A stretch of 64,000 nt of DNA from positions 2,945,501 to 3,009,500 of the forward strand of contig NZ_CP081966.1 in the NCBI RefSeq assembly GCF_019823065.1, read 5' to 3'. The translations under genes were made by a program, and so were the position numbers. Positions 1 to 64,000 of this stretch are shown here, piece after piece (the first letter of the stretch is position 1; every line of letters begins with the position of its first letter). A model generated the notes under the pieces. It was given only the letters and a program-made list of their open reading frames with translations, had not been told where the DNA came from and searched no databases. This DNA comes from Pseudomonas mosselii. Its GTDB lineage: Bacteria > Pseudomonadota > Gammaproteobacteria > Pseudomonadales > Pseudomonadaceae.

Positions 1-36
1 GTTCCCGGCGCTCAAACCCGTCAGACAAAGGATTGT

Positions 37-1239
37 ATGCCCGCCACCGCCACGCTTCGGCGTCTGTTCCTATCCGCCGTTCTCGCAACGCTCACCGGCT
101 GCCAGCCCGAACCTGCACCGCCCCTCGACCAGCAACTGTACATTTGGCAACGCCAGTGGCGGCCGGCCCATGAACAGGCCTTGGCCGAAAGCCGTGCCGA
201 CTTCTCCACCCTGCGTGTGCTGGCCTTGCAAGCCCAGCCCAAGGCCGGCTGGAGCAGGGCGCTGGTCGAGCTGCCCAAGCTCAGGAGCGATGGCCGCCCG
301 GTGATCGCCGTGGTGCGTCTTGATGGCCAGTTGCCCGCGCTCGACGTACAGGCGGCCGGTACCCATATCGCCCAATTGCTGGCCGACTGGCAGGCGGCTG
401 GCGTGAACCCGAGTGGACTTGAGATCGACCACGACAGTGGCAGTGCGCACCTGCCGGGCTACACCCAGTTCCTTCTGAAACTGCGTGAGCAACTTCCACC
501 GGGCGTAAAACTGAGTATCACCGCGCTGCCCGCCTGGCTCGACAGCCCACACCTGCCGGCGCTGTTGCAGGCGGTGGACAGCAGCGTGCTGCAGGTGCAC
601 GCGGTGAGCGATCCGCGGCGAGGCCTGTTCGATCCGAACCAGGCGAAAACCTGGGCCGAGCGCTGGGGGCGGGTCAGCGACAGACCGTTCTACCTGGCCT
701 TGCCCGCCTATGGCGTGGCGTTGCTGGCGGATACCGGCGGCGCGCCGTTGGTGGAAAGCGAAACCCCATTGAACCGTGCCGGCGAGCGCCGCGAGCTGCT
801 GGCCGACCCGCAGCAACTGGCGGACTTGGGCAGGCAACTGCGCGACAAACCGCCCGCCCACCTGGCCGGGCTTATCTGGTTCCGCCTGCCGTTGCCCAGC
901 GACCGTCGGGCCTGGAGCCTGACCACCTTAAAGGCGGTGGCGCGCGGCGACGCGCTCGCCAGTCAATGGCGGCTCGAACTGTCCGGGCAGGCCGGGCTCT
1001 ACGACATCAGCCTGGTCAACGTCGGCAATCTCGACCTGCCGGTACCCGCGCGGGTGGAACTGAACGTTGAGTCTTGCGATGCCGCGGACGGGCTCAACGG
1101 CTACCGCCTGCAGCAATCCCCGCAACACCTCGTCTTCAACCGCCAGTCCAGCGTGCGTGTGGCCGCTGGCGGCCGGCGCGTCCTTGGTTGGGCGCGCTGC
1201 CATGGAATCGAACAAGGAGCCTGGAATGTCTACCCCTGA
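37..1239 (+). CDS. DUF3142-type lipoprotein, hypothetical
   Basis: A 400-residue protein with a signal sequence ending in a lipobox-like LTGC at residues 19-22, so it is probably exported and lipid-anchored. The body resembles the DUF3142 family: it has a long alpha/beta region with LEIDHDSG around residue 128, reminiscent of glycosidase-like TIM barrels, but no function has been assigned. Its 3' end overlaps the next gene by 14 bases, so the two are probably translated together. The family call is from general resemblance and no catalytic role is claimed. Confidence 0.75.
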   Translation: MPATATLRRLFLSAVLATLTGCQPEPAPPLDQQLYIWQRQWRPAHEQALAESRADFSTLRVLALQAQPKAGWSRALVELPKLRSDGRPVIAVVRLDGQLPALDVQAAGTHIAQLLADWQAAGVNPSGLEIDHDSGSAHLPGYTQFLLKLREQLPPGVKLSITALPAWLDSPHLPALLQAVDSSVLQVHAVSDPRRGLFDPNQAKTWAERWGRVSDRPFYLALPAYGVALLADTGGAPLVESETPLNRAGERRELLADPQQLADLGRQLRDKPPAHLAGLIWFRLPLPSDRRAWSLTTLKAVARGDALASQWRLELSGQAGLYDISLVNVGNLDLPVPARVELNVESCDAADGLNGYRLQQSPQHLVFNRQSSVRVAAGGRRVLGWARCHGIEQGAWNVYP

Positions 1240-3373
1240 CTGGACCCGCCGTTTGCTGTGCCTGTCCCTGAGCGTACCGGTCGGCACGGCGCTGGCCTGT
1301 GGCCCGGACTTCCCGATGCGCCTGCTGGACGACCGGGCGCAAACCCTGGCCGAGCTGCCAGAAGGCAATTTCGGCTTCGAGGTCAATCGCCTCGGCGAAC
1401 AGTTGGCAGGCCTCAAGCCCACCACCGAGATGACCTTGACCCCTTACTGGGACGGTGACGACAACGACCGACCGTACCGTGAGCAGCGCAGCCGTATCGA
1501 GGCCAGCGAGTTGCCGGAGTCGCTGCGCGAGAAGGTCGCGCAACTGCGTGCACTGGCCGATCCGCAGCAAGTGCTGAAGCAGGGCGCCGAACTGCCGGAT
1601 GAACTGCGCCTGTACATTGCCGGCGCAGTGGCCTTCGATGCCGACGATCACGCCCTGGCGGCGGACTATTTCGCCAAGGTGCTGGCCCTGCCTGGCGAAC
1701 AACGCAAGCTGCGCAGCACCTGGGCGGCCTACTCGCTGGGGCGGGCCTTGATGGCCCGCAGCTTCGAGGCCAGCGGCGATCCGCAACAGACGCCACAGGC
1801 CCTGCAAGCCCAGGCCCGCGAGGCCTTCCACCGGGCGCGCGCGCTCAGCGCCGAAGGCTTCAGCGACCCATTGGAGCTTGGGGTGGCCAGCCTTGGCGAG
1901 GAGGCCCGCCTGGCCAAGCTCGCCGGCGACTGGAACAGCGCCATCCAGTTGTATGCCAGCCAGAGCCGCCTGGGCTCGGGCAGCGGCTACAGCTCGCTCA
2001 GACAGCTTGCCGACGAACTGGTGAGCCTGCCGGATGAGCAACTGAAGGCGCTGCTGGCGCAGCCAATGCCGCGCAAGCTGCTCACCGCCTACCTGCTCAC
2101 CCATGTCGGCTGGGACTACGACGGCCAGCCGCCGACCCAGGTCCGACGCCTGCCCGCGCTGCTGCAGGCCAGTGTTGGCGGCAAGCTCGAAGACGCCGAC
2201 CGCCTGGCCGCGTTGACCTACCAGCAAGGTAACTATGCCGCGACCAGAAGCTATCTGCAGCAGGCAGGGGACACCGGCCTTGCCTGGTGGCTGCGCGCCA
2301 AGCTGGCCTTGCGCGACGGTGACAAGAGCCAGGCGGCGGCTGCCTATGCCAAGGCTGCGGCCGCGTTCCCACGTGAAGAATCATGGGGCTCGCGACAGAC
2401 ACCCGATTGGGACTATGAGAGCGTTAAACCCGGCTGCCGGGTCGAAGGCGAGGGCGCGATCCTGGCGCTGGAGCGCGGCGATTACCTGCAGGCCTTCGAC
2501 CTGCTGTACCGCAGTCAGGAAATCTACTGGCAGGACACGGCCAACGTGGCTGACCGCGTGCTGACCCTGGATGAGCTCAAAGGCTATGTCGATGCTCATG
2601 TGCCAGCGCCGCCAGCGCCCAAGGTGGAAGAGGGCGGCTATGTGCCGCGCCCGGTGGCGACCCAGTTGCGCGAGCTGCTGGGGCGACGCTTGCTGCGCGA
2701 AGGACGCTACGACGAAGCGCCCGGCTACTTCGCCACGCCGCAATTGCAGGCCGACGCCAGGGCCTACGGCCAGCACCGCCAGGATGCCGTCTCGCGCTGG
2801 ACGCCCACTGGCCGCGCCGAGGCGCTGTACGCTGCGGCAACCCTGGCGCGCAGCGCGGGCATGGAGATCCTCGGTTATGAAATGGCGCCCGACTACGCCT
2901 GGTTGGGCGGCAGCTACAGCCTGGGCAGCGCCGAAGTGCAGCCAGGGCCGTTCCTGGCTGCTGGCGAGGTGCAGCGCCAACGGGCGACCGAGGCCAAGCC
3001 CGATCAGCGATACCACTACCGCTATGTCGCCGCCGACCTGGCCAACCAGGCCGCTGACCAACTGCCACGCAGCAGTCAGGCCTTCGCCGCAGTGCTGTGC
3101 ATCGCGGCCGGCTGGGTGCCCGGCAGCGAACAGGAAAGCGCGCTCTACAGGCGCTACGTCCAGCAGGGGCCGTTCGTGCAGTGGGCGGAGGATTTCGGCA
3201 AGCAATGCGAGGAGCCCCGGTTCGACCAGGCCAACAAGCGCTACCTGACCGAGAAGCTCGATAGCGTGCGCACGGCGTTGCGGCCGTACAAGGCGCAGGT
3301 ACTGCCGGTGGGGTTGGTGGTGCTGGCGGGGGTTGCCTGGGCGTGGATGCGGCGGCGCAAGGCAAAGGCTTGA
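1226..3373 (+). CDS. Exported hypothetical protein with TPR-like helical repeats
   Basis: A 715-residue protein. The start at 1226 is chosen because AAGGAG lies seven bases upstream and gives a clean signal peptide (MSTPDWTRRLLCLSLSVPVG...ALACG); a longer in-frame reading from 1067 would run deep into the upstream gene. The body is rich in Ala/Leu helical pairs (for example DHALAADYFAKVLALPGEQ) typical of TPR-like repeats. The C-terminus has one hydrophobic segment followed by an Arg/Lys-rich tail, so the protein is probably anchored in the membrane. It is coupled to the DUF3142 gene. Function unknown; a periplasmic scaffold is an inference. Confidence 0.75.
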   Translation: MSTPDWTRRLLCLSLSVPVGTALACGPDFPMRLLDDRAQTLAELPEGNFGFEVNRLGEQLAGLKPTTEMTLTPYWDGDDNDRPYREQRSRIEASELPESLREKVAQLRALADPQQVLKQGAELPDELRLYIAGAVAFDADDHALAADYFAKVLALPGEQRKLRSTWAAYSLGRALMARSFEASGDPQQTPQALQAQAREAFHRARALSAEGFSDPLELGVASLGEEARLAKLAGDWNSAIQLYASQSRLGSGSGYSSLRQLADELVSLPDEQLKALLAQPMPRKLLTAYLLTHVGWDYDGQPPTQVRRLPALLQASVGGKLEDADRLAALTYQQGNYAATRSYLQQAGDTGLAWWLRAKLALRDGDKSQAAAAYAKAAAAFPREESWGSRQTPDWDYESVKPGCRVEGEGAILALERGDYLQAFDLLYRSQEIYWQDTANVADRVLTLDELKGYVDAHVPAPPAPKVEEGGYVPRPVATQLRELLGRRLLREGRYDEAPGYFATPQLQADARAYGQHRQDAVSRWTPTGRAEALYAAATLARSAGMEILGYEMAPDYAWLGGSYSLGSAEVQPGPFLAAGEVQRQRATEAKPDQRYHYRYVAADLANQAADQLPRSSQAFAAVLCIAAGWVPGSEQESALYRRYVQQGPFVQWAEDFGKQCEEPRFDQANKRYLTEKLDSVRTALRPYKAQVLPVGLVVLAGVAWAWMRRRKAKA

Positions 3374-3380
3374 AATGAGA

Positions 3381-3406
3381 TCGAGCGCCGCGAGGGCGGC
3401 GCTCGA
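3381..3406. terminator. Hairpin between convergent genes
   Basis: Perfect 11-bp inverted repeat (TCGAGCGCCGC, loop GAGG) in the 43-bp gap between two convergent genes. It probably ends transcription from both sides, although the T tracts are weak. Confidence 0.6.
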
Positions 3407-3416
3407 TAAACCGCCG

Positions 3417-4958
3417 TCAGTTCTGCGCGGTCTTCTGCCCGGCTTCCAGCTTCACCGTCTCCTCCAGGGTGAAACGCCCCAGCGGGTTCTGCAGGAAGTT
3501 CTGGATATTGCTGCGCGAGATGTTGATGTACGGGCTGTAGTACAGGTCGATCCAGTGCACGTCCTGCTTGGCCAGTTTCTGCAGCTCCTCATACATCTGC
3601 TTGCGCTTGACCGGGTCGGTCTCGACACGGGCCGCGGCCACCAGGTCCTTGACCTTGTCGTTGTGGTAGCGGGTCATGTAGTTCATGTTGGTGTCGTGGC
3701 CCAGCACGAAGGTGGTCTTCTGGTCCGGGTCGAGCACGTCGTTGGTCCAGTACATCACCGACAGGTCGTAGTCGCCGTCGACCAGCATCTGCCAGCTCTG
3801 GGTCGGGTCGACCTTCTGCAGGTTGGCAGTGATGCCGACATCGGCCAGTTGCTTCTGTACCAGCACGGCGATCTGCTCGTCGGCCTCGTTGCCGGCGTTG
3901 ACCACGTAGTTGACCTTCAGCCCCTCGGCGCCGGCTTTTTTCAGCAGCTCGCGGGCCTTGGCCGGGTCGAACGGGCGCTGTGGGTTGTTGGCGTTGTGGT
4001 AGAGCGCACCCTTGGGAATGTAGGAGTAGGCCATTTCGCCGTGACCGAAGGTGACCGTGTCCACCAGCGCCTTCTTGTCGATCGCCAGGTCGATCGCCTC
4101 ACGCACTTCCCGTTTGCCCAGCAGCCCCTTGGAGTGGTTGATCAGCAGGTGGTCTTCACGGGTCGAGGGGTCGATATGGATAGTGATCTTCTTGTCCTTC
4201 TGCAACTCGTCCACCTGGGTGAACGGCACAAAGATCGCCGAGTCCAGTTCGCCGGCCTGGACCTTCATCATGCGCGTGCGATCATCCGGGATGGAGATCC
4301 ACTCCACGCCATCCAGGCTGACCTTGTCGGCCTGCCAGAACTCGGGGTTCTTCTCCAGGATCACCCGGTCGCCCCGCAGCCATTCCTTGAGTTTGAAAGC
4401 CCCGGACACCACCGGGTTCTGTGCGTATTCCTCCTCGCCGAGCTTGTCCATGGCCTTTTTCGACAGGATCGAGATGTTGGCGGTGGCGAGCTGGGCCAGG
4501 AACGGCACCGACTTGCTGTGCAGGGTCACCACCAGGGTATGCGGGTCGGCGGCCTTGGCGGTGTCGATGATCTTGTACGAGTCGGCCCAGAGCGAACCTG
4601 GGTTGTCGCGGATGCGCAGCAGGGAGAAGGCGGCGTCCTCGGCGGTGATCGGCGAGCCGTCGGAGAACTTGGCGTTGCGCATCTTGAAGGTGTAGGTCAG
4701 GCCGTCGTCCGAGACCTTCCAGCTCTCGGCCAGGCCCGGCACGAGTTGGGTGCCGCTGTTGTCGACGCGGATCAGCACGTCATAGACGTTGGCGAACACC
4801 CAGCTGTCGCGGTTCTGCGCACTCTTGATCGGGTCGAAGGTGGTGCTTTCCTCTCGGCAGCCGATGGTCAGCACGCCGGCTGCCTGGGCCATGCCGCTGG
4901 CCAGGGTGCTGGCGGCCAGTATGGCGGCGGTGAGAAGTTTCAATGCGGCGGGTTTCAT
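3417..4958 (-). CDS. Peptide ABC transporter substrate-binding protein (SBP_bac_5)
   Basis: A 513-residue periplasmic binding protein of the DppA/OppA class. The start at 4958 has GGAG seven bases upstream; an in-frame ATG at 4982 is less well placed. The signal peptide MKPAALKLLTAAILAASTLASGMAQAAG is followed by the family-typical opening of class 5 solute-binding proteins (ST.DPI...N..V...YD.L). It is the last gene of a minus-strand run: peptidase, two permeases, two ATPases, binding protein. The context next to a PipR-type regulator suggests it captures a small peptide or ethanolamine-derived signal; ligand choice is inferred from the characterised PipR/AapA system, not seen here. Confidence 0.9.
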   Translation of the reverse strand: MKPAALKLLTAAILAASTLASGMAQAAGVLTIGCREESTTFDPIKSAQNRDSWVFANVYDVLIRVDNSGTQLVPGLAESWKVSDDGLTYTFKMRNAKFSDGSPITAEDAAFSLLRIRDNPGSLWADSYKIIDTAKAADPHTLVVTLHSKSVPFLAQLATANISILSKKAMDKLGEEEYAQNPVVSGAFKLKEWLRGDRVILEKNPEFWQADKVSLDGVEWISIPDDRTRMMKVQAGELDSAIFVPFTQVDELQKDKKITIHIDPSTREDHLLINHSKGLLGKREVREAIDLAIDKKALVDTVTFGHGEMAYSYIPKGALYHNANNPQRPFDPAKARELLKKAGAEGLKVNYVVNAGNEADEQIAVLVQKQLADVGITANLQKVDPTQSWQMLVDGDYDLSVMYWTNDVLDPDQKTTFVLGHDTNMNYMTRYHNDKVKDLVAAARVETDPVKRKQMYEELQKLAKQDVHWIDLYYSPYINISRSNIQNFLQNPLGRFTLEETVKLEAGQKTAQN

Positions 4959-4992
4959 GCTCAAGCTCCGTTTGATGGTCATGGTGGTGATG

Positions 4993-5967
4993 TCAGCAGG
5001 GCAGTTGCGAATGCACGCAGGCGTGGCGCCGGGCGCCCTGGATATGCTCGGGTGGCGTGGTTTCAGCGCAGCCGGGCAGCGCGTGCCGGCAACGGGGATG
5101 GAAGGCGCAGCCGGAGGGCAGGTGCAGCGGGCTTGGCGGCTCGCCGGCCAGCGGGTCCTGCGGCAGGCGCCGGGCCGGGTCGATGTCGGCGATGGACTGG
5201 ATCAGCGCGGCGGTGTAGGGGTGGCGCGGGGCGGTAAAGACTTCATGCACCGGGCCTTCCTCGACGATCTGCCCCAGGTACATCACCGCCACCCGGTCGC
5301 ACAGGCGGCGCACCACGCCCAGGTCGTGGGTGATGAACAGCAGCGCCAGGCCCATGCGCTCGCGCAACTCCAGCAGCAGGTTGATGATCTGCCCCTGGAT
5401 CGACACGTCCAGCGCGGCGACGCATTCGTCGGCGACGATCAGCCGAGGTTCGACGGCCAGGGCCCGGGCGATGCCGACCCGCTGGCACTGGCCACCGCTC
5501 AGCGAACCGGGCCGGCGCTCGGCCAGCTCGGCGCGCAGACCGACCAGCTCGAGCAGTTCGCCGACCCGGGCCGGAATCTGCGCGGCGGGCACCTTGCGCT
5601 GCACCTGCAGCACCTCGGCGAGGATCTGGCCGATGCGTTGGCGTGGGTTGAGCGCGCTGTACGGGTCCTGGAAGATCATCGCGGTCTCGTGGCGCAGGCG
5701 GGCGATATCCGCCGGGCTGCCCTGGTTCATGTCGGTGCCGTCGTACAGCACCTGGCCGCCGCAGCTCTGGGTGAGCTGGAGGATGGCCCGGGCCAGGGTA
5801 CTCTTGCCGCAGCCTGACTCGCCCACCAGGCCGAGGGTTTCGCCGGCAGCCAGATTCAGCGAGGCGCCGTTGACCGCGCTGACCTTGCGCGGGCGCAGGT
5901 TGAGCAGGCCGCTGCCTGCGGCGGGAAACTGCACCTGCAGGTCCTTGACCTGCAACAACGTGGTCAT
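4993..5967 (-). CDS. Peptide ABC transporter ATP-binding protein (DppF/OppF type)
   Basis: 324 residues starting [14 protein letters not shown]. Walker A is GESGCGKST, the signature is LSGGQCQRV, and Walker B is LIVADECVAALD. The C-terminal region has the oligopeptide-transporter Cys cluster (CAFHPRC...). The start ATG overlaps the stop of the upstream ATPase gene (ATGA), showing translational coupling; the longer open frame to 6075 is ignored. It pairs with the next ATPase to drive the peptide importer. Confidence 0.93.
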   Translation of the reverse strand: MTTLLQVKDLQVQFPAAGSGLLNLRPRKVSAVNGASLNLAAGETLGLVGESGCGKSTLARAILQLTQSCGGQVLYDGTDMNQGSPADIARLRHETAMIFQDPYSALNPRQRIGQILAEVLQVQRKVPAAQIPARVGELLELVGLRAELAERRPGSLSGGQCQRVGIARALAVEPRLIVADECVAALDVSIQGQIINLLLELRERMGLALLFITHDLGVVRRLCDRVAVMYLGQIVEEGPVHEVFTAPRHPYTAALIQSIADIDPARRLPQDPLAGEPPSPLHLPSGCAFHPRCRHALPGCAETTPPEHIQGARRHACVHSQLPC

Positions 5968-6950
5968 GACGGACCTCCGGCCAGCAGCGGGGTATGACAG
6001 GCCAGGCGGTGGCCGGGGCTTGATTCCAGCAGTTCGGGCAGTTGCTGCCGGCAGAGCGGCATGGCCTGGGGGCAACGCGATTCGAAACGGCAGCCTGGCG
6101 GCAGGTCATCAAGCAACGGTGGCTGCCCAGCGATGGTGGTCATGCGTAATGCCTCAGGCTGCGCCGCAGGATGGCAGGCCAGCAGCCCGGCGCTGTAGGG
6201 ATGCTTGGGCCGGGCCAGCATCTCGTGCTTGGCGCCGTGCTCGCAGAGGCGCCCGGCGTACATCACGGCAATGCTGTCGCAGGTCTGCGCCACCACGCCC
6301 AGGTCGTGGCTGATCAGGATCATCGACAGGCCGCGGCGGTCGCGCAGCTCCAGCAGCAGGCGCAGGATCTGCGCCTGCACGGTGACATCCAGGGCCGTGG
6401 TCGGCTCGTCGGCGATCAGCACCTTGGGATTGCAGCCCAGGGCCACGGCGATCATCGCCCGTTGGCGCATGCCGCCGGAAAACTCATGGGGATAGTTGTC
6501 GACCCGGGACTTCGGGTCGGGGATACCGACCTGGCGCAGCACCTCGATGGCTTCGGCCCGGGCCTCGCGGCGAGACGCGCCCTGGTGCAGGCGGATACCT
6601 TCGGCGATCTGCTCGCCGATGCGCATCAGCGGGTCCAGGTGGCTGCTGGGGTTCTGGAAGATCATCCCCAGCTCACGGCCGCGCAGGCGGCGCATGCCAG
6701 CTTCGTCCAGCCGCAGCAGGTCATGGCCCGCCAGGCGCACGGCCTGGCCTTCGACCCGCAGGTTCGTTGCTGGCAGCAGGCGCATCAGGCCCCGGCAGGC
6801 CAGGGTCTTGCCCGAGCCGCTTTCGCCCACCAGGCCGAGGATCTCGCCTTCGCCGAGGTCGAAGGACAGCCGATCGACCAGGGTGATATCCCGTTGGCCG
6901 GCGCGGGCGATGACGCTCAGCCCGCGAACCTGGAGCAGGGGCGTGGTCAT
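5964..6950 (-). CDS. Peptide ABC transporter ATP-binding protein (DppD/OppD type)
   Basis: 328 residues. Walker A GESGSGKT, signature [12 protein letters not shown], Walker [13 protein letters not shown], and a C-terminal CRFESRCP motif of oligopeptide ATPases. The start at 6950 overlaps the stop of the permease gene by the ATGA arrangement, so the open frame running on to 7700 is not the gene. Forms the second ATPase subunit of the importer. Confidence 0.93.
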
Positions 6951-7795
6951 GAGCGGTCTCCCAGGCGTTCGGCGACGCCGTCGGCCAGCAGGCTGAAGCC
7001 CATGGCCAGGGTCACCACCGCCAGGCCCGGGAAGGTGCAGATCCACCAGGCGCTGGTGATGAAGCTCTGCCCCTCGGCGACCATGGTGCCCCATTCCGGG
7101 GTCGGCGGTTGCACACCGAGGCCCAGGTAGCTGACGGCGGCGCCGTTGAGCAGCACCAGCACGGCATCCGACATGCAGAACACCACCGAGCCGAACAGCG
7201 CGTTGGGCAGCAGGTGGGCGAACAGCGTGCGCCGGTGGCTGAAGCCCAGGCTCCTGGCGGCCAGGGCGAAGTCGCTCTGCTTGAGCACGAGGATCTGCGA
7301 GCGGATCAGCCGCGCATAGGACACCCAGCCGACCAGGGCCATGGCGATATAGAAGCTGCCCAGGCCCGGACCGAGAATGGCCATGATCGCCAGCATCAGC
7401 ACCAGGAACGGGAAGGCCAGGACGATGTCGATCAGGCGCATGCAGGCGTTGTCCAGCCAACCGCCGACGTAGCCGGACACCGCGCCGATGCAGGTGCCGA
7501 GCAGGAACGGGAAGATCACCCCGATCGAGGCCATCTGCAGGTCGACGCGGGCGCCCCAGATCACCCGCGAGAGCACATCGCGGCCGAAGTTGTCGGTGCC
7601 GAAAGGGTGCGCCAGGCTGGGCGCGGCCAGGCGCAGGTCGCCGTTCTGCAGCAGCGGATCGAACGGCGCGACCCACGGCGCGCACAGCGCCAGCAGGCAC
7701 CAGCCGAAGACGATGGCCAGGCCGCAGTACAGGGTCAGGCGGCCATCGCCCAGGTTCCAGGCCAGGCGTGCGCGTAGGGCGAAGGTGGCGCTCAT
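6947..7795 (-). CDS. Peptide ABC transporter permease (DppC/OppC type)
   Basis: 282 residues with an N-terminal membrane helix, the family motif HPFGTDNFGRDVLSRVIWGAR, and about five further membrane segments. The EAA-type loop lies around ARSLGFSHRRTLFAHLLPNA. Its start overlaps the stop of the upstream permease by four bases. It forms the inner-membrane channel with the DppB-type partner. Confidence 0.93.
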   Translation of the reverse strand: MSATFALRARLAWNLGDGRLTLYCGLAIVFGWCLLALCAPWVAPFDPLLQNGDLRLAAPSLAHPFGTDNFGRDVLSRVIWGARVDLQMASIGVIFPFLLGTCIGAVSGYVGGWLDNACMRLIDIVLAFPFLVLMLAIMAILGPGLGSFYIAMALVGWVSYARLIRSQILVLKQSDFALAARSLGFSHRRTLFAHLLPNALFGSVVFCMSDAVLVLLNGAAVSYLGLGVQPPTPEWGTMVAEGQSFITSAWWICTFPGLAVVTLAMGFSLLADGVAERLGDRS

Positions 7796-8739
7796 TGGAT
7801 CTTCACCCGCGGATCGAGGACGGTAGTCGCCACGTCGGCGAGGAAGTTCACCGCCACCGTGGCGCAGGCCAGCACCATGGCCACGCCCTGGACCACCATG
7901 TAGTCGCGGGTAAAGATGCCGCGCACCAGCAGCTGGCCGACGCCCGGCAGGGAGAACAGGCTCTCGATCACCACCGTGCCGCTGATCAGCCAGCCGATGT
8001 TGACCGCCAGCAGGTTGATGGTCGGCACCATGGAGTTGGGCAGGACATGCCGGCGCAGGATCGCCCCTTCGCCCAGGCCCCGGGCACGGGCGGCGGTGAC
8101 ATGGTCGGCCTGCATCTCCAGCAGGATGCTGGCGCGCAGGTTGCGCACCAGTACCGCCGAGAGCGCCAGGGCGATGGTCAGGCAGGGCAGCACCAGGTGG
8201 TGCAGCTTCTCGACCCAGGTGCGACCATAGCCGGATACCGGGAACAGCCCCCAGTGCACGCTGAACAACAGGATCAGCATCAACCCCAGCCAGAAAGCCG
8301 GCAAGCCGAGGCCGGCGGTGGTGAACAGGCGGATCAGGTTGTCGGCCCAGCCGCCCTTGTGGCGGGCGGCGAGGATGGCCAGCGGCACGGCGATCAGCAG
8401 CGCCAGGGCCACGCTGCCCAGCACCAGCATCAGGGTCGGCTCGATGCGGCTGGCGATCAGCGGCAGGGCGTCGACCTTGTACAGCAGCGACTTGCCCAGG
8501 TCGCCATTGAGCAGGTTCTTGAGGAAGTACAGGTACTGCGCCCAGATCGGCTCATCGAGGCCGAATTGCGCGCGGATCTTCTGGATCGCGTCCGGGGTGC
8601 TGCGCGCGCCCAGCAGCACCCGCGCCGGATCCCCGGGGATCGAGCGCACCAGCACGAAGGTGATGATGCTGATGCCCAGCAGCACCGGCAGCAGTTGTAA
8701 CGGACGGATGAGGACGAACCGGTAGCGTGCCAGGCTCAT
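7792..8739 (-). CDS. Peptide ABC transporter permease (DppB/OppB type)
   Basis: 315 residues opening with a membrane helix and the family signature FVLVRSIPGDPAR, then a periplasmic stretch and five more helices. The EAA loop is near TAARARGLGEGAILRRHVLPNS. It begins 3 bases after the end of the peptidase gene, so peptidase and transporter are one operon. Confidence 0.93.
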   Translation of the reverse strand: MSLARYRFVLIRPLQLLPVLLGISIITFVLVRSIPGDPARVLLGARSTPDAIQKIRAQFGLDEPIWAQYLYFLKNLLNGDLGKSLLYKVDALPLIASRIEPTLMLVLGSVALALLIAVPLAILAARHKGGWADNLIRLFTTAGLGLPAFWLGLMLILLFSVHWGLFPVSGYGRTWVEKLHHLVLPCLTIALALSAVLVRNLRASILLEMQADHVTAARARGLGEGAILRRHVLPNSMVPTINLLAVNIGWLISGTVVIESLFSLPGVGQLLVRGIFTRDYMVVQGVAMVLACATVAVNFLADVATTVLDPRVKIQ

Positions 8740-8742
8740 CGA

Positions 8743-9633
8743 TCAACCCCGGTTGCGTTGCAGGAAATCCAGCAACACCGGGAAATAGGCCTGGGGCTCT
8801 TCGTAGAACGGCATATGGCTGCTGTTGGGGAACACATGCAGCTCGGCACGATCATGCAGCGCCAGCTTCATGCGCATGGCGCAGGCCGGGGTCAGTTCGT
8901 CGTGCTGGCCGGTGGTGATCAGCACCGGCATGCGGAACGCGCCCATCTGCTCGAGGCGGTTCCAGTCCTTGAGGTTGCCGATATAGAGGAACTCGTTGGG
9001 GCCCTGCATGGTGCTGTAGGGGCCCATGTTCCAGTCGCCCAGCGAACGCTGGATCGGCGCCGGCCATTCATCGAGCCGGCAGACGTGGCGGTAGTTGAGC
9101 AGGGTGATGGCGGCCTGGTACTGCGGGTGGTCGAGGGTACCCATGGCCTCATGGCGCTGCATCATCGCCACTGTTTCGCTGCCCAGGGCGCCGCGCAGGC
9201 GTTCCAGCTCGGTGATCAGGTGCGGGATGTCGCCGACGGTATTCTCGAGAATCAGACTTTTCAGCGACTGCGGGTGATGAATGGCGTACTCGATCGCCAG
9301 CCAGCCGCCCCAGGAATGCCCGAGCATGTGTACACGGCCCAGGTCCAGGGCCTGGCGCACCTGCTCGACCTCGGCCACGTAGCGGGTGATATTCCACAGA
9401 CTGTCGTCATCGGGGCGGTCGGAGGCGCCGGTGCCCAGTTGGTCGAAGGCGACCACGCGGATACCCTTGTCCTTGAGCCAGGCATGGGCGTCGCGCAGGT
9501 AGTCGCAGGGCAGCCCCGGCCCACCATTGAGGCACAACAGCACCTCGTCCCCTTCACCAAAGCTGTACACCACGAGATTGTGGCCATCGACCGATACGTT
9601 GAACTGCTGGTCAGGTTGCATCTCACGCCACAT
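8743..9633 (-). CDS. Proline iminopeptidase-type alpha/beta hydrolase, first gene of the transporter operon
   Basis: 296 residues beginning MWREMQPDQQ. This start has AGGAGAG six bases upstream; an ATG 21 bases earlier has no such site. The alpha/beta-hydrolase fold shows the oxyanion motif NGGPG, the nucleophile elbow GHSWGG, a TTGQHDELTP acid region and a C-terminal SSHMPFYE histidine. This pattern fits peptidase family S33, which removes N-terminal proline. It leads an operon with a peptide ABC importer, implying import then hydrolysis of a small peptide or amide. The paralog on the other side of pipR is similar in length and layout. Confidence 0.9.
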   Translation of the reverse strand: MWREMQPDQQFNVSVDGHNLVVYSFGEGDEVLLCLNGGPGLPCDYLRDAHAWLKDKGIRVVAFDQLGTGASDRPDDDSLWNITRYVAEVEQVRQALDLGRVHMLGHSWGGWLAIEYAIHHPQSLKSLILENTVGDIPHLITELERLRGALGSETVAMMQRHEAMGTLDHPQYQAAITLLNYRHVCRLDEWPAPIQRSLGDWNMGPYSTMQGPNEFLYIGNLKDWNRLEQMGAFRMPVLITTGQHDELTPACAMRMKLALHDRAELHVFPNSSHMPFYEEPQAYFPVLLDFLQRNRG

Positions 9634-9696
9634 CGCTACTCTCCTGTTGGCCATGGCTTGCAGCTATAACTAGCGCAGGAGTTTTCGTCGCCTACA

Positions 9697-9716
9697 AGCT
9701 AGTGTTTCCTATAGGT
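9697..9716. promoter_or_regulatory. lux-box-like site upstream of the peptidase/ABC operon
   Basis: Read on the minus strand the site is ACCTATAGGAAACACTAGCT, which keeps the CT-N12-AG frame and outer dyad of LuxR-type boxes. It lies 64 bases upstream of the minus-strand peptidase start and before pipR. It is a weaker palindrome than the site at 10588. Confidence 0.55.
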
Positions 9717-9805
9717 TTCGTATGGCAGTCCCGCGCCAAGCCGTGGCATTCTACGTGCCGGACTTCGAGATGGAAATCCAAAAGGAATCACAGGGAGTGT
9801 CAGGT

Positions 9806-10567
9806 ATGCAGGCCAAGGTGGCTGAACTCAATGCGCGTCTGGCGTCGGACGATAGCCTCGATGAGCAGATGGACAGCGTCGCCGAACTGGCGGCGGAACT
9901 GGGCTTCGATGCCCTGGTGTACGACTACAGCCCGGTGCCACTGGACCATGTCGGCGAGCTGATCACCCCGAGCGTGGTCCGGCTGCGCCAGACCCCGAAG
10001 GACTGGCAGGACCTGTGGTGTTCCGAGGGCTTTTACCAGATCGACCCGGTGCAGCAGGTGGCGGTGTCCTCCATCGCCCCCTTCGTCTGGTCGTACCTGC
10101 CCAAGGGCGAGACCGTTCTGCAGCGCCACATCGACCAGCGCCACGCTCCGGTGGTCGGTTACCTGCACGACGCACAGCTGACTTGCGGCGTGACCGTGCC
10201 CATCCACCTGCCACGGGGCGGGCTGGCGACCCTGACCGGCCTGCGCCCCCAGTCCAGCCAACGCGACCTGGACGACGCCCGGGAGCACCTGGGCGATTTC
10301 AGCCTGATCGCCCATGCCTTGCAGGAGGCGGCCTATCCCTTGCTGGCCAAGGAGTCCGCCACCCGCGTCATCCGCTTGACCCGCCGCGAGGTCGAATGCC
10401 TGCGCTGGGCCGCCGAAGGCCTGACGGCGGGGGAGATCGCCGAGAAGCTCAACCGCTCGCTGGCGACGATTTCCCTGCACCTGACCTCGGCCATGCACAA
10501 ACTGGGGGCGAAAAACCGTGTCCAGGCGGTCGCCCGGGCGGTGCATTACCGCCTGCTTGATCAGTGA
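9806..10567 (+). CDS. pipR: LuxR-family solo regulator of the PipR/PsoR/OryR subgroup
   Basis: 253 residues from the ATG at 9806, which has GGGAG eight bases upstream; an in-frame ATG at 9722 would add 28 residues. The N-terminal autoinducer-binding domain keeps TraR-equivalent W57, D70, P71 and W85 (DWQDLW...IDP...FVW) but has Trp where AHL receptors have Tyr61, the substitution typical of the plant-responsive OryR/PsoR/PipR subgroup. The C-terminal HTH (LTRREVECLRWAAEGLTAGEIAEKLNRS) is canonical. No luxI lies nearby. The peptidase and peptide-transporter neighbours match the locus of characterised PipR, which responds to a plant-derived ethanolamine amide rather than an AHL. That the ligand is the same here is inference. 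Confidence 0.88.
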   Translation: MQAKVAELNARLASDDSLDEQMDSVAELAAELGFDALVYDYSPVPLDHVGELITPSVVRLRQTPKDWQDLWCSEGFYQIDPVQQVAVSSIAPFVWSYLPKGETVLQRHIDQRHAPVVGYLHDAQLTCGVTVPIHLPRGGLATLTGLRPQSSQRDLDDAREHLGDFSLIAHALQEAAYPLLAKESATRVIRLTRREVECLRWAAEGLTAGEIAEKLNRSLATISLHLTSAMHKLGAKNRVQAVARAVHYRLLDQ

Positions 10568-10587
10568 AGACACAAAAAAGGTCGAAA

Positions 10588-10607
10588 ACCTAGAGAACTC
10601 TCTAGTT
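10588..10607. promoter_or_regulatory. lux box upstream of pipA
   Basis: ACCTAGAGAACTCTCTAGTT: CTAGAG and CTCTAG are perfect inverted repeats around AACT, giving the CT-N12-AG consensus of LuxR-type operators. It ends 58 bases before the pipA start, where a regulator would contact the -35 region. Confidence 0.8.
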
Positions 10608-10665
10608 ATGCCGCGCCACGCGTAGGGTTATTGTGTGCACCATGATTCGCACGGAGCCGGATGAC

Positions 10666-11565
10666 ATGGAACTCACCCAATCGCGTGAAGGTTTTGCCCC
10701 TTTCGGCGACTACCAGACCTGGTACCGCGTCACCGGTGACCTGGATTGCGGCCGCACCCCGCTGGTTATCCTGCACGGCGGCCCAGGTTGCACCTTTGAT
10801 TATGTCGACGCCTACAAGGACGTCGCGGCCGGTGGCTACCCGGTCATTCACTACGACCAACTGGGCAATGGCCGCTCGACCCACCTGCCACACATGCCGG
10901 CGTCGTTCTGGACGGTCAAGCTGTTCCTCGAGGAGCTCGACAACCTGCTGGAGCACCTGGGCATCACCGAGCGCTACGCGCTGCTGGGGCAGTCCTGGGG
11001 CGGCATGCTGGCCAGCGAGCACGCGGTGCGCCAGCCGCGGGGCCTGCGTTGCCTGGTGATCGCCAACTCGCCGGCGGACATGCGCACCTGGGTGCGCGAG
11101 GCCAACCGCCTGCGCGAAGAGCTGCCCAAGGACGTCCAGGACACCCTGCTACGCCACGAGGCCGTCGGCGACTACACCGCCGCCGACTACATCGCCGCCA
11201 CCCGGGTGTTCTACGACCGTCATGTGTGCCGGCTCAAACCCTGGCCGGAAGAGGTGGCGCGCACCTTCGCCCAGGTGGATGCCGACCCGACCGTGTACCA
11301 CGCCATGACCGGACCAAACGAGTTCCATATCATCGGCAGTACCAAGGACTGGACCATCGTCGACCGCCTGCCGCAGATCAACGTGCCAAGCCTGCTGATT
11401 TCCGGGCGCTATGACGAGGCGACGCCGCTGGTGGTCAAGCCGTACCTCGACCTGATCCCCGGGATCCGCTGGGCGCTGTTCGAAAACTCGAGCCACATGC
11501 CTCATGTGGAAGAGCGGGTGGCGTGCATGGGGACTGTGGTGAAGTTTCTTGACGAGAGTCTGTAG
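10666..11565 (+). CDS. pipA: Proline iminopeptidase (PipA-like)
   Basis: 299 residues. The start [10 protein letters not shown] at 10666 has GGAG nine bases upstream; GTG at 10633 and ATG at 10642 are alternatives. Family S33 features are HGGPG (oxyanion), GQSWGG (nucleophile serine), SGRYDEATP (acid) and NSSHMPHVE (histidine). It lies directly downstream of pipR and a strong lux box, matching the pipA target of PipR in other Pseudomonas. The second copy at 8743 heads the ABC operon, so the two may act on related substrates. Confidence 0.92.
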
Positions 11566-11592
11566 CGCGTAGCATTCGACGGTTTTCCCTTC

Positions 11593-11635
11593 CTCAGGCC
11601 TGTCCGGGTTCATCCCGGCGGGCCTGAGTTTTATT
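11593..11635 (+). terminator. Rho-independent terminator after pipA
   Basis: CTCAGGCC (11593-11600) pairs with GGCCTGAG (11621-11628), with a further CCGGG/CCCGG pairing inside the loop, followed by TTTTATT. Confidence 0.85.
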
Positions 11636-11736
11636 CCTTCCTTCACATCAGCCGTCATCCCAGGCCTCGAACCAGACGATTAACAGCCTGCCCCCCCAGC
11701 GCTATTCTTTGACCATTCCCCAAAGGATTACCCATC

Positions 11737-12159
11737 ATGCGCCGGCTGCTACTGCTGTTGCTGATTACCGCCATCCCGGGCTGCCAGTCCCCCATGCCAG
11801 CCGCCAACCCCGAGATGGCCTGGGTCGACCTTTCGCTGCCATTCCCCAACGACCGGGTGCTGCTGGCCGAACGCCTGGACAAGCAGCGCCTGGAGGAAGG
11901 CCGCTTCTTCCAGGTCACTCCCGGCAGCCATCAACTGGTGGTCAGGTTCGATTACGAAACGAGTGGCGCAGGCGGGCTGAGCATGATGGGCGGCACCACC
12001 ATCCGCCAATGCTATCTGACCCTCGACTACGCCCACTTCCAGGCCGGCCAGCGCTATCTGCTTGAAGCCCGCTCCATGGCCCTCACGCCTGAGGCGAGGC
12101 TGTACAATGCCGCCCGGGAGATCGTCGCAGAGGTCAGCGAGTTCTACTGCCTGATGTAA
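11737..12159 (+). CDS. Small lipoprotein, hypothetical
   Basis: 140 residues with a hydrophobic signal peptide and lipobox IPGC at residues 13-16, so the mature protein starts at Cys16. The remainder is a small beta-rich domain (QVTPGSHQLVVRFDYE) of unknown role that resembles carbohydrate-binding or PEGA-like folds only loosely. It stands alone between the pipA terminator and the kinase-like gene. Confidence 0.75.
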   Translation: MRRLLLLLLITAIPGCQSPMPAANPEMAWVDLSLPFPNDRVLLAERLDKQRLEEGRFFQVTPGSHQLVVRFDYETSGAGGLSMMGGTTIRQCYLTLDYAHFQAGQRYLLEARSMALTPEARLYNAAREIVAEVSEFYCLM

Positions 12160-12201
12160 GCCCATGTCTGTCGATGAAGGAAACCAATCGTTGTGTGACG
12201 C

Positions 12202-12825
12202 ATGAATCGTTCGCTGTTCATTTCCCTGGACGGGCCCAAAGGCACCGGCAAGACCACGCTGCTGGAGTCCGTCACCCAGGCGCTGAGGGCGGACAACAGG
12301 AAGGTGATCCGCATCAGCGAGAAGAAAAGCGATCCTTATCGGGGCGAAACCATGGCCCTGGTCAACCAGTTCGTCAGGGACCCTTGCCGGGATCTGGAGA
12401 TGAAGGTCTGTGAGCGCCTTGCGCTGAGCCGGGCCTGGATTACCCAACATGTGCTGGCCAGGCAGCCCAAGGACAGCATCATCCTGATCGATCGCTGGTA
12501 CCCGTCCGAAGCCGCATTTCGCCGGCTGGTGCCGTTTGCCGAGATCTTGCGGCTGAACATCGAACACGGCGTGCGTGTGCCGGACCTGCATGTTGGTGTT
12601 GTCACCGACCCCGAAATCTCGTGGAGCAGGGCAGCGGCGCGCTCGCGTGGGCTAAGCAGTACCGTGATGCATGAACTGCATGAGCATGTGGTGTGCACGC
12701 AAGCTTTCGAGCGAGCGGTTGCCGATCACGGCTGGGTCTTGTGCCGTAATGAAGGCACCCTCGAAGCGGCGACGCGGCAGGTGGTATCGGCGATCCAGGG
12801 CGTGCTGCCGCCGTCTGATCAGTAG
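12202..12825 (+). CDS. Thymidylate kinase-like P-loop protein
   Basis: 207 residues. The P-loop is GPKGTGKTT (residues 10-18), preceded by LFISLD as in dTMP kinases (FIxxEGxxGxGKT). IDRWYPSEAAF resembles the DRY/H region of the family. The usual LID sequence is not clear, so substrate identity is uncertain. It is probably an accessory deoxynucleotide or other small-molecule kinase, since its setting is not a DNA-metabolism operon. Confidence 0.7.
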   Translation: MNRSLFISLDGPKGTGKTTLLESVTQALRADNRKVIRISEKKSDPYRGETMALVNQFVRDPCRDLEMKVCERLALSRAWITQHVLARQPKDSIILIDRWYPSEAAFRRLVPFAEILRLNIEHGVRVPDLHVGVVTDPEISWSRAAARSRGLSSTVMHELHEHVVCTQAFERAVADHGWVLCRNEGTLEAATRQVVSAIQGVLPPSDQ

Positions 12826-13709
12826 CGTTCCAGCGCGGCGAGGCGGCTCGACAGCCAGGCGTGCAACTGTTTCACCGCAGGCGACAACTGCTTGCGGTGC
12901 GGGCACACCAGGCTCAGCGGCAGCGTCGGCCCGGGGTGATCCTGCAACAGCACGACGAGCCGTCCCGCCAATACGTCGTCACTCACATCCAGCCAGGACT
13001 TGTAGGTGATCCCTTCGCCCGCCACGGCCCAGCGCCGGGCGATATCGGCATCGTCGCAGAACAGGGCGCCACGCACCTGCACGGTCTGCGTCCCCAGTTG
13101 CCACTTGTCGTAGACCCGACCCTGCTGCATGTACAGCAGGCACTGGTGCTCGCGCAACTCCTCGGGAGTGTGCAGCGTGCCTTGTCGCGCCAGGTACTCG
13201 GGCGAAGCCACCAGCACCTTACGGTTCCACGGCGCCAGTGGCAGGGCAATGTAGTTGGCGTCGGCGTTAAGGCCGTAGCGGATGGCGATATCCACCGGGT
13301 CGCGGAACAGATCGGCGATCTGGTCGGAGAGAAACAGGCGCAGGTTCAACTGCGGGTGCTCGCGGCGAAACGCCGTGAGCCAGGGCAACAGCACGTTGCG
13401 CCCCAGGTCGGACGGCGCGGCCACTTGCAACGTTCCGCTTAGCTGGGCGCTCTCGCGCAGCAGGTTGTCCCGCCCTTGCCGGAGCGCTTCCAAGGCGGCC
13501 AGGGCCGAGGGCAGGTACTGCTCGCCCTCGGCCGTCAGGCGCAGGCTGCGCGTGGTGCGGGCAAACAGCCGTACGTCCAGCTCACGCTCCAGGCGCTTGA
13601 CCGCCTCGGCCGCCTGGCCGGGCAGCAGCTCGGCTTCATGGGCGGCCGCGGTAAAGCTGCCCAACGCGGCGCTGCGCACAAAGATGCCGAGGTCGTCGAG
13701 ACGGATCAT
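12819..13709 (-). CDS. LysR-family transcriptional regulator
   Basis: 296 residues. The start MIRLDDLGIFVRSA has GGAGTGAAA immediately before it, so the open frame extending to 13769 is trimmed. N-terminal winged HTH (LGSFTAAAHEAELLPGQAAEAVKRLE), then the substrate-binding domain. It is divergent from the zinc-type oxidoreductase gene at 13816, which is its likely target by the usual LysR rule. It overlaps the kinase-like gene by 7 bases tail to tail. Confidence 0.9.
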   Translation of the reverse strand: MIRLDDLGIFVRSAALGSFTAAAHEAELLPGQAAEAVKRLERELDVRLFARTTRSLRLTAEGEQYLPSALAALEALRQGRDNLLRESAQLSGTLQVAAPSDLGRNVLLPWLTAFRREHPQLNLRLFLSDQIADLFRDPVDIAIRYGLNADANYIALPLAPWNRKVLVASPEYLARQGTLHTPEELREHQCLLYMQQGRVYDKWQLGTQTVQVRGALFCDDADIARRWAVAGEGITYKSWLDVSDDVLAGRLVVLLQDHPGPTLPLSLVCPHRKQLSPAVKQLHAWLSSRLAALERY

Positions 13710-13815
13710 TTTCACTCCTGCAATGAAAGTGTTCACGGGCTCAGCCCGTTTTTCCAAAGTACCGAACACGCCAGACTGGATTCACGAATCAAACCATATC
13801 CAGCAGCGAGTGCCT

Positions 13816-14823
13816 ATGAAAGCGATCGGTTACACCCAGAACGGCCTGCCCATCGAAGACCCTGCGTCCCTTCAGGACATCGACATGCCCAGGCCGAATC
13901 CAGGGCCCAGGGACATCCTGGTGGAGGTCAAGGCCGTGTCGGTCAACCCCGTCGACACCAAGGTGCGCGCCGGCACTTTCACGTCCGAGCCAAAAATACT
14001 TGGCTGGGACGCGGCCGGCATCGTCCGTGAAGTTGGCCCTCAGGTGACCCTGTTCAAGCCAGGCGACCAGGTGTACTACGCCGGCTCCATCGCCAGGCCC
14101 GGCAGCTACAGCGAATACCACCTGGTCGACGAACGTATCGTCGGGCACCAACCGCGCAGCCTGGGCGTGGCGCAGGCGGCAGCGCTGCCGCTGACGGCCA
14201 TCACCGCCTGGGAACTGCTGTTCGACCGTTTAGGCTTGGTCGAAGGCGGCGGGGAGGGCGATGCCCTGCTGATCGTCGGCGCCGCCGGCGGTGTCGGCTC
14301 GATGCTGGTGCAACTGGCCCGGCAACTGACCCGCCTGACGGTCATTGGCACGGCTTCCCGTGCCGAGACCGCTGACTGGGTGCGCGAACTGGGCGCTCAT
14401 CATGTCATCGACCACAGCGCGCCGTTGCACGGGCAACTGCAGGCCCTGGGGATCGAGTCGGTCAGCCATGTCGCCAGCCTTACCCATACCGAGCAACACT
14501 TCGCGCAACTGGTCGAGGTGCTGCGGCCACAAGGTCGCCTGGGGGTGATCGACGACCCGCAGACCCTGGATGTCATGCCGCTCAAGCGCAAGTCGCTGTC
14601 GCTGCACTGGGAGCTGATGTTCACCCGCTCGCTGTACCAGACCGACGACATGGTGCGCCAGCACGAGCTGCTCGAGCGGGTGGCCGGGCTGATCGACCAG
14701 GGCATCCTGCGCACCACCCTGGGCGAGCATTTCGGTGCCATCAATGCCGCCAACATGCGCCGCGCCCATGCGCGGGTCGAGAGTGGCAAGTCGCGCGGCA
14801 AGATCGTTCTGGAAGGCTTCTGA
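13816..14823 (+). CDS. Zinc-type alcohol dehydrogenase-like / quinone oxidoreductase (MDR family)
   Basis: 335 residues of the medium-chain dehydrogenase/reductase superfamily. GroES-like N-terminal domain (VNPVDTKVRAG) and a Rossmann domain with IVGAAGGVGSMLVQLA. The catalytic-zinc Cys/His set is absent, as in ZADH1/quinone oxidoreductases, so it is an NAD(P)H-dependent reductase of quinones or enals rather than an alcohol dehydrogenase. Divergent from a LysR gene; followed by a small ABM monooxygenase, a recurring partner in electrophile detoxification. Confidence 0.88.
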   Translation: MKAIGYTQNGLPIEDPASLQDIDMPRPNPGPRDILVEVKAVSVNPVDTKVRAGTFTSEPKILGWDAAGIVREVGPQVTLFKPGDQVYYAGSIARPGSYSEYHLVDERIVGHQPRSLGVAQAAALPLTAITAWELLFDRLGLVEGGGEGDALLIVGAAGGVGSMLVQLARQLTRLTVIGTASRAETADWVRELGAHHVIDHSAPLHGQLQALGIESVSHVASLTHTEQHFAQLVEVLRPQGRLGVIDDPQTLDVMPLKRKSLSLHWELMFTRSLYQTDDMVRQHELLERVAGLIDQGILRTTLGEHFGAINAANMRRAHARVESGKSRGKIVLEGF

Positions 14824-14888
14824 GCCCATCCGAGAGACAACGGCGGGCCGGTCGATCCGGCCCCCTTGCGATTGATCAGGAGCTTGAT

Positions 14889-15215
14889 GTGAACCCACAA
14901 GACCATCCCCTCGTTTCCCTTGCCATCCTCAAAGCCAAGCCAGGCCTGGCAGCGTCCTTGAAAGCGGCCTTGCTGGCCTTGATCGAGCCGACCCGGGCGG
15001 AACCCGGCAACCGCGACTACATGCTGTTCGAACGCAGCGATGAGCCCGGGACGTTCTACATGCGCGAGGCGTTCGACCACCAGCAGGCCCTGGACACACA
15101 CCTGGCCACCGAGCATTTCCAGCGCTTTGCCGAGCAGGCCGACCCGCTGTTGGCCGAGCCGCTGCAACTGATTTTCCTTGACCCGGTGTCCACCGCCGTC
15201 GCGCCTCATCCCTGA
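14889..15215 (+). CDS. Antibiotic biosynthesis monooxygenase (ABM, YgiN-like)
   Basis: 108 residues with a GTG start preceded by AGGAGCTTGAT. A single ferredoxin-like ABM domain: AILKAKPGLAASLKAALLALIEPTRAEPGNRDYMLFERSDEPGTFYMREAFDH...HL...HFQRF. Members oxidise quinols or aromatic rings without cofactor. It sits 65 bases after the reductase gene and is probably in its operon. A weak GC hairpin (14845-14863) lies between them. Confidence 0.85.
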   Translation: MNPQDHPLVSLAILKAKPGLAASLKAALLALIEPTRAEPGNRDYMLFERSDEPGTFYMREAFDHQQALDTHLATEHFQRFAEQADPLLAEPLQLIFLDPVSTAVAPHP

Positions 15216-15229
15216 GGAGCACCTGCGGA

Positions 15230-16000
15230 TCACCAGGGAACGGGGCTGCCATCCCAGGCCCAGAACGTACCTGTGTCTGACGGTCCGTGTCGGCCAACGC
15301 GTTCGAGGATGCAACTGGCGGCAAACGCGGGCGCGAACAGCTTGTCGCGCGGCACATTGCCCTGGAACGGGCGTGAAAGCAGGGTACCAGTGGTCCCAGG
15401 GTGCAGGGCCAGGACTGTCGAAGCAGGGTTGAGGCGCTTGAGCTCGATGCTTGCCGTGCGCAACAGCTGGTTCAGTGCGGCTTTGCTGGCGCGATAGCTG
15501 TACCAGCCGCCCAGGTGGTTGTCACTGATCGACCCGACCCTTGCTGATAAGGCGGCAAAGGTAACGGGCTGCCGGCGTAGCAACGGCAACAGGTGCTTGA
15601 GCAGCAGGACTGGAGCGAAGCAGTTGGTGGCGAAACTGGCCTGCAACCCCGCCAGATCCAGTTGCGCCAGCGACTTCTCGGCTCGCGCCGGCGGCGCTTG
15701 CAGCACTCCGAGGGTGCTGATGACCAGGTTCAGCTGATCGCAGTAGCCACGGACCTGATCTGCCAGTGCTTGCAGCGCTTGTTCATCACGAGCGTCGCAG
15801 TCGAGGCGAAGCAAACGGCGGCCATGCGTCTGGGCCAGCACATCCAGCTCAGGGCTGCTGCTTGCCTGTCGCGAAACAGCGAGCAGCAGCCCGACGTCAT
15901 CACGTGCCAACAGTTGCGAGCACAGGGCAAGACCGATGCCTTGACTGGCGCCGCAGACCAGCACGTTGGCGGGTGTATTGTGATGGGGGATCAAGCTCAT
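15230..16000 (-). CDS. Short-chain dehydrogenase/reductase (SDR)
   Basis: 256 residues starting MSLIPHHNTP. Rossmann motif VCGASQGIGLALC, and catalytic YSYRASK (YxxxK). Such SDRs in Pseudomonas often sit beside chalcone-isomerase-like, DUF3833 and photolyase genes; here the divergent neighbour is the chalcone-isomerase-like gene. Substrate unknown. Confidence 0.88.
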   Translation of the reverse strand: MSLIPHHNTPANVLVCGASQGIGLALCSQLLARDDVGLLLAVSRQASSSPELDVLAQTHGRRLLRLDCDARDEQALQALADQVRGYCDQLNLVISTLGVLQAPPARAEKSLAQLDLAGLQASFATNCFAPVLLLKHLLPLLRRQPVTFAALSARVGSISDNHLGGWYSYRASKAALNQLLRTASIELKRLNPASTVLALHPGTTGTLLSRPFQGNVPRDKLFAPAFAASCILERVGRHGPSDTGTFWAWDGSPVPW

Positions 16001-16107
16001 TGGGCAATCTACCTGTAAGCTGCAGGTGAGCTTAAATCTATACAAGATTTGCTTTATATGTACAAAAAACTATTCTTGTACAAGTTAAGTCTTCTTGCAG
16101 AATCGTC

Positions 16108-16650
16108 ATGGCATTCCTTGCGCGCTTGGCCTGTCTCTGCCTGCTGCTGACGTCGATGCCAGCGGCTATTGCGGACTGGCGTGCAGCGCTGCCGGCGGCC
16201 CAGCAATTGGGCAGTGGCGACTTCACCTGGTTCGGCCTGCGGCTGTACAGCGCACGCCTGTGGACCGAGGGACCGCGCCATGATTGGAACCAGCCGTTCG
16301 CCCTGGAACTGACCTACCACCGCTCATTGTCCCGGGACACGCTGGTGCAAGCCAGCCTTGAAGAGATGCGTCGCCTCGGCGCCGGTCGCGTGACGCCGCA
16401 ACAGCTCGAAGCCTGGGCCAAGGTACTGCAGGAGGCATTCGTGGATGTGCGCCCCGGCATGCGCATCACCGGCTTGTACCAGCCGGGGCAGGGCGGCCGC
16501 TTCTATGTCGATGACCTGCCCACCCGCACCCTTGCCGACCCGGCCTTTGCCCGGGCGTTCTTCGCCATCTGGCTGGACCCGCGGGCTCGGGATGCCCAGT
16601 TGCGCCTGCAGCTGCTCGGCCTGGCCGGCAAGCCCCGAGGCGGATCATGA
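16108..16650 (+). CDS. Exported chalcone isomerase-like protein
   Basis: 180 residues with a signal peptide (MAFLARLACLCLLLTSMPAAIA). The body (GSGDFTWFGLRLYSARLW..., ALELTYHRSLSRDTLVQASLEEMRRLG, FFAIWLDPRA) fits the bacterial chalcone isomerase-like family, which has a CHI fold but no demonstrated flavonoid activity. It is divergent from the SDR gene and is followed by what looks like the wreck of a DUF3833-type lipoprotein gene. Confidence 0.82.
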   Translation: MAFLARLACLCLLLTSMPAAIADWRAALPAAQQLGSGDFTWFGLRLYSARLWTEGPRHDWNQPFALELTYHRSLSRDTLVQASLEEMRRLGAGRVTPQQLEAWAKVLQEAFVDVRPGMRITGLYQPGQGGRFYVDDLPTRTLADPAFARAFFAIWLDPRARDAQLRLQLLGLAGKPRGGS

Positions 16651-16740
16651 ACATGTAGAGGGCGCTGTTGCTGGTCGCCTGCCTGGTGCTGGGGAGCTGT
16701 GGCTGTTCTTCCGCCGGCTGCCGGAGCCCGCGTCCTTAAC
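16647..16740 (+). pseudogene. Remnant of a small lipoprotein gene (DUF3833-like)
   Basis: The reading is M-N-M-stop-RALLLVACLVLGSCGCSSAGCRSPRP-stop: a lipoprotein signal peptide with lipobox LGSC, interrupted by an in-frame TAG at codon 4 and lost after about 25 codons. The position right after the chalcone-isomerase-like gene is where a DUF3833 lipoprotein is often found, which is the basis of the family guess. Confidence 0.5.
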
Positions 16741-16765
16741 CTGAACACGCGTGGCCCCTGAATAG

Positions 16766-18004
16766 CTACAAGAGTAATCCCAGCCATACCGCCCCAAGAA
16801 TGACCAACTGGCCGGGAATGAGGTATCGAGCAAAGCTGAAACCGCCGTTACTCAGAGCCAGAGCACATTTGGTCAGCGCGTTTGCGGTCAATGCAAGTAA
16901 TCCTGATATCACCAGGTCATCAATACCGAGCCTGCCGGCGATGACCAGCGAGGCGATCGAGGCAGTGGCCGCATGGACGTCGGCCAACCCGCTGACGAAC
17001 GCCGCGACGTTCGCGCCGTAGTGTCCCAGGTGCTGAAGAAGAAACGCCGAGAACAATGAGATGCCGGTTATGGCAGCGGTGACGGCCATAGCGGTCCAGA
17101 GACTGAACGCACCAGCCCCCGGCTGCGCCGCCGACCCGCCATGAGTCGAACGCCAGGGCGCCAGCAGAAGTACCCCATACACAAGCGTGGCCAGCGCACC
17201 GAGCCAGATCGAAGGCCATAAAGGCTCGAGCAAGCGACGATCAATGATGCCCAGCACCAGGGAAAACTGGGTGATGCTGGCGAGATTGGACAATATGGCA
17301 GATCCGGCGAATGACCTGGCAGCAGAGCCTTGCTGACGAGCGCGGTGTGCGAGCAAGGCAATGGTGGCAGTGCTCGAGGCAAAACCTGATGCGATTGAGC
17401 TCAAGGGCAATCCGTACCGAGGCCCCATCAGGCGCATGGCTATGTGTCCCAAAGCGCCGACAGCCATCAGCAAGACCACCAGATTACAGATCGTACGCGG
17501 GTTGAGTACGTTGTAGGGGCCTAGAAACTGGTCCGGAGTCAACGGCAGCACCACCAATGCCACCGTTGACAGCATCAAGCCATTGCGCAGCTCTTCTTCG
17601 CTCAGTTGCTGCAGCACGAAATGATGCAATTCGTGTCGCAGCGCCAACAGCACGGTCAGTACCACACCCGCAGCGGCGGCAAGCTCAGGTTCATTCAGGC
17701 TCAGTGCGCCCAGTGTCAGTACCAGAAGCAGCGCAATTTCACTGGTAATGTCAGGATCGTTGTCGACATGCTTTCGGTAATGCGCACAGAGCATCAACAC
17801 CAGTGCGAGACTCGCGACCGCTACCAGCACCGCCCCTGCCAGTACCATGCTGAGGTAGCCTAGCAACGCGGTGATAGCGAAGGTCCGCAAGCCAGCGGCA
17901 GCTTGGCGTTCGTTACGTCCTTTCCTGCGTTCGCGCTCAAGGCCCACCAGCATGCCAATACCCAATGCCACGGCACCGTGGCCCACATTCACGGTATCGA
18001 GCAT
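16766..18004 (-). CDS. MgtC/SapB-DUF4010 family inner-membrane protein
   Basis: 412 residues, start MLDTVNVGHG at 18004, inside the end of the regulator gene (16-base overlap). The N-terminal MgtC/SapB-like part contains ALGIGMLVGLERERRK and GLRTFAITALLGY; the C-terminal DUF4010 part has further membrane helices, with about ten in all. Role unknown; MgtC relatives modulate ion balance or ATP synthase. Coupled translation to an FNR-type regulator suggests it works under low oxygen. Confidence 0.85.
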   Translation of the reverse strand: MLDTVNVGHGAVALGIGMLVGLERERRKGRNERQAAAGLRTFAITALLGYLSMVLAGAVLVAVASLALVLMLCAHYRKHVDNDPDITSEIALLLVLTLGALSLNEPELAAAAGVVLTVLLALRHELHHFVLQQLSEEELRNGLMLSTVALVVLPLTPDQFLGPYNVLNPRTICNLVVLLMAVGALGHIAMRLMGPRYGLPLSSIASGFASSTATIALLAHRARQQGSAARSFAGSAILSNLASITQFSLVLGIIDRRLLEPLWPSIWLGALATLVYGVLLLAPWRSTHGGSAAQPGAGAFSLWTAMAVTAAITGISLFSAFLLQHLGHYGANVAAFVSGLADVHAATASIASLVIAGRLGIDDLVISGLLALTANALTKCALALSNGGFSFARYLIPGQLVILGAVWLGLLL

Positions 18005-18810
18005 GGTGCCTTCATAATGGCCTTGGCCTCCCATTCACCGTCGCCTTGTTGCAGCGTGATCAGTGCGGCCAAATCGAGAATCTGCACCAGCCTGCCATGG
18101 ATTTCGACGATACCCAGTGCGCGCAGGCGGGCGACGGATCGGCACACGGTTTCCAAGCGTAAACCCAGGTACGAGGCCATGTCTTCCCGGGACATCCGCA
18201 GCATGAAGCCATGGGCAGAGTAACCGCGACAGGCGAAGCGCCCGGACAACTCCACCAGGAAGCCCGCCAGCCGTTGTTCCGCAGTGAGATTGCACAGCAT
18301 CAGCACGCGTTTGTGTTCGCGCACGATCTCCCGGCTCATCAAGCGATTCAGGCTTTGTTGCAGGAAAGGAAAGTCGCGCGCCAGGGCTTGCAAGCGGTGA
18401 TAGGGGATCGGGCAGACTTCGCTGTCTTCCAAGGCAATCGCGTCACAGACATGGCGCTCAGTGGCAATGGCATCGAGCCCAAGCACGTCACCCGGCATCC
18501 AGAAGTTGATCACCACACCCTGGCCCTCGGCGGTGTTCATGCGGGTCTTGAAACTGCCACAGCGCACGGCATAGAGCAGGGTCAGCGGGTCATTGGCATT
18601 GAACAGCGCGGCGCCCCTTTGCATGCGCATTCGCGGGCCTATCAATGCGCCCAGGCAGCTGTTGTCGTGAACAGGCAAACCGGTGGGAAGGCACAGACCG
18701 CTGACCCGGCAATCCCTGCACAGGGACGCCGAGGGTTTCAGGTGGATGGGATTGGTCGTACACGAAACGTTGGGCGAGTCGAGCGACCTGACCTTCAATT
18801 GGCCGTACAT
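17989..18810 (-). CDS. FNR/ANR-type iron-sulfur transcriptional regulator
   Basis: 273 residues, preceded by GGAGG. Cys31, Cys34 and Cys40 form the C-x2-C-x5-C ligand set, and Cys122 supplies the fourth ligand at the same number as in E. coli FNR, so an oxygen-labile [4Fe-4S] cluster is expected. The cNMP-fold body is followed by the HTH MSREDMASYLGLRLETVCRSVARL. The recognition helix keeps the E and R of FNR's ExxSR but has Cys instead of Ser. Neighbours and the boxes nearby indicate an ANR-like regulon. It is probably a paralog of the main ANR. Confidence 0.9.
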   Translation of the reverse strand: MYGQLKVRSLDSPNVSCTTNPIHLKPSASLCRDCRVSGLCLPTGLPVHDNSCLGALIGPRMRMQRGAALFNANDPLTLLYAVRCGSFKTRMNTAEGQGVVINFWMPGDVLGLDAIATERHVCDAIALEDSEVCPIPYHRLQALARDFPFLQQSLNRLMSREIVREHKRVLMLCNLTAEQRLAGFLVELSGRFACRGYSAHGFMLRMSREDMASYLGLRLETVCRSVARLRALGIVEIHGRLVQILDLAALITLQQGDGEWEAKAIMKAPCSIP

Positions 18811-18812
18811 TT

Positions 18813-19049
18813 TCAGGCCTCCTTCGCTCGTCGCTGATCGCCTTGGGCCCCTGCGTCAGTATGCATGCCGCGGGTGCCGCGAGGTGAACAATCAACCAGC
18901 ATGTCAAGCGAATGGGGAGCCTCGAGGCGGCCTGTGAGCCGCTCGACAAATTGCTCGGCTTCGGCAGCCGTACTGAACCCCACCCGCCAGTCATCCATAT
19001 GCACCCACCAGCGTTCCGGCTCGGAGCTTTTTTCGACATGGATGTTCAT
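18813..19049 (-). CDS. Small hypothetical protein upstream of the FNR-type regulator
   Basis: 78 residues, MNIHVEKSSEPERWWVHMDDWRVGFSTAAEAEQFVERL..., with GGAGG seven bases before the start. The family is not recognised. It ends two bases before the regulator gene and is therefore in the same operon. Acidic/aromatic N-terminal half, no membrane segment. Confidence 0.6.
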   Translation of the reverse strand: MNIHVEKSSEPERWWVHMDDWRVGFSTAAEAEQFVERLTGRLEAPHSLDMLVDCSPRGTRGMHTDAGAQGDQRRAKEA

Positions 19050-19390
19050 CAGCGCCTCCAAAGCATGGATAGGTAATGAAAGCGTCCATGCTGGCAGCGG
19101 GGGCGTGGATTACACCGTCGCGCTGTTGAGCGAACACTTCGCAGGCAACCTCAGTGTCAGCGAGCCGGAAGCGGTGCGTGACCCGCGGCGCAGTATCTAC
19201 GGATACCTGAATGAGTCTGGAATATGGGAATAAAGTGCGCCAGCGAACGCTCGCCGCATTGATCCGTGTCAATGTCCCGCGTCTTGGGTAATGCCGTTGG
19301 TCTGCAGGCGCCTCCAGTTGACAAACATCAAACGTGCAAGACGTGGGAAGTAGATGCTCTTGCTTCCTAGCGCAATCCCGGAGGTGAGCC
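19050..19390. other. Intergenic region between divergent stress genes
   Basis: No gene is supported here. It contains the FNR-type box at 19259-19272 and a plus-strand reading ending at 19231 that has no start signal. The ribosome-binding site GGAGGTG lies right before the stress protein at 19391. Confidence 0.6.
19259..19272. promoter_or_regulatory. FNR/ANR-type box upstream of the first universal stress gene
   Basis: TTGATCCGTGTCAA, matching nine of ten positions of TTGAT-N4-ATCAA, 118 bases before the gene at 19391. Confidence 0.7.
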
Positions 19391-20317
19391 ATGCAAACGC
19401 CGCAAAGACTCCTACTGATCGCATCGCCCCTGATGCGCCGAACCCCGGTCTACGACCGTGCAGCGGCCCTGGCCAAGGCCAAGGGGATGGCACTGCACAT
19501 CGTGGCATTCGACTATCTGGAAGGACTTGCCACGGCAGGCCTGGTGAACGACCAGGCGCTGGCGGTGATGCGTGAGGGCTACGTGCGCCAACACCGTGAA
19601 TGGCTGGAAAGCCAGGCACTGTCGATGCGGCGCAACGGCGTCATCGTCACCACCGAAGTGGTGTGGGTGCAGCATCCTTTGGACGAGATCCTGGTGCATT
19701 TGCGTGAACAGCCATTCGCCATGCTGATCAAGGCGCTCGAACATGAGCCCTGGTGGATGCGCGCCATGTTCACCTCGCTGGATATTCAGCTGCTACGCGA
19801 AACGCGAATCCCTTTGCACCTGGTACACAACGCCAGCCAGGCATTGCCACGCAGGATTCTGGCCGCGGTGGACCTGTCCAGGCCGGAAGAACAATATGAA
19901 GGCTTCAACGATCAGATCATCAGTGAAGCGTTGAAACTGGCCTTGCAATGCAGTGCCCAGGTCGAATTGCTGTACGCCTACGACCTGGGCACCCTGTACC
20001 TGGGCGTCGACGGTAGTCGTGAGCACTCGTTCCTGTTCGACTCGAACCTCGCCCAGACCCTCCACGAAGCCCAGAGCGTTGCCTTCCAGGCGCTTGCCGA
20101 ACGTAACGGTATCGCCGTCGAACACCGCCACATGCGCATAGGTGACCCGGCAAAGGCCCTGGCGCTGTTCATGGATAACAATGAAATCGATGTGCTGGTG
20201 ATGGGCAGTTATCACCATCATGGCGTCGGCGGGTTCATCGGTAGCACTGCCGAGCGGGTTCTGCATCGGTTGTCCAGCAGTGTGCTGGTAATTTCGCCCG
20301 AGCGCTCCCAAGGTTGA
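19391..20317 (+). CDS. Universal stress protein, tandem UspA domains
   Basis: 308 residues with two Usp domains. The second half carries the nucleotide-binding signature VMGSYHHHGVGGFIGSTAERVLHR (G-x2-G-x9-G-S/T pattern). A strong site GGAGGTGAGCC precedes the ATG, and an FNR-type box lies about 118 bases upstream. Double-domain Usp proteins of Pseudomonas are anaerobic-survival factors under ANR control, which fits the neighbouring Fe-S regulator. Confidence 0.92.
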   Translation: MQTPQRLLLIASPLMRRTPVYDRAAALAKAKGMALHIVAFDYLEGLATAGLVNDQALAVMREGYVRQHREWLESQALSMRRNGVIVTTEVVWVQHPLDEILVHLREQPFAMLIKALEHEPWWMRAMFTSLDIQLLRETRIPLHLVHNASQALPRRILAAVDLSRPEEQYEGFNDQIISEALKLALQCSAQVELLYAYDLGTLYLGVDGSREHSFLFDSNLAQTLHEAQSVAFQALAERNGIAVEHRHMRIGDPAKALALFMDNNEIDVLVMGSYHHHGVGGFIGSTAERVLHRLSSSVLVISPERSQG

Positions 20318-20321
20318 AGCA

Positions 20322-20341
20322 CGAGGCCCGCAAGGGCCTCG
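20322..20341. terminator. Hairpin between convergent genes
   Basis: CGAGGCCC, loop GCAA, GGGCCTCG: an 8-bp perfect stem in the 29-bp gap between the stress gene and the convergent acetyltransferase. No clear T tract. Confidence 0.45.
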
Positions 20342-20346
20342 CCTGC

Positions 20347-20895
20347 TCAAGACCGCAAATCCAGTTGGTGCAGGATCTCGCGCACATCTCCACCCGGATA
20401 GCACGATGTAAAGCCCAGAGCCTTGGCCAGCCGGTGCATGGCATAGTTGCTCGCCATATCCCTGGATACCATGCGCTCAAATCCCTCGCGGCGTGCTGCC
20501 GCGATCAGGTGTCGCATCAGGCGCCTGCCCAACCCCTTGCGCTGCCAGTCTTCGCTGACCGCCACCGCACATTCGCAATACTGGCTACCAGCAATGCCGG
20601 CGTAACGGCTGATGCCAATCTGTTGCAATTTACCGTTTGCATGCACCAAGGCGACATAGGCCATGCACGGGGGATGATCGACTGGCATGCAGTGCGTGTT
20701 TACACCAGGCAAGCAGCCGCTGAGTCCGGCAATGAAACGAAAGCGCCGGGAGTCATAAGCAATTGTGCTGAGAAAGCGCCTGTCCCTTTCGTGGTCCTCC
20801 TCGCGTAGTGGGCGGATCAGCACCGCCGAGCCATCCTCGAGTTTTTCGACCCAGTGTTCAGCTGTTTGCGGCTGTGCGGCCTGCTGCCCGTTCAT
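20347..20895 (-). CDS. GNAT-family N-acetyltransferase
   Basis: 182 residues, start MNGQQAAQPQ at 20895 with AGGAGG just upstream. The acetyl-CoA-binding motif A is V..DWQRKGLGRRLMRHLI (Q/RxxGxG/A type). The layout and sequence match the second GNAT at 24064, so they are paralogs (both start HW[VI]E.L..G..VL[IV]RPL). In other bacteria such linker GNATs modify stress proteins or metabolic enzymes; the substrate is not known. It lies divergent from the second Usp gene with FNR-like boxes between. Confidence 0.85.
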   Translation of the reverse strand: MNGQQAAQPQTAEHWVEKLEDGSAVLIRPLREEDHERDRRFLSTIAYDSRRFRFIAGLSGCLPGVNTHCMPVDHPPCMAYVALVHANGKLQQIGISRYAGIAGSQYCECAVAVSEDWQRKGLGRRLMRHLIAAARREGFERMVSRDMASNYAMHRLAKALGFTSCYPGGDVREILHQLDLRS

Positions 20896-20960
20896 GGTGC
20901 CTCCTGATGACGTGATCAGTAGCTGTTGCAGCCGTTTTAACGTGGCGGGCCAGCGTGGTT

Positions 20961-20974
20961 CTGACAATCATCAA
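20961..20974. promoter_or_regulatory. Weak FNR-like box upstream of the GNAT gene
   Basis: CTGACAATCATCAA matches eight of ten FNR-box positions, 66 bases upstream of the minus-strand start at 20895. Confidence 0.4.
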
Positions 20975-20996
20975 GTTCAGGCTGGGTAGCGGCTTT

Positions 20997-21010
20997 CTGA
21001 TCTGTATCAA
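20997..21010. promoter_or_regulatory. FNR/ANR-type box upstream of the second universal stress gene
   Basis: CTGATCTGTATCAA, nine of ten matches to TTGAT-N4-ATCAA, about 62 bases before the ATG at 21073. Confidence 0.7.
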
Positions 21011-21072
21011 GCAACACCGACCCTTCGCGCGGAACATTGAAGGCATCATGCCCACGAGCGCGGAGGTTCACC

Positions 21073-21999
21073 ATGGGTCAGTATCGACATCTGCTGGTGC
21101 TGCTCACCGAAGTCGATCCACATTCCGCTGCTTTGCGCAGGGGGCTTGCGTTGGCCCAGCTCAGCGGTGCCAGCGTGCATGTGTTGGGCTTGTTCACGCC
21201 GAACCAGCAGCACCTGCTGCGCGAAGAGCGGCTGAATGTGGCCGATATCACGCGCCAATACGAGCACTACCGCGTGCAGTTGAAAGGCTTGATCGAGCGG
21301 TATCACGGCAGCGCAATAGCGCTGACGGTCGACAGCCTGAATGCAGAGGATGTCCGTAGCCAGGCGATCGATTACATCAGTGAGCTGCGGCCGGACATGG
21401 TCATCAAGGACAGCGAAGCTGTATCGGCCTGGGGGCGGCTGTTCGGTATCCCGTTGGATTGTGCGCTGATGCGTGGTTTCAAGGGTGTCAGTCAATTCGT
21501 GCCGGCGGCTGCCATCGCAGTGCCGCGGCGTATCCTGATCGCCGTGGATACGGCGTTCAGCGAGACGCCAGACATCCAGGCCCGCTTCAACCGTGGACTG
21601 ATCCGTGCTGCCCAGGCTTTGGCATTGCAATGTGACGCGCAGTTGCATCTGCTTTCGGCTTACAGCCTGGCTGGGGTATTCGCCTCGGACATGAACGTCA
21701 CCCAGGTTTGGATCGAAGAGATGCGCGATGCACTGCAGGCACCCTTCGAAGCGCTGGCCGACGCCGAAGGCGTTGCGCCGCAGCGCAGGCACTTCATTGA
21801 GGGCCGTCCTGTACAAGTGATCCGTGAGCAGGTCGCGGTACTGGACATCGATGCCCTGGTGATGGGCGTGGTACAGCCCAAAGGGCTGGATAAATTACTG
21901 GGCGACACCACCGAACGTCTGGTCAGCCGACCACCGTGCAGCGTGCTCGCGGTTCATCCTCAAGTCGCCGAAACCTGGGAGCCCTGGCCATGCAACTGA
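21073..21999 (+). CDS. Universal stress protein, tandem UspA domains
   Basis: 308 residues from the ATG at 21073 (GGAGG five bases before), the same length as the stress protein at 19391 and clearly paralogous. The second domain ends VMGVVQPKGLDKLLGDTTERLVSRPPCSVLAV, where the glycine-rich phosphate loop is less canonical. The stop overlaps the start of the metallo-hydrolase gene by 10 bases, so the two are coupled. Confidence 0.9.
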   Translation: MGQYRHLLVLLTEVDPHSAALRRGLALAQLSGASVHVLGLFTPNQQHLLREERLNVADITRQYEHYRVQLKGLIERYHGSAIALTVDSLNAEDVRSQAIDYISELRPDMVIKDSEAVSAWGRLFGIPLDCALMRGFKGVSQFVPAAAIAVPRRILIAVDTAFSETPDIQARFNRGLIRAAQALALQCDAQLHLLSAYSLAGVFASDMNVTQVWIEEMRDALQAPFEALADAEGVAPQRRHFIEGRPVQVIREQVAVLDIDALVMGVVQPKGLDKLLGDTTERLVSRPPCSVLAVHPQVAETWEPWPCN

Positions 22000-23357
22000 C
22001 CTTTCTTGGCGGCACCGGGACGGTGACTGGCAGCAAGTTCCTGCTGACCCGTGGTAGCACGCGGATCTTGGTCGACTGCGGACTCTTCCAGGGTTTCAAG
22101 CAATTGCGCCTGCGCAACTGGGCGCCACCGGCGCCGGCACTGAGGGCGCTGGAGGCGGTGGTGCTGACCCACGCCCACCTCGACCATAGCGGCTATCTAC
22201 CGGTACTGGTCCGGGAAGGCTATAGCGGGCCGATCTACGCCACGCCGGCGACGTGCGCCCTGGCGCAAATCCTCTTGCTCGACAGCGCCCGGTTGCAGGA
22301 AGAACAGGCTGAGCATGCCAACCGCCACGGTTACTCCAGGCACTCACCGGCACGACCGCTCTATACCGAGCTGGATGCCAAACGGGCCCTGGCACTGTTT
22401 CGCCCCGTGGAACTGCACCACCCGACGCCGATCGCCGAGGGCATGGAATTGCTGTTGCGTACCGCCGGACACATTCTGGGAGCGGCCACGGTCCAGATCA
22501 GCGCCGAAGGCCAGACCTTGCTGTTTTCGGGGGACCTGGGACGCCCCCAGGACCCGATCATGCGCGCGCCCGAGCTGGTCAGAACGGCGGACGTGCTGTT
22601 GATCGAGTCTACCTATGGGGATCGCAAGCACCCTGCGGAATCGACCGAGCAGTACCTGGCCAAGGTCATCAATGAAACGCTCCTGCGCCATGGCATCATC
22701 CTTGTGCCCTCGTTCGCCGTCGGCCGTGCCCAGTTGCTCATGCATTACCTTTACACGCTCAAGCGCGATCGGTTGATTCCTGATATCCCGGTGTACCTGA
22801 ACAGCCCGATGGCCACCGATGCCACTGTCCTGTACCAACGGTACTGCAGCGAACATCGGCTGACAGCGGCTGAGTGCGCCGCCCTGTGCAAGAGCACGCA
22901 CATCGTCCGCACGGTCGATGAGTCCAGGCACCTTGACCAGCTGCGCGAGCCTGCGGTGATCATCGCCGCCAGTGGCATGGCGACCGGTGGGCGGGTACTG
23001 CACCACCTCAAGGCGCTGGCCCCCAACCCACGCAACAGTATCCTGTTCTCGGGTTTTCAGGCCGGGGGCACGCGGGGCGCCGATATCGTCGCCGGTGCCC
23101 ACAGCGTGCGTCTGCACGGCGAGGATGTGCCGATTCGTGCACGGGTGCATGCGATGGAGAACCTGTCTGCGCACGCCGATGCCGATGAGATCATGGAATG
23201 GCTGCGAGGGTTCACCCGGCCGCCACGTCAGACCTATGTCATCCATGGCGAGCCCCACGCTGCCGACACGTTGCGGCGGCGGATAAGCCTCGAACTGGGC
23301 TGGCAGGTGTGCGTGCCTGAGTATCAGGAAACCGTTGCCATCGACCCTGTGCGCTAG
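21990..23357 (+). CDS. MBL-fold beta-CASP metallo-hydrolase (RNA-processing type)
   Basis: 455 residues. Metal-binding motif HAHLDHSG (HxHxDH), then GHILGA, SGDLGRP, and the beta-CASP and C-terminal histidine motifs (NLSAHADADE, VIHGEPHAADTL) place it with the YSH1/CPSF-type RNA exonuclease-like group. It is coupled to a universal stress gene. Homologs are found in ANR/Dnr-type anaerobic clusters, suggesting RNA turnover under stress; activity is inferred from family. Confidence 0.9.
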   Translation: MQLTFLGGTGTVTGSKFLLTRGSTRILVDCGLFQGFKQLRLRNWAPPAPALRALEAVVLTHAHLDHSGYLPVLVREGYSGPIYATPATCALAQILLLDSARLQEEQAEHANRHGYSRHSPARPLYTELDAKRALALFRPVELHHPTPIAEGMELLLRTAGHILGAATVQISAEGQTLLFSGDLGRPQDPIMRAPELVRTADVLLIESTYGDRKHPAESTEQYLAKVINETLLRHGIILVPSFAVGRAQLLMHYLYTLKRDRLIPDIPVYLNSPMATDATVLYQRYCSEHRLTAAECAALCKSTHIVRTVDESRHLDQLREPAVIIAASGMATGGRVLHHLKALAPNPRNSILFSGFQAGGTRGADIVAGAHSVRLHGEDVPIRARVHAMENLSAHADADEIMEWLRGFTRPPRQTYVIHGEPHAADTLRRRISLELGWQVCVPEYQETVAIDPVR

Positions 23358-23376
23358 CCTGGCGCGGGAGGTGCTC

Positions 23377-24021
23377 ATGACTATTCAAGCAAGGGCAAGG
23401 CTCAGGGCATGGATGCAACGTCCCAAGGGGAGCCTGGGCTGGATCCTGGCAATCGTTGTATTGCTGCTGGCCACGTCGGTCTACCGCGGACTGAGCCCGA
23501 CCTGGCGCCTTATCATGCATGATCCGGCAGTACTGCTGGCCATACTGGCCCTTAGCGTGGCGCTAGGCTGGGCAGTGCAGCGGGGTGTGAGGCGCACGGT
23601 CGGCAAGGCTATCTTCAACGGCCAGGAGACAGGCTGGCAGGACCGCTTGGCGTTCCTGCGCTCAGTGGCCCGGGAATCGAACCTCCTGCTGGTGATGCTG
23701 GTGTGCCTGGCCTTGCTGGGCACGGGCACCTTAGGATTGGCGGGGCGTTCGGTGGCGCAGATCGCAGCGAACTGCGAGGCCAATCTGCAGGCCCAAGTCG
23801 ACACACCCGAACATGAAAAGCTCAACGCGCTGGTCGGCAGACCCGTTTGCACGTGCCTGGCGCAAAGGTTCATGACACGCAATGGGATATTGCGCATGGC
23901 CTTGTTCGAAACGCCCCTTCAGGGCGTGACCGGTTTGAAAGCGCTCACGCCCGATGATGAGCAGCGCTGTCTCGAGCAGTTCGACCTGCTGCCCGAGGAG
24001 GCTCATGCACGCACGCCCTGA
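23377..24021 (+). CDS. Inner-membrane hypothetical protein
   Basis: 214 residues, start MTIQARARLR with GGAGGTG upstream. Three hydrophobic segments (residues about 21-36, 50-65, 110-128) separated by basic loops, followed by a soluble C-terminus with a CTC pair. Family not recognised. It is 19 bases after the metallo-hydrolase and probably shares its operon. Confidence 0.65.
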   Translation: MTIQARARLRAWMQRPKGSLGWILAIVVLLLATSVYRGLSPTWRLIMHDPAVLLAILALSVALGWAVQRGVRRTVGKAIFNGQETGWQDRLAFLRSVARESNLLLVMLVCLALLGTGTLGLAGRSVAQIAANCEANLQAQVDTPEHEKLNALVGRPVCTCLAQRFMTRNGILRMALFETPLQGVTGLKALTPDDEQRCLEQFDLLPEEAHARTP

Positions 24022-24063
24022 ATCAGGCCGGCGCCACGACGGGTCATGGCGCGCGACTTCAGG

Positions 24064-24633
24064 TCAGCTCAGTGCAAGCCGGTGGATGACCTGGCTAGGA
24101 TCATCGGGGTCGGTAGTCGTGGTGAATCCTGCGGCCTTGGCCAGCTCACGCATCGCCTGGTTGGCGGCTGAGTCGATCGAATACATTTGCCGGAAACCTT
24201 TGTTCCGTGCCTGATCAGTCAGGTGCTTGAGCAGCAAGCGGCCAAGACCGTGGTGTTGCCAGCTGTCGAGTACGGTGACCGCGCACTCGCAGTCATCTTG
24301 ATCAGCACAGGCGGCGTAACGGGAAATGCCAACTTCCTGCAGTTCGCCGTCCACATGCGCCAGCGCGACGAAGGCGGCCTGGCGGTCCTGATCGACCGCC
24401 ATCAACTGGTCGAGCATTGCCTCACCAGGCTCCTTGATCTGGCACAGAAAACGGTAGTGCCGTGATTCTGGTGACAGGCGTTCGATGAAGGCCCTTTCAC
24501 GCTGCCGGTCCTTGGCTTGCAAGGGCCTGACAAGCACATGGGTACCATTGTCGAGTGCTTCGATCCAGTGCTCGCCAACGGGCGTAGGAAACGCCGAGGC
24601 AGCAGGTTGATGGGGAGGTTTGACGGGAGTCAT
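24064..24633 (-). CDS. GNAT-family N-acetyltransferase (paralog of 20347)
   Basis: 189 residues from MTPVKPPHQP at 24633. Acetyl-CoA motif LDSWQHHGLGRLLLKHLTDQ. It shares HWIEALDNGTHVLVRPLQ.KDR...ERAF with the gene at 20347, indicating duplication within this stress block. An FNR-type box is 68-81 bases upstream. Confidence 0.85.
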   Translation of the reverse strand: MTPVKPPHQPAASAFPTPVGEHWIEALDNGTHVLVRPLQAKDRQRERAFIERLSPESRHYRFLCQIKEPGEAMLDQLMAVDQDRQAAFVALAHVDGELQEVGISRYAACADQDDCECAVTVLDSWQHHGLGRLLLKHLTDQARNKGFRQMYSIDSAANQAMRELAKAAGFTTTTDPDDPSQVIHRLALS

Positions 24634-24700
24634 GGCGATGCCCTCATGCGTCTGGAATGAACAGTGGGAAGACAGTTTCGGTGCGCAGCCTCGCTCCGAC

Positions 24701-24714
24701 TTGATCGTTGTCAA
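24701..24714. promoter_or_regulatory. FNR/ANR-type box upstream of the GNAT gene
   Basis: TTGATCGTTGTCAA, nine of ten matches to TTGAT-N4-ATCAA, upstream of the minus-strand gene starting at 24633. Confidence 0.65.
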
Positions 24715-24794
24715 CTGCGCGGCTGGCGGCCACTTTCAGCAGGAAGACGTAGCGAGTGCAGGGGCGTGGCTGGTTAGCCGAATGGCCCCAGCGG

Positions 24795-25220
24795 CTATTT
24801 GGCTTTCCAGTACTTCTGCATTTCCAGAAACAGGAATGAAGCGGTCCAGGTAATCAGCACCAGGCCGGTCAATCCCTGCAGGCCCGTGAGGTACTTGAGG
24901 TGCCCGCTGGGGGCAACATCACCGAAGCCGATGGTGGTGTAGGTGGTAAAGGAGAAGTACACGCAGTCCAGAAGACTTCCGTCGAAATTGCCGTTGAGCG
25001 TGCCCCAGCCTTTGGCATGGACCATCAGGTAGTAGGCCAGGGCAAAGCACCAGACCTCCAGGGCATGGGCCAACAGAGCGCCGAATACGCCCGCCACGAT
25101 ACGAAACCGGCTCCAGAGCTTGAGGCGCGGTAGCCAGTCATTCAGACGCAGCAGGCATTCGTAGTGGATGATCACCACCAGGATCACGACCAGCATGTTG
25201 ATCAGCGTGACGGTGAGCAT
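24795..25220 (-). CDS. Two-helix potassium channel family protein
   Basis: 141 residues starting MLTVTLINML. The pore segment carries the K+-selectivity motif TTYTTIGFGDVAPSG, flanked by membrane helices (an ion_trans_2 channel). The C-terminus lacks any RCK/TrkA-N regulatory domain. A perfect FNR box lies about 112 bases upstream. Function: potassium conductance, probably oxygen-regulated. Confidence 0.88.
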   Translation of the reverse strand: MLTVTLINMLVVILVVIIHYECLLRLNDWLPRLKLWSRFRIVAGVFGALLAHALEVWCFALAYYLMVHAKGWGTLNGNFDGSLLDCVYFSFTTYTTIGFGDVAPSGHLKYLTGLQGLTGLVLITWTASFLFLEMQKYWKAK

Positions 25221-25331
25221 CGCAGGAACTCTAGGACGGGCGGTTCGTCTCGTGCATGTCGACATGCTTAGCCAGCAGGACCGTTGGCCTCGCACTCACG
25301 ACTCAGGGTGACGCTATCGCGCCGGGTGGCC

Positions 25332-25345
25332 TTGATATTTATCAA
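25332..25345. promoter_or_regulatory. Perfect FNR/ANR box upstream of the K+ channel gene
   Basis: TTGATATTTATCAA, a perfect match to TTGAT-N4-ATCAA. The gene on its minus strand starts at 25220. Confidence 0.75.
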
Positions 25346-25458
25346 TAATGGACCAGTGCCGGACTGAATGGGTCAACGCTGCCATGGCTTCGCGGCGCCA
25401 CGGCGCAGGAGCAAGGGTAGGGCGGTCGCGAGACCCGATGCCGCGCCGCCCGGACGCG

Positions 25459-25677
25459 TCAGTCTTTGCTGGCGTTGAGCTTGCGCAGCTCTTCGTAGGT
25501 GGCGGACTGGACGAACCAGAAGCCGGAAACGATGCACCAGCCGAGGCTGCCGACCACGAACACACCCAAGGCAGGCAGGAACCCGCCGGTGAACAGGGTG
25601 ATGAGCGCGAAGAGCCAGATAACGGCCAGGGAAACGTAGAGGACGATGTTGTTGACGCTGATGACGAAGTCTTTCAC
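25459..25677 (-). CDS. Small two-helix membrane protein, hypothetical
   Basis: 72 residues: N-terminal MKDFVISVNNIVLYVSLAVIWLFALITLF, a second hydrophobic segment, and a charged tail (YEELRKLNASKD). Small DUF4282-like or conserved Pseudomonas membrane protein; family not secure. No partner gene. Confidence 0.6.
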   Translation of the reverse strand: MKDFVISVNNIVLYVSLAVIWLFALITLFTGGFLPALGVFVVGSLGWCIVSGFWFVQSATYEELRKLNASKD

Positions 25678-25975
25678 GAAGCCTATTCCTTGCGGGATTT
25701 CAAAAGATTGCCCCTCCAGGGGCGCGCGGATGCTATCACATTGCTTTCATTGAGGGCTTGACTTGCTGACGGCACATGCTGTTGAATGCGCGCCCTCGAA
25801 TCCCCGCAACCTTTTCCCAAAGTGGTGAAGCCAGTGCCCTGCGCCATCAAACACGCCTGATACCGACGACGGTCCATCGTGCCTGATGGCTGCCCGCGCC
25901 TGCGCGCGGCGGCGCTTCATCCTCGTACCTACCTGATCCTGTCGTCGGTTTTTCCCTATTTCCAAGGAGAAACCC

Positions 25976-26836
25976 ATGAACATGGATTTTCGTGCCGACG
26001 CACATTCCCTCGAACTGCTCAAATACCCCCGCACACCCCATCTGCAAGGCTCGCGCCTGCAGGACGGCGACAGCGATGCCGGCCAGGTGGCTTATGGCAC
26101 GTTGACCGGCCAATGGCTGGTGGTGGAAGAGAAACTTGACGGCGCCAACGCCGGCATCAGCTTTAGCAACGGTGGCGAACTCCGCCTGCAGTCGCGTGGC
26201 CACTACCTCACCGGCGGTGGCCGCGAGCGCCAGTTCAACCTGTTCAAGCAATGGGCCGTCGCCCACGAGCACTGGTTGCTGGAGCGTCTTGAAGACCGCT
26301 TCGTGCTGTATGGCGAGTGGCTGCACAAGAAGCACTCGGTGTTCTACGACCACCTGCCGCATTTTTTCTGCGAGTTCGACGTATGGGACCGCGCCACGGG
26401 GCTGTTCCTGTCCACTGCGGCGCGTCGACTCCTGCTCGCCGACGGCCCGGTGCTGTCGGTGCCGGTGCTGTACGAAGGCCCGGCACCACGCCGTTACGCC
26501 GAGCTGATGGCATTGCTCGGCGACTCGCTGGCCAAGACCGCGCAATGGCGCGAAGTGTTCGAGCAGGTGGTGCGCCGCGAAGGCCTCGACCTGGCCCGTG
26601 CCTGGCGCCAGTGCGATCGCTCGAGCCGCATGGAGGGCCTGTACCTGAAGCTCGAAGACGAGCGCCAGACCCTGGGCCGGCTCAAGTGGGTGCGCCAGGA
26701 CTTCGTCCAGGCCATCCTCGACGCCGACCAGCACCATGCCAACCAACCGTACATACCCAATCAACTGGCCGCCGGCGTCGATCTCTACGCACCGCGCCTG
26801 TCCCAGGACTGGCACGGCGCACGCCGCGGCGATTGA
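25976..26836 (+). CDS. RNA ligase (nucleotidyltransferase fold)
   Basis: 286 residues, preceded by CAAGGAGAAACCC. The ligase motif I is EKLDGAN with the adenylated Lys53; FFCEFDVWD is motif III-like, EGLYLKLED motif IV, and RLKWVR motif V. This is the ATP-dependent RNA ligase superfamily. The gene is followed after 14 bases by an HD-kinase gene that supplies end healing, so the pair forms a self-contained RNA repair cassette. Substrate RNAs are unknown. Confidence 0.9.
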   Translation: MNMDFRADAHSLELLKYPRTPHLQGSRLQDGDSDAGQVAYGTLTGQWLVVEEKLDGANAGISFSNGGELRLQSRGHYLTGGGRERQFNLFKQWAVAHEHWLLERLEDRFVLYGEWLHKKHSVFYDHLPHFFCEFDVWDRATGLFLSTAARRLLLADGPVLSVPVLYEGPAPRRYAELMALLGDSLAKTAQWREVFEQVVRREGLDLARAWRQCDRSSRMEGLYLKLEDERQTLGRLKWVRQDFVQAILDADQHHANQPYIPNQLAAGVDLYAPRLSQDWHGARRGD

Positions 26837-26850
26837 AGGAGCTTCCTGAA

Positions 26851-27996
26851 ATGGATATTCGACAACTGCAACAACTGGTGCCCGACCCCGGGCACGACAT
26901 GGACAGCGCCGCTTGCCTGGCGGCCATCCCGGCCCTGGCACGCCTGGCCGACACCCCGCAGGATCCGACCTATCACGCCGAGGGCGATGTATGGGTCCAC
27001 ACCCGCCTGGTGGTCGAGGCGTTGCTGGCGCAGCGCGCCTACCGCGACGCCAGCGTCGAGCAGCGCTTTGTGCTGTTCTTCGCCGCCTTGCTGCATGACA
27101 TCGCCAAGCCCGACACCACGGTGATCGACCCGCAGACCGGGCGCATCGGCCAACCCGGCCACTCGCGCCGGGGCGCGGTGGATGCGCGTCTGCTGCTGTG
27201 GCGCGCCGGCGTGCCGTTCGCGCTGCGCGAACAGATCTGCCGGATCATCACCGTGCATCAACTGCCGTTTTTTGCCCTGCAGGGCGACCGCAGCGGACGC
27301 AGCGCGGAGTTCCTGCTGCACAAGCTGTCCTGGGAGCTGCCGGTGTGGATGCTCTGCGCGGTGGCCGAGGCCGACATGCAGGGCCGCCACTATGCCGGCA
27401 AGGCCGATGTGCTGACCGCCATCGAACTGTGGCGCGAGCTGGCGGCGGAGGAGGGATGCCTGTACGGCCCACGGGCGTTTGCCGACGACTACACGCGCAT
27501 TCAATACCTGCGTGGCGCCCGTGTGCATCCGGACTATGCGTTGCATGAACCCCAGGGTTCCCAGGTGGTGATGCTCTCGGGTCTTCCGGCCAGCGGCAAG
27601 GACACCTGGACCGCCCGACACCACCCGGACCTGCCGGTGGTGTCGTTCGACGACGCGCGCCAGGCACTGGGCCTGCGCCACGGCCAGAACGAAGGCGCCG
27701 CCGCGCACTACGCCATCGACCGGGCCAAGGCGCTGTTGCGCGAGCGCAGGCCCTTTGTGTGGAACTCGACGCACCTGTCGGCGCAGATGCGCAGCCGTAC
27801 CCTGGACTTGCTGTATGGCTACGGGGCGCAGGTGGAGATCGTCTATCTGGAGCGGCCGGAGGACGAGATCATGCGGCGTAACCAGCGACGGGACACATCG
27901 CTGCGCAATGACGATATACGGCGGATGCTGTTCAAGTGGGAGGTGCCGCTGCCGACGGAGGCGCATCGGGTGAAGTATGAGGTGGTGACGGGGTGA
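26851..27996 (+). CDS. HD-Pnk: HD-domain phosphoesterase fused to polynucleotide kinase
   Basis: 381 residues with AAGGAG before the start. N-terminal HD domain: His42/His50 and HD at 82-83 (LLHDIAKPD), with H-S-R and T-V-H-Q further on. C-terminal kinase: P-loop GLPASGKDT at residues 244-252, SFDDAR and a lid with RRNQRRDTSLRNDDI. The order matches the characterised HD-Pnk type, in which the HD domain removes 2',3'-phosphates and the kinase phosphorylates the 5'-OH. With the ligase next door, this heals then seals broken RNA. No RtcR-type regulator is visible. Confidence 0.9.
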   Translation: MDIRQLQQLVPDPGHDMDSAACLAAIPALARLADTPQDPTYHAEGDVWVHTRLVVEALLAQRAYRDASVEQRFVLFFAALLHDIAKPDTTVIDPQTGRIGQPGHSRRGAVDARLLLWRAGVPFALREQICRIITVHQLPFFALQGDRSGRSAEFLLHKLSWELPVWMLCAVAEADMQGRHYAGKADVLTAIELWRELAAEEGCLYGPRAFADDYTRIQYLRGARVHPDYALHEPQGSQVVMLSGLPASGKDTWTARHHPDLPVVSFDDARQALGLRHGQNEGAAAHYAIDRAKALLRERRPFVWNSTHLSAQMRSRTLDLLYGYGAQVEIVYLERPEDEIMRRNQRRDTSLRNDDIRRMLFKWEVPLPTEAHRVKYEVVTG

Positions 27997-28301
27997 GCGG
28001 CACTCGATCGATCAGTAGCTGGCCACTGGGTTGATATTGGCGGCGCCGATTTCGTCGCTGGGACCGCAGGGTGGGTGGGACAAGGAGTTTTGCTTGCAAG
28101 GCAAGGAAGTGGGCATCTCTGATGTTCAGTACGGGACTCGGCTGCAGGGGAAGCTGTTGAGACTTCAACCAGTATGCGTTTCCCTGATTTGAGTCAGGCA
28201 GGGGCCGGGCTGACGATGCGGTATGCCTGATGCATCTTGTCATTTGCAATGGCTTAGGGCAGGGTCGATGCCATGGACCTATCTGCCAAAGGAACCGCAC
28301 C
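27997..28301. other. Intergenic region
   Basis: 305 bases with no supported gene. The aminotransferase ribosome-binding site AAAGGAACCGCACC is at its right edge. Confidence 0.5.
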
Positions 28302-29435
28302 ATGTCGAAGATCTATCCCGGTATCGATCCCGAAGGGCTGGTCGAGTATTCGGTGGTCTACACGGACCGCTCGCTCAACCACATGTCCCAGTCGTTTCAA
28401 GGTGTGATGAAGAACATTTCAACCACCTTGAAACAGGTCTACAACGCCCAGGCGGTTGCGGTGGTTCCGGGCAGTGGCACATTCGGCATGGAAGCGGTGG
28501 CACGGCAGTTTGCCACCGGCCAGCAATGCCTGGTGATACGCAACGGCTGGTTCAGTTATCGCTGGAGCCAGATCCTTGAAATGGGCAACATCCCGGCGGC
28601 CACAACGGTGCTGAAAGCCCGGCCGGTTGAGATGGGGCGACAGGCTGCCTACGCCCCGGCCCCACTGGACGAAGTGTTGGCGGCCATCGAGTCGCAGAAA
28701 CCGCAGATTGTCTTCGCCCCCCACGTTGAAACGTCATCAGGGATCATCCTGCCCGATGAGTACCTGCGGGCCGTGGGCGATGCCGTGCATGCGGTGGGTG
28801 GCCTGTTCGTCCTGGACTGCATCGCCTCAGGCGCGATCTGGGTTGATATGCACAAATGCGCGGTCGACCTGTTGATCAGCGCACCGCAGAAAGGCTGGAG
28901 CGCCTCACCTTGCTGCGCCCTGGTGATGTTCAGCGCCTTGGCCCTGGAGCGCATCGAATCGACGCAAAGCACCAGCTTCGCTTGCGACTTGAAGAAGTGG
29001 CTTCAGATCATGCAGGCCTATGAGCAGGGCGGCCACGCCTACCATGCGACCATGCCCAGCGATGCCCTGGCGCGGTTCAACGAAGTGATGAAAGAGACGC
29101 AAGCCTACGGTTTCGACAAGGTCTGCGACGAACAACAGGCCCTGGGTGATCGGGTGCGCGCAATGATGACCCGCAAAGGGATCAAGAGCGTGGCCGCAGT
29201 GGGCTTTCAGGCCCCTGGCGTGGTGGTGAGCTACACCGATGATGCCGATATCAAGACTGGTAAGAAGTTTGTCAGCCACGGCCTGCAGATTGCTGCCGGC
29301 GTGCCGTTGCAATGCGACGAGCCTGCCGACTTCCAGACCTTCCGCATCGGCCTGTTCGGGCTGGAAAAGCTGCACAATATCGAGCGTACGGTCAGCACCC
29401 TTGAGCAGGCGCTGGACGAGGTGATGGTTAACTAG
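28302..29435 (+). CDS. Class V PLP-dependent aminotransferase
   Basis: 377 residues, start MSKIYPGIDPEGLVEYSVVYTDRSLNHM. PLP-site features: the glycine-rich GSGTFGMEA, FAPHVETSSGI, DCIASGA, and SAPQKGWSA containing the Schiff-base lysine. It belongs to the alanine-glyoxylate/serine-pyruvate transaminase-like family. No neighbour indicates a pathway, so the amino acid pair is unknown. Confidence 0.88.
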   Translation: MSKIYPGIDPEGLVEYSVVYTDRSLNHMSQSFQGVMKNISTTLKQVYNAQAVAVVPGSGTFGMEAVARQFATGQQCLVIRNGWFSYRWSQILEMGNIPAATTVLKARPVEMGRQAAYAPAPLDEVLAAIESQKPQIVFAPHVETSSGIILPDEYLRAVGDAVHAVGGLFVLDCIASGAIWVDMHKCAVDLLISAPQKGWSASPCCALVMFSALALERIESTQSTSFACDLKKWLQIMQAYEQGGHAYHATMPSDALARFNEVMKETQAYGFDKVCDEQQALGDRVRAMMTRKGIKSVAAVGFQAPGVVVSYTDDADIKTGKKFVSHGLQIAAGVPLQCDEPADFQTFRIGLFGLEKLHNIERTVSTLEQALDEVMVN

Positions 29436-29457
29436 GCGCTCGGTGGGAGAACTTGCA

Positions 29458-30009
29458 ATGACAACAGACGATGCGAGGTCCCGATTCGAAGCCAAGCTTC
29501 TTCGTCCGCTAATGCCCGGTGATGACAGGTCGTGGGCGTTTGCAGTTCTTCCAAGGGATGCGAGTGAACGGCTTCCGCGGCGGGGAAGGACGTCCGTTGA
29601 CGGCACGATCAATGGGCATCCTTTCCGGGCAACCCTGGAACCCGATGGTCAGCTGAGCCATTGGCTGAAGGTCAGTAGCGATTTGCTCGATGCGGCAGAT
29701 GTGGTCGTTGGCGATATCGTTACCCTCGAACTAGTCCCGGTGAAGAAGGAGCCTGAGCCTGATATCCCAGCAGATTTAGAGGAAGCCCTGGCAAGCACAC
29801 CTGAGGCTCAAAAGGTTTGGAGCAGTACGACGACCCTCGCGCGGGTGGACTGGATCCACTGGATTACTTCAGCGAAGCAACTCAAGACGCGTGAAAAGCG
29901 AATAGGTGATGCCTGCGAGATGCTTGCGACCGGCAAGAAGGCGGTTTGCTGCTTCGACTCGTCCGGCTACTACAGCAAAGCATTTCGGGCGCCCGAGGCA
30001 GAAGATTGA
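29458..30009 (+). CDS. YdeI/OmdA-like protein with DUF1905 domain
   Basis: 183 residues from the ATG at 29458 (GGGAGAA upstream; a GTG at 29443 is possible). N-terminal DUF1905 half (FEAKLLRP...SWAFAVLPRDASERLPRRGRTSVDGTINGHPFRATLEPDG), C-terminal bacteriocin-protection/YdeI helical half (LASTPEAQKVWSSTTTLARVDWIHWITSAKQLKTREKRI). The family has been linked to antimicrobial tolerance; function here is unknown. Confidence 0.82.
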   Translation: MTTDDARSRFEAKLLRPLMPGDDRSWAFAVLPRDASERLPRRGRTSVDGTINGHPFRATLEPDGQLSHWLKVSSDLLDAADVVVGDIVTLELVPVKKEPEPDIPADLEEALASTPEAQKVWSSTTTLARVDWIHWITSAKQLKTREKRIGDACEMLATGKKAVCCFDSSGYYSKAFRAPEAED

Positions 30010-30211
30010 CCGTGGTGTAGCTCGGGAACATCCAGGGACGCAACCAGCCCTATGTTGACGACAAGAGAACACTTTTTATGTGCTCTGAATCGGATTTTCC
30101 CTCTTCTCTGTAGTCCGTTTCCGAAACATACTCCCACTGCCTTCCAGCCATTGCAGCAGCCCCATCAGCCATCTAGTCTCGCCAAGTCGCCGCAAAAATC
30201 GACGACACGGT
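30010..30211. other. Intergenic region before the structured leader
   Basis: No supported gene or repeat before the leader RNA that begins about 30213. Confidence 0.4.
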
Positions 30212-30212
30212 T

Positions 30213-30387
30213 TTGACAGACCGTCCCCTGATATACGGATCATGCGCAACGCTCTATGGCGGCTGTGCGTGGGGCACTTCGGTGCGCCGAGTTCCGATAT
30301 CCTCGGTCTGTCAACCCACGTACCGCTGCCACCCATTTGTTTGACAGCAGAGATGTGGTAGCTCCAGTCAGATATCGGAGCTTTATC
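30213..30387 (+). ncRNA. Candidate structured leader (riboregulator) of the DUF6124-type gene
   Basis: An 11-bp perfect inverted repeat (TTGACAGACCG at 30213-30223 with CGGTCTGTCAA at 30304-30314) closes an about 100-nt domain. Inside it, GATATACGG (30230-30238) can pair with CCGATATC (30294-30301), and GCAC-TTCG-GTGC (30274-30285) forms a UUCG-loop hairpin. CCGATATC can instead pair exactly with GATATCGG (30371-30378), which overlaps the Shine-Dalgarno GGAG (30377-30380) of the next gene. AGCTCC (30360-30365) also pairs with GGAGCT (30377-30382), and a second TTGACAG (30341-30347) competes for CTGTCAA. The pattern is that of a mutually exclusive switch. Existence as an RNA is not shown. Confidence 0.5.
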
Positions 30388-30624
30388 ATGTTAAAGATCG
30401 TCCCCGATCCACCGCTACACGACAAATACACCACCCACACCCTCGAAGACCTCCTGGTCCAGATCTCCGAGTACCTCGTCTGCGCCCTAACCGTCAGCCA
30501 GCAGACCGTCCTGCTCCACGCCAAACCGCCAGGCCAGGTCCTGACCCTCGCCGCCATGCACGAAATCGACAGCGCCCGCACCCTGGTGGAGGTGGCGCTG
30601 AGTCGCGTGCAATCCCGGCATTGA
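30388..30624 (+). CDS. Small DUF6124/DUF3077-type protein
   Basis: 78 residues, MLKIVPDPPLHDKYTTHTLEDLLVQISEYLVCALTVSQQTVLLHAKPPGQVL..., a family of small Pseudomonas proteins with many copies per genome and no known role. Start at 30388 with GGAG seven bases upstream. The 5' region carries the structured leader described above. Confidence 0.75.
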   Translation: MLKIVPDPPLHDKYTTHTLEDLLVQISEYLVCALTVSQQTVLLHAKPPGQVLTLAAMHEIDSARTLVEVALSRVQSRH

Positions 30625-30700
30625 TCTGGCGAGCCTGGGCTTGCATCTGATGTTCACCGATCAGGCCCCGCGCCGTTCGCGGGGCCGCAGGAGGAATGGT

Positions 30701-30997
30701 ATGGATAAGGAATTGCAAACCCCGCGCATCAGCAAGCTGGCAACCACTGGCGTCGGGCATTTCGGCGAGGCTGGAGAGGAGGGCGGTCAAGACCCGCTGT
30801 TCCGTGTTGTGGCGGGCCATTCGATGGACCATGCAGTTGAGCAGGCAACCGTGCTGATGTGTGCAGTGCACAAGATCAGCGATCTGGCGATGGCGGAGAC
30901 GGATCATCTGCCGACGTTGCTGACTGCCGTGCATTACCTCAGTGGCATGGCCAAGGCGTTGGCCCAGGATGTGAACCATGGGTTGATGGTTGGTTAG
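30701..30997 (+). CDS. Small DUF6124/DUF3077-type protein
   Basis: 98 residues, starting MDKELQTPRISKLATTGVGHFGEAG with AGGAGG upstream. The C-terminal half (MDHAVEQATVLMCAVHKISDLAMAETDHLPTLLTAVHYLSGMAKAL) matches the same helical family as the gene at 30388. Lies 76 bases after it and is followed by a REP palindrome. Function unknown. Confidence 0.72.
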   Translation: MDKELQTPRISKLATTGVGHFGEAGEEGGQDPLFRVVAGHSMDHAVEQATVLMCAVHKISDLAMAETDHLPTLLTAVHYLSGMAKALAQDVNHGLMVG

Positions 30998-31017
30998 ACC
31001 CCGGGGCCGCTTTGCGG

Positions 31018-31045
31018 CCCATCGCCGGCAAGCCGGCTCCCACAC
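31018..31045. repeat. REP-type palindrome
   Basis: GCGGCCCATCGCCGGCAAGC followed by CGGCTCCCACA: the CCGGCAAGCCGG core with the flanks typical of P. putida-group repetitive extragenic palindromes. Confidence 0.7.
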
Positions 31046-31105
31046 CGACCGTGCCGCATTCAGAATGCGTTATCAGTGGTGCATAGGACGAATGTGCTAG
31101 ATAGC

Positions 31106-31158
31106 CCTTTGCCTTATGTTCAGGGCGAGAAACTGTCGCCCTGAACATAAGGCAAAGG
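31106..31158. repeat. Perfect 23-bp inverted repeat with 7-nt loop
   Basis: Left arm 31106-31128 begins CCTTTGCCTTATGTTC; right arm 31136-31158 is its exact reverse complement; the loop is GAAACTG. It has no T tract, so it is not a standard terminator, and it ends nine bases before an ATG at 31168. Confidence 0.9.
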
Positions 31159-31167
31159 ACTGGCCCC

Positions 31168-31350
31168 ATGACCGCTTTCAAGAAGCAGCTCCTGCCTGTC
31201 GCCTTACTGTGCAATGTCCTCGCTGCGCAGGCGAGCGATGTGCAGATGGGCGACTTCTGGGTAGTCCACTACCAAGGTGGCCTGGGCAAGAACCAGGTTG
31301 TTCGTATTGGGCCTGTTGGCCATATTGCTAAGTGGCTGCGCATCGCTTGA
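31168..31350 (+). CDS. Short exported protein fragment, doubtful
   Basis: 60 residues, MTAFKKQLLPVALLCNVLAAQASDVQMGD..., an apparent signal peptide with signal-peptidase site near AQAS. It overlaps the start of the next lipoprotein gene in another frame, so either this is the truncated head of a lost secreted protein or a real short gene. No family recognised. Confidence 0.35.
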   Translation: MTAFKKQLLPVALLCNVLAAQASDVQMGDFWVVHYQGGLGKNQVVRIGPVGHIAKWLRIA

Positions 31351-31672
31351 AGCCAGCAGTGCCTGGAAAGATCGTCCGGTGGGCGAGCTGATCGATTTCT
31401 TCGGGGTGCCTAGGCAGATCATGGTGGTGCCGGAAGAAGATCTGGTGGTGCTCAGGTACGTGCGCGACAGCAGCTATGTCACGCGTGAAGCTGCGGGCAC
31501 TTACACGGGGCCGCAGAACGGGCAGATCGTGCACACGGAATACTGGGAAGACGTGGAGCACTCAGGCAGCTGTCAGATCGATGTGCTCATCAACAGAGCG
31601 CGACTGGTGCAGAAGGTACGAACGAAGGGACGCTGTGCAGTTGTCGAGATGGCGCCGGCAGCTCGAGCGTGA
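31277..31672 (+). CDS. Small lipoprotein, hypothetical
   Basis: 131 residues with a GTG start and a signal peptide ending in lipobox LSGC (residues 18-21), so it is a predicted lipoprotein. Body: DRPVGELIDFFGVPRQIMVVPEEDLVVLRYVRDSSYVTREAAGTYTGPQNGQIVHTEYWED..., resembling SmpA/OmlA-like folds only weakly. The start is uncertain because it lies inside the preceding short frame. It is the last gene before AT-rich foreign DNA. Confidence 0.7.
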   Translation: MAWARTRLFVLGLLAILLSGCASLEASSAWKDRPVGELIDFFGVPRQIMVVPEEDLVVLRYVRDSSYVTREAAGTYTGPQNGQIVHTEYWEDVEHSGSCQIDVLINRARLVQKVRTKGRCAVVEMAPAARA

Positions 31673-31686
31673 TCTAGCAGACGCAA

Positions 31687-31924
31687 ACCACAGGTGATGT
31701 GATGCCCGATCAAAAAAAAGAATATCATTTATCTCTAATAATCAATCACATACCTTGATTAACTTTTAAAAAATAGACTGACGCGGCAGAAAAGCTAGCA
31801 ATAGTCTATTTTTTGAACGTGACGTCGTATCGTGTTCGGCAGCCAATTTCGATCGTTGATAGAGACTGATGTAAGTCGCCGCTCGGCAGACTTCGCCTAG
31901 ATTAGCGTTGTGGAGAGTACATCC
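31687..31924. mobile_element. Left flank of the Tn7/Tn5053-like element
   Basis: AT-rich DNA contrasting with the GC-rich flank, holding a 12-bp inverted repeat (AAAAAATAGACT at 31768-31779, AGTCTATTTTTT at 31803-31814). The exact transposon end and target duplication could not be fixed by eye. Confidence 0.45.
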
Positions 31925-33742
31925 ATGGCAAATCAGCTAACCCCTGGGGAACTCATTGTCGCCAAGGGAAAAGTTGCGAAAGTCAAACAGGTATTTAGTG
32001 ACAAAACGATAAGGGTAACAATTGTCGACTCTGGTGAAGTAATACTGGTGTCGGCGCGCGACATTCAGCGAATCCCTAGTGTTACGGCAATTAATGGTAG
32101 TGATCATGGGGAGGGTTTGAATGTCAATGATTACACCGTTGATCAACTTTCATTGGCAGCTGAGCGTTTTGAAATTATCAGAAAGTGGAAGGTTGAGGGA
32201 GGGGTAGTCACTAAGTACTGTTCTTTACTGGGTGTATCAAAGAGTTACTTCTATCGTTTGGCTAAAATTTTTGACGCTGACGTAGGCCCACTATCTTTAA
32301 TTGCGCAGACACGGGGTGTCAAGAAAGGCGTTACGAGACTGGATGAGTCGGTTGAGGTCATAATTTTCAAGGCTGCTAAAAAATTCAAGTCGAAAGGAGC
32401 CAGCTACAGCAAAGTGTGGAGCGAGGTGGATGTTGCATGTAAGGAGCAAGGTTTTTCATGCCCTTCCAAAGATACGGTATTGAGGCGTGTACGCTTAATC
32501 CTCTCAGAAAAAACAAGAATGAGAATTAAAGAAGGTCCTGATGCCGCGACGCAAGAATTTTCAGCTCGCCCGGGTAAAAAAAATCTTGAAAGGCCGCTGC
32601 AATGGGTACAGATGGATCACACCCTCGTCGATATAATTCTGTTGGCTGATGATCGCATAAATATTATTGGACGCCCGTGGCTGACAATTGTAATTGATGT
32701 CTATACCAGGGTTATTCTTGGTTACTATCTTAGCCTTTACGTCCCGTCTACTGTTTCAGTGGCTTGCGCTCTTAGTCATTCTGTCCTTCCTAAAGTAAAC
32801 TTTTCGGCAAGTGTTGGCTTGGATCCAGAAGACTACCCCTACTATGGAAAGCCTGAAGTCCTTCATATGGACAATGCCGCAGAGTTCACCAGCCCAAAAT
32901 TTAAAGTAGGGTGTGAATCTTTTGGGATTTCCCCCGAATACCGACCTGTAGGAAGAAAACATTTTGGCGGTCATGTTGAACGGCTGATAGGCACGTTCAT
33001 GACTACTAAGGTGCATTTCTTGCCGGGGACTACAATGTCAAATTCTGTTGCGCGCAGAGGACTTAACAGCGAAAGAAATGCAACCATGACCTTCTCTGAT
33101 TTTTTTCGCTGGTTCTCTCGCGAAGTAGTTGTCTATCACTCAACAGTTCATAGCGCATTAAAGTGTAGCCCGCGACAAGCGTGGACAAACTATTTCGCGC
33201 CCAACGGAGGGCTTCCTTACCCCCCGGCAGGCTTGAATTCCGAGCAATTAAAGATTTGGTTCATGCCTCAAGAAGACCGAAAAATTAATCCTGGTGGCAT
33301 TAATTTGCATGGCCAAGTTTATTGGGATCCTATATTGGGGTCTCATGTGGGGACTAGAAATGTCATAGTCAAATATGACCCGTACGATATGAATGTTGTA
33401 TGGGTGAAATTGGATGGCCAATTTTGCCCAATACACCTGTCTGACGTAACCGTTGAGGCTCCTACCTATGAGGAATATCGTGCCGGCAAGCTCTATCGTC
33501 ACCCAGTCCGCATCGGAGCCATAGATAGTGATGGCGGGTTAAAAGCCTACAGAGGGAAGCAAAAAATTGAAGAGGAAAGTAAAAAGTTAACGCAGAAGGA
33601 AAGACGCCGAGAGGCCGCTGAAAAAGTCTATACTGAGGCAAATCCAAATCCTAGAAGTAGTAGCTTTAACGCTGACAGGGAACATATCAAGCCAAATTAT
33701 TCAGCCTCTCCAAAAAAATTTCGACCTGGGGATGAGTCATGA
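31925..33742 (+). CDS. tniA: DDE transposase of the Tn7/Tn5053 group (TniA/TnsB-like)
   Basis: 605 residues, start at 31925 with GGAG about ten bases upstream. N-terminal HTH region, then the rve/DDE integrase core: first Asp in WVQMDHTLV, second in VLHMDNAAEF, Glu in GGHVERLIGTF, and a C-terminal Mu-type beta-barrel with IVKYDPYDMNVVWVKL. This is the strand-transferase of Tn5053/Tn7-like elements. It overlaps tniB by four bases. The codon use and base composition are strongly AT-shifted, consistent with recent acquisition. Confidence 0.92.
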   Translation: MANQLTPGELIVAKGKVAKVKQVFSDKTIRVTIVDSGEVILVSARDIQRIPSVTAINGSDHGEGLNVNDYTVDQLSLAAERFEIIRKWKVEGGVVTKYCSLLGVSKSYFYRLAKIFDADVGPLSLIAQTRGVKKGVTRLDESVEVIIFKAAKKFKSKGASYSKVWSEVDVACKEQGFSCPSKDTVLRRVRLILSEKTRMRIKEGPDAATQEFSARPGKKNLERPLQWVQMDHTLVDIILLADDRINIIGRPWLTIVIDVYTRVILGYYLSLYVPSTVSVACALSHSVLPKVNFSASVGLDPEDYPYYGKPEVLHMDNAAEFTSPKFKVGCESFGISPEYRPVGRKHFGGHVERLIGTFMTTKVHFLPGTTMSNSVARRGLNSERNATMTFSDFFRWFSREVVVYHSTVHSALKCSPRQAWTNYFAPNGGLPYPPAGLNSEQLKIWFMPQEDRKINPGGINLHGQVYWDPILGSHVGTRNVIVKYDPYDMNVVWVKLDGQFCPIHLSDVTVEAPTYEEYRAGKLYRHPVRIGAIDSDGGLKAYRGKQKIEEESKKLTQKERRREAAEKVYTEANPNPRSSSFNADREHIKPNYSASPKKFRPGDES

Positions 33743-34599
33743 GTGATGAGCACGTCCGGTCGGACATCAGAAAATATTTGTCTTCTAATATTGATACGCG
33801 AATAGCCTTAATTCATCAAGAAATATGGGTGAACAATAACTCTAGTGCAGCTGTTTTTCGCATGATGAATAATATCGCGGATGTACCAGATCGTATGAGT
33901 GCGCCTGCTTTGCTTGTGGTTGGCCCAGGTGGCTCTGGAAAGACGGCTATAATATCTAAGATTCCAAACCATGTAAAAAGGAGTGCAGGGTTGATTTTTG
34001 TCTCCTTGGCTGCATCCCCAGAAATAGATACCAAAAAAAGCCTTAAAGATGAGATAGCTTTAGCGCTCGGAATACCAGTTGGCTCTGGCTCAAGTCGCCG
34101 AAGTAGCTCTGACCTGCCAAGCGAGATTAGAGAGGTTATTAGGCTGAGGCAAATTTGGGGGCTGGTGATCGACGAGTTTCATGATGCACTGCTACGCTCG
34201 AAGCAAGAGCAGCGTTTTAACATGTCTATTCTTAAAAAGCTGCTCGGCCCTGAATATGGATTGAAACTATTTTGCTTTGGCACTGCTAGTGCGCGCAACG
34301 CACTTAAATCCAATTATGAATTTAAGAGACGTTTTCACGAAGTTGCTCTTGATGACTGGATAGAGAGTGAGGAGTTCAGGTCATTCCTCTTGGAGGTAGA
34401 GGAGTCCCTACCGCTAAAACAGCCATCACATTTGTACTCTGAGGAGATGGTAGGCACTATTTTATCTATGTCGAATGGGCGCATGGACAAAACACTCGAA
34501 TTGATAAGGGCGGCTGCCTGTTATGCCATAAAAATGGGGGGGGAGAAGGTGGATGTTGATATGCTGCGGCGAGCAAACAAGAATCCTTGGGGCTATTAG
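33739..34599 (+). CDS. tniB: AAA+ transposition regulator (TniB/TnsC-like)
   Basis: 286 residues. Walker A GPGGSGKTAI, Walker B GLVIDEFHD, arginine-rich sensor regions, all typical of the ATPase that activates TniA at a target chosen by TniQ. ATGA overlap with tniA at its start. No resolvase gene (tniR) is next to it. Confidence 0.9.
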   Translation: MSDEHVRSDIRKYLSSNIDTRIALIHQEIWVNNNSSAAVFRMMNNIADVPDRMSAPALLVVGPGGSGKTAIISKIPNHVKRSAGLIFVSLAASPEIDTKKSLKDEIALALGIPVGSGSSRRSSSDLPSEIREVIRLRQIWGLVIDEFHDALLRSKQEQRFNMSILKKLLGPEYGLKLFCFGTASARNALKSNYEFKRRFHEVALDDWIESEEFRSFLLEVEESLPLKQPSHLYSEEMVGTILSMSNGRMDKTLELIRAAACYAIKMGGEKVDVDMLRRANKNPWGY

Positions 34600-34601
34600 T
34601 A

Positions 34602-35645
34602 GTGAGTTTCTCTGGCTTGCCAACACCAAGTTCTGAAGAAACACTTTCATCTTGGTTGTTTCGATGCAGCATTAATCCAAACGCCGCTGGCTTCCCTCGA
34701 TTATCATCAACAGAACGCCCAGCGTATTGGTGGGAGGGTGTGGAGATCAAATATTCGGACCCAGACTCAGAATTCTTATCCGCCAGCCAGCGATTAAGTT
34801 GTGTAGCCGGGGACATTACCCCTGAACTATTACGAAATTTTTTTTGCCTTCGAGGCGATAAATTAGTCGAATGGAGGTATCGCCGTTTTTTTTGCCCTGA
34901 TTGCTTACGCGATGATGTGGCGAATGGTCGTTTGCCTATATGGCGGAAGGACTGGTGTTACATTTATTCTTGTGTCTGCGCTGCCCATGATCGAGAGTTG
35001 GTGAGACTAGTTGATACACCGCGTTACTCAAGGGCATGGGATGCGTTTGTCCAAAGCTGCAATTCGATATCAAACAATGCCTCCATAGAGGAAACTCTAT
35101 TCTTTCGTTTTTGCTCAAGTACCTTCACAAAGATTGAGCATGCTCTGATCAGTAGAGACAATCAACAACCTACATTGCACGATTTATTTTATAGGCTATT
35201 CAATATTTTCCTTCAATGTCCCTTTCGTGGTAGTAGAGGCGGAATCGCTAGAATCCACTTGCAAACGAGGAAAGATGCACGAGCACCCGACGCAAGCTCT
35301 TTTGAGCAGAGTATATTATTGGGGGCGTCCACGGCCGATCCATCAAGTAGATTTGGTAGTTTGGTCTTAACCGCATCACTACTGGAGATTATCCCCTACT
35401 CAAGGTTTTTGATATTTACTAAACTGTGTGAGAAAAGAAGGGGCGGGATGCTGATCCCAAGAGACCTGCATAAGGCAGCGATTTTTCCATATATCAACAG
35501 GGCAGGCTATGAAACCTTGTACCGTTTTTTAGGGGGTTTCCCTAGGAAAGATTTTCCGTTGCTAGATCGCCATCTTCAACTTCAAGAACATTCGTATGTT
35601 CAAGATGGTGTCCTTGGCAAGCGTCTATTCGGATACTCACAATGA
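34602..35645 (+). CDS. tniQ: Target-selection protein TniQ/TnsD-like
   Basis: About 347 residues from GTG at 34602 (TTG at 34587 is possible). It opens with the TniQ signature FSGLPTPSSEETLSSWLFRC, and has a zinc-finger core RRFFCPDCLRDDV...WCYIYSCVCAAHD (C-x2-C...C-x-C-x3-H). The frame overlaps or abuts the end of tniB. This completes a tniA-tniB-tniQ set without cargo, so the element is about 4 kb. The target it recognises is unknown. Confidence 0.85.
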   Translation: MSFSGLPTPSSEETLSSWLFRCSINPNAAGFPRLSSTERPAYWWEGVEIKYSDPDSEFLSASQRLSCVAGDITPELLRNFFCLRGDKLVEWRYRRFFCPDCLRDDVANGRLPIWRKDWCYIYSCVCAAHDRELVRLVDTPRYSRAWDAFVQSCNSISNNASIEETLFFRFCSSTFTKIEHALISRDNQQPTLHDLFYRLFNIFLQCPFRGSRGGIARIHLQTRKDARAPDASSFEQSILLGASTADPSSRFGSLVLTASLLEIIPYSRFLIFTKLCEKRRGGMLIPRDLHKAAIFPYINRAGYETLYRFLGGFPRKDFPLLDRHLQLQEHSYVQDGVLGKRLFGYSQ

Positions 35646-35898
35646 GCTATTAAATGCGCATGCCTATCGTTGCCGGCTGGCTGCAAGGAGAAAAACTCCA
35701 CATGCTAGATGCACGCAGGGCTTTTAACATTTAATTTCCTGCTAGTTAATGTAAGGATTATGCCGAGATTAAGGAAAATCAGGACATAAGACCTGTATAT
35801 TATTGATATAAAGCAGTTTATATATTTGCGCCTTGCCCCTCCTGCGTCATACCTGCGAGCGTCTATGCTGATCTTTTTGCATGCTTGGGTGCTAAGCG
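35646..35898. mobile_element. Right flank of the Tn7/Tn5053-like element
   Basis: AT-rich sequence after tniQ, with no gene. The right end of the transposon should lie here, probably before about 35840, where GC content rises. No matching terminal inverted repeat was identified by eye. Confidence 0.4.
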
Positions 35899-36020
35899 AT
35901 GGCTGCTTTGGAGAGAACGGCATACCCACGACTCCGCAGCTATTCGTTTCCTCAGAAGAGCTTGGCTGGATTTCCAGAACAGCGCAATCCTGCTCTTTCG
36001 CTTGGGCTGACGGTTCAGTT
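35899..36020 (+). pseudogene. Possible remnant of a Tn3-type transposase N-terminus
   Basis: The frame from ATG 35899 reads MAALERTAYPRLRSY, an opening common in Tn3-family transposases, then shifts; another frame gives SSEELGWISRTAQSC. Short and frame-shifted, so the call is weak. Confidence 0.3.
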
Positions 36021-36025
36021 CAAGG

Positions 36026-36220
36026 TATTTCAATGACACCGGCGAGAGCGAGGCGACGACCTTGTTTGATGCAGCCTTCAATTACCAGATTGCCAAGGAC
36101 ACGGATCTGGCGGTCAATGTCAGTAATCTTTTGGATGAGCAGCATGTCGTGGGCTCCGGAACTGCGGATTACTACAATCCGGGCCGAGAACTCACCGCCA
36201 AGCTGAGCTACAGCTGGTGA
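36026..36220 (+). pseudogene. C-terminal fragment of a TonB-dependent siderophore receptor
   Basis: Reading YFNDTGESEATTLFDAAF, then NYQIAKDTDLAVNVSNLLDE, and ending LTAKLSYSW before TGA. This is the last beta-strands of a TonB-dependent receptor, including the terminal aromatic residue. The rest of the gene is missing. Confidence 0.85.
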
Positions 36221-36231
36221 GCCTGTCAGTA

Positions 36232-36488
36232 ATGGCTCCTGTTGTGGTGGTATCTCGTGTTCTGGCCGCGATCTTCGGCTGCTATGCATTCGTCTAGGGC
36301 GTGGCGGCGCTGAATGGGGTTGGGGTCGATTACCATGCCGCCGAGCAGGCGATGATGATGCTGGCCTTCGTCCTGTATCTCGCGCTGTTTCCGCAGCCAG
36401 TCTGTGGCGGGTCTCGATGGTACTGGCGCTCGGCAGCGTCTTGATGCTGGCTGTTGCCTGGCAGCTGCAGCGCATGATCATCGGATAG
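36232..36488 (+). pseudogene. DUF3649 membrane protein, broken
   Basis: Start MAPVVVVSRVLAAIFGCYAFV, then an in-frame TAG at 36295; it continues AEQAMMMLAFVLYLALFP and needs a frameshift to reach LWRVSMVLALGSVLMLAV. The pattern fits DUF3649, normally encoded just after siderophore receptors. Confidence 0.75.
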
Positions 36489-36498
36489 GAGCAGAGCC

Positions 36499-37961
36499 AT
36501 GCTGAACAACTTTCGCCAATCCATGGCCTGGGTACACACCTGGTTCGGTTTGGTGCTGGGCTTCGTGCTGATGGTCGTCTTCTTTTTCGGTGCACTGTCG
36601 GTGTTCGACCGCGAGATCGATCGTTGGGCGATCCCCGATACGCGCTTCGAGCCGCAGCCTATGCCGTCCTACAACAACCTGCTGAAACAGGTATTTGCCG
36701 ATCTCAAACCGCATCCGGTGGATATGGCGGCAACCAAAGGGCGGGTAATCGGCGACCTGCCGGCGCCGGAAACCATGCCCATGGTCTCGCTCTATGCCTA
36801 CACCACCCACCGAGATCCCGTGCTGAGCATTGGTGGCGAGTTTGGTATCCCCAACCAGCCAAAGGACCCAGCGGATGATCAATCGTAAGATCTTCAAGGA
36901 GTTTTTCACCTTCCGTCCGCGCAAGCGGACCCAGCGCAGCGCGCTGGACCTGCATAACATGACTGGCGTGGTGGCGTTGCCGTTCCACTTCTTTTTTGCC
37001 TTCACCGGTTGGTGATCTTCGCGTCGATGTACTACTTCCCGGTCTCCGGGACCTTGCTCAAACCGCTGCATAATCGGCATGAGGTGATCGAGGCGGCGCA
37101 TACCGGCTTGCCCCATGATGAGGCCGGTGTGCCCGCGAAGATGGCCTCCGCCAATGCCATGGTGGCCGAGGCCAAGCGCATCTGGGCTACGCGCGATATG
37201 CCGGGAGAGGTCGGGCTGCTGACTATCGAGCATCTAAATGACGCCAACGGCTACGTCAGCATCTACCGCGCCGGCAGTGATCGTGTGGCGCTGGTCGGGG
37301 AGGGCATTCACTTCAAGGCCAGTACCGGCGAGCTACTGCGCAACGACCCGCCGAGTGACCCGGTTGGTTCCGTCAATCAATTTCTCACCGGCTTGCACCT
37401 GCAGCACTTCGAACACTGGGCGCTGCGCTGGCTGTACGTGGCGGGCGGTCTGCTCGGCTGTGTGTGCATCGCCAGCGGTTTTGTGTTCTTCGTCGAGATA
37501 CGCAAGCAGGAGCACGCCCGACTCGGGCTGCAGGGCTGTCGGTTGGTTGACGCCATGGCAGTCACCACGGTTACCGGCATGCTGCTGGCAGCGGTCGCCA
37601 TGCTGGCGGCCAACCGGCTGCTGCCTGAGCCCATGCCTGGCCGTGGCGAATGGGAAAAGTGGGTGTTCTGGGGTGCCTGGCTGCTGAGTTTGCTGCATGC
37701 GCTGTTGCGTAGTGCACCAGTGGCCCAGGCGCGGCACAATCCGGCCTGGCGCTGCTCTGCGTCGCTGCGGTGCTGCTCAACTGGATCACCACGGGGGACC
37801 ACCTGGTCAAAAGGATGCTGCTTGAACCCTACTGGGCCGTGGCCGGCGTCGATCTGAGCCTGTTGGCCTGCGCGCTGATAGCGCTACTCACCGCGCGTCG
37901 TCTGGCAAGGCCGGTTGAGGTCGCGGACCGGACTCGCATCGGTGGGGTGGCCTATGAGTAA
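36499..37961 (+). pseudogene. PepSY-type membrane protein, three frameshifts
   Basis: The first part reads MLNNFRQSMAWVHTWFGLVLGFVLMVVFFFGALSVFDREIDRW to about 36885; the next frame continues NRKIFKEFFTFRPRKRTQRSALDLHNMTGVVALPFHFFFAFTG to 37015; the third MVIFASMYYFPVSGTLLKPLHNRH... to about 37745; and the last ...AVLLNWITTGDHLVKRMLLEPYWAVAGVDLSLLACALIALL to 37961. This is one PepSY-associated TM protein of the siderophore-iron reduction type, inactivated. Sequencing error is possible, but three shifts plus the neighbour's damage favour real decay. Confidence 0.85.
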
Positions 37962-38271
37962 TGCAGGTCTGTGGTTGCTGGGTGCCGCCGCCAGCATGGG
38001 CTTGGCGACCAGTTGGTTGGCGTTGTCCCTGCCGGCGCACTGGCGCCAGGTGTTCAGCGCCGACGAGGTTGCGCCGGACTATCTACGCAGCCTGGGCTGG
38101 CTGGCGCTGATGGTATCGGCTGTGTGCTGCTTCAAGGCTGACCATCCGTCGATGGCGGTGCTGGTCTGGCTCACCCTGTTGCCGGTCGCCGCCGTAGCAA
38201 CGGCCATAACGCTGAGCTACCGGCTGGGGCTGCTGCGCCTGTTTTGCCCGTTATTTCTGCGCACTCGATAA
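37954..38271 (+). CDS. DUF3325 membrane protein
   Basis: 105 residues with three to four hydrophobic segments (MSNAGLWLLGAAASMGLATSWLALSLPAHW...). It overlaps the end of the PepSY pseudogene, as DUF3325 genes do in intact operons with TonB receptors. The open frame is intact but its partners are ruined. Confidence 0.7.
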   Translation: MSNAGLWLLGAAASMGLATSWLALSLPAHWRQVFSADEVAPDYLRSLGWLALMVSAVCCFKADHPSMAVLVWLTLLPVAAVATAITLSYRLGLLRLFCPLFLRTR

Positions 38272-39168
38272 GAGTGCGCGGCTTCTGTATCTGCAACATT
38301 GTGGTTGATCCGATCGTACTGCTCACCTCAAACCGGGCGAGCTTGTTCACACTGGATACGCCGACCATCCCATGTCACCTCGTTGTGGGATGCTTGCAGG
38401 ATCGAGCGACGCGAACTCTTACCAACGTATTTGCGCTCTAGCGTCGGCAACAGTTGGCTGACCTCGGTTCGTTTCCGGCTAACACCCGCCCCCAACGTTT
38501 AAAGGCGCTAGACGCGATGCAGGTCGAGCCGAACGACATTCTGGCAGGAACTGTGTTGAAGTCGCAATCCGGGTTGTACCGTCCGCTTCTGGCCGTTTGC
38601 GGAAGCTAGAGGTATTTAGCCCGACAGTAGGATCACTGTTACGGTGAAAAGTGTTCGTAGGCGTCAGAGCGTCCCTTGGGCAGATCTGCCTGCTGGAGCA
38701 CCCGCCGCAATCGGGAAAGAATGTTCCGTTCAATACCCTGTTCCCTGCGGCAAAATGGCCGACATCACACCTTACCATTCAGAACGGCGGTACCGAACAC
38801 TTCCCATATCAAGAGCAGATGGTCGGCGTGTCGCTATCTCAGGCGCCCTCGAAGGGTTAGACATCGCATGTGCACAGGCCCTCCGGAACAGCATGGAACG
38901 CCTGCCGAAGGTCCCTTGGGGAGTAGCCTTGCCGGATCAGTGGAGGCGTGACTCTTCAAGGCTTGCGTCACGCTAAGCACGTGTCATCGATGTTTGTTGC
39001 GATGGGCGAGGTCTATCACTCGAATTCATGCAGTGGCTATTCGCGACTGAATTCATGCTCGCTGTTGATTGCGAGCAAGAAAGCCCGCGCGCCGGGCAGC
39101 AGAGCAACTGGCGACGTTGCGATCAAATGCTTTTTGGGATCGGTTGCCGATTCGATTCCATGTCGAAC
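38272..39168. other. Intergenic region of about 900 bp
   Basis: Six short open readings occur but none has a start signal or a family I can recognise. A stretch near 38462-38610 reads ADLGSFPANTRPQRLKALDAM in one frame and may be a gene remnant. Confidence 0.4.
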
Positions 39169-39459
39169 CTACTCAAGTCTCAGGCAACCCTTCAAGCTCG
39201 TGATTTCTCGATGGATTTTTTTCAGTAAGTCTTCGGGTTTTAGTTCGGGTGTTTGCCTTTGATAAGCCAGGAACAGAAGCGTTAGGGGATGAATGCCAAT
39301 GATCTCAGCAATCTGCTCAACCTTTTCAATCGATGGTTTCCATTTGCCGCGCTCGATCGCACTGATATAGCTCTGACTAGGCCCAAGCCCTTCCTGAGGC
39401 ATATCCTTCGAAATACGTAGATTCCTGATCACCAAACCAAGCGCTTCATTCAGTTCCAT
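39169..39459 (-). CDS. XRE-family HTH regulator
   Basis: 96 residues. Cro/C1-type HTH: ALGLVIRNLRISKDMPQEGLGPSQSYISAIERGKWKPSIEKVEQIAEIIGIHPLTLLFLAY. Small repressor-like protein, divergent from the hypothetical gene at 39542, which it may control. Confidence 0.85.
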   Translation of the reverse strand: MELNEALGLVIRNLRISKDMPQEGLGPSQSYISAIERGKWKPSIEKVEQIAEIIGIHPLTLLFLAYQRQTPELKPEDLLKKIHREITSLKGCLRLE

Positions 39460-39541
39460 TTGCTGTCTCGCAAAAGGAACGATGAAGCCTTTTTAGTGCT
39501 TCTGGAGCTATGCTATATACAGCTTAAAAGAGGGTGTGCTG

Positions 39542-39979
39542 ATGTTTATTACGTACAAGCGCGCTGAAATCATGTATCCAGCGCTGTTTGGAGACGACTC
39601 CCAGATGTGGCGATTCGTCGAGCTCGATGATCATCGCCCTTGGTTTTACGTGATGATTAACCGCCGCCAGAAGGCAGCCGCATGGAGGACGATGCTCTTG
39701 ATTCCAACGGAGGATGAGTTCGAGCAGATGCTAGTGAAACGCGCTGAAGGAACACTGATTGAGGCAGTTCAGGTGGTGTTGCCATCGCGGCTGAATGGAT
39801 CCGGTAATTGGACGATGGAGATGCTCATAGAGCTCGTTAGGGTCTATGATCAGGACGAGCGAGTCATGGGTTACGACTTTAAGACGGCCTCGGGCCATAC
39901 CTACTCTCAAAGAGACTGCCGCCACACCTTGGCTGCAGCAAAGCAACAAATTTACTGCTCTTCGATGCGTCTTGTTTGA
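39542..39979 (+). CDS. Hypothetical island protein
   Basis: 145 residues, MFITYKRAEIMYPALFGDDSQMWRFVELDDHRPWFYVMINRRQKAAAWRTMLLIPTEDEFEQML... Not recognised. Soluble, mixed charge. Divergent from the XRE gene. Confidence 0.55.
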   Translation: MFITYKRAEIMYPALFGDDSQMWRFVELDDHRPWFYVMINRRQKAAAWRTMLLIPTEDEFEQMLVKRAEGTLIEAVQVVLPSRLNGSGNWTMEMLIELVRVYDQDERVMGYDFKTASGHTYSQRDCRHTLAAAKQQIYCSSMRLV

Positions 39980-40380
39980 AGGAGGGGTCGCTGACTGGAG
40001 CAAGCCTTGAAGGAGTGCTAAAGACGCCCACGTCAGCGCCATGGCATCAGTGGCGCGCATCGCGCACATGCAATTTGCTAGTTCGTCCAGAACGGATAGC
40101 TTGGATCGTCTGTCGCCGATCAGCACTGCCCCAAGTGCGGTCTTATCTGCGCCGCAAATGCTGCACAAAATGGCGTCCGCCATTAACTCGATCTGCCGAC
40201 CGTACAACAGGCCATGCCGAAAGGTACGCATGGCGAGATAGGGCGGGATCCGGGCTCATTGTGGTCCGCCTGTGCCAGGCGTTGGCGACGCCTGACCGTA
40301 CAGGCGGTTACCGGAGTGATGCTGGCGGGTCGCAGGCTCGCTGCAGCAAGCTGATTCACTGGACCCAAAGGAGCCTCTCA
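39980..40380. other. Intergenic region of about 400 bp
   Basis: No supported gene. A minus-strand open reading that crosses here also runs through the coding gene on the plus strand and is rejected. Confidence 0.4.
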
Positions 40381-40673
40381 ATGAAAATCACAGCGGCGGA
40401 ACAGTTCGAATGCGTCAGTGACGTCCTTTGTGATGTTTGCGGCGATAGTACGCGTGTTGAAGGATATGGGTTGCAATTTGGGACCCTTCAGGGCAGTTGG
40501 GGATTCGGCTCGGTTCATGATGGTGAGCGTTATGAGGTCCATCTCTGCGAACCCTTTTTTTCAGAACAATGGCCGACCTGAAGAGCGCGCGGATGGTGAA
40601 TACCATGTTCATCGACGTCGACGAAGACTTAGGCAATTTCGGACGGGTCGCTCGCGATGATTTTTTTCAATGA
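40381..40673 (+). pseudogene. Small CxxC protein, broken at a poly-T run
   Basis: The frame begins MKITAAEQFECVSDVLCDVCGDSTRVEGYGLQFGTLQGSWGFGSVHDGERYEVHLCEPFF, with CDVC and CEP metal-ligand-like cysteines. At the T7 run (40555-40561) it shifts; adding one T restores a frame that continues MADLKSARMVNTMFIDVDED and reaches TGA at 40671. The gene belongs to small conserved Pseudomonas proteins with an FQTL-type tail. It is a frameshift mutant or a base-call error. Confidence 0.7.
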
Positions 40674-40821
40674 CGGAGGCAGCTTGGCTTGATAGGTAAC
40701 TCCAGCTGGACCAACATTTGCCGAGTCTCGGGTATGCAGGTGATGGCGGGGTGAAAAGCTTGGATTTAGCTGTTTATCGGCCCATTCCCGCTGTTCGCTA
40801 TTCCTATTAACGCGGGTGCAT

Positions 40822-42066
40822 ATGGACCCCGTCTGCAATCCGTACTCCCCTGGCGCTGGTACGCCTCCACCTGAGCTGGCAGGTCGCGATCAACTGCGCG
40901 AGCGGGTCCGTCAGTCGATCGGGGGAATTCGCGTGGGCCGACCTGCCAAAAGCGTAATCCTGGTTGGGGTGCGGGGTGTCGGCAAAACAGTACTGTTGAA
41001 CCAGATGCTGCGAGATGCCGAAGCCTCGGGCAATCTCGCCGTCTACGTTGAGTCATCCGAGTATCGCTCTCTGCCAGCGATACTCGCGCCACAGCTCCGT
41101 CTCGCCTTGCTGCGGCTGAGCTGTATCGTACCTGCCAAGAACGCAGCGATAACTGGACTGCGAGCCTTAGCCGGTTTTGCCAAGGCTTTGGAGCCGAAGT
41201 TCAGCGATCTCAAGGTCGGTATTGACTACGAAGCCGAGGCAGCTCTGGCGGGCAAAGGTGATCTCGAGGAGGAATTTACAACCCTGCTGACTAAACTCGG
41301 TGAAGCCGCCAAAGCAGCTCACACCGTCCTTGTTATTTTCGTGGATGAGCTGCAAAACGTAGCAGAAGAACAGCTCGCCGCGCTTATCGCAGCGCTGCAT
41401 CGCGTCTCGCGATTGATCTTGCCGGTTGCCCTCGTCGGTGCAGGCCTCCCACAACTCCGACACCCTGCTGGACATGTGAAAAACCACGCGAAGCGCCTCT
41501 TCGACTACCTAGAGGTCGGTTCGCTGGAGCCACACCAGACGCGTCTGGCCTTTGTAAAACCAGCGGAGGCCGAGGGCGTGACTGTAGACTCAGAAGCGGC
41601 CGACATGGTTGCTCACCTCACACGCGGCTACCCTTATTTCATTCAAGAGTGGGGCAGTCATGTCTGGGACGCAGGGCAGAATAACCACATCACGCTTGCA
41701 GACGTCCAGAAGGCGTCCGGGCACGTTATTGCTGCTCTGGACGAAGGTTTTTTTAGGGTAAGACTCGACCGAATGACCGTGGCAGAACACATTTATTTGC
41801 GCGCCATGGCTTCGCTTGGGGAGGGGCCTCATCGTTCGGGCGACATTGCGGCATCCCTGGGCCGTACAAGCCGATCTCTCACCTCAATTCGCAACTCCCT
41901 GATTAGCAAAGGGATGATCTGGTCGCCGCCCCACAACGGCGCCGCTTTTACCGCGCCGCTGTTCGATCTGTACATGTGCCGGATCATGCCCGGTGACAGC
42001 TGGCGGTCTAGCCTTCCAAGGGCTGACGGCATTTTTTGTCCACCTGAAGAGGGCTCAGATGCTTAG
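40822..42066 (+). CDS. AAA (STAND-like) ATPase with C-terminal winged helix
   Basis: 414 residues from the ATG at 40822 (GTG at 40816 in frame). LAGRDQLRERV precedes Walker A GVRGVGKTVL; Walker B is VLVIFVDELQ; the C-terminal part (RMTVAEHIYLRAMASLGEGPHRSGDIAASLGRTSRSLTSIRNSLISKGMIWSP) is a winged-HTH. This is the AAA_16/ORC-like fold with a DNA-binding module. It stands without a partner nuclease or toxin in sight. Function unknown. Confidence 0.82.
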   Translation: MDPVCNPYSPGAGTPPPELAGRDQLRERVRQSIGGIRVGRPAKSVILVGVRGVGKTVLLNQMLRDAEASGNLAVYVESSEYRSLPAILAPQLRLALLRLSCIVPAKNAAITGLRALAGFAKALEPKFSDLKVGIDYEAEAALAGKGDLEEEFTTLLTKLGEAAKAAHTVLVIFVDELQNVAEEQLAALIAALHRVSRLILPVALVGAGLPQLRHPAGHVKNHAKRLFDYLEVGSLEPHQTRLAFVKPAEAEGVTVDSEAADMVAHLTRGYPYFIQEWGSHVWDAGQNNHITLADVQKASGHVIAALDEGFFRVRLDRMTVAEHIYLRAMASLGEGPHRSGDIAASLGRTSRSLTSIRNSLISKGMIWSPPHNGAAFTAPLFDLYMCRIMPGDSWRSSLPRADGIFCPPEEGSDA

Positions 42067-42298
42067 AAGCGAATGCACTCATCTTGCTACGGCTACGATG
42101 GTTTGTTCACATCAAGGCTGCTGTCACATCGACTCGAATTTGCACGTACGCTGTGGAGTGCTGAGCGGCTAAGTCGAGGCTTCACTGTGTGCGTCAAAAA
42201 TGGGATCGACTTACCTGTGATCGGGGCGTAGGGTCGCTCATGGATATCTTTTCTACGGGCAGCATCGACATCAGGCTGGCAGGAGCAGAGAACAGAGC

Positions 42299-42532
42299 AT
42301 GAGCGAACTCAGTGATGATGAAATAGACCGACTAGAGGCAATGATTCCTAAGCTGGCCGCCGTCGCCACTAATGCTGCGTATCTGCGTGCGGTTGCCGCA
42401 GGGCATTCACTGATAATGGCGAAGGATGGCGTGCTCGTACAAATTCATCCTGACGGTTCGGAAAAAAAGCTTCGCGACTTGTGCAGCAAGCACAGGGTCG
42501 AGTCTGGTAAGACTTTCAGTGTGGGTATTTGA
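42299..42532 (+). CDS. Small hypothetical protein
   Basis: 77 residues, MSELSDDEIDRLEAMIPKLAAVATNAAYLRAVAAGHSLIMAKDGVLVQIHPDGSEKKLRDLCSKH. Preceded by GAGCAGAGAACAGAGC. Helical N-terminus plus a strand-rich DGVLVQIHPDGS core. Family not recognised. Confidence 0.5.
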   Translation: MSELSDDEIDRLEAMIPKLAAVATNAAYLRAVAAGHSLIMAKDGVLVQIHPDGSEKKLRDLCSKHRVESGKTFSVGI

Positions 42533-42861
42533 AGCGCACCTGCCGACCAGGCGTATTCATAAGGCGAGCGCAGGCCACAGCGACTGGTAAGCACTTGACT
42601 ATCTTGCCCCTGCGACGGAGCCTTCGCTGTCTAGCGCAGGGCCGCCAGCTGTTTGCTTAACTACCCGAGTAGACGAAGCATGCTGAGATGCTGGCTGCTT
42701 GGGCGTCGCCATGCGGTCATGTATTGGTTACACCCGGAGTTGCGAGTGCCCAGCTGGGGTTGCGCATCAATTCCGCTACCGTGCAATGGACTCATAACCA
42801 GGAGCTCCACCTCTCAATAGGACACGCGTGCGCGGCATTTTCCGACGCGGTGCGTCGACCG
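42533..42861. other. Intergenic region of about 330 bp
   Basis: No supported gene, repeat or regulatory site recognised. Confidence 0.4.
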
Positions 42862-43953
42862 CTAGTCAGGCTGGTTGGTTGGGCCTGATGGGGCGGGCAG
42901 GGGTTGAAGCAACATCGAGGCGCGGCTGCTCAGCAGCACTCCGGCTTGGAAGTAGCCCATAACGGTTTCGACACTGCGATGTTCAGTCATGGCCATCACT
43001 TCACCCAATGGGGCCCCCTGGCGACCCGCTTCCGTTACAAAGCCCGAGCGTAAGCTGTGCGCGGCCCAGTCGCCGTCGAGGCCAGCCAATTTGGCGCGGC
43101 GCTGAACGATCCGTGCTACCTGATCAGACGATAGTCCGAACGGGCTGACTTTGCCGCCCTTGTAGAGGCGCCGAAAAAGCGGACCGGTATCGGCGGGCGC
43201 GGCGATGAGCCAAGCCGTCAACGCGTGTGCAGCGCGACCCAGCAGAGGTTTTTCGCGACGGGATCCCGTGGTGTCTGTTTTGGTGACGCCCAGCGTATAG
43301 AGCCAAGTGTCTTCATCCAGTTTGCGCACATCGTCGACCTGCAGGCCGGTCACCTCGGATCGACGACGCCCGCCGCCACTCCACGCCATCAGGAGGAGGG
43401 CGCTATCACGAGTACCGCGAATGCCATCCGTACAGGTCGCCAACATGGCCTCCAGAGCCTCCACCACAGCTGCCGTCTTTTTGCGGACAACTACCCCCTG
43501 GCGCGCCTGGGCTTTTCGCGCATCTCGCAGCAGCGTTTTCACTGCCAGTGCTTCAGTTGGGCTTTCCCAGTTGTTGAAGCGATGCCACCTGCCCAGTGCC
43601 GAAAGCCGATGACATACCGTGTTGTAGCTCAGAGGTCCCGGCTTTGCCTTCACACGTGCCGCGACTAACGCGGCATCGATGGTCGGCGGTAGCAGATAGG
43701 TCCATGCACCATTTGCCAGTGGGCGCGCCAGGTGATCCACCACGAACTGAATGACTACAGTCGACTGTACAGGCGCATCGCCCATCGCAACGCCGTAGCG
43801 CAGGTGCAGCCAAGCCGACCAGTAGGCGAGGGCGCTGCGATAGCTCCGTACCGTGTTTTCGGCGGTGCCGCTGGCAACAAAGCCTGCGGCCGCCTCCTGA
43901 GCCTTCAACGCCAATCTACTGGGGTCTAGGGTGGGCTCGTCGATCAACGGCAT
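42862..43953 (-). CDS. Tyrosine recombinase / site-specific integrase
   Basis: 363 residues from ATG 43953; a TTG at 43980 also opens the frame. Core-binding domain (SGTAENTVRSYRSALAYW), catalytic Arg in GGGRRRSEVTGL, K in LGVTKTD, H-x-x-R in HSLRSGF, second His in EHRSVETV and Tyr in GYFQAG: all six catalytic positions present. Divergent from a second integrase at 44098, with palindromes between. Confidence 0.9.
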   Translation of the reverse strand: MPLIDEPTLDPSRLALKAQEAAAGFVASGTAENTVRSYRSALAYWSAWLHLRYGVAMGDAPVQSTVVIQFVVDHLARPLANGAWTYLLPPTIDAALVAARVKAKPGPLSYNTVCHRLSALGRWHRFNNWESPTEALAVKTLLRDARKAQARQGVVVRKKTAAVVEALEAMLATCTDGIRGTRDSALLLMAWSGGGRRRSEVTGLQVDDVRKLDEDTWLYTLGVTKTDTTGSRREKPLLGRAAHALTAWLIAAPADTGPLFRRLYKGGKVSPFGLSSDQVARIVQRRAKLAGLDGDWAAHSLRSGFVTEAGRQGAPLGEVMAMTEHRSVETVMGYFQAGVLLSSRASMLLQPLPAPSGPTNQPD

Positions 43954-43970
43954 CTGATCAGTAATATATG

Positions 43971-44033
43971 ATACGTCCAACGTATTATATTTCCACTATC
44001 CAATAAATAAGGTCGGATAATCTTTAATTATCC
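43971..44033. promoter_or_regulatory. Palindromes between divergent integrases
   Basis: ATACGT-CCA-ACGTAT (43971-43985) and GGATAAT-CTTTA-ATTATCC (44015-44033), both perfect dyads, 29 bases apart. They could be operators or recombinase arm/core sites. Position just upstream of each integrase gene favours control. Confidence 0.5.
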
Positions 44034-44097
44034 AAGGTGAGGCGATTTTTTCGTCGTTTGGCAGTCGCTCACCAGTACATCAAGGGGATGTGCGTCG

Positions 44098-45087
44098 ATG
44101 AGCCACGAGATCGAGCGGTACCTGCAGGCCGGTACCCGCCCCAACACCCGGCGCAGCTACCGGCAAGCGCTCGAGCACTTCGAGGTCGCCTGGGGCGGCT
44201 TTCTGCCGGCGACCAGCGATGCCATCGTGCGTTACTTGGTCGATCACGCCGCCACGTTGTCCAGCAACACCCTCAAGCTGCGCCTGGCGGCCTTGGCGCA
44301 GTGGCATGTCAGCCAGGGCTTCCCGGATCCGACCAAGACCCCGCTGGTTCGTCAGATCCTCAAGGGCATTCGTACCTTGCACCCGAAGCCGGAGAAGCAG
44401 GCCGAACCGCTGCAGCTGCGCGAACTGGAGCAGTGCGTGGCGTGGCTGGAGCGGGCGGGCGAGAAAGCACTGGACGAGGGCGACCTGCCGCAGCTGTTGC
44501 GCTGCTGGCGTAATCGCGCATTGCTGCTGATCGGCTTCTGGCGCGCCTTTCGCAGCGACGAACTGTGCCGCCTGCAGGTCGAGCACATCCAGGTACGGCC
44601 GGGGGAGGGCATGCAGCTGTTCCTGCCGTGGAGCAAGGGCGACCGTGACAACCAGGGACAGACCTACAGTGCGCCGGCGCTGGCCCGCCTCTGCCCGGTG
44701 CAGGCCTACAACGACTGGATCTGTGTCGCCGGCATCGCCCGCGGTCCGGTGTTCCGCGGCATTGACCGCTGGGGTCACCTGCGCGAGCAGGGCCTGCACC
44801 CGCACAGCGTCATCCCGCTGCTGCGGGCGGTACTGAAAGCGGCCGGATTGCCCGCCGAGTTGTATAGCAGCCACTCCCTACGCCGTGGCTTTGCCACCTG
44901 GGCCACGCGCAGTGGCTGGGACCAGAAGGCGTTGATGGGCTATGTCGGTTGGCGCGATGCCAAGTCGGTACTGCTCTATGTGGACAGCACCGGCTTTTTC
45001 CCCGGGCAACTGCGGCCGATGGTGCCAGGCCTGGAGGCGGAGGCTTTGTCGAGTTTGCCTCGTCCAATTGCACTGCCGGGCAGTTGA
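44098..45087 (+). CDS. Tyrosine recombinase / site-specific integrase
   Basis: 329 residues. SAM-like N-terminal domain (TRPNTRRSYRQALEHFEVAWGGF), catalytic Arg in AFRSDELCRL, HSLRRGFATWA, Trp in place of the second His in GWRDAKS, and Tyr in LLYVDS. The Trp for the second His is common in this family. GC content is close to the flanking chromosome, unlike the Tn7-like element. Divergent from the integrase at 42862. Confidence 0.9.
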   Translation: MSHEIERYLQAGTRPNTRRSYRQALEHFEVAWGGFLPATSDAIVRYLVDHAATLSSNTLKLRLAALAQWHVSQGFPDPTKTPLVRQILKGIRTLHPKPEKQAEPLQLRELEQCVAWLERAGEKALDEGDLPQLLRCWRNRALLLIGFWRAFRSDELCRLQVEHIQVRPGEGMQLFLPWSKGDRDNQGQTYSAPALARLCPVQAYNDWICVAGIARGPVFRGIDRWGHLREQGLHPHSVIPLLRAVLKAAGLPAELYSSHSLRRGFATWATRSGWDQKALMGYVGWRDAKSVLLYVDSTGFFPGQLRPMVPGLEAEALSSLPRPIALPGS

Positions 45088-45385
45088 CCGCCTCAAGCCA
45101 TTCAGCACTTCCGGTGATGGCTGCTTTGTTTCCGCGGAGCAATTACACCCAATGCTGGGCTTTGGCCTTGATGTGGCTGGTGTTATTGATACGTATCGAA
45201 AGGGCGACGGTAAACCATGAGAGTTCGCCATCAGATGATTGCTCAATTACAGACAGGAATGTTCAGCTTGCGTCGGCATAACATGATGCCACCAGCGACA
45301 TAGACTCCAGTCATCTGTCAGTCCACCTGACACCGCCAGTCATGAGAGGTTAGAGCAGGCCAATAGTGCTCTGCTGCAAAGAGGA
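45088..45385. other. Intergenic region with one copy of an 18-bp repeat
   Basis: No gene. Contains ACCTGACACCGCCAGTCA at 45325-45342, repeated exactly at 49382-49399. Confidence 0.5.
45325..45342. repeat. Direct repeat, copy 1
   Basis: ACCTGACACCGCCAGTCA; an identical 18-mer lies at 49382-49399. Confidence 0.7.
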
Positions 45386-45670
45386 TTATCTAAAGTTCGA
45401 TGCTAGTGTGGCTGTAATCAGTCTCATCGCTGGACATAATTCAGAAGCAATTTTTTTCGCTTTCGGTGTTGCCACAATACCCCTGCCCGAACGAGTAAAG
45501 AGCGGATCATTAAATTTGTCACGTAGCTTGACCAGCGAATTGCTTACGGCTGGCTGTGTTACGCCAAGACTCTTGGCTGCTAACGTTATACTTTGTTCCT
45601 TGTAAATACACATAAAAACCACCAATAAATTGAGATCGATGGATGCAAATGTGTCCTCGCGAATAGTCAT
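45386..45670 (-). CDS. Truncated LysR-type regulator (DNA-binding half only)
   Basis: 94 residues covering the LysR HTH: DLNLLVVFMCIYKEQSITLAAKSLGVTQPAVSNSLVKLRDKFNDPLFTRSGRGIVATPKAKKIASELCPAMRLITATLASNFR, then a stop. The ligand-binding domain is absent, since a full LysR is about 300 residues. It may be a degraded gene or a trans-acting DNA-binding fragment. Confidence 0.65.
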   Translation of the reverse strand: MTIREDTFASIDLNLLVVFMCIYKEQSITLAAKSLGVTQPAVSNSLVKLRDKFNDPLFTRSGRGIVATPKAKKIASELCPAMRLITATLASNFR

Positions 45671-45680
45671 GGCAGAGCTC

Positions 45681-46016
45681 TCAAATCCCCTTTACAGCAT
45701 CGCTTTCAATGTTTTCACCAGCATTTCGATGGTGTATTCGCAGCGTTTGAAAAAAATGGATCGGGCCGAGCTTTTGGCAAGTAATCAATCCTGTGCGATG
45801 CAGCGTGCGCAAGTGATCGGACACGGTCGATTGGGCCAACTTGCACTTGCGCTCAATCTGGCCGGCACACACACCGAGCAGGAATGCATGTTCCTGCTGC
45901 GGAAAGTGTTTCTCTGGGTCACGGAGCCACTCAAGGATCAACCGGCGCTGGGGGCTGGCTAACGCTTTAAGAAGTAGATCCACTTCCGTAAGTTTACTGC
46001 GGGAGTTCACCATCAA
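45681..46016 (-). CDS. ArsR-family HTH regulator
   Basis: 111 residues. The winged HTH (LLLKALASPQRRLILEWLRDPEKHFPQQEH, QIERKCKLAQSTVSDHLRTLHRTGLITCQKLGPIHFF) fits ArsR/SmtB. The usual CxC metal site is not obvious, so it may sense something other than metal. It follows the esterase gene by 6 bases in the same direction, so it may be the last gene of the dioxygenase-esterase operon. Confidence 0.85.
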   Translation of the reverse strand: MMVNSRSKLTEVDLLLKALASPQRRLILEWLRDPEKHFPQQEHAFLLGVCAGQIERKCKLAQSTVSDHLRTLHRTGLITCQKLGPIHFFQTLRIHHRNAGENIESDAVKGI

Positions 46017-46022
46017 GGTCGC

Positions 46023-46694
46023 TCAGGCGATGTTCAATACAGGCTTCAGCCACTGAATGAAATCTTCCACTTCTTCATTGGTGATTTCGTGGCCCATGTC
46101 GTACAGGTATGTTTCATGATGCACGTTCAGTTGGTGCAACCAGGCATCCGCTTTTTGTGCCCAAGACACGGGGAGCTTGTTATCACCATAGCCATGAGCA
46201 ATAAACGCCGATAGCGAACTCAATGCTTGAGCGCTGGCAATGTGTGGTGCCAGCTCAGGGAGAATTCTGCCGCTGAACAAGCCAAAGCCTAGCACGCAAT
46301 GAGGGGCGCTAAGCCCGACGCTTGCACTGAGAATACCGCCCTGGCTAAAGCCAGCTATCACTGTAGGCATTTGTGGTAAGGCAGTTACAAGCTCCACTAG
46401 TTTCTGGCGGCTGGTTTCCGCTTGCTCTTCAACGATCACCGGGCCTTCGTTGGTGAAATTTACCTGAAACCAGGCAAAGCCCTCAGCTGCGATTTGCAGG
46501 CGGCTGCGTACCAGCAATATTTCAATTCCTTCTGGGATAAAGCCGGAAAGGCCTGCCAGATTGGTTTCATTACCGCCTACACCATGCAATAGCAGGAGAC
46601 GTGCACGAGGGGCAGCAGCACGGATTACCCGACGATAGACAAGGCCGGATTGCGGTTCTTGCTGCAGTTCTGAAATGGCTAGTGGCAGGTTCAT
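46023..46694 (-). CDS. Phospholipase/carboxylesterase-type alpha/beta hydrolase
   Basis: 223 residues. LLLHGVGGNETNL, nucleophile elbow GFSQGG, HGYGDNKLP (Asp region) and YDMGHEIT (His) give a complete triad. The size and HG.GG.E..L pattern match the YpfH/MhqD group, in which MhqD is part of the quinone-stress regulon. Its start overlaps the end of the extradiol-dioxygenase-like gene, so they share an operon. Confidence 0.85.
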   Translation of the reverse strand: MNLPLAISELQQEPQSGLVYRRVIRAAAPRARLLLLHGVGGNETNLAGLSGFIPEGIEILLVRSRLQIAAEGFAWFQVNFTNEGPVIVEEQAETSRQKLVELVTALPQMPTVIAGFSQGGILSASVGLSAPHCVLGFGLFSGRILPELAPHIASAQALSSLSAFIAHGYGDNKLPVSWAQKADAWLHQLNVHHETYLYDMGHEITNEEVEDFIQWLKPVLNIA

Positions 46695-47506
46695 GCTTGA
46701 GTAATCTCCTGAGTGGCGGTTGGGCTTTTGAACAGGTAGCTGTCCATAGCCAGTACGCCGTCGGCGACACCGCCCTCTAGCACATCCACGGCGTAGTGCT
46801 CGCCTGCGGCACCGAGCGCCAGAAATAGCGGCAACAAATGTTCTTCACTGGGGTGCGCACGCTCGGCCTCCGGGGCATTGCGGCGGTAGGCGAGCAGCGC
46901 TGGCAGGTCACCGGCTTGCAGGGCGTCACGGATCCAGTCGGAAAAACGCGCTACGTACTCAGCCGGGTCGCCGTAGTTGCTACGGAACTCATAAAGGTTA
47001 TGGGTCAGACTGCCGGAGCCAATGATCAGCACGCCCTGATCGCGCAGCGGCTTGAGTGCCTGGCCAAGCTGCCAGGCACCCAATGGATTGAGCGGGTGGG
47101 GCATGGACACTTGGACCACCGGGATATCCGCAGTGGGCAATAGGTGCAGCAACGGCACCCAGGCGCCGTGGTCCAGGCCTCGATTCGATTCGGTAGTTGC
47201 GGCAATCCCATTGCGGGAAAGCAGGTTGCAGATTTGCTCGGCCAATGCAGGATTGCCGGTTGCAGGGTATTGCAGGCGATACAGTGCTTGCGGAAAGCCT
47301 CCGAAGTCGTGAATGGTTTCCGGCGCCTTGCTGCTGCCTACACGCACGCTCCCACGGGTCATCCAGTGAGGAGAGACGATTACGATGGCGCTAGGCCGTG
47401 GCAGCGCTCGGCCTAGCTCAGCCAGGCGTGCCCCGGCCTGGCCGGGTTCGATGGCAAAGGTTGGTGCTCCGTGGGACACGAACAACACTGGATAGGCCAG
47501 ACTCAT
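46691..47506 (-). CDS. LigB-type extradiol dioxygenase (DODA-like)
   Basis: 271 residues from MSLAYPVLFVSHGAPTFAIEPGQAG at 47506. Metal-binding His in SHGAPT, SPHW, and the LDHGAWVPL loop are those of class III extradiol dioxygenases of the 4,5-DOPA dioxygenase type. It overlaps the esterase gene by 4 bases. Together with the esterase it resembles a catechol or quinone-detoxification pair. A LysR-like operator lies 127-155 bases upstream. Confidence 0.88.
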   Translation of the reverse strand: MSLAYPVLFVSHGAPTFAIEPGQAGARLAELGRALPRPSAIVIVSPHWMTRGSVRVGSSKAPETIHDFGGFPQALYRLQYPATGNPALAEQICNLLSRNGIAATTESNRGLDHGAWVPLLHLLPTADIPVVQVSMPHPLNPLGAWQLGQALKPLRDQGVLIIGSGSLTHNLYEFRSNYGDPAEYVARFSDWIRDALQAGDLPALLAYRRNAPEAERAHPSEEHLLPLFLALGAAGEHYAVDVLEGGVADGVLAMDSYLFKSPTATQEITQA

Positions 47507-47968
47507 GGTTGAAATCCTGCTTAGATATTGGGGCCGCAGCAGCAAGAGGTGGACTGATCGGCGTTGCAAAGCGTGTGCGCCGCTCACTGACCTGCCTACC
47601 CACAGCGCACTGATTGGCTGGGGATGGCTCAAAGTTTATAGATTCGATTTTGGAGATAAACTCAGATATTGGTGAATAACTATCTCGAAAACCGGGATAA
47701 TTGGCGGTCACTTGTCGACTCTTCAGGCCGCTGCCAGCCGGAGCGCTGAGCTACACATCAAGGTGCCAATATTGCCCCCTGCGCCTGGCCAGAACGCAGG
47801 TTGGTGAGTAGATCCCTGGTCGGCGGGCTCTAGTATTTGGGGGCTCCCTGGCTTTGTTACAGATCAGTCCGCGCTCATCGCTATGGCTGCTGAGTGGCAC
47901 CCTGAGTTAATGGGGCTGGCGTTGATCAACCCCGCGCCAAGGTCGCGCAGTAGCTGTCCGTTCTGCCG
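47507..47968. other. Upstream region of the dioxygenase gene, with remnants
   Basis: Holds the shared operator-like sequence (47633-47661) and, near 47856-47955, a frame reading TDQSALIAMAAEWHPELMGL resembling alpha/beta hydrolase. Confidence 0.5.
47633..47661. promoter_or_regulatory. Operator-like sequence, copy 1
   Basis: 29 bp bounded by AGTTTAT and GATAAAC; identical to the sequence at 52202-52230 in 26 of 29 positions. Ends GTTTAT/ATAAAC form a dyad, as expected of LysR operators. Confidence 0.6.
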
Positions 47969-48868
47969 TTAGCTGTGGCCATACAGCTTCAATAACTCGT
48001 CGACCAGGTAACGAATTTTGGGCCGCAGATGATTGCTCTTCGACCATAGTGCGTGGACCTCGACAGGCGCCGGTTCAAAGGGCTCGAGTACCGTAACAAC
48101 AACCTGCTGGGCGATGTCCTTTTCAAATAGACAGAGCGGCATCTGGCAAATACCGAGGCCGGCTCGCGTGGCTTCAATCATCGCTTCGGCATCGTCAAAC
48201 TGATAGGTCGGTGGTGGCGAGAACTTCAAGGATTGCCCGGCCTGGGCCATTTTCCAGGGCATTAGGCTGCCGCGGCGATAGCCGACGATGCTGCGGTGCT
48301 GGCCCATGTCCTCGAGCGTCAACGGCGTACCATATTCTTCCAGATAACCCGGCGCTGCACAGGTTACCCAGCGGTGTGACGTCAGGCGTCTGGCCACCAG
48401 GCCGGGGACGTTGTCGACGCTGCCAAAACGAATGGCCAGGTCGATACCTTCTTCCGTCAGGTCCACCAGTTGGTCGCTAAAGGTCAAGGTCAGTTGCAAC
48501 TGCGGGAAGCGTTTGCTCATCTCCAGTAGCACCGGCAGTACCACCTGTTTACCGAACGCGACCGGCATGTCCACCCGCAAGCGCCCTGTGGGCACGCCTA
48601 ACTTGTTGCCGAGGTTGCTCTCGGTGGCCTTGATCTCCTCCAGCGCATTGGACCACACGGTGAAGTAGGCCTCGCCATCCGGAGACAGGGACAAGCGGCG
48701 GGTCGAGCGATAAAACAGGCTGGTACCCACCCGTGCCTCCAGCCGTGCAATCGCCTTACCTACGGCCGACTTGGACAGCCCCAGGCGCTCGGCTGCCTCT
48801 GTGAAGGTCGCAGAGCGGGCGGTGGCGAGAAAAATATGGATGCCGCTGAAGGAATCTTCGGAGGTCAT
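47969..48868 (-). CDS. LysR-family transcriptional regulator
   Basis: 299 residues from MTSEDSFSGIHIFLATAR; earlier in-frame starts are not supported. HTH ATFTEAAERLGLSKSAVGKAIARLEARVGTSLF, then periplasmic-binding-like effector domain. Divergent from the ABM gene at 49031, its likely target. Confidence 0.9.
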   Translation of the reverse strand: MTSEDSFSGIHIFLATARSATFTEAAERLGLSKSAVGKAIARLEARVGTSLFYRSTRRLSLSPDGEAYFTVWSNALEEIKATESNLGNKLGVPTGRLRVDMPVAFGKQVVLPVLLEMSKRFPQLQLTLTFSDQLVDLTEEGIDLAIRFGSVDNVPGLVARRLTSHRWVTCAAPGYLEEYGTPLTLEDMGQHRSIVGYRRGSLMPWKMAQAGQSLKFSPPPTYQFDDAEAMIEATRAGLGICQMPLCLFEKDIAQQVVVTVLEPFEPAPVEVHALWSKSNHLRPKIRYLVDELLKLYGHS

Positions 48869-49030
48869 TGCCGTTTTCCTAGGCGCAAGAGTTGGTAGCA
48901 AATTACGCTACCTATCTGTGATTTCAAGGTTGTTTATCAGCTTGCTGCTCTACCTTAGCATGGCTGCTGACTCAGCAACCCTCTGCATCTATCGCATGGG
49001 GTTGGTCATTTACTTCTGTGAGGACGCCCC

Positions 49031-49387
49031 ATGAAAGACGAAGTCATCAGCATTTTTACCCTAAGCCTGGCTCCGGAAGACTTCCCTGAATTTAAAACGC
49101 TGGTTGCCAAGATTGTCGCCGCTACGAGCGAAGAGCCTGGCACCTTGATGTACGAATACAGCGTCAACGAGGCTCGCACTGAGGTGCACATTATCGAGCG
49201 TTACCGTGCCGATGCTGTCGTTAACCATATTGAAGAAACCTTCGCGCCGTTCGGCGAAAAGTTTCTCGAGCTGGTGAAAATCACCAGCCTGCTAGTTTAT
49301 GGCAACCCAGACGCGCCGACGCGCAAGCACCTGGATGCCTTTGGCGCGGTGTACATGAATCCGTTTGATGGGTTTACCCGGACCTGA
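49031..49387 (+). CDS. ABM-domain quinol monooxygenase-like protein
   Basis: 118 residues with a start at 49031 preceded by GTGAGGACGCCCC. ABM domain: LAPEDFPEFKTLVAKIVAATSEEPGTLMYEYSVNEARTEVHIIERYRADAVVNHIEETF. It probably acts in oxidation of quinols. The stop lies at the start of the second 18-bp repeat. Confidence 0.85.
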   Translation: MKDEVISIFTLSLAPEDFPEFKTLVAKIVAATSEEPGTLMYEYSVNEARTEVHIIERYRADAVVNHIEETFAPFGEKFLELVKITSLLVYGNPDAPTRKHLDAFGAVYMNPFDGFTRT

Positions 49388-49399
49388 CACCGCCAGTCA
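49382..49399. repeat. Direct repeat, copy 2
   Basis: ACCTGACACCGCCAGTCA; same 18-mer as at 45325-45342. It overlaps the stop of the ABM gene. Confidence 0.7.
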
Positions 49400-49481
49400 G
49401 TAGCCGGCGGACAAGACCGCTGACTATTCAGCAACCGATCTAACCTGCCGGGTACTACCTGGCGCTAGAGGGTCAATACGC

Positions 49482-50276
49482 ATGCACATCAATCTTGCCG
49501 GCAAGACCGCTTTGGTTACTGCCTCCACAGGCGGCATCGGCTTCGCCATTGCCCATGGCCTGGCGCTCACCGGCGCTATCGTGATCATCAACGGGCGGAG
49601 TGACAGCTCGGTCGAAAAAGCCCTGGCACGTTTGAGCGAAGCGGTACCGCAGGCCACCTTCAGCGGAGTCGCGGCTGATCTGGGCAATGCCGACGGCGTT
49701 GGCGTTCTTACAGCTGCGCTTCCCACCATCGACATTCTGGTCAACAACGCCGGCATCTATGGTTTGGCCGATTTCTTCGAGGCCGATGACGACTGCTGGG
49801 AAGACTATTGGCAAACTAACGTAATGTCCGGTGTTCGCCTGAGCCGCGCGTTGGTTCCAGCCATGGTCCAACGAGGTTGGGGTAGGGTGGTGTTTATCTC
49901 CTCGGAGTCAGCCCGAAATATCCCGGCCGATATGGTTCATTACGGCGTAACCAAGACGGCGCAACTGGCGTTGTCGCGTGGCTTGGCCAAACGTGTGGCC
50001 GGCAGCGGCGTAACCGTTAACAGCGTGCTGCCAGGCCCGACACTGTCTGATGGCTTGGCTGAGCTGCTCAAAGGAGAGTCTGCCCGCTCCGGCAAATCCT
50101 TGGAGGCCGTCGCTGCCGAATTCGTCATGACCCACCGTCCCACCTCGTTGATTCAACGTGCGGCCACGGTCGATGAGGTCGCCAATATGGTCGTCTATAT
50201 CTGCTCCACCCAGGCGTCAGCCACCAGCGGCGCTGCGCTGCGGGTCGATGGCGGCGTGGTGGACGATATCCTCTGA
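49482..50276 (+). CDS. Short-chain dehydrogenase/reductase (SDR)
   Basis: 264 residues. TASTGGIGFAIA cofactor loop, NNAGIYG, and catalytic YGVTK. C-terminal SGAALRVDGGVV is typical of classical SDRs. Follows the ABM gene by 95 bases in the same direction and may be in the LysR-controlled unit. Confidence 0.9.
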   Translation: MHINLAGKTALVTASTGGIGFAIAHGLALTGAIVIINGRSDSSVEKALARLSEAVPQATFSGVAADLGNADGVGVLTAALPTIDILVNNAGIYGLADFFEADDDCWEDYWQTNVMSGVRLSRALVPAMVQRGWGRVVFISSESARNIPADMVHYGVTKTAQLALSRGLAKRVAGSGVTVNSVLPGPTLSDGLAELLKGESARSGKSLEAVAAEFVMTHRPTSLIQRAATVDEVANMVVYICSTQASATSGAALRVDGGVVDDIL

Positions 50277-50340
50277 ACCCTTGACTACCTGGCACGTGTG
50301 TTCCGCACGGGTGACCTGAAGGTCACCGGCGCGCACGCTG

Positions 50341-50454
50341 TCAGTGAGTGAGCAGATCTCCAATCGATTCCGCTGCCAGTTGATACGAACGGCAACGCGC
50401 CGTCGGGTCGTAGATGCGCGCATCAATCATCAGTTCGTCTACGCCGGTGGTAGC
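50341..50454 (-). pseudogene. C-terminal fragment of a luciferase-like monooxygenase
   Basis: On the minus strand the sequence reads TTGVDELMIDARIYDP followed by TARCRSYQLAAESIGDLLTH and stops at 50341. This is the end of an LLM-class flavin monooxygenase. It is cut off at the IS200-type relic. Confidence 0.65.
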
Positions 50455-50457
50455 ACT

Positions 50458-50862
50458 AAACAACCACCGACTGAAGTCGGTGGGTTAGTGAATTACGGAT
50501 TGAAAGTCCGGATACGCGTCGGCTGAACGACGCGTCGCATTAGTCCGGCTCCATCTTGAAATTATCGTTCGGGCTCGGCTCTGGCATCAAGTGACCCTCC
50601 ACGATCCGGCACTCACGCTGCCTCGCCAACTCATGTAGCACCTCCCCCCAGGTGCTTGCGGATCGCTCCGAAGATCGCCTTCTTACGCCTCTTCGGGATG
50701 AATACAACGTGGTACTTACAGTCCCACTTCGTGTGAGCAAGGCTTTGGTAATCTCTCATTGGGTACCCCTATCTCTTGGTCGAGATAGAAGGTTCCTGAT
50801 GACCGCATCACACGGTCAACCTCAAGGAGTCCCTCGGCTAAGCCGGGGGATTACCTTGTTTA
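50458..50862 (-). mobile_element. IS200/IS605-type relic
   Basis: Bounded by subterminal hairpins: ACCACCGACTGAAGTCGGTGG (about 50464-50485) on one side and CCCTCGGCTAAGCCGGGGG (about 50831-50850) on the other, typical of IS200/IS605. The TnpA reading is frame-shifted and truncated, so this is an internally deleted copy. Confidence 0.8.
50540..50759 (-). pseudogene. tnpA: IS200-family transposase, truncated and frame-shifted
   Basis: Minus strand: MRDYQSLAHTKWDCKYHVVF, IPKRRKKAIFGAIRKHLG, then a one-base shift, EVLHELARQRECRIVEGHLM, and a deviating tail. Matches the N-terminal half of IS200-type TnpA (Y1 HUH class); the catalytic HUH and Tyr region are missing. Confidence 0.85.
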
Positions 50863-50910
50863 TTTAAGACTTGAAAGCCAAGCGGATAGATCGTCCAACT
50901 GCCTCGATAT

Positions 50911-51054
50911 CCCATGCCCACTCGACCCTTTCATGTGCTGCGTACGCCGGACCGGGGCATGACACCAAGGCTGAAAAGCTTTCTGGATTTTACCCTTGCC
51001 AAGTTTGGCGAGAACCCGGCAAAGGCAACCTGGCCGAAAGCAGCGAGCGGTTAG
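50911..51054 (+). pseudogene. C-terminal fragment of a LysR regulator
   Basis: Reading PTRPFHVLRTPDRGMTPRLK then SFLDFTLAKFGENPAKATWP and a stop at 51052. Resembles the last helix of LysR effector domains (RLRAFIDFL..RFG). The upstream part is lost at the IS200 relic. Confidence 0.55.
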
Positions 51055-51455
51055 TTACGTGCTGAACGTTTCAAGGCGAAGGCTCCGTCATCCAGCAGCG
51101 CCAAGGCCAGTGCAGTGAATGCCAGAAAGACCGGGTATTCCCAGCCACCATTGGCGTTGGTGAAGCTCCAGCCATTACCGAAGTGCACGCTTGCTGCCAC
51201 CAGCAGTTGCACGGTGGCTAGGGCCGCTACCCAGCGAGCGAGTACACCAAGGATCAGGAACAGGCCGCCGACCACTTCAAAGGCAATGACCGGATAGGCA
51301 AGAAAGCCGGAGAAGCCAACGGACTCAAAGAAACCTGCTGTGCCGGCCGGGGTGAACACCAGCAGCTTGGTCAGGCCATGAGCGAGAAACATCACGCCAA
51401 GGATTAGGCGTAGTACCAGGGCGGCATAGGGGAGGGTGCGGCTAGCGGCGGTCAT
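51051..51455 (-). CDS. DoxX-family membrane protein
   Basis: 134 residues from MTAASRTLPYAALVLRLILGVMFLAHGLTKL. Four helices of the DoxX fold (HGLTKLLVFTPAGTAGFFESVGFSG...). DoxX relatives (MhqP) belong to the quinone-stress set. Downstream of the reductase gene by 83 bases, so it is probably co-transcribed. Confidence 0.88.
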   Translation of the reverse strand: MTAASRTLPYAALVLRLILGVMFLAHGLTKLLVFTPAGTAGFFESVGFSGFLAYPVIAFEVVGGLFLILGVLARWVAALATVQLLVAASVHFGNGWSFTNANGGWEYPVFLAFTALALALLDDGAFALKRSARN

Positions 51456-51538
51456 GGGTGTTTTCCAATACGGGGAGTGTGGGTTGCCCGGGGCCACAGC
51501 TGTTTCGGCCGTGGCGCCAGGCATTGGGTAAGTGGGAA

Positions 51539-52168
51539 TTAACGATTGAGCCAGACCGGCGCGATCTGCGTGCCGAGCCCTGCGCCATAGCCGAGGTAGA
51601 TGTTCAACCCGGCCAACGCTTCCAGATAACGCGCGTTTACCAAACCGCCGGCATCCACGGTTTTCCAACCCAGGCTTTGCGCAAGAGCAACGGCGGTTTG
51701 TTTGGCTCGTGCGCTATCGCTGGCCAGGAACACGCTGCCTTGCTGCTCGTTGGCAAATGTGGGACCGCTGGCCAGCACTTGGGCGAACAGGGTGTTGAAG
51801 CCCTTGACCAGCTCCACACCTGGCAGCGCCTTGGCGATTTCCTCCGCTGCACTGGTGCTGTGGCCGATGGTCAGACCCATGTAGTCGGCTGTCAGCGGGT
51901 TGGTGATGTCGATGACCACTTTGCCTTCGAGACTGCCCAGACTTTTCAGCGCGGTTAAGGCGTCCTGGTAAGCAGTGGCGACGATCACCACTTCGTTCTG
52001 GCCAAGGGCCTGATCAGCGGCGAATGCTTCGACGTTTTGATGCTGCGCGGCGAGGGCGTGCGCCTTGTCCAGATCACGGCCGGTGATACGAACATGGTGT
52101 CCAAACTGGGACAACTGTTGAGCGAAAGCCGAGCCCATGTTGCCGGTACCGATAAGGGTAATGTTCAT
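51539..52168 (-). CDS. NADPH-dependent F420 reductase-like oxidoreductase
   Basis: 209 residues. Rossmann motif ITLIGTGNMGSAFAQQLSQFGHHV and the F420-oxidoreductase-like body (DITNPLTADYMGL..., VKGFNTLFAQVL). Pseudomonas has no F420, so it likely uses NADP(H) with another partner. Its promoter carries the operator-like copy 2; it is divergent from a LysR gene. Confidence 0.87.
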   Translation of the reverse strand: MNITLIGTGNMGSAFAQQLSQFGHHVRITGRDLDKAHALAAQHQNVEAFAADQALGQNEVVIVATAYQDALTALKSLGSLEGKVVIDITNPLTADYMGLTIGHSTSAAEEIAKALPGVELVKGFNTLFAQVLASGPTFANEQQGSVFLASDSARAKQTAVALAQSLGWKTVDAGGLVNARYLEALAGLNIYLGYGAGLGTQIAPVWLNR

Positions 52169-52201
52169 GTCTTTTGCCTCGTGCTGTGTGTGATGGGATC
52201 C

Positions 52202-52230
52202 AGTTTAAAGATTCGATTTACGAGATAAAC
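52202..52230. promoter_or_regulatory. Operator-like sequence, copy 2
   Basis: 29 bp bounded by AGTTTAA and GATAAAC, 26/29 identical to 47633-47661. It lies 34 bases upstream of the reductase start and 42 bases before the LysR gene at 52272, the standard position of a LysR operator. Confidence 0.65.
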
Positions 52231-52271
52231 ATGATTTAATGTGACTTATAGTTCCGATAAGTGAGGCAATA

Positions 52272-53216
52272 ATGGATCGCGCGTTGGAGATGCAGGTGTT
52301 TTGCGCCGTGGTCGACAAGGGCAGCTTTGTCGGTGCCGTCGATGCGCTGGAAATGTCCAAGGCCGCCGTTTCCAGGCATGTAAATGCGCTGGAGGAACGC
52401 CTGGGCGTACGCCTGCTGCAACGCACCACGCGACGCTTATCACTGACCGAAGAAGGACGGGTTTTCTACCAGCAAGCGCGGGAAGTGCTGGCGTTGATGG
52501 GGGAGGCGGAAAGCGCTGTTTCTTCGGGCAACCATGAGCCTGCCGGCGTGCTGCGGGTCAATGCGCCGGTGAGTTTTGGTGTGTTGCACCTGGCGCCGCT
52601 GTGGACTGCCTTTTTGGAGCAAAACCCGAAGATTGAGCTGGATATCAGCCTGAACGATCGCCAGGTCGATTTGGTGGAGGAGGGGTATGACGTCGCGGTG
52701 CGCATCGCCCGGTTGGAAAGCTCTTCACTGGTGGGGCGCCGGTTTGCCAGCACGCGGATGCGCCTGTGTGCAGCCCCGAGCTACATCAAAAGCCATGCAC
52801 CAGTAGAAGTGCCGCAAGACCTGGCCGAGCACCGGGTGATTGCCTATAGCAACTTTTCCAGTGGGAACGAATGGAGTTTTACCGGGCCCGATGGCGAGCA
52901 TAAGGTCAACACGCGTTCGGTCATTCGCTGCAATAACGGTGATACATGCCGATCTATTGCGTTGACTGCTGGCGGCATTTTGCTGCAGCCAAGCTTTATG
53001 GTAAGTGAGGATCTTCGGCGGGGTGATCTGGTGGAGTTGCTACCGGAGTATCGCTCGGTAGAACTGGGTATTTATGCCGTCTACCCAACCCGCAAACACC
53101 TGGCATCCAAGGTGCGGGCATTTATCAATTTTCTGGTCGAACAGTTTGAGCAGGTCGACTGGGAGTCCGGCTACCCAGCACAAAAGAGCCAAGCCCGGGC
53201 TGCAAAGAAGATGTAA
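52272..53216 (+). CDS. LysR-family transcriptional regulator
   Basis: 314 residues. HTH GSFVGAVDALEMSKAAVSRHVNALEERLGVRLLQRTTRRLSLTEEG and LysR effector domain. Divergent from the F420-type reductase/DoxX operon with the shared operator between them, which makes it the likely regulator of both copies. Confidence 0.92.
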   Translation: MDRALEMQVFCAVVDKGSFVGAVDALEMSKAAVSRHVNALEERLGVRLLQRTTRRLSLTEEGRVFYQQAREVLALMGEAESAVSSGNHEPAGVLRVNAPVSFGVLHLAPLWTAFLEQNPKIELDISLNDRQVDLVEEGYDVAVRIARLESSSLVGRRFASTRMRLCAAPSYIKSHAPVEVPQDLAEHRVIAYSNFSSGNEWSFTGPDGEHKVNTRSVIRCNNGDTCRSIALTAGGILLQPSFMVSEDLRRGDLVELLPEYRSVELGIYAVYPTRKHLASKVRAFINFLVEQFEQVDWESGYPAQKSQARAAKKM

Positions 53217-53255
53217 CACTCCTTGCAGCCCACTGGCCATTAACGCCGAATGACC

Positions 53256-53453
53256 TTAGGTCTTCTTCGGATCGTCGCCGAACAGCTTGCCTGCACCGGC
53301 CCAATCCGATGGCGCCACGTCTTCAAAAATGACGTAGATGTAATTGGCATCGGTACCGGTGTTTTTCACGATGCTCTGGGTGATTTCTGCAGCGACAGCT
53401 TCCTTCGCGGCGTGGTCTTTTCCTTCGAACCAGCTGACTCGTACAACGGGCAT
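53256..53453 (-). CDS. 4-oxalocrotonate tautomerase family protein
   Basis: 65 residues beginning MPVVRVSWFEG, so processing gives the catalytic Pro1. EITQSIVKNTGTDANYIYVIFEDVAPSDWAGAGKLF fits 4-OT/tautomerase subunits (about 62 residues). Convergent with the LysR gene. Confidence 0.88.
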   Translation of the reverse strand: MPVVRVSWFEGKDHAAKEAVAAEITQSIVKNTGTDANYIYVIFEDVAPSDWAGAGKLFGDDPKKT

Positions 53454-53686
53454 GGAGTGATCCTCTATTCAGGTTGGGTTTAGCGCGATTAGGGCTAACC
53501 ATGCGGTCAGTCCGGGCTCAGCCAATCAATGCAGCAGAGCAGTCGAGAGAGAATAGGAGAGATACAGAAGGCGATAAACACGCTGTAAATCGCCTATATG
53601 TAGAAATTATTTCTCCAATCAGCCCGCCATTTACCGGCGCACCGGCGATCAACAGTTGCTAAGTACCGCTAGGGGCTGTTGCCATT

Positions 53687-54118
53687 TCACATGGGTAGCC
53701 ATAGGAAGGCACAGGCCATGGCCACCACGCTCTCGTAATTTCTCTTGAGCTTGTCGAATCGAGATGCCACCGCCCGGTAATGCTTCAGCCGGGCAAAGGC
53801 GTTTTCCACCAGGTGCCGATTGCGGTAAAGACCTCTGTCCAGATCCGCGTTGCCTTTCACGGAGTTACGCTTTCTCGGGATCACGGCCTTGGCCCCTTGT
53901 AGCTCAACCTGCTCCCGGATTCTCTCGCTGTCATAGCCCTTATCCGCGACGATGGTTTCTGCCGCCGGGAGCTTGGAAATCAACGCGGGTGCCTGAGTGC
54001 AGTCATTGATTTGGCCACCTGTGATTTCAAACTCGATGGGCAAGCCGTGGGCGTCCACCGCCAGGTGAATCTTGCTGGTATTGCCAGCTCGACTTTTCCC
54101 TATAGCCTCATCGTTGCC
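53687..54118 (-). pseudogene. IS5-family transposase, 3' fragment
   Basis: Reading begins GNDEAIGKSRAGNTSKIHLA (from about 54118) and continues VDAHGLPIEFEITGGQINDC, IVADKGYDSERIR and RGLYRNRHLVENAFARLKHYRAVASRFDKL. The DDE transposase of IS5 is recognisable but its N-terminal third is missing. The joint with foreign DNA is near 54118. Confidence 0.85.
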
Positions 54119-54356
54119 GCTGGCAGCGCCTGCACTGTGCTGTGCGACCTACTGTGGCGTAGTTGGAATTCCAGTTTCGTGCAGCTACCCCGCAGTTCAT
54201 CTGGGGGTAGGTTGACGGGAAGCTCGCAGGCTGAGGCTTTCGGGACCACACCAGTGGAACACGCACTCATGTCGAACAACTACCTTGAAGCCAGGATGTG
54301 GCGCTATTGAGTCTCGGCGCGACTGGAGCCCAACTGGTGTCAGAGCAGGTGCCGTG
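54119..54356. other. Intergenic region
   Basis: No gene recognised between the IS5 fragment and the acyl-CoA dehydrogenase. Confidence 0.4.
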
Positions 54357-55511
54357 TCACCGCTGCGCTTCGCGGATCATGTTACGGGCGATAACCACCT
54401 GCTGAATCTGTGTGGTGCCTTCGTAGATACGGAACAGCCGCACGTCACGGTAGAAGCGCTCAATGGCGTACTCGCTGACGTAGCCGGCGCCACCGTGGAT
54501 CTGCACGCAGCGGTCGGCGACACGACCGCACATCTCGGTGGAGAACATCTTCGCGCAGGAGGCTTCGGTACTGACGTTCTTGCCCTCGTCGCGCTTGCGC
54601 GCGGCATCCAGCACCATGCAGCGGGCCGCGTAGATTTCGGCTTTGCTATCAGCCAGCATCGCCTGGATCAGTTGGAACTCCGCGATGGGCTGGCCGAACT
54701 GTTTGCGGTCCAGCGCATAGTGCAGGGCATCGTCCAGCATGCGTTCGGCTGCGCCGACACTCAGTGCAGCGATATGCAGGCGGCCCTTATCCAGCACCTT
54801 CATCGCGGTCTTGAAACCAACGCCTTCGACGCCGCCTATCAACTGGCTGGCGGGCACTCGCGCATTTTCAAAGATCACGTCGCAGGTATGGGCGCCTTTG
54901 TGGCCCATCTTGTGGTCCGTCTTGCCCAGCGACACGCCGGGTGTGCCGCGCTCAACGATAAAGGCGCTGATACCGGAGGCGCCTTTGATTTCCGGGTTGG
55001 TACGGGCCATCACCGTGTAAATGCCCGCGTGTGGCGCGTTGGTGATGTAACGTTTGGTACCGTTGAGGATGTAGCTGTCAGCGTCACGCACAGCATTGGT
55101 TTTCAACGAGCCCGCATCGGAGCCGGCATCTGGCTCGGTCAGGCAGAACGAGCTGAGCAGCTCGCCGCTTGCCAGTTGCGGCAGGTACTGGTTGCGCTGC
55201 TCCTCTGTACCGTCAAGCAAAATGCCGATTGAGCCAATGCCGTTGTTGGTGCCGATGTAGGAACGGAAAGCCGGTGAGGTGCGACCCAACTCGAAGGCGA
55301 TGTTTACCTCTTCCTCCATAGTCACGCCCAGGCCGCCATAGGCTTCCGGAATCGTTAACCCGAACAGGCCCATCTCGCGCATCTGATCGACGATGTCCTT
55401 AGGGATCGCATCCGTTTCAGCCACCTCGTTTTCCCGAGGAATCAGTACCTCACCGACGAACTGGCGAAGAGAATCCAGCAGAATCTGCAGGGTTTCGGTA
55501 TCACGGATCAT
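54357..55511 (-). CDS. Acyl-CoA dehydrogenase
   Basis: 384 residues of the FAD-dependent family: FCLTEPDAGSDAGSLKT (FAD/substrate), YITNAPHAGIYTVMART, FGQPIAEFQLIQAMLAD, QIHGGAGYVSEYAIERFYRDVRLFRIYEGTTQIQ with the catalytic-base Glu in YEGTTQIQ. It opens the alpha-beta double bond of an acyl-CoA and hands electrons to ETF. It follows the IclR gene by 61 bases and is probably in its transcript. Confidence 0.93.
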   Translation of the reverse strand: MIRDTETLQILLDSLRQFVGEVLIPRENEVAETDAIPKDIVDQMREMGLFGLTIPEAYGGLGVTMEEEVNIAFELGRTSPAFRSYIGTNNGIGSIGILLDGTEEQRNQYLPQLASGELLSSFCLTEPDAGSDAGSLKTNAVRDADSYILNGTKRYITNAPHAGIYTVMARTNPEIKGASGISAFIVERGTPGVSLGKTDHKMGHKGAHTCDVIFENARVPASQLIGGVEGVGFKTAMKVLDKGRLHIAALSVGAAERMLDDALHYALDRKQFGQPIAEFQLIQAMLADSKAEIYAARCMVLDAARKRDEGKNVSTEASCAKMFSTEMCGRVADRCVQIHGGAGYVSEYAIERFYRDVRLFRIYEGTTQIQQVVIARNMIREAQR

Positions 55512-55572
55512 GTGCGCTCCTCTGGGCCCGGAAGTGGGCCGATGTAGTACGGTGCACCGTCACCCTGAAGGG

Positions 55573-56439
55573 TTACCGAGCGGCGGCGCCGATGTTGTTA
55601 ACCATGTTGATCAGGCGAGGCCCGATATCGTCAGTGAGCTTGTCCCGTGGAAGCTGGAAGCTCGGTCCACCGCAGTTGAAGGTCAGTAACCCGAACTGCG
55701 GGTGTAACAGCGGCACGGCGACTGAGTTGACGTCGCGGTGCCACTCGCCGATCGATAGGCAAAAGCCGTAATCGGTGTAATCGCGAAACGCGCGATCCAG
55801 GCCCTTGCGGATCACCGGCCACTGTGCTGCTTCGCGTTGGCGCATGTGGTCGAGGAGAAACTCTCGCTCGCTCTCTGGCATCGCCGCCAGGCATGCGCGT
55901 CCCGCCGAGCTTTGCGCCAGTGGCAAGTAGCTGCCGATCTGCCGCCGCATCGTGGTATTGCCTTGGCCCTGAACGACGTCCAGGTAAACCATCTGCAGGC
56001 GATCCCGGGCCGCCATTGCCACTGCGGCTTGAGCGTGATTGGCCAGCTCTTCCATCAGCGGGTGCGCCACCGAGCGAATCGACAGATTCGACAGCATGGC
56101 GTAGCCGAACCCCAGCACACCGACATCCAGCTGGTACTTGCCCGAGTGCACCTCACGCTTGAGGCAGCCAAGGCGCATCAGGGTGTTGGTCAAGCGCGTC
56201 ACGGTCGGCTTGGGTAGCCCGGTCATCCGCGCCAGTTCCTGATTGCCCAGCACGTTGTCGCGCGGGGTAAAGCACCGCATCAGCTCCAGCCCACGTGCCA
56301 GCGCAGTCACGAACTGGCCGCTGGTTTCGTCCTCACTCGACGCACTGGCCGGGTCGAGCATGCCCATCTTCAGTAAAGCGATTTCATCCGCTCCAGTGCT
56401 GCTCTCAGCCTTCTGCTGATCCGCTTTGTTGCGTGCCAT
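55573..56439 (-). CDS. IclR-family transcriptional regulator
   Basis: 288 residues. N-terminal winged HTH (GLELMRCFTPRDNVLGNQELARMTGLPKPTVTRLTNTLMRLGCLKRE), C-terminal IclR effector domain. It is divergent from the enoyl-CoA hydratase gene, with dyad sites in the gap. It likely controls the whole cluster in both directions. Confidence 0.92.
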   Translation of the reverse strand: MARNKADQQKAESSTGADEIALLKMGMLDPASASSEDETSGQFVTALARGLELMRCFTPRDNVLGNQELARMTGLPKPTVTRLTNTLMRLGCLKREVHSGKYQLDVGVLGFGYAMLSNLSIRSVAHPLMEELANHAQAAVAMAARDRLQMVYLDVVQGQGNTTMRRQIGSYLPLAQSSAGRACLAAMPESEREFLLDHMRQREAAQWPVIRKGLDRAFRDYTDYGFCLSIGEWHRDVNSVAVPLLHPQFGLLTFNCGGPSFQLPRDKLTDDIGPRLINMVNNIGAAAR

Positions 56440-56482
56440 GGTAGAACCTCATTTTTGGAAATTGCAAGCAAATAAAAGTACG

Positions 56483-56497
56483 TTTCGTCAGGCGAAA
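56483..56497. promoter_or_regulatory. IclR-type operator near the IclR gene
   Basis: TTTCGTCAGGCGAAA: TTTCG-N5-CGAAA, about 44 bases upstream of the minus-strand IclR start. Confidence 0.65.
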
Positions 56498-56630
56498 TTA
56501 TATTTGAGCCGAGATGAAATGCAAAACGCTCATTTTTAGATAGATAATATATTGATTAATAAAGAAATAATAAAATAGTTCAGATTTCTGATTTACATGA
56601 ATTCGCGACCCTACCTATGATATCTCGTAA

Positions 56631-56658
56631 ATACGAAATGCAATTTCGTATAGCGAAA
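56631..56658. promoter_or_regulatory. IclR-type operators near the hydratase gene
   Basis: ATACGAAAT and ATTTCGTAT form a 9-bp perfect dyad around GCA (56631-56651), overlapping TTTCGTATAGCGAAA (56644-56658), the same TTTCG-N5-CGAAA as at 56483. Ends 18 bases before the ATG at 56676, in place to block ribosome or polymerase access. Confidence 0.7.
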
Positions 56659-56675
56659 CGTGTTTAGAGGTGGGT

Positions 56676-57461
56676 ATGAGTCACGAACCTGAATCTGTAG
56701 TGAACCTGGAAATTCGAGAAGACGGCGTTGCCGTCGTACGCATCGACCGGCCAGAAGCCAAGAACGCGCTCAATAGCGCGGTGCGTGAACAACTCGCCGA
56801 GCACTTTCGGGCACTGGCTCGCAATGGGCAGGTGCGGGCGATTGTACTTACCGGCGGTGACACCTGTTTTGTGGCCGGAGCCGATATCCGCGAGTTTGCC
56901 CAAGCGCGCCCGATTGAAATGTACCTGCGCCATACCGAGCTGCTGTGGGAAGCCATCTCCCGCTGCCCCAAGCCGGTCATCGCTGCAGTGAATGGTTTCG
57001 CCCTTGGCGGCGGCTGTGAGCTGGCCATGCACTGCGACATCATCGTCGCCGGCGAGTCGGCGCGCTTTGGCCAGCCAGAAGTCAAACTCGGCCTGATGCC
57101 GGGCGCCGGCGGTACTCAGCGTCTGATCCGCGCGGTCGGCAAGTTCCAGGCAATGCGCATTGCCCTTACCGGGTGCTTGGTCTCGGCCCAGCAAGCCTTG
57201 GCCATGGGCATGCTGAGTGAAGTGGTGGGCGACGAGCAGACCATTGTCCGTGCACTAGAGCTGGCCACTGAAATCGCCGCCTTGCCGCCGCTAGCCGTCG
57301 CGCAGATCAAAGAAGTGATGCTGGCCGGTGCTGACCTGCCGCTGGAGAGCGCGCTGGTGTTGGAGCGCAAGGCCTTCCAATTGCTATTCGATTCGAGCGA
57401 CCAGAAAGAGGGCGCTCAAGCCTTCCTGGAAAAACGCAAAGCGATCTTCTCAGGAGAATGA
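56676..57461 (+). CDS. Enoyl-CoA hydratase/isomerase family protein
   Basis: 261 residues from ATG 56676 (GTG at 56670 is in frame). NSAVREQLAEHF, GADIREFAQA (oxyanion), GGGCELAMHCDIIVAGESARFGQPEVKLGLMPGAGGTQRL with both Glu residues of a crotonase-type hydratase. Adds water to the 2-enoyl-CoA. Similar in size to PaaF. Confidence 0.92.
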   Translation: MSHEPESVVNLEIREDGVAVVRIDRPEAKNALNSAVREQLAEHFRALARNGQVRAIVLTGGDTCFVAGADIREFAQARPIEMYLRHTELLWEAISRCPKPVIAAVNGFALGGGCELAMHCDIIVAGESARFGQPEVKLGLMPGAGGTQRLIRAVGKFQAMRIALTGCLVSAQQALAMGMLSEVVGDEQTIVRALELATEIAALPPLAVAQIKEVMLAGADLPLESALVLERKAFQLLFDSSDQKEGAQAFLEKRKAIFSGE

Positions 57462-57464
57462 GCG

Positions 57465-59006
57465 ATGACACGTGAAATTAACCGGATGGCGGTTGTTGGC
57501 GCCGGAGTCATGGGTACAGGTATTGCTCAGATCGCCGCTCAGGCGGGCATTCGCGTCACGCTGTTTGATAGTCGCGAAGGCGCTGCGCAGGGCGCCCGCG
57601 AAAGCTTGAAAGGCACGTTGGACAAGCTGGTCGACAAAGGCAAGATTGCCAACGCCGATGCGCTGGCCACGCTCTCCCGCGTGCAAGTGGCGAGCGCCCT
57701 TACGGAACTGAGCGACGTCGACCTGGTAGTGGAAGCCATTATCGAGCGCCTCGACGCCAAGCAGGGCTTGCTCGCCGAGTTGGAAGCCGTGGTTGCCGAT
57801 GACTGCATTCTGGCTACCAACACCTCATCGCTCTCCGTCACCAGCATTGCTCGCAATTGCCGACTTCCCCAACGCATCGCTGGCTTTCATTTTTTTAACC
57901 CTGTGCCGCTGATGAAAGTGGTGGAAGTCATCGATGGTCTGGCGACTGACCCGCAGGTAGGCGACAGCCTCCGAGCCCTGGCTGCCCGCATGGGGCATAG
58001 GGGTATTCGGGCGAAGGACACACCAGGGTTCATCATCAATCACGCCGGCCGTGCATATAGCACTGAGGCTTTGCAAATTCTCAAGGAAGGCGTAGCCGAA
58101 CCCGCCGAGGTAGACCGTATCCTGCGCGAGGGTCTGGGTTTTCGCATGGGGCCCTTGGAGCTGTTTGATCTGACGGCTCTTGATGTTTCCCATCCAGTCA
58201 TTGAGTCGATCTACAACCAGTTCTACCAGGAACCGCGGTATCGGCCTGCAGCGCTAACACGCCAGATGCTGGATGCCGGCTACGTCGGGCGCAAGGTCGG
58301 GCGTGGGTTTTACCGATACGCCGACGGCCAGATGATCGATCCACCCGCCGCACAGGCAGTACCTGCGCTGGAAGCATTTCCGCCGGTTTGGCTTGGCACT
58401 GAAAACCCCGAGGATCGTGCACGTTTCACCGAGCTTCTTCAGCAGGTGGGCGCGCGGGTCGAAGAGGGCACGGTCCCAAGCAGCGAGGCCCTGTGTTTGC
58501 TGGCACCTTACGGTCTGGATGCCACCGGCGCCGTCGGCCTGTTTGGCACCGATCCTGAGCGCACGGTGTGCATCGACCCGCTGCTGGATATCGCCCGCTA
58601 CCGCACGCTGATGCTAAATCCCGCTACCCATGCCGACATGCGCGATGCCGCCCATGCGCTGTTGGGCCGCGATGGCGTGGGCGTCAGTGTGATCAATGAC
58701 AGTGTCGGCTTTGTGGCCCAAAGGGTACTGGCCATGATCGTCAACCTGGCGGGCGATATCGTTCAGCAGCGTATCGCCAGTGTCGATGACCTGGATGAAG
58801 GCGTGCGCCGTGGTCTTGGTTATCCGCAAGGTCCGCTGGCCTGGGGCGATAGTGTCGGGCCCAAGCGTTTGCTCACCACTCTTGAACGCATGACCGAACT
58901 GACGGGCGATCCCCGTTATCGGCCGGGTCCCTGGCTGCGGCGACGGGCCGCCTTGGGCCTTTCATTGCGTCACAACGAACCACTCCCGACTGAACCTCAA
59001 CGCTAG
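57465..59006 (+). CDS. 3-hydroxyacyl-CoA dehydrogenase
   Basis: 513 residues, PaaH-like size. NAD-binding GAGVMGTGIAQIAAQAG, ATNTSSLSVTSIA, GFHFFNPVPLMKVVEV (catalytic His in GFHFFNP) and the C-terminal helical domain. Oxidises the 3-hydroxy group with NAD. It begins three bases after the hydratase stop and is 9 bases before the thiolase. Confidence 0.93.
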   Translation: MTREINRMAVVGAGVMGTGIAQIAAQAGIRVTLFDSREGAAQGARESLKGTLDKLVDKGKIANADALATLSRVQVASALTELSDVDLVVEAIIERLDAKQGLLAELEAVVADDCILATNTSSLSVTSIARNCRLPQRIAGFHFFNPVPLMKVVEVIDGLATDPQVGDSLRALAARMGHRGIRAKDTPGFIINHAGRAYSTEALQILKEGVAEPAEVDRILREGLGFRMGPLELFDLTALDVSHPVIESIYNQFYQEPRYRPAALTRQMLDAGYVGRKVGRGFYRYADGQMIDPPAAQAVPALEAFPPVWLGTENPEDRARFTELLQQVGARVEEGTVPSSEALCLLAPYGLDATGAVGLFGTDPERTVCIDPLLDIARYRTLMLNPATHADMRDAAHALLGRDGVGVSVINDSVGFVAQRVLAMIVNLAGDIVQQRIASVDDLDEGVRRGLGYPQGPLAWGDSVGPKRLLTTLERMTELTGDPRYRPGPWLRRRAALGLSLRHNEPLPTEPQR

Positions 59007-59015
59007 GATTTTCCC

Positions 59016-60218
59016 ATGCTCGACGCCTACATCTTCGCGGGACTGCGCACGCCATTTGGCCGCCACGGCGGCGCACTCGCTTCGGTACGCCCAGACGACC
59101 TCGCCGCCCATGTGATCCACGAATTGCTCGCTCGCCACGCCATCCCTGGCGAAGCCATCGAGGACGTGATTCTGGGCAATACCAACCAGGCAGGGGAGGA
59201 CAGCCGCAACATCGCGCGTCACGCCGCACTGCTTGCAGGCTTGCCCGTGACCGTACCTGGGCAGACAGTTAACCGCCTGTGCGCCAGTGGTCTGGCGGCG
59301 GTGATCGATGCCGCCCGCGCAGTGACCTGTAACGAAGGCGAACTGTTTGTCGCCGGCGGGGTGGAGAGTATGTCCCGTGCACCCTTTGTCATGGCTAAAG
59401 CAGAAGCGGCCTATAGCCGCGAACTGACGGTGTTCGACAGTACCATTGGCGCCCGTTTTCCCAACCCGAAGATCGTCGCCGAGTTTGGCAACGACAGCAT
59501 GCCGCAAACGGGCGATAACGTGGCTCAGGAGTACGGCATCTCCCGTGCTGAGGCCGACGTCTTTGCTGCCGGCTCTCAGGCCCGTTATGAAGCCGCACGT
59601 AGCGCAGGTTTCTTTCAGGAAGAACTGCTCGCGGTCAGCGTGCCCACCGGGCGCAAGACGCCACCCAATGTGGTGGAGCAGGACGAGCACCCGCGCCCGC
59701 AATCGGACCTGATCGCTTTGGCTCGCCTGAATCCTCTCTCCGAAGGTGGTGTGGTTACCGCCGGCAACGCATCAGGCGTCAACGATGGCGCGGCGGCATT
59801 GCTGATTGGCTCGGCCGCGGCGGGCGAACGGCACGGCTTGGTTCCGATGGCGCGCATTCTGTCGGCCGCCGCCGTGGGTGTGGCCCCGCGCATTATGGGC
59901 GTCGGCCCGGTGGAGGCTATTCATAAGGCATTGGCTCGCGCGCAGCTCAGCCTGGCGGATATGGACATTATCGAGATCAACGAAGCGTTCGCCAGCCAGG
60001 TGCTGGGCTGCCTGAAAGGTCTGGGTGTTGCGTTCAACGACCCGCGGGTAAACCCACACGGTGGCGCCATCGCCGTCGGCCACCCATTAGGTGCATCCGG
60101 TGCGCGCCTGGCCCTGAGCACCGCTCGCGCGCTGCAACAGAGCGGCAAACGCTACGCTGTGGTGAGCCTATGCATCGGCGTGGGCCAAGGCCTCGCCATG
60201 GTGATGGAGCGTGTGTAA
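59016..60218 (+). CDS. Acetyl-CoA acyltransferase (thiolase)
   Basis: 400 residues. Catalytic Cys in VNRLCASGLAA, His in GHPLGASGARL and Cys in SLCIGVGQG. NQAGEDSRN and FVAGGVESMSRAPFVM resemble 3-oxoadipyl-CoA thiolases (PcaF/PaaJ). It cleaves the 3-oxoacyl-CoA to acetyl-CoA and a shortened acyl-CoA. Confidence 0.93.
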   Translation: MLDAYIFAGLRTPFGRHGGALASVRPDDLAAHVIHELLARHAIPGEAIEDVILGNTNQAGEDSRNIARHAALLAGLPVTVPGQTVNRLCASGLAAVIDAARAVTCNEGELFVAGGVESMSRAPFVMAKAEAAYSRELTVFDSTIGARFPNPKIVAEFGNDSMPQTGDNVAQEYGISRAEADVFAAGSQARYEAARSAGFFQEELLAVSVPTGRKTPPNVVEQDEHPRPQSDLIALARLNPLSEGGVVTAGNASGVNDGAAALLIGSAAAGERHGLVPMARILSAAAVGVAPRIMGVGPVEAIHKALARAQLSLADMDIIEINEAFASQVLGCLKGLGVAFNDPRVNPHGGAIAVGHPLGASGARLALSTARALQQSGKRYAVVSLCIGVGQGLAMVMERV

Positions 60219-60244
60219 GTGCGCGCAAGCAAAGGTGAAATGAA

Positions 60245-61483
60245 ATGGGTGCTTTGACTGGGTATCGCGTGCTCGACTTGAGCCGCATTCTGGCTGGTCC
60301 CTGGTGCGGCCAAACTCTGGCCGATCTGGGTGCCGAAGTGATCAAAATCGAACGGCCGGGCGCGGGTGATGACACCCGTGGCTGGGGGCCGCCATGGATG
60401 AAGGGGCAGAACGCCGAGTCCACCGGCGAGGCTTCTTATTACCAGTCCACCAATCGCGGCAAGTTGTCGGTGGCGCTAAACATCGCCAGCCCCGAGGGGC
60501 AGGAAATGGTGCGGGCCCTGGCTACCAGTTGCGACGTACTGATCGAGAACTACAAGGCCGGTTCCTTGGCCAAGTACGGGCTGGATTACGCTAGCCTCGC
60601 TGCGCTCAATCCACGCCTGGTGTATTGCTCGGTGACGGGTTTCGGCCAGACCGGGCCGCGCGCCGCAGAACCGGGTTACGACTTCATCATTCAGGGTATG
60701 GGTGGAATGATGAGCATCACCGGCGAGCGCGACGATCTGCCCGGTGGCGGCCCGCAAAAGGTAGGCGTTGCCTTCGCGGACCTGATGACCGGCCTGTACT
60801 CGACGGTGGCTATCCAAGCTGCGCTGCTCAGCCGAGAAAAGACCGGGCTTGGTCAACATATCGATATGGCGTTGCTGGATGTTCAGGTCGCCACACTGTG
60901 CAACCAGAGCCAGAACTATCTGGCTTCCGGCAAGCCGCCCGGGCGTTATGGCAACGCCCACGCCAACATTGTGCCGTACCAGGTGTTTCGCGCCAGTGAT
61001 CGCGACTTCATCATTGCCTGCGGCAACGACTCACAGTTCGTCGCACTGTGCGACGCCATCGGCCTGCCAGAGCTGCCGAAAGATCCGCGTTTCGCGCGCA
61101 ACGCCGACCGAGTCAGCAACCGCGAGGAGATCGTTGCCATCCTGTCGCGTCACTTTCTCGGAGGGCTCGCCGATGAGTGGGTAGGGCGCATTCACCCGCA
61201 GGGCGTACCGGTAGGGGCCATCAACAGCATTGCCCAGGCGCTGGACGAACCACAGATACTGGCGCGCAACATGCTGGTCAACATTCCCCATCCCTTGAAA
61301 GCCGACTTCGTCACGGTCGGCAGTCCGATCAAGTTGTCTCGCACACCGGTCGAGTACCTGCGCCCCGCGCCGATGCTGGGTGAGCATACCGATGAGGTGC
61401 TCAAGCGCCAGTTGGGTCTCGATGATGAGCGCCTGGCCGAGTTGAAGGCACAAGGCATCATCGAACAGCTTGGTGAACGCTGA
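60245..61483 (+). CDS. CaiB/BaiF family CoA-transferase
   Basis: 412 residues of class III CoA-transferase: [58 protein letters not shown], and [10 protein letters not shown] containing the catalytic Asp. It would activate the substrate acid with CoA from another thioester. Ends at a terminator. Confidence 0.9.
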
Positions 61484-61491
61484 ACCTGCCA

Positions 61492-61525
61492 TGCCCCGGC
61501 CAGCCAGCTTGCCGGGGCAATTTTT
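61492..61525 (+). terminator. Terminator before etfB
   Basis: TGCCCCGGC pairs with GCCGGGGCA (loop CAGCCAGCTT), followed by ATTTTT. It separates the beta-oxidation genes from etfBA or attenuates read-through. Confidence 0.8.
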
Positions 61526-61539
61526 CCCATGGAGCCTTT

Positions 61540-62304
61540 ATGAAAGTCCTCGTAGCGATCAAGCGTGTGGTCGATTACAACGTCAAGGTTCGCGTCAAGG
61601 CGGACAACAGCGGCGTCGATCTCGCCAACGTTAAGATGTCGATGAACCCCTTCTGCGAAATCGCCGTGGAAGAAGCCGTACGCCTGAAAGAGAAGGGCGT
61701 TGCCAGTGAAATCGTCGTGGTGTCGATCGGCCCGACGGCGGCGCAAGAGCAGCTGCGTACTGCTTTGGCCCTCGGTGCCGACCGCGCCATCCTGGTCGAG
61801 GCTGTCAAGGAAGAGGGTGCTGACGAGCTGAACTCCCTGGCCGTGGCCAAGCTGCTCAAGGCCGTGGTCGACAAGGAGCAGCCGCAGCTGGTGATCCTCG
61901 GCAAGCAGGCCATCGACAGCGACAACAACCAGACCGGCCAGATGCTCGGCGCGCTGACCGGCTTCGGCCAAGGCACCTTCGCCTCCAAGGTCGAAGTGGC
62001 GGGCGACAAGGTCAACGTGACCCGCGAGATCGACGGCGGCCTGCAGACCGTGGCGTTGAACCTGCCGGCGATCGTCACCACCGACCTGCGTCTGAACGAG
62101 CCGCGCTACGCCTCCTTGCCGAACATCATGAAGGCCAAGAAGAAGCCGCTGGAGGTGCTCACCCCGGACGCCCTGGGCGTTGCCACCGCGTCCACCGTGA
62201 AGACCCTGAAAGTCGAAGCGCCGGCTGCCCGCCAGGCCGGCATCAAGGTCAAGTCGGTGGCGGAACTGGTCGAGAAACTGAAGAACGAGGCGAAGGTAAT
62301 CTAA
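61540..62304 (+). CDS. etfB: Electron transfer flavoprotein beta subunit
   Basis: 254 residues. [62 protein letters not shown]: conserved ETF-beta. Carries electrons from acyl-CoA dehydrogenases to the respiratory quinone pool. The stop is directly followed by the etfA ATG. As the genome's main etf is often elsewhere, this may be a cluster-specific pair. Confidence 0.95.
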
Positions 62305-63249
62305 ATGACTATCCTGGTTATCGCTGAACACACCAATGCCGCCCTGGCGCCGGCCACTCTCAACACCGTGGCCGCTGCGCAGAAGATCGGTGGCGACATC
62401 CACCTCCTGGTTGCCGGTGCCGCCTGTGGCGCCGCCGCCGAAGCGGCTGCCAAGCTCGCCGGCGTGGCCAAGGTGCTGGTGGCCGACAACGCCGCCTTCG
62501 CCCATCAGCTGCCGGAAAACGTTGCGCCGCTGGTAGCTGCTCTTGTTCAAGAAGCAGGGGGCAAGGGTTACAGCCACATCCTCGCCGCCGCCACCAGCAA
62601 CGGCAAGAACATCCTGCCGCGCGTCGCCGCCCAGCTGGACGTCGACCAGATCTCCGAAATCATCGCCGTGGAAAGCGCCGACACTTTCAAGCGGCCGATC
62701 TACGCCGGTAACGCCATCGCCACCGTGCAGTCTTCGGCGGCGGTGAAGGTGATCACCGTGCGTGCCACCGGTTTCGATCCGGTGGCCGGCGAAGGCGGCA
62801 GTGCTGTCGTGGAAGCCGTGGCCGTTGGCGGCGACGCCGGCATCTCGGCCTTCGTCTTTGAGGCGCTGGCCAAGTCCGATCGTCCGGAACTGACCGCGGC
62901 CAAGATCGTCGTCTCCGGCGGTCGCGGCATGCAGAACGGCGACAACTTCAAGCACCTGTATGCCCTGGCCGACAAGCTCGGCGCCGCCGTCGGTGCTTCG
63001 CGCGCTGCGGTCGACGCCGGTTTCGTGCCCAACGACATGCAGGTTGGCCAGACCGGCAAGATCGTCGCGCCGCAGCTGTACATCGCCGTCGGCATCAGCG
63101 GTGCCATCCAGCACCTGGCCGGGATGAAAGACTCCAAGGTCATCGTGGCAATCAACAAGGACGAAGAGGCGCCGATTTTTCAGGTGGCGGATTACGGTCT
63201 AGTGGGTGACTTGTTCGAGGTCGTGCCGCAGTTGCAGCAAGTGATCTGA
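62305..63249 (+). CDS. etfA: Electron transfer flavoprotein alpha subunit
   Basis: 314 residues. N-terminal domain and C-terminal FAD domain ([75 protein letters not shown]). Pairs with etfB. Confidence 0.95.
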
Positions 63250-63895
63250 AGCCCTAAAGGAATGTGTTGCAATACCTATAGAATTGTGCTATGCGTGCAT
63301 ACTCAAGTGGCGTGCGGGTTTCAGGGCTAATGCATTTGAAACATAGAGTTGACGTGCGGGAAAGACAATTTTTTGACTTACACGTTATGCGGTAAGTCTG
63401 ATGCTTGAGCGTTTGAGCTTAGGCATTCTGGTTGTTTTCGTTATTCTTTGTACCCGGTTTTGTACCCGGTTTTGACTTCTTGTAGCATGTAGTGCTGGTT
63501 GCTGGCTTAGGGTGGTTGTGCCGAGATTGAATCGGCCTCGAGCCCGTCATTGAGTGCTTTGCTTGTAGTCCTACTGGCTTGAAACGTTTAAGCGCTATGT
63601 TGTCTGTCTGGCTATCACGCTGAGTGTAGGTGTTGTTAGGTGACTCGCTCGCTAATAACGCTCTCTCGGAAAGAGATGTAAGCCATAGCGTCATTGAGGT
63701 CTTTTATTCTGACTTGGACAGCCTGAGAGATTTTCTCATCGCTTTCCGCTGGAGGAGTTTCGTCTGGGTGGGCCATCTTCCAGAGAGCAAGAAGCTTCAG
63801 GTATGACAAAAGAGAGTGCGCTCAGCAGCAAGTGGTCGCCCGCCTGAAGTACTTATGATCATGACTCCACTCATTACAAAAACAAGAGAAGAGCC
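63250..63895. other. Intergenic region of about 650 bp
   Basis: No supported gene. A 12-bp unit TTGTACCCGGTT is repeated in tandem at 63448-63471. The sequence is AT-rich for the genome. Confidence 0.5.
63448..63471. repeat. Two tandem copies of a 12-bp unit
   Basis: TTGTACCCGGTT occurs twice head to tail, followed by TTG. Confidence 0.75.
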
Positions 63896-64000
63896 ATGGC
63901 CGGAAACATCAAAAAACAGGTCGATAGTATCGACTACAGCACCGTCGCGGTTCCGGAAGAACACCGCATGAGCAAAGGCTCACTGACGATGGCTTGGTGG
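63896..64000 (+). CDS. NCS1-type (purine/cytosine) permease, 5' end only
   Basis: 35 codons: MAGNIKKQVDSIDYSTVAVP then EEHRMSKGSLTMAWW. A short soluble head leading into a Trp-rich first helix resembles NCS1 family permeases such as CodB, but only the tip is visible. Confidence 0.5.
   Translation, partial: MAGNIKKQVDSIDYSTVAVPEEHRMSKGSLTMAWW

Follow-up and report, generated by a model that had tools for sequence, protein, structure and literature searches.

The leader of a small two-gene operon in the window (the whole stretch of DNA analysed, 64,000 nucleotides of a Pseudomonas mosselii contig) is, judged by its sequence, a copy of the known phage-type C4 antisense RNA and not a new riboswitch. 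We put the probability at roughly 0.9 that it belongs to a chromosomal C4 cassette with the order promoter, a1/b1, C4, a2/b2, ORF1 and ORF2 (DUF3077), in which C4 represses ORF1 through b2 and of which there are many, mostly specific for their own gene. When the whole window was scanned against 4227 Rfam families, the C4 antisense RNA was the single match over its cut-off (75.4 bits, gathering threshold 45, E 6.5e-13). The sequence-only reading had raised the prospect of a new RNA class, and this match to a curated family disposes of it. A local search of 621 bases also found a candidate c4-a1b1 element at 39.9 bits (E 1.3e-8), which does not reach the gathering threshold of 46.7; among 18 paralogous loci, 6 have a match to this family over cut-off. 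The features of the cassette, all on the forward strand, are as follows.

30087..30172 (+), conserved block that opens the cassette, from blastn similarity and the alignment of own-genome paralogs
30173..30227 (+), candidate c4-a1b1 element (RF03163), 39.9 bits, E 1.3e-8
30213..30219 (+), a1 target TTGACAG, inside the candidate c4-a1b1 element
30230..30239 (+), b1, GATATACGGA, an imperfect second copy of the b target with one extra base relative to b'
30252..30336 (+), C4 antisense RNA (RF01695), 75.4 bits, model positions 1-87 of 87
30293..30301 (+), b' guide TCCGATATC in the P3 loop, exact complement of 30371-30379
30308..30314 (+), a' guide CTGTCAA, in the single-stranded stretch that links P3 to P1; complementary without mismatch to 30213-30219 and to 30341-30347
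30341..30347 (+), a2 target TTGACAG just 3' of C4, complement of a'
30371..30379 (+), b2 target GATATCGGA; it shares bases with the Shine-Dalgarno GGAG (30377-30380) that precedes the ATG at 30388
30388..30624 (+), ORF1, 78 aa, MLKIVPDPP..., a reading frame with relatives, the named ones in Pseudomonas
30701..30997 (+), ORF2, 98 aa, DUF3077 (PF11275), 37.3 bits against a cut-off of 21, in the same operon by position

The overlapping complementary segments that had been noticed from the letters alone were all recovered, and each has a counterpart in the C4 system. An exact 11-bp complement joins TTGACAGACCG (30213-30223) with CGGTCTGTCAA (30304-30314), and a perfect inverted repeat of at least 11 bp turned up in only 1 of 300 shuffles; what had been described as an 11-bp stem is the a1:a' antisense-target pairing, extended into the strands of two helices. 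The proposed rivalry of two segments for CTGTCAA is borne out by the two TTGACAG copies, either of which can pair with the single a' site. The segment said to be exactly complementary to the Shine-Dalgarno region is b', and the CCGATATC/GATATCGG pair is b':b2. Pairing energies are -17.6 kcal/mol for b and -8.4 kcal/mol for a. The combination of TTTGACAG and, after 14-34 nt, GATATCGGA, which represents a2 and b2 of this locus, has a single occurrence in the 6.3-Mb genome. Three viral contigs with an a2-b2-ATG pattern have no C4 and none of them aligns to the window; we take them as chance. The region folds better than its dinucleotide-shuffled versions (z -3.46; one of 200 did as well), and since the opposite strand does likewise (z -3.62; none of 200) the strand is not told by folding alone. 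Upstream of these segments, blastn similarity to copies at other genomic positions repeatedly begins at about 30087-30090, and the block up to 30172 is common to several own-genome paralogs in the alignment. This block carries GTTTCCGAAAC at 30117-30127 and probably holds the promoter or an operator; inspection by eye found no convincing promoter hexamers in it.

The fold itself is well supported by compensating change. Our own covariance model, built from 18 own-genome copies with that of the window included, found 90 matches spread over 80 sources; two of these matches were weak and lay on the opposite strand. In the alignment of 79 distinct rows, 96.3% of cells are paired and 17 of 27 pairs have changes on both sides, none of 500 shuffles matched the alignment on any of five measures, and sliding the partner by 1-3 columns lowered pairing to 30.6-45.0%; fitting the rows to the structure makes the pairing figures look better than they are, and the differences are large nonetheless. 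In the alignment of the window to the Rfam C4 model, the a' guide CTGTCAA is unpaired and CCGATATC is placed in the P3 loop as b'. The covariation that had been proposed as a check is present within the C4 fold, and it also links CCGATATC-type loops to the Shine-Dalgarno targets they pair with. The sequence-only reading was right in its central expectation, a structured regulatory RNA with competing segments that would control translation of a small gene present in many Pseudomonas copies.

The geometry of the cassette was followed over 70 loci, 19 from the window's own genome and 51 from a second genome (G049), with the start codon chosen by a ribosome-site rule. The start codon lies 46-57 nt past C4 in 65 of the 70. 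An a2 match scoring at least 13 ends 7-15 nt after C4 in 70/70 loci, the search being confined to 25 nt. When 150 nt past C4 were searched, the best b match ended 1-10 nt before the start codon in 53/70 loci; with the search for b2 set from 20 nt after C4 to the start codon, this was so for 56 of the 62 loci scoring at least 16. Family membership, fold, layout and a near-constant geometry can all be read from the sequences themselves.

On this layout we propose that a single transcript carries both the antisense RNA and its target. C4 would be cut from the leader, probably by RNase P at the 5' end if P1/P7 and Acinetobacter are a guide, and the a' linker and P3-loop b' of the released RNA, some 77 nt long on that analogy and acting in trans, would pair with a2 and b2. 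By the same analogy, pairing at b2 would hide the Shine-Dalgarno sequence of ORF1 and repress its translation, and ORF2 would be lowered too, via coupling or polarity. The a1/b1 region, as a second, upstream copy of the target, could hold or titrate C4. Release of C4 and blocking of the ribosome site are described for P1/P7 (PMC8198154, PMC12197685), and apparent processing of C4-like RNAs is reported from Acinetobacter (PMC5320573). Processing, repression, coupling, the role of a1/b1 and the roles of the proteins are what we infer for the Pseudomonas cassettes.

The gene behind the leader had been labelled DUF6124-type. This is right only in part: ORF1 itself gave no Pfam match at E <= 0.05, the ORF behind it is DUF3077, and of three scanned paralogous first ORFs that likewise have an N-terminal KIVPDPP one is DUF6124 over cut-off and two gave no match. 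AlphaFold2 predicts a two-helix hairpin for ORF1 (pLDDT 85.8) and two long helices for ORF2 (pLDDT 85.9); the fold search of the PDB returned nothing at E <= 0.001 for either (best E 0.67 and 1.0), a result that is uninformative for helical hairpins. In the second genome 51 first ORFs were picked and nine short or broken-looking ones excluded before the scan; of the 42 products scanned, 31 are DUF6124, two DUF3077 and two Bro-N, and at least seven gave no match. The two Bro-N cases (L168 and L197) have C4 directly before antirepressor-type genes, and the N-terminus of L197 is MIKVTPNPP-like as in DUF6124 genes, as though another gene had acquired the leader together with the first codons. Inspection by eye of the best-scoring C4 of each of 30 genomes of the genus showed that a good part precede small genes of other kinds; C4 thus does not go with DUF6124/DUF3077 exclusively. 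As to phenotype, an evolved, furfural-tolerant P. putida had gained a single base within a DUF3077 gene that is annotated as a pseudogene (PMC9630843), a possible link for the family.

Among the best 79 of 253 named ORF1 relatives, 77 have C4 directly upstream. The two exceptions, L106 without C4 and L126 with an internally deleted C4, keep the ORF1 start and are natural C4-null alleles, from which it appears that loss of C4 is not obviously lethal. This speaks against the cassettes being type I toxin-antitoxin-like modules, a special case of the C4-cassette model in which ORF1 and ORF2 would be harmful if overproduced and C4 would serve as the RNA antitoxin. Such a reading would suit the small size of the ORFs (78 and 98 aa) and their control by a private antisense RNA covering the ribosome site, and the P1 C4 operon holds Icd, an inhibitor of host division (PMC8198154, PMC11897509); the predicted helical hairpin of ORF1, with no informative PDB match, does not help it. 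We regard it as unlikely, a toxin-like role of ORF1/ORF2 being possible but unsupported.

C4 cassettes are numerous in the genus. The window's own genome has 19 C4 matches, all over cut-off, together with 12 DUF3077 and 3 DUF6124 matches. As read from the positions, 11 of these 15 protein matches follow a same-strand C4 at a distance of no more than 800 nt, and they belong to 11 different C4s of the 19; the model search found no C4 in the surroundings of the remaining four. Among 59 genomes of the genus, C4 was matched in 54 and over cut-off in 53, with a median of 17 matches per genome and at least 10 in 37/59, and one genome reached 55 matches, 52 of them over cut-off on fuller scoring. DUF6124 was present in 47/59 and DUF3077 in 45/59. 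Among 115 genomes of the order, the window's own included, C4 was found in 15 (the other 14 having 1-6 copies) and DUF3077 in two; the expansion of C4 along with these proteins is thus a feature of the genus in the sample studied. The C4 loci of other genera (L141-L163) were read by eye. Two loci titled Pantoea sp. Cy-639 (L069, L080) hold typical Pseudomonas cassettes, and the organism label may be wrong.

One of 72,556 plasmid records holds an ORF1 relative, with C4 before it, and a DUF6124 query matched none of these records. A search of 50,697 phage records with one DUF3077 query came back empty; a DUF6124 query matched a single record, of a prophage, with the gene lying at its end and C4 before the gene. 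Six viral contigs carry an ORF1 relative near their ends, with C4 upstream in five and the sixth beginning too late to tell.

These edge-of-prophage and viral-contig occurrences, the known presence of C4 in P1/P7 and the Bro-N, antirepressor-type domain in 2 of the 42 scanned proteins of the second genome could all be taken to mean that the copies are decayed prophage immunity, relics of P1-like prophages that have no present function. To the same side belong two own-genome loci (L009:2120-2512 and L026:4492-4578), where one C4 copy lies about 500 nt from the tmRNA gene and another less than 1.5 kb from a tRNA gene. Genes for tmRNA and tRNA often serve as integration sites, and the proximity could mark such sites. 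Against relics stand the compensating change that keeps both the fold and the guide-target pairing, and the correlation of C4 copy number with DUF6124 number over the 59 genomes (Spearman 0.88), though each of the two also rises with genome size (0.73 and 0.70 respectively). The surroundings point the same way: 70 ORFs around the 19 own copies were picked by a rule of length and codon composition and 63 were scanned, seven being left out, and they belong mostly to ordinary chromosomal families (read from the 25 commonest of 68 Pfam families), with no named phage structural protein or integrase among the 25 commonest of 35 PHROG families, which include three transposases and many unnamed families. 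With the empty DUF3077 search of the phage records added, we find decayed immunity improbable.

We scored a' and b' of each C4 against the target windows of every copy, with limits that were chosen by eye from the alignment of own-genome copies and then applied to the other sets, where the b target window starts two bases earlier; an earlier single duplex score over the whole guide was noisier (16/19 rows) and was replaced by the separate a and b scores. In the own genome, the own target was unbeaten in 18/19 rows and 19/19 columns, and none of 20,000 permutations reached the observed sum. For the second genome the set comprised the 52 C4s over cut-off, three below it being dropped, and the own target was best in 39/52 rows and 43/52 columns (0 of 5,000 permutations). 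Shifting the target window 80 nt into the gene abolished the excess (0/52 rows, 1/52 columns). As 13 of the 52 fit another target better, specificity is imperfect. Used alone, b placed the own target best in 19/52 rows and a in 34/52, ties counted; each site alone being weaker, specificity is carried by the pair of sites. Among the named ORF1 relatives (70 distinct of 78, window included) the own target was best in 37/70 rows; ties and near ties are expected there because orthologs share guides, and a' alone is common to many paralogs, with 7 distinct a' windows in the 70 distinct named loci. The upstream a1/b1 copy also fits its own C4 beyond permutation (16/19 rows in the own genome, 21/51 in the second, 0/5,000 permutations), and upstream b matches alone do so weakly (7/19 and 10/51 rows). 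Cognate pairing is therefore well beyond chance at the level of sequence, and each C4 would mostly recognise only its own gene.

The guides are correspondingly diverse, with 29 different a' 7-mers and 52 different b' 10-mers in the 52 C4s of the second genome when cut at a fixed offset. The riboswitch-like character attributed to the leader fails on this point, for the supposed switching strands are its most variable positions and have no conserved core, a pattern to be expected of a guide, not of a conserved ligand pocket. A cis-acting riboswitch or thermosensor, in which the leader would flip between two folds on ligand or temperature without any separate antisense RNA, could draw on the mutually exclusive cis pairings and on the lie of C4 and target on one strand, where they may pair within one transcript, yet the full-length C4 match, the lack of any known riboswitch class over cut-off in the 64-kb window and 52 distinct guides in 52 copies where a pocket should be conserved led us to reject it, along with a new RNA class, as very improbable.

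The C4 cassettes also seem to change guide and target together while staying in place. We compared the 77 named loci and the window by blastn of the flanks outside the cassette, from which the orthology of copies was judged; 83 pairs shared flanks matching over at least 500 nt, and these pairs share loci and so are non-independent, a 500-nt flank being a loose sign of the same address. The loop was the same in 29/83 pairs and different in 54/83, and cognate pairing beat crossed pairing in 33 of these 54. The division follows the size of the difference: for loops differing by at least four bases the cognate pairing was better in 27/27 pairs (10/10 where both flanks are shared), and for those differing by 1-3 bases in only 6/27. 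The clearest case of turnover is the window's own locus, where L067 (in a record titled Pseudomonas soli) aligns with 28230-30994 at 91.5% identity and both b' and b2 have changed with complementarity kept. We offer a wider reading tentatively, at somewhat less than even odds. Pseudomonas chromosomes would hold a large, self-diversifying and orthogonal antisense set, with tens of cassettes in a genome; every cassette would silence one operon, its own, of the DUF6124/DUF3077 type, and between species guide and target would be swapped together at fixed addresses. On this reading the specificity of phage immunity would have become a means of private on/off control, or a set of identity tags, in an expanding family of small proteins.

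A phage carries one C4. Tens of copies in many genomes of one genus set the Pseudomonas cassettes apart from P1/P7, with which they share the C4 fold, the a'/b' guides, a probable a1b1 upstream and an a2b2 over the ribosome site of the operon's first small gene (RF01695, RF03163). The P1 operon is c4-icd-ant1/2 (PMC8198154). Here, by the Pfam scan, an ORF1 without a match and DUF3077 stand in place of icd and ant, with no antirepressor family match, and we do not class the locus as an immI (c4-icd-ant) operon. The nearest parallel is the group 1 C4-like sRNAs of Acinetobacter baumannii, which likewise have many C4-type copies per chromosome (21 similar sequences), variable guides and apparent processing at a GG motif (PMC5320573); in the passages of that report their targets are left open, whereas in our genomes a target lies next to most C4s, and cognate pairing was measured across copies. 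The Sar antisense RNA of phage P22 also blocks translation of an antirepressor (PMC12197685), and we liken it by mode of action and not by kinship.

C4 and c4-a1b1 (PMC2864571) and the 21-copy expansion in A. baumannii (PMC5320573) were thus already published, and scale and specificity look to be the new aspects. In the open-access literature, searched by titles, starts of abstracts and passages with supplements outside that range, we found no paper joining C4 to DUF6124 or DUF3077 and no mention of DUF6124, DUF3077 being named in a single paper, that on furfural tolerance, so priority is not certain. The cassettes assign a likely regulator and mechanism to a Pseudomonas gene family that is very common and has been little studied. 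Should the private pairing hold in cells, one cytoplasm would naturally contain tens of antisense repressors insulated from each other; the divergence of RNA specificity could be tested on them directly, and they might supply orthogonal parts. The cassettes also make it testable why a phage immunity device reached dozens of chromosomal sites in one genus.

Some observations concern the locus itself. An ATG at 30256, inside C4, is in frame with ORF1 and opens a 122-aa ORF (30256-30624), so automatic annotation could place the gene start inside the C4 RNA. Just 3' of the cassette lies a repeat (31003-31044) which we take to be REP-like; a 43-bp piece of it is found inverted, at 97.7% identity, in the viral-contig locus L232. 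A perfect 23-bp inverted repeat with a 7-base spacer at 31106-31158 is possibly a terminator or a transposon-related element. Further 3' of ORF2, 31925-34599 holds a gene with Mu-type transposase C-terminal and integrase-core domains together with a TniB gene, presumably a Tn7/Tn5053-like transposition set.
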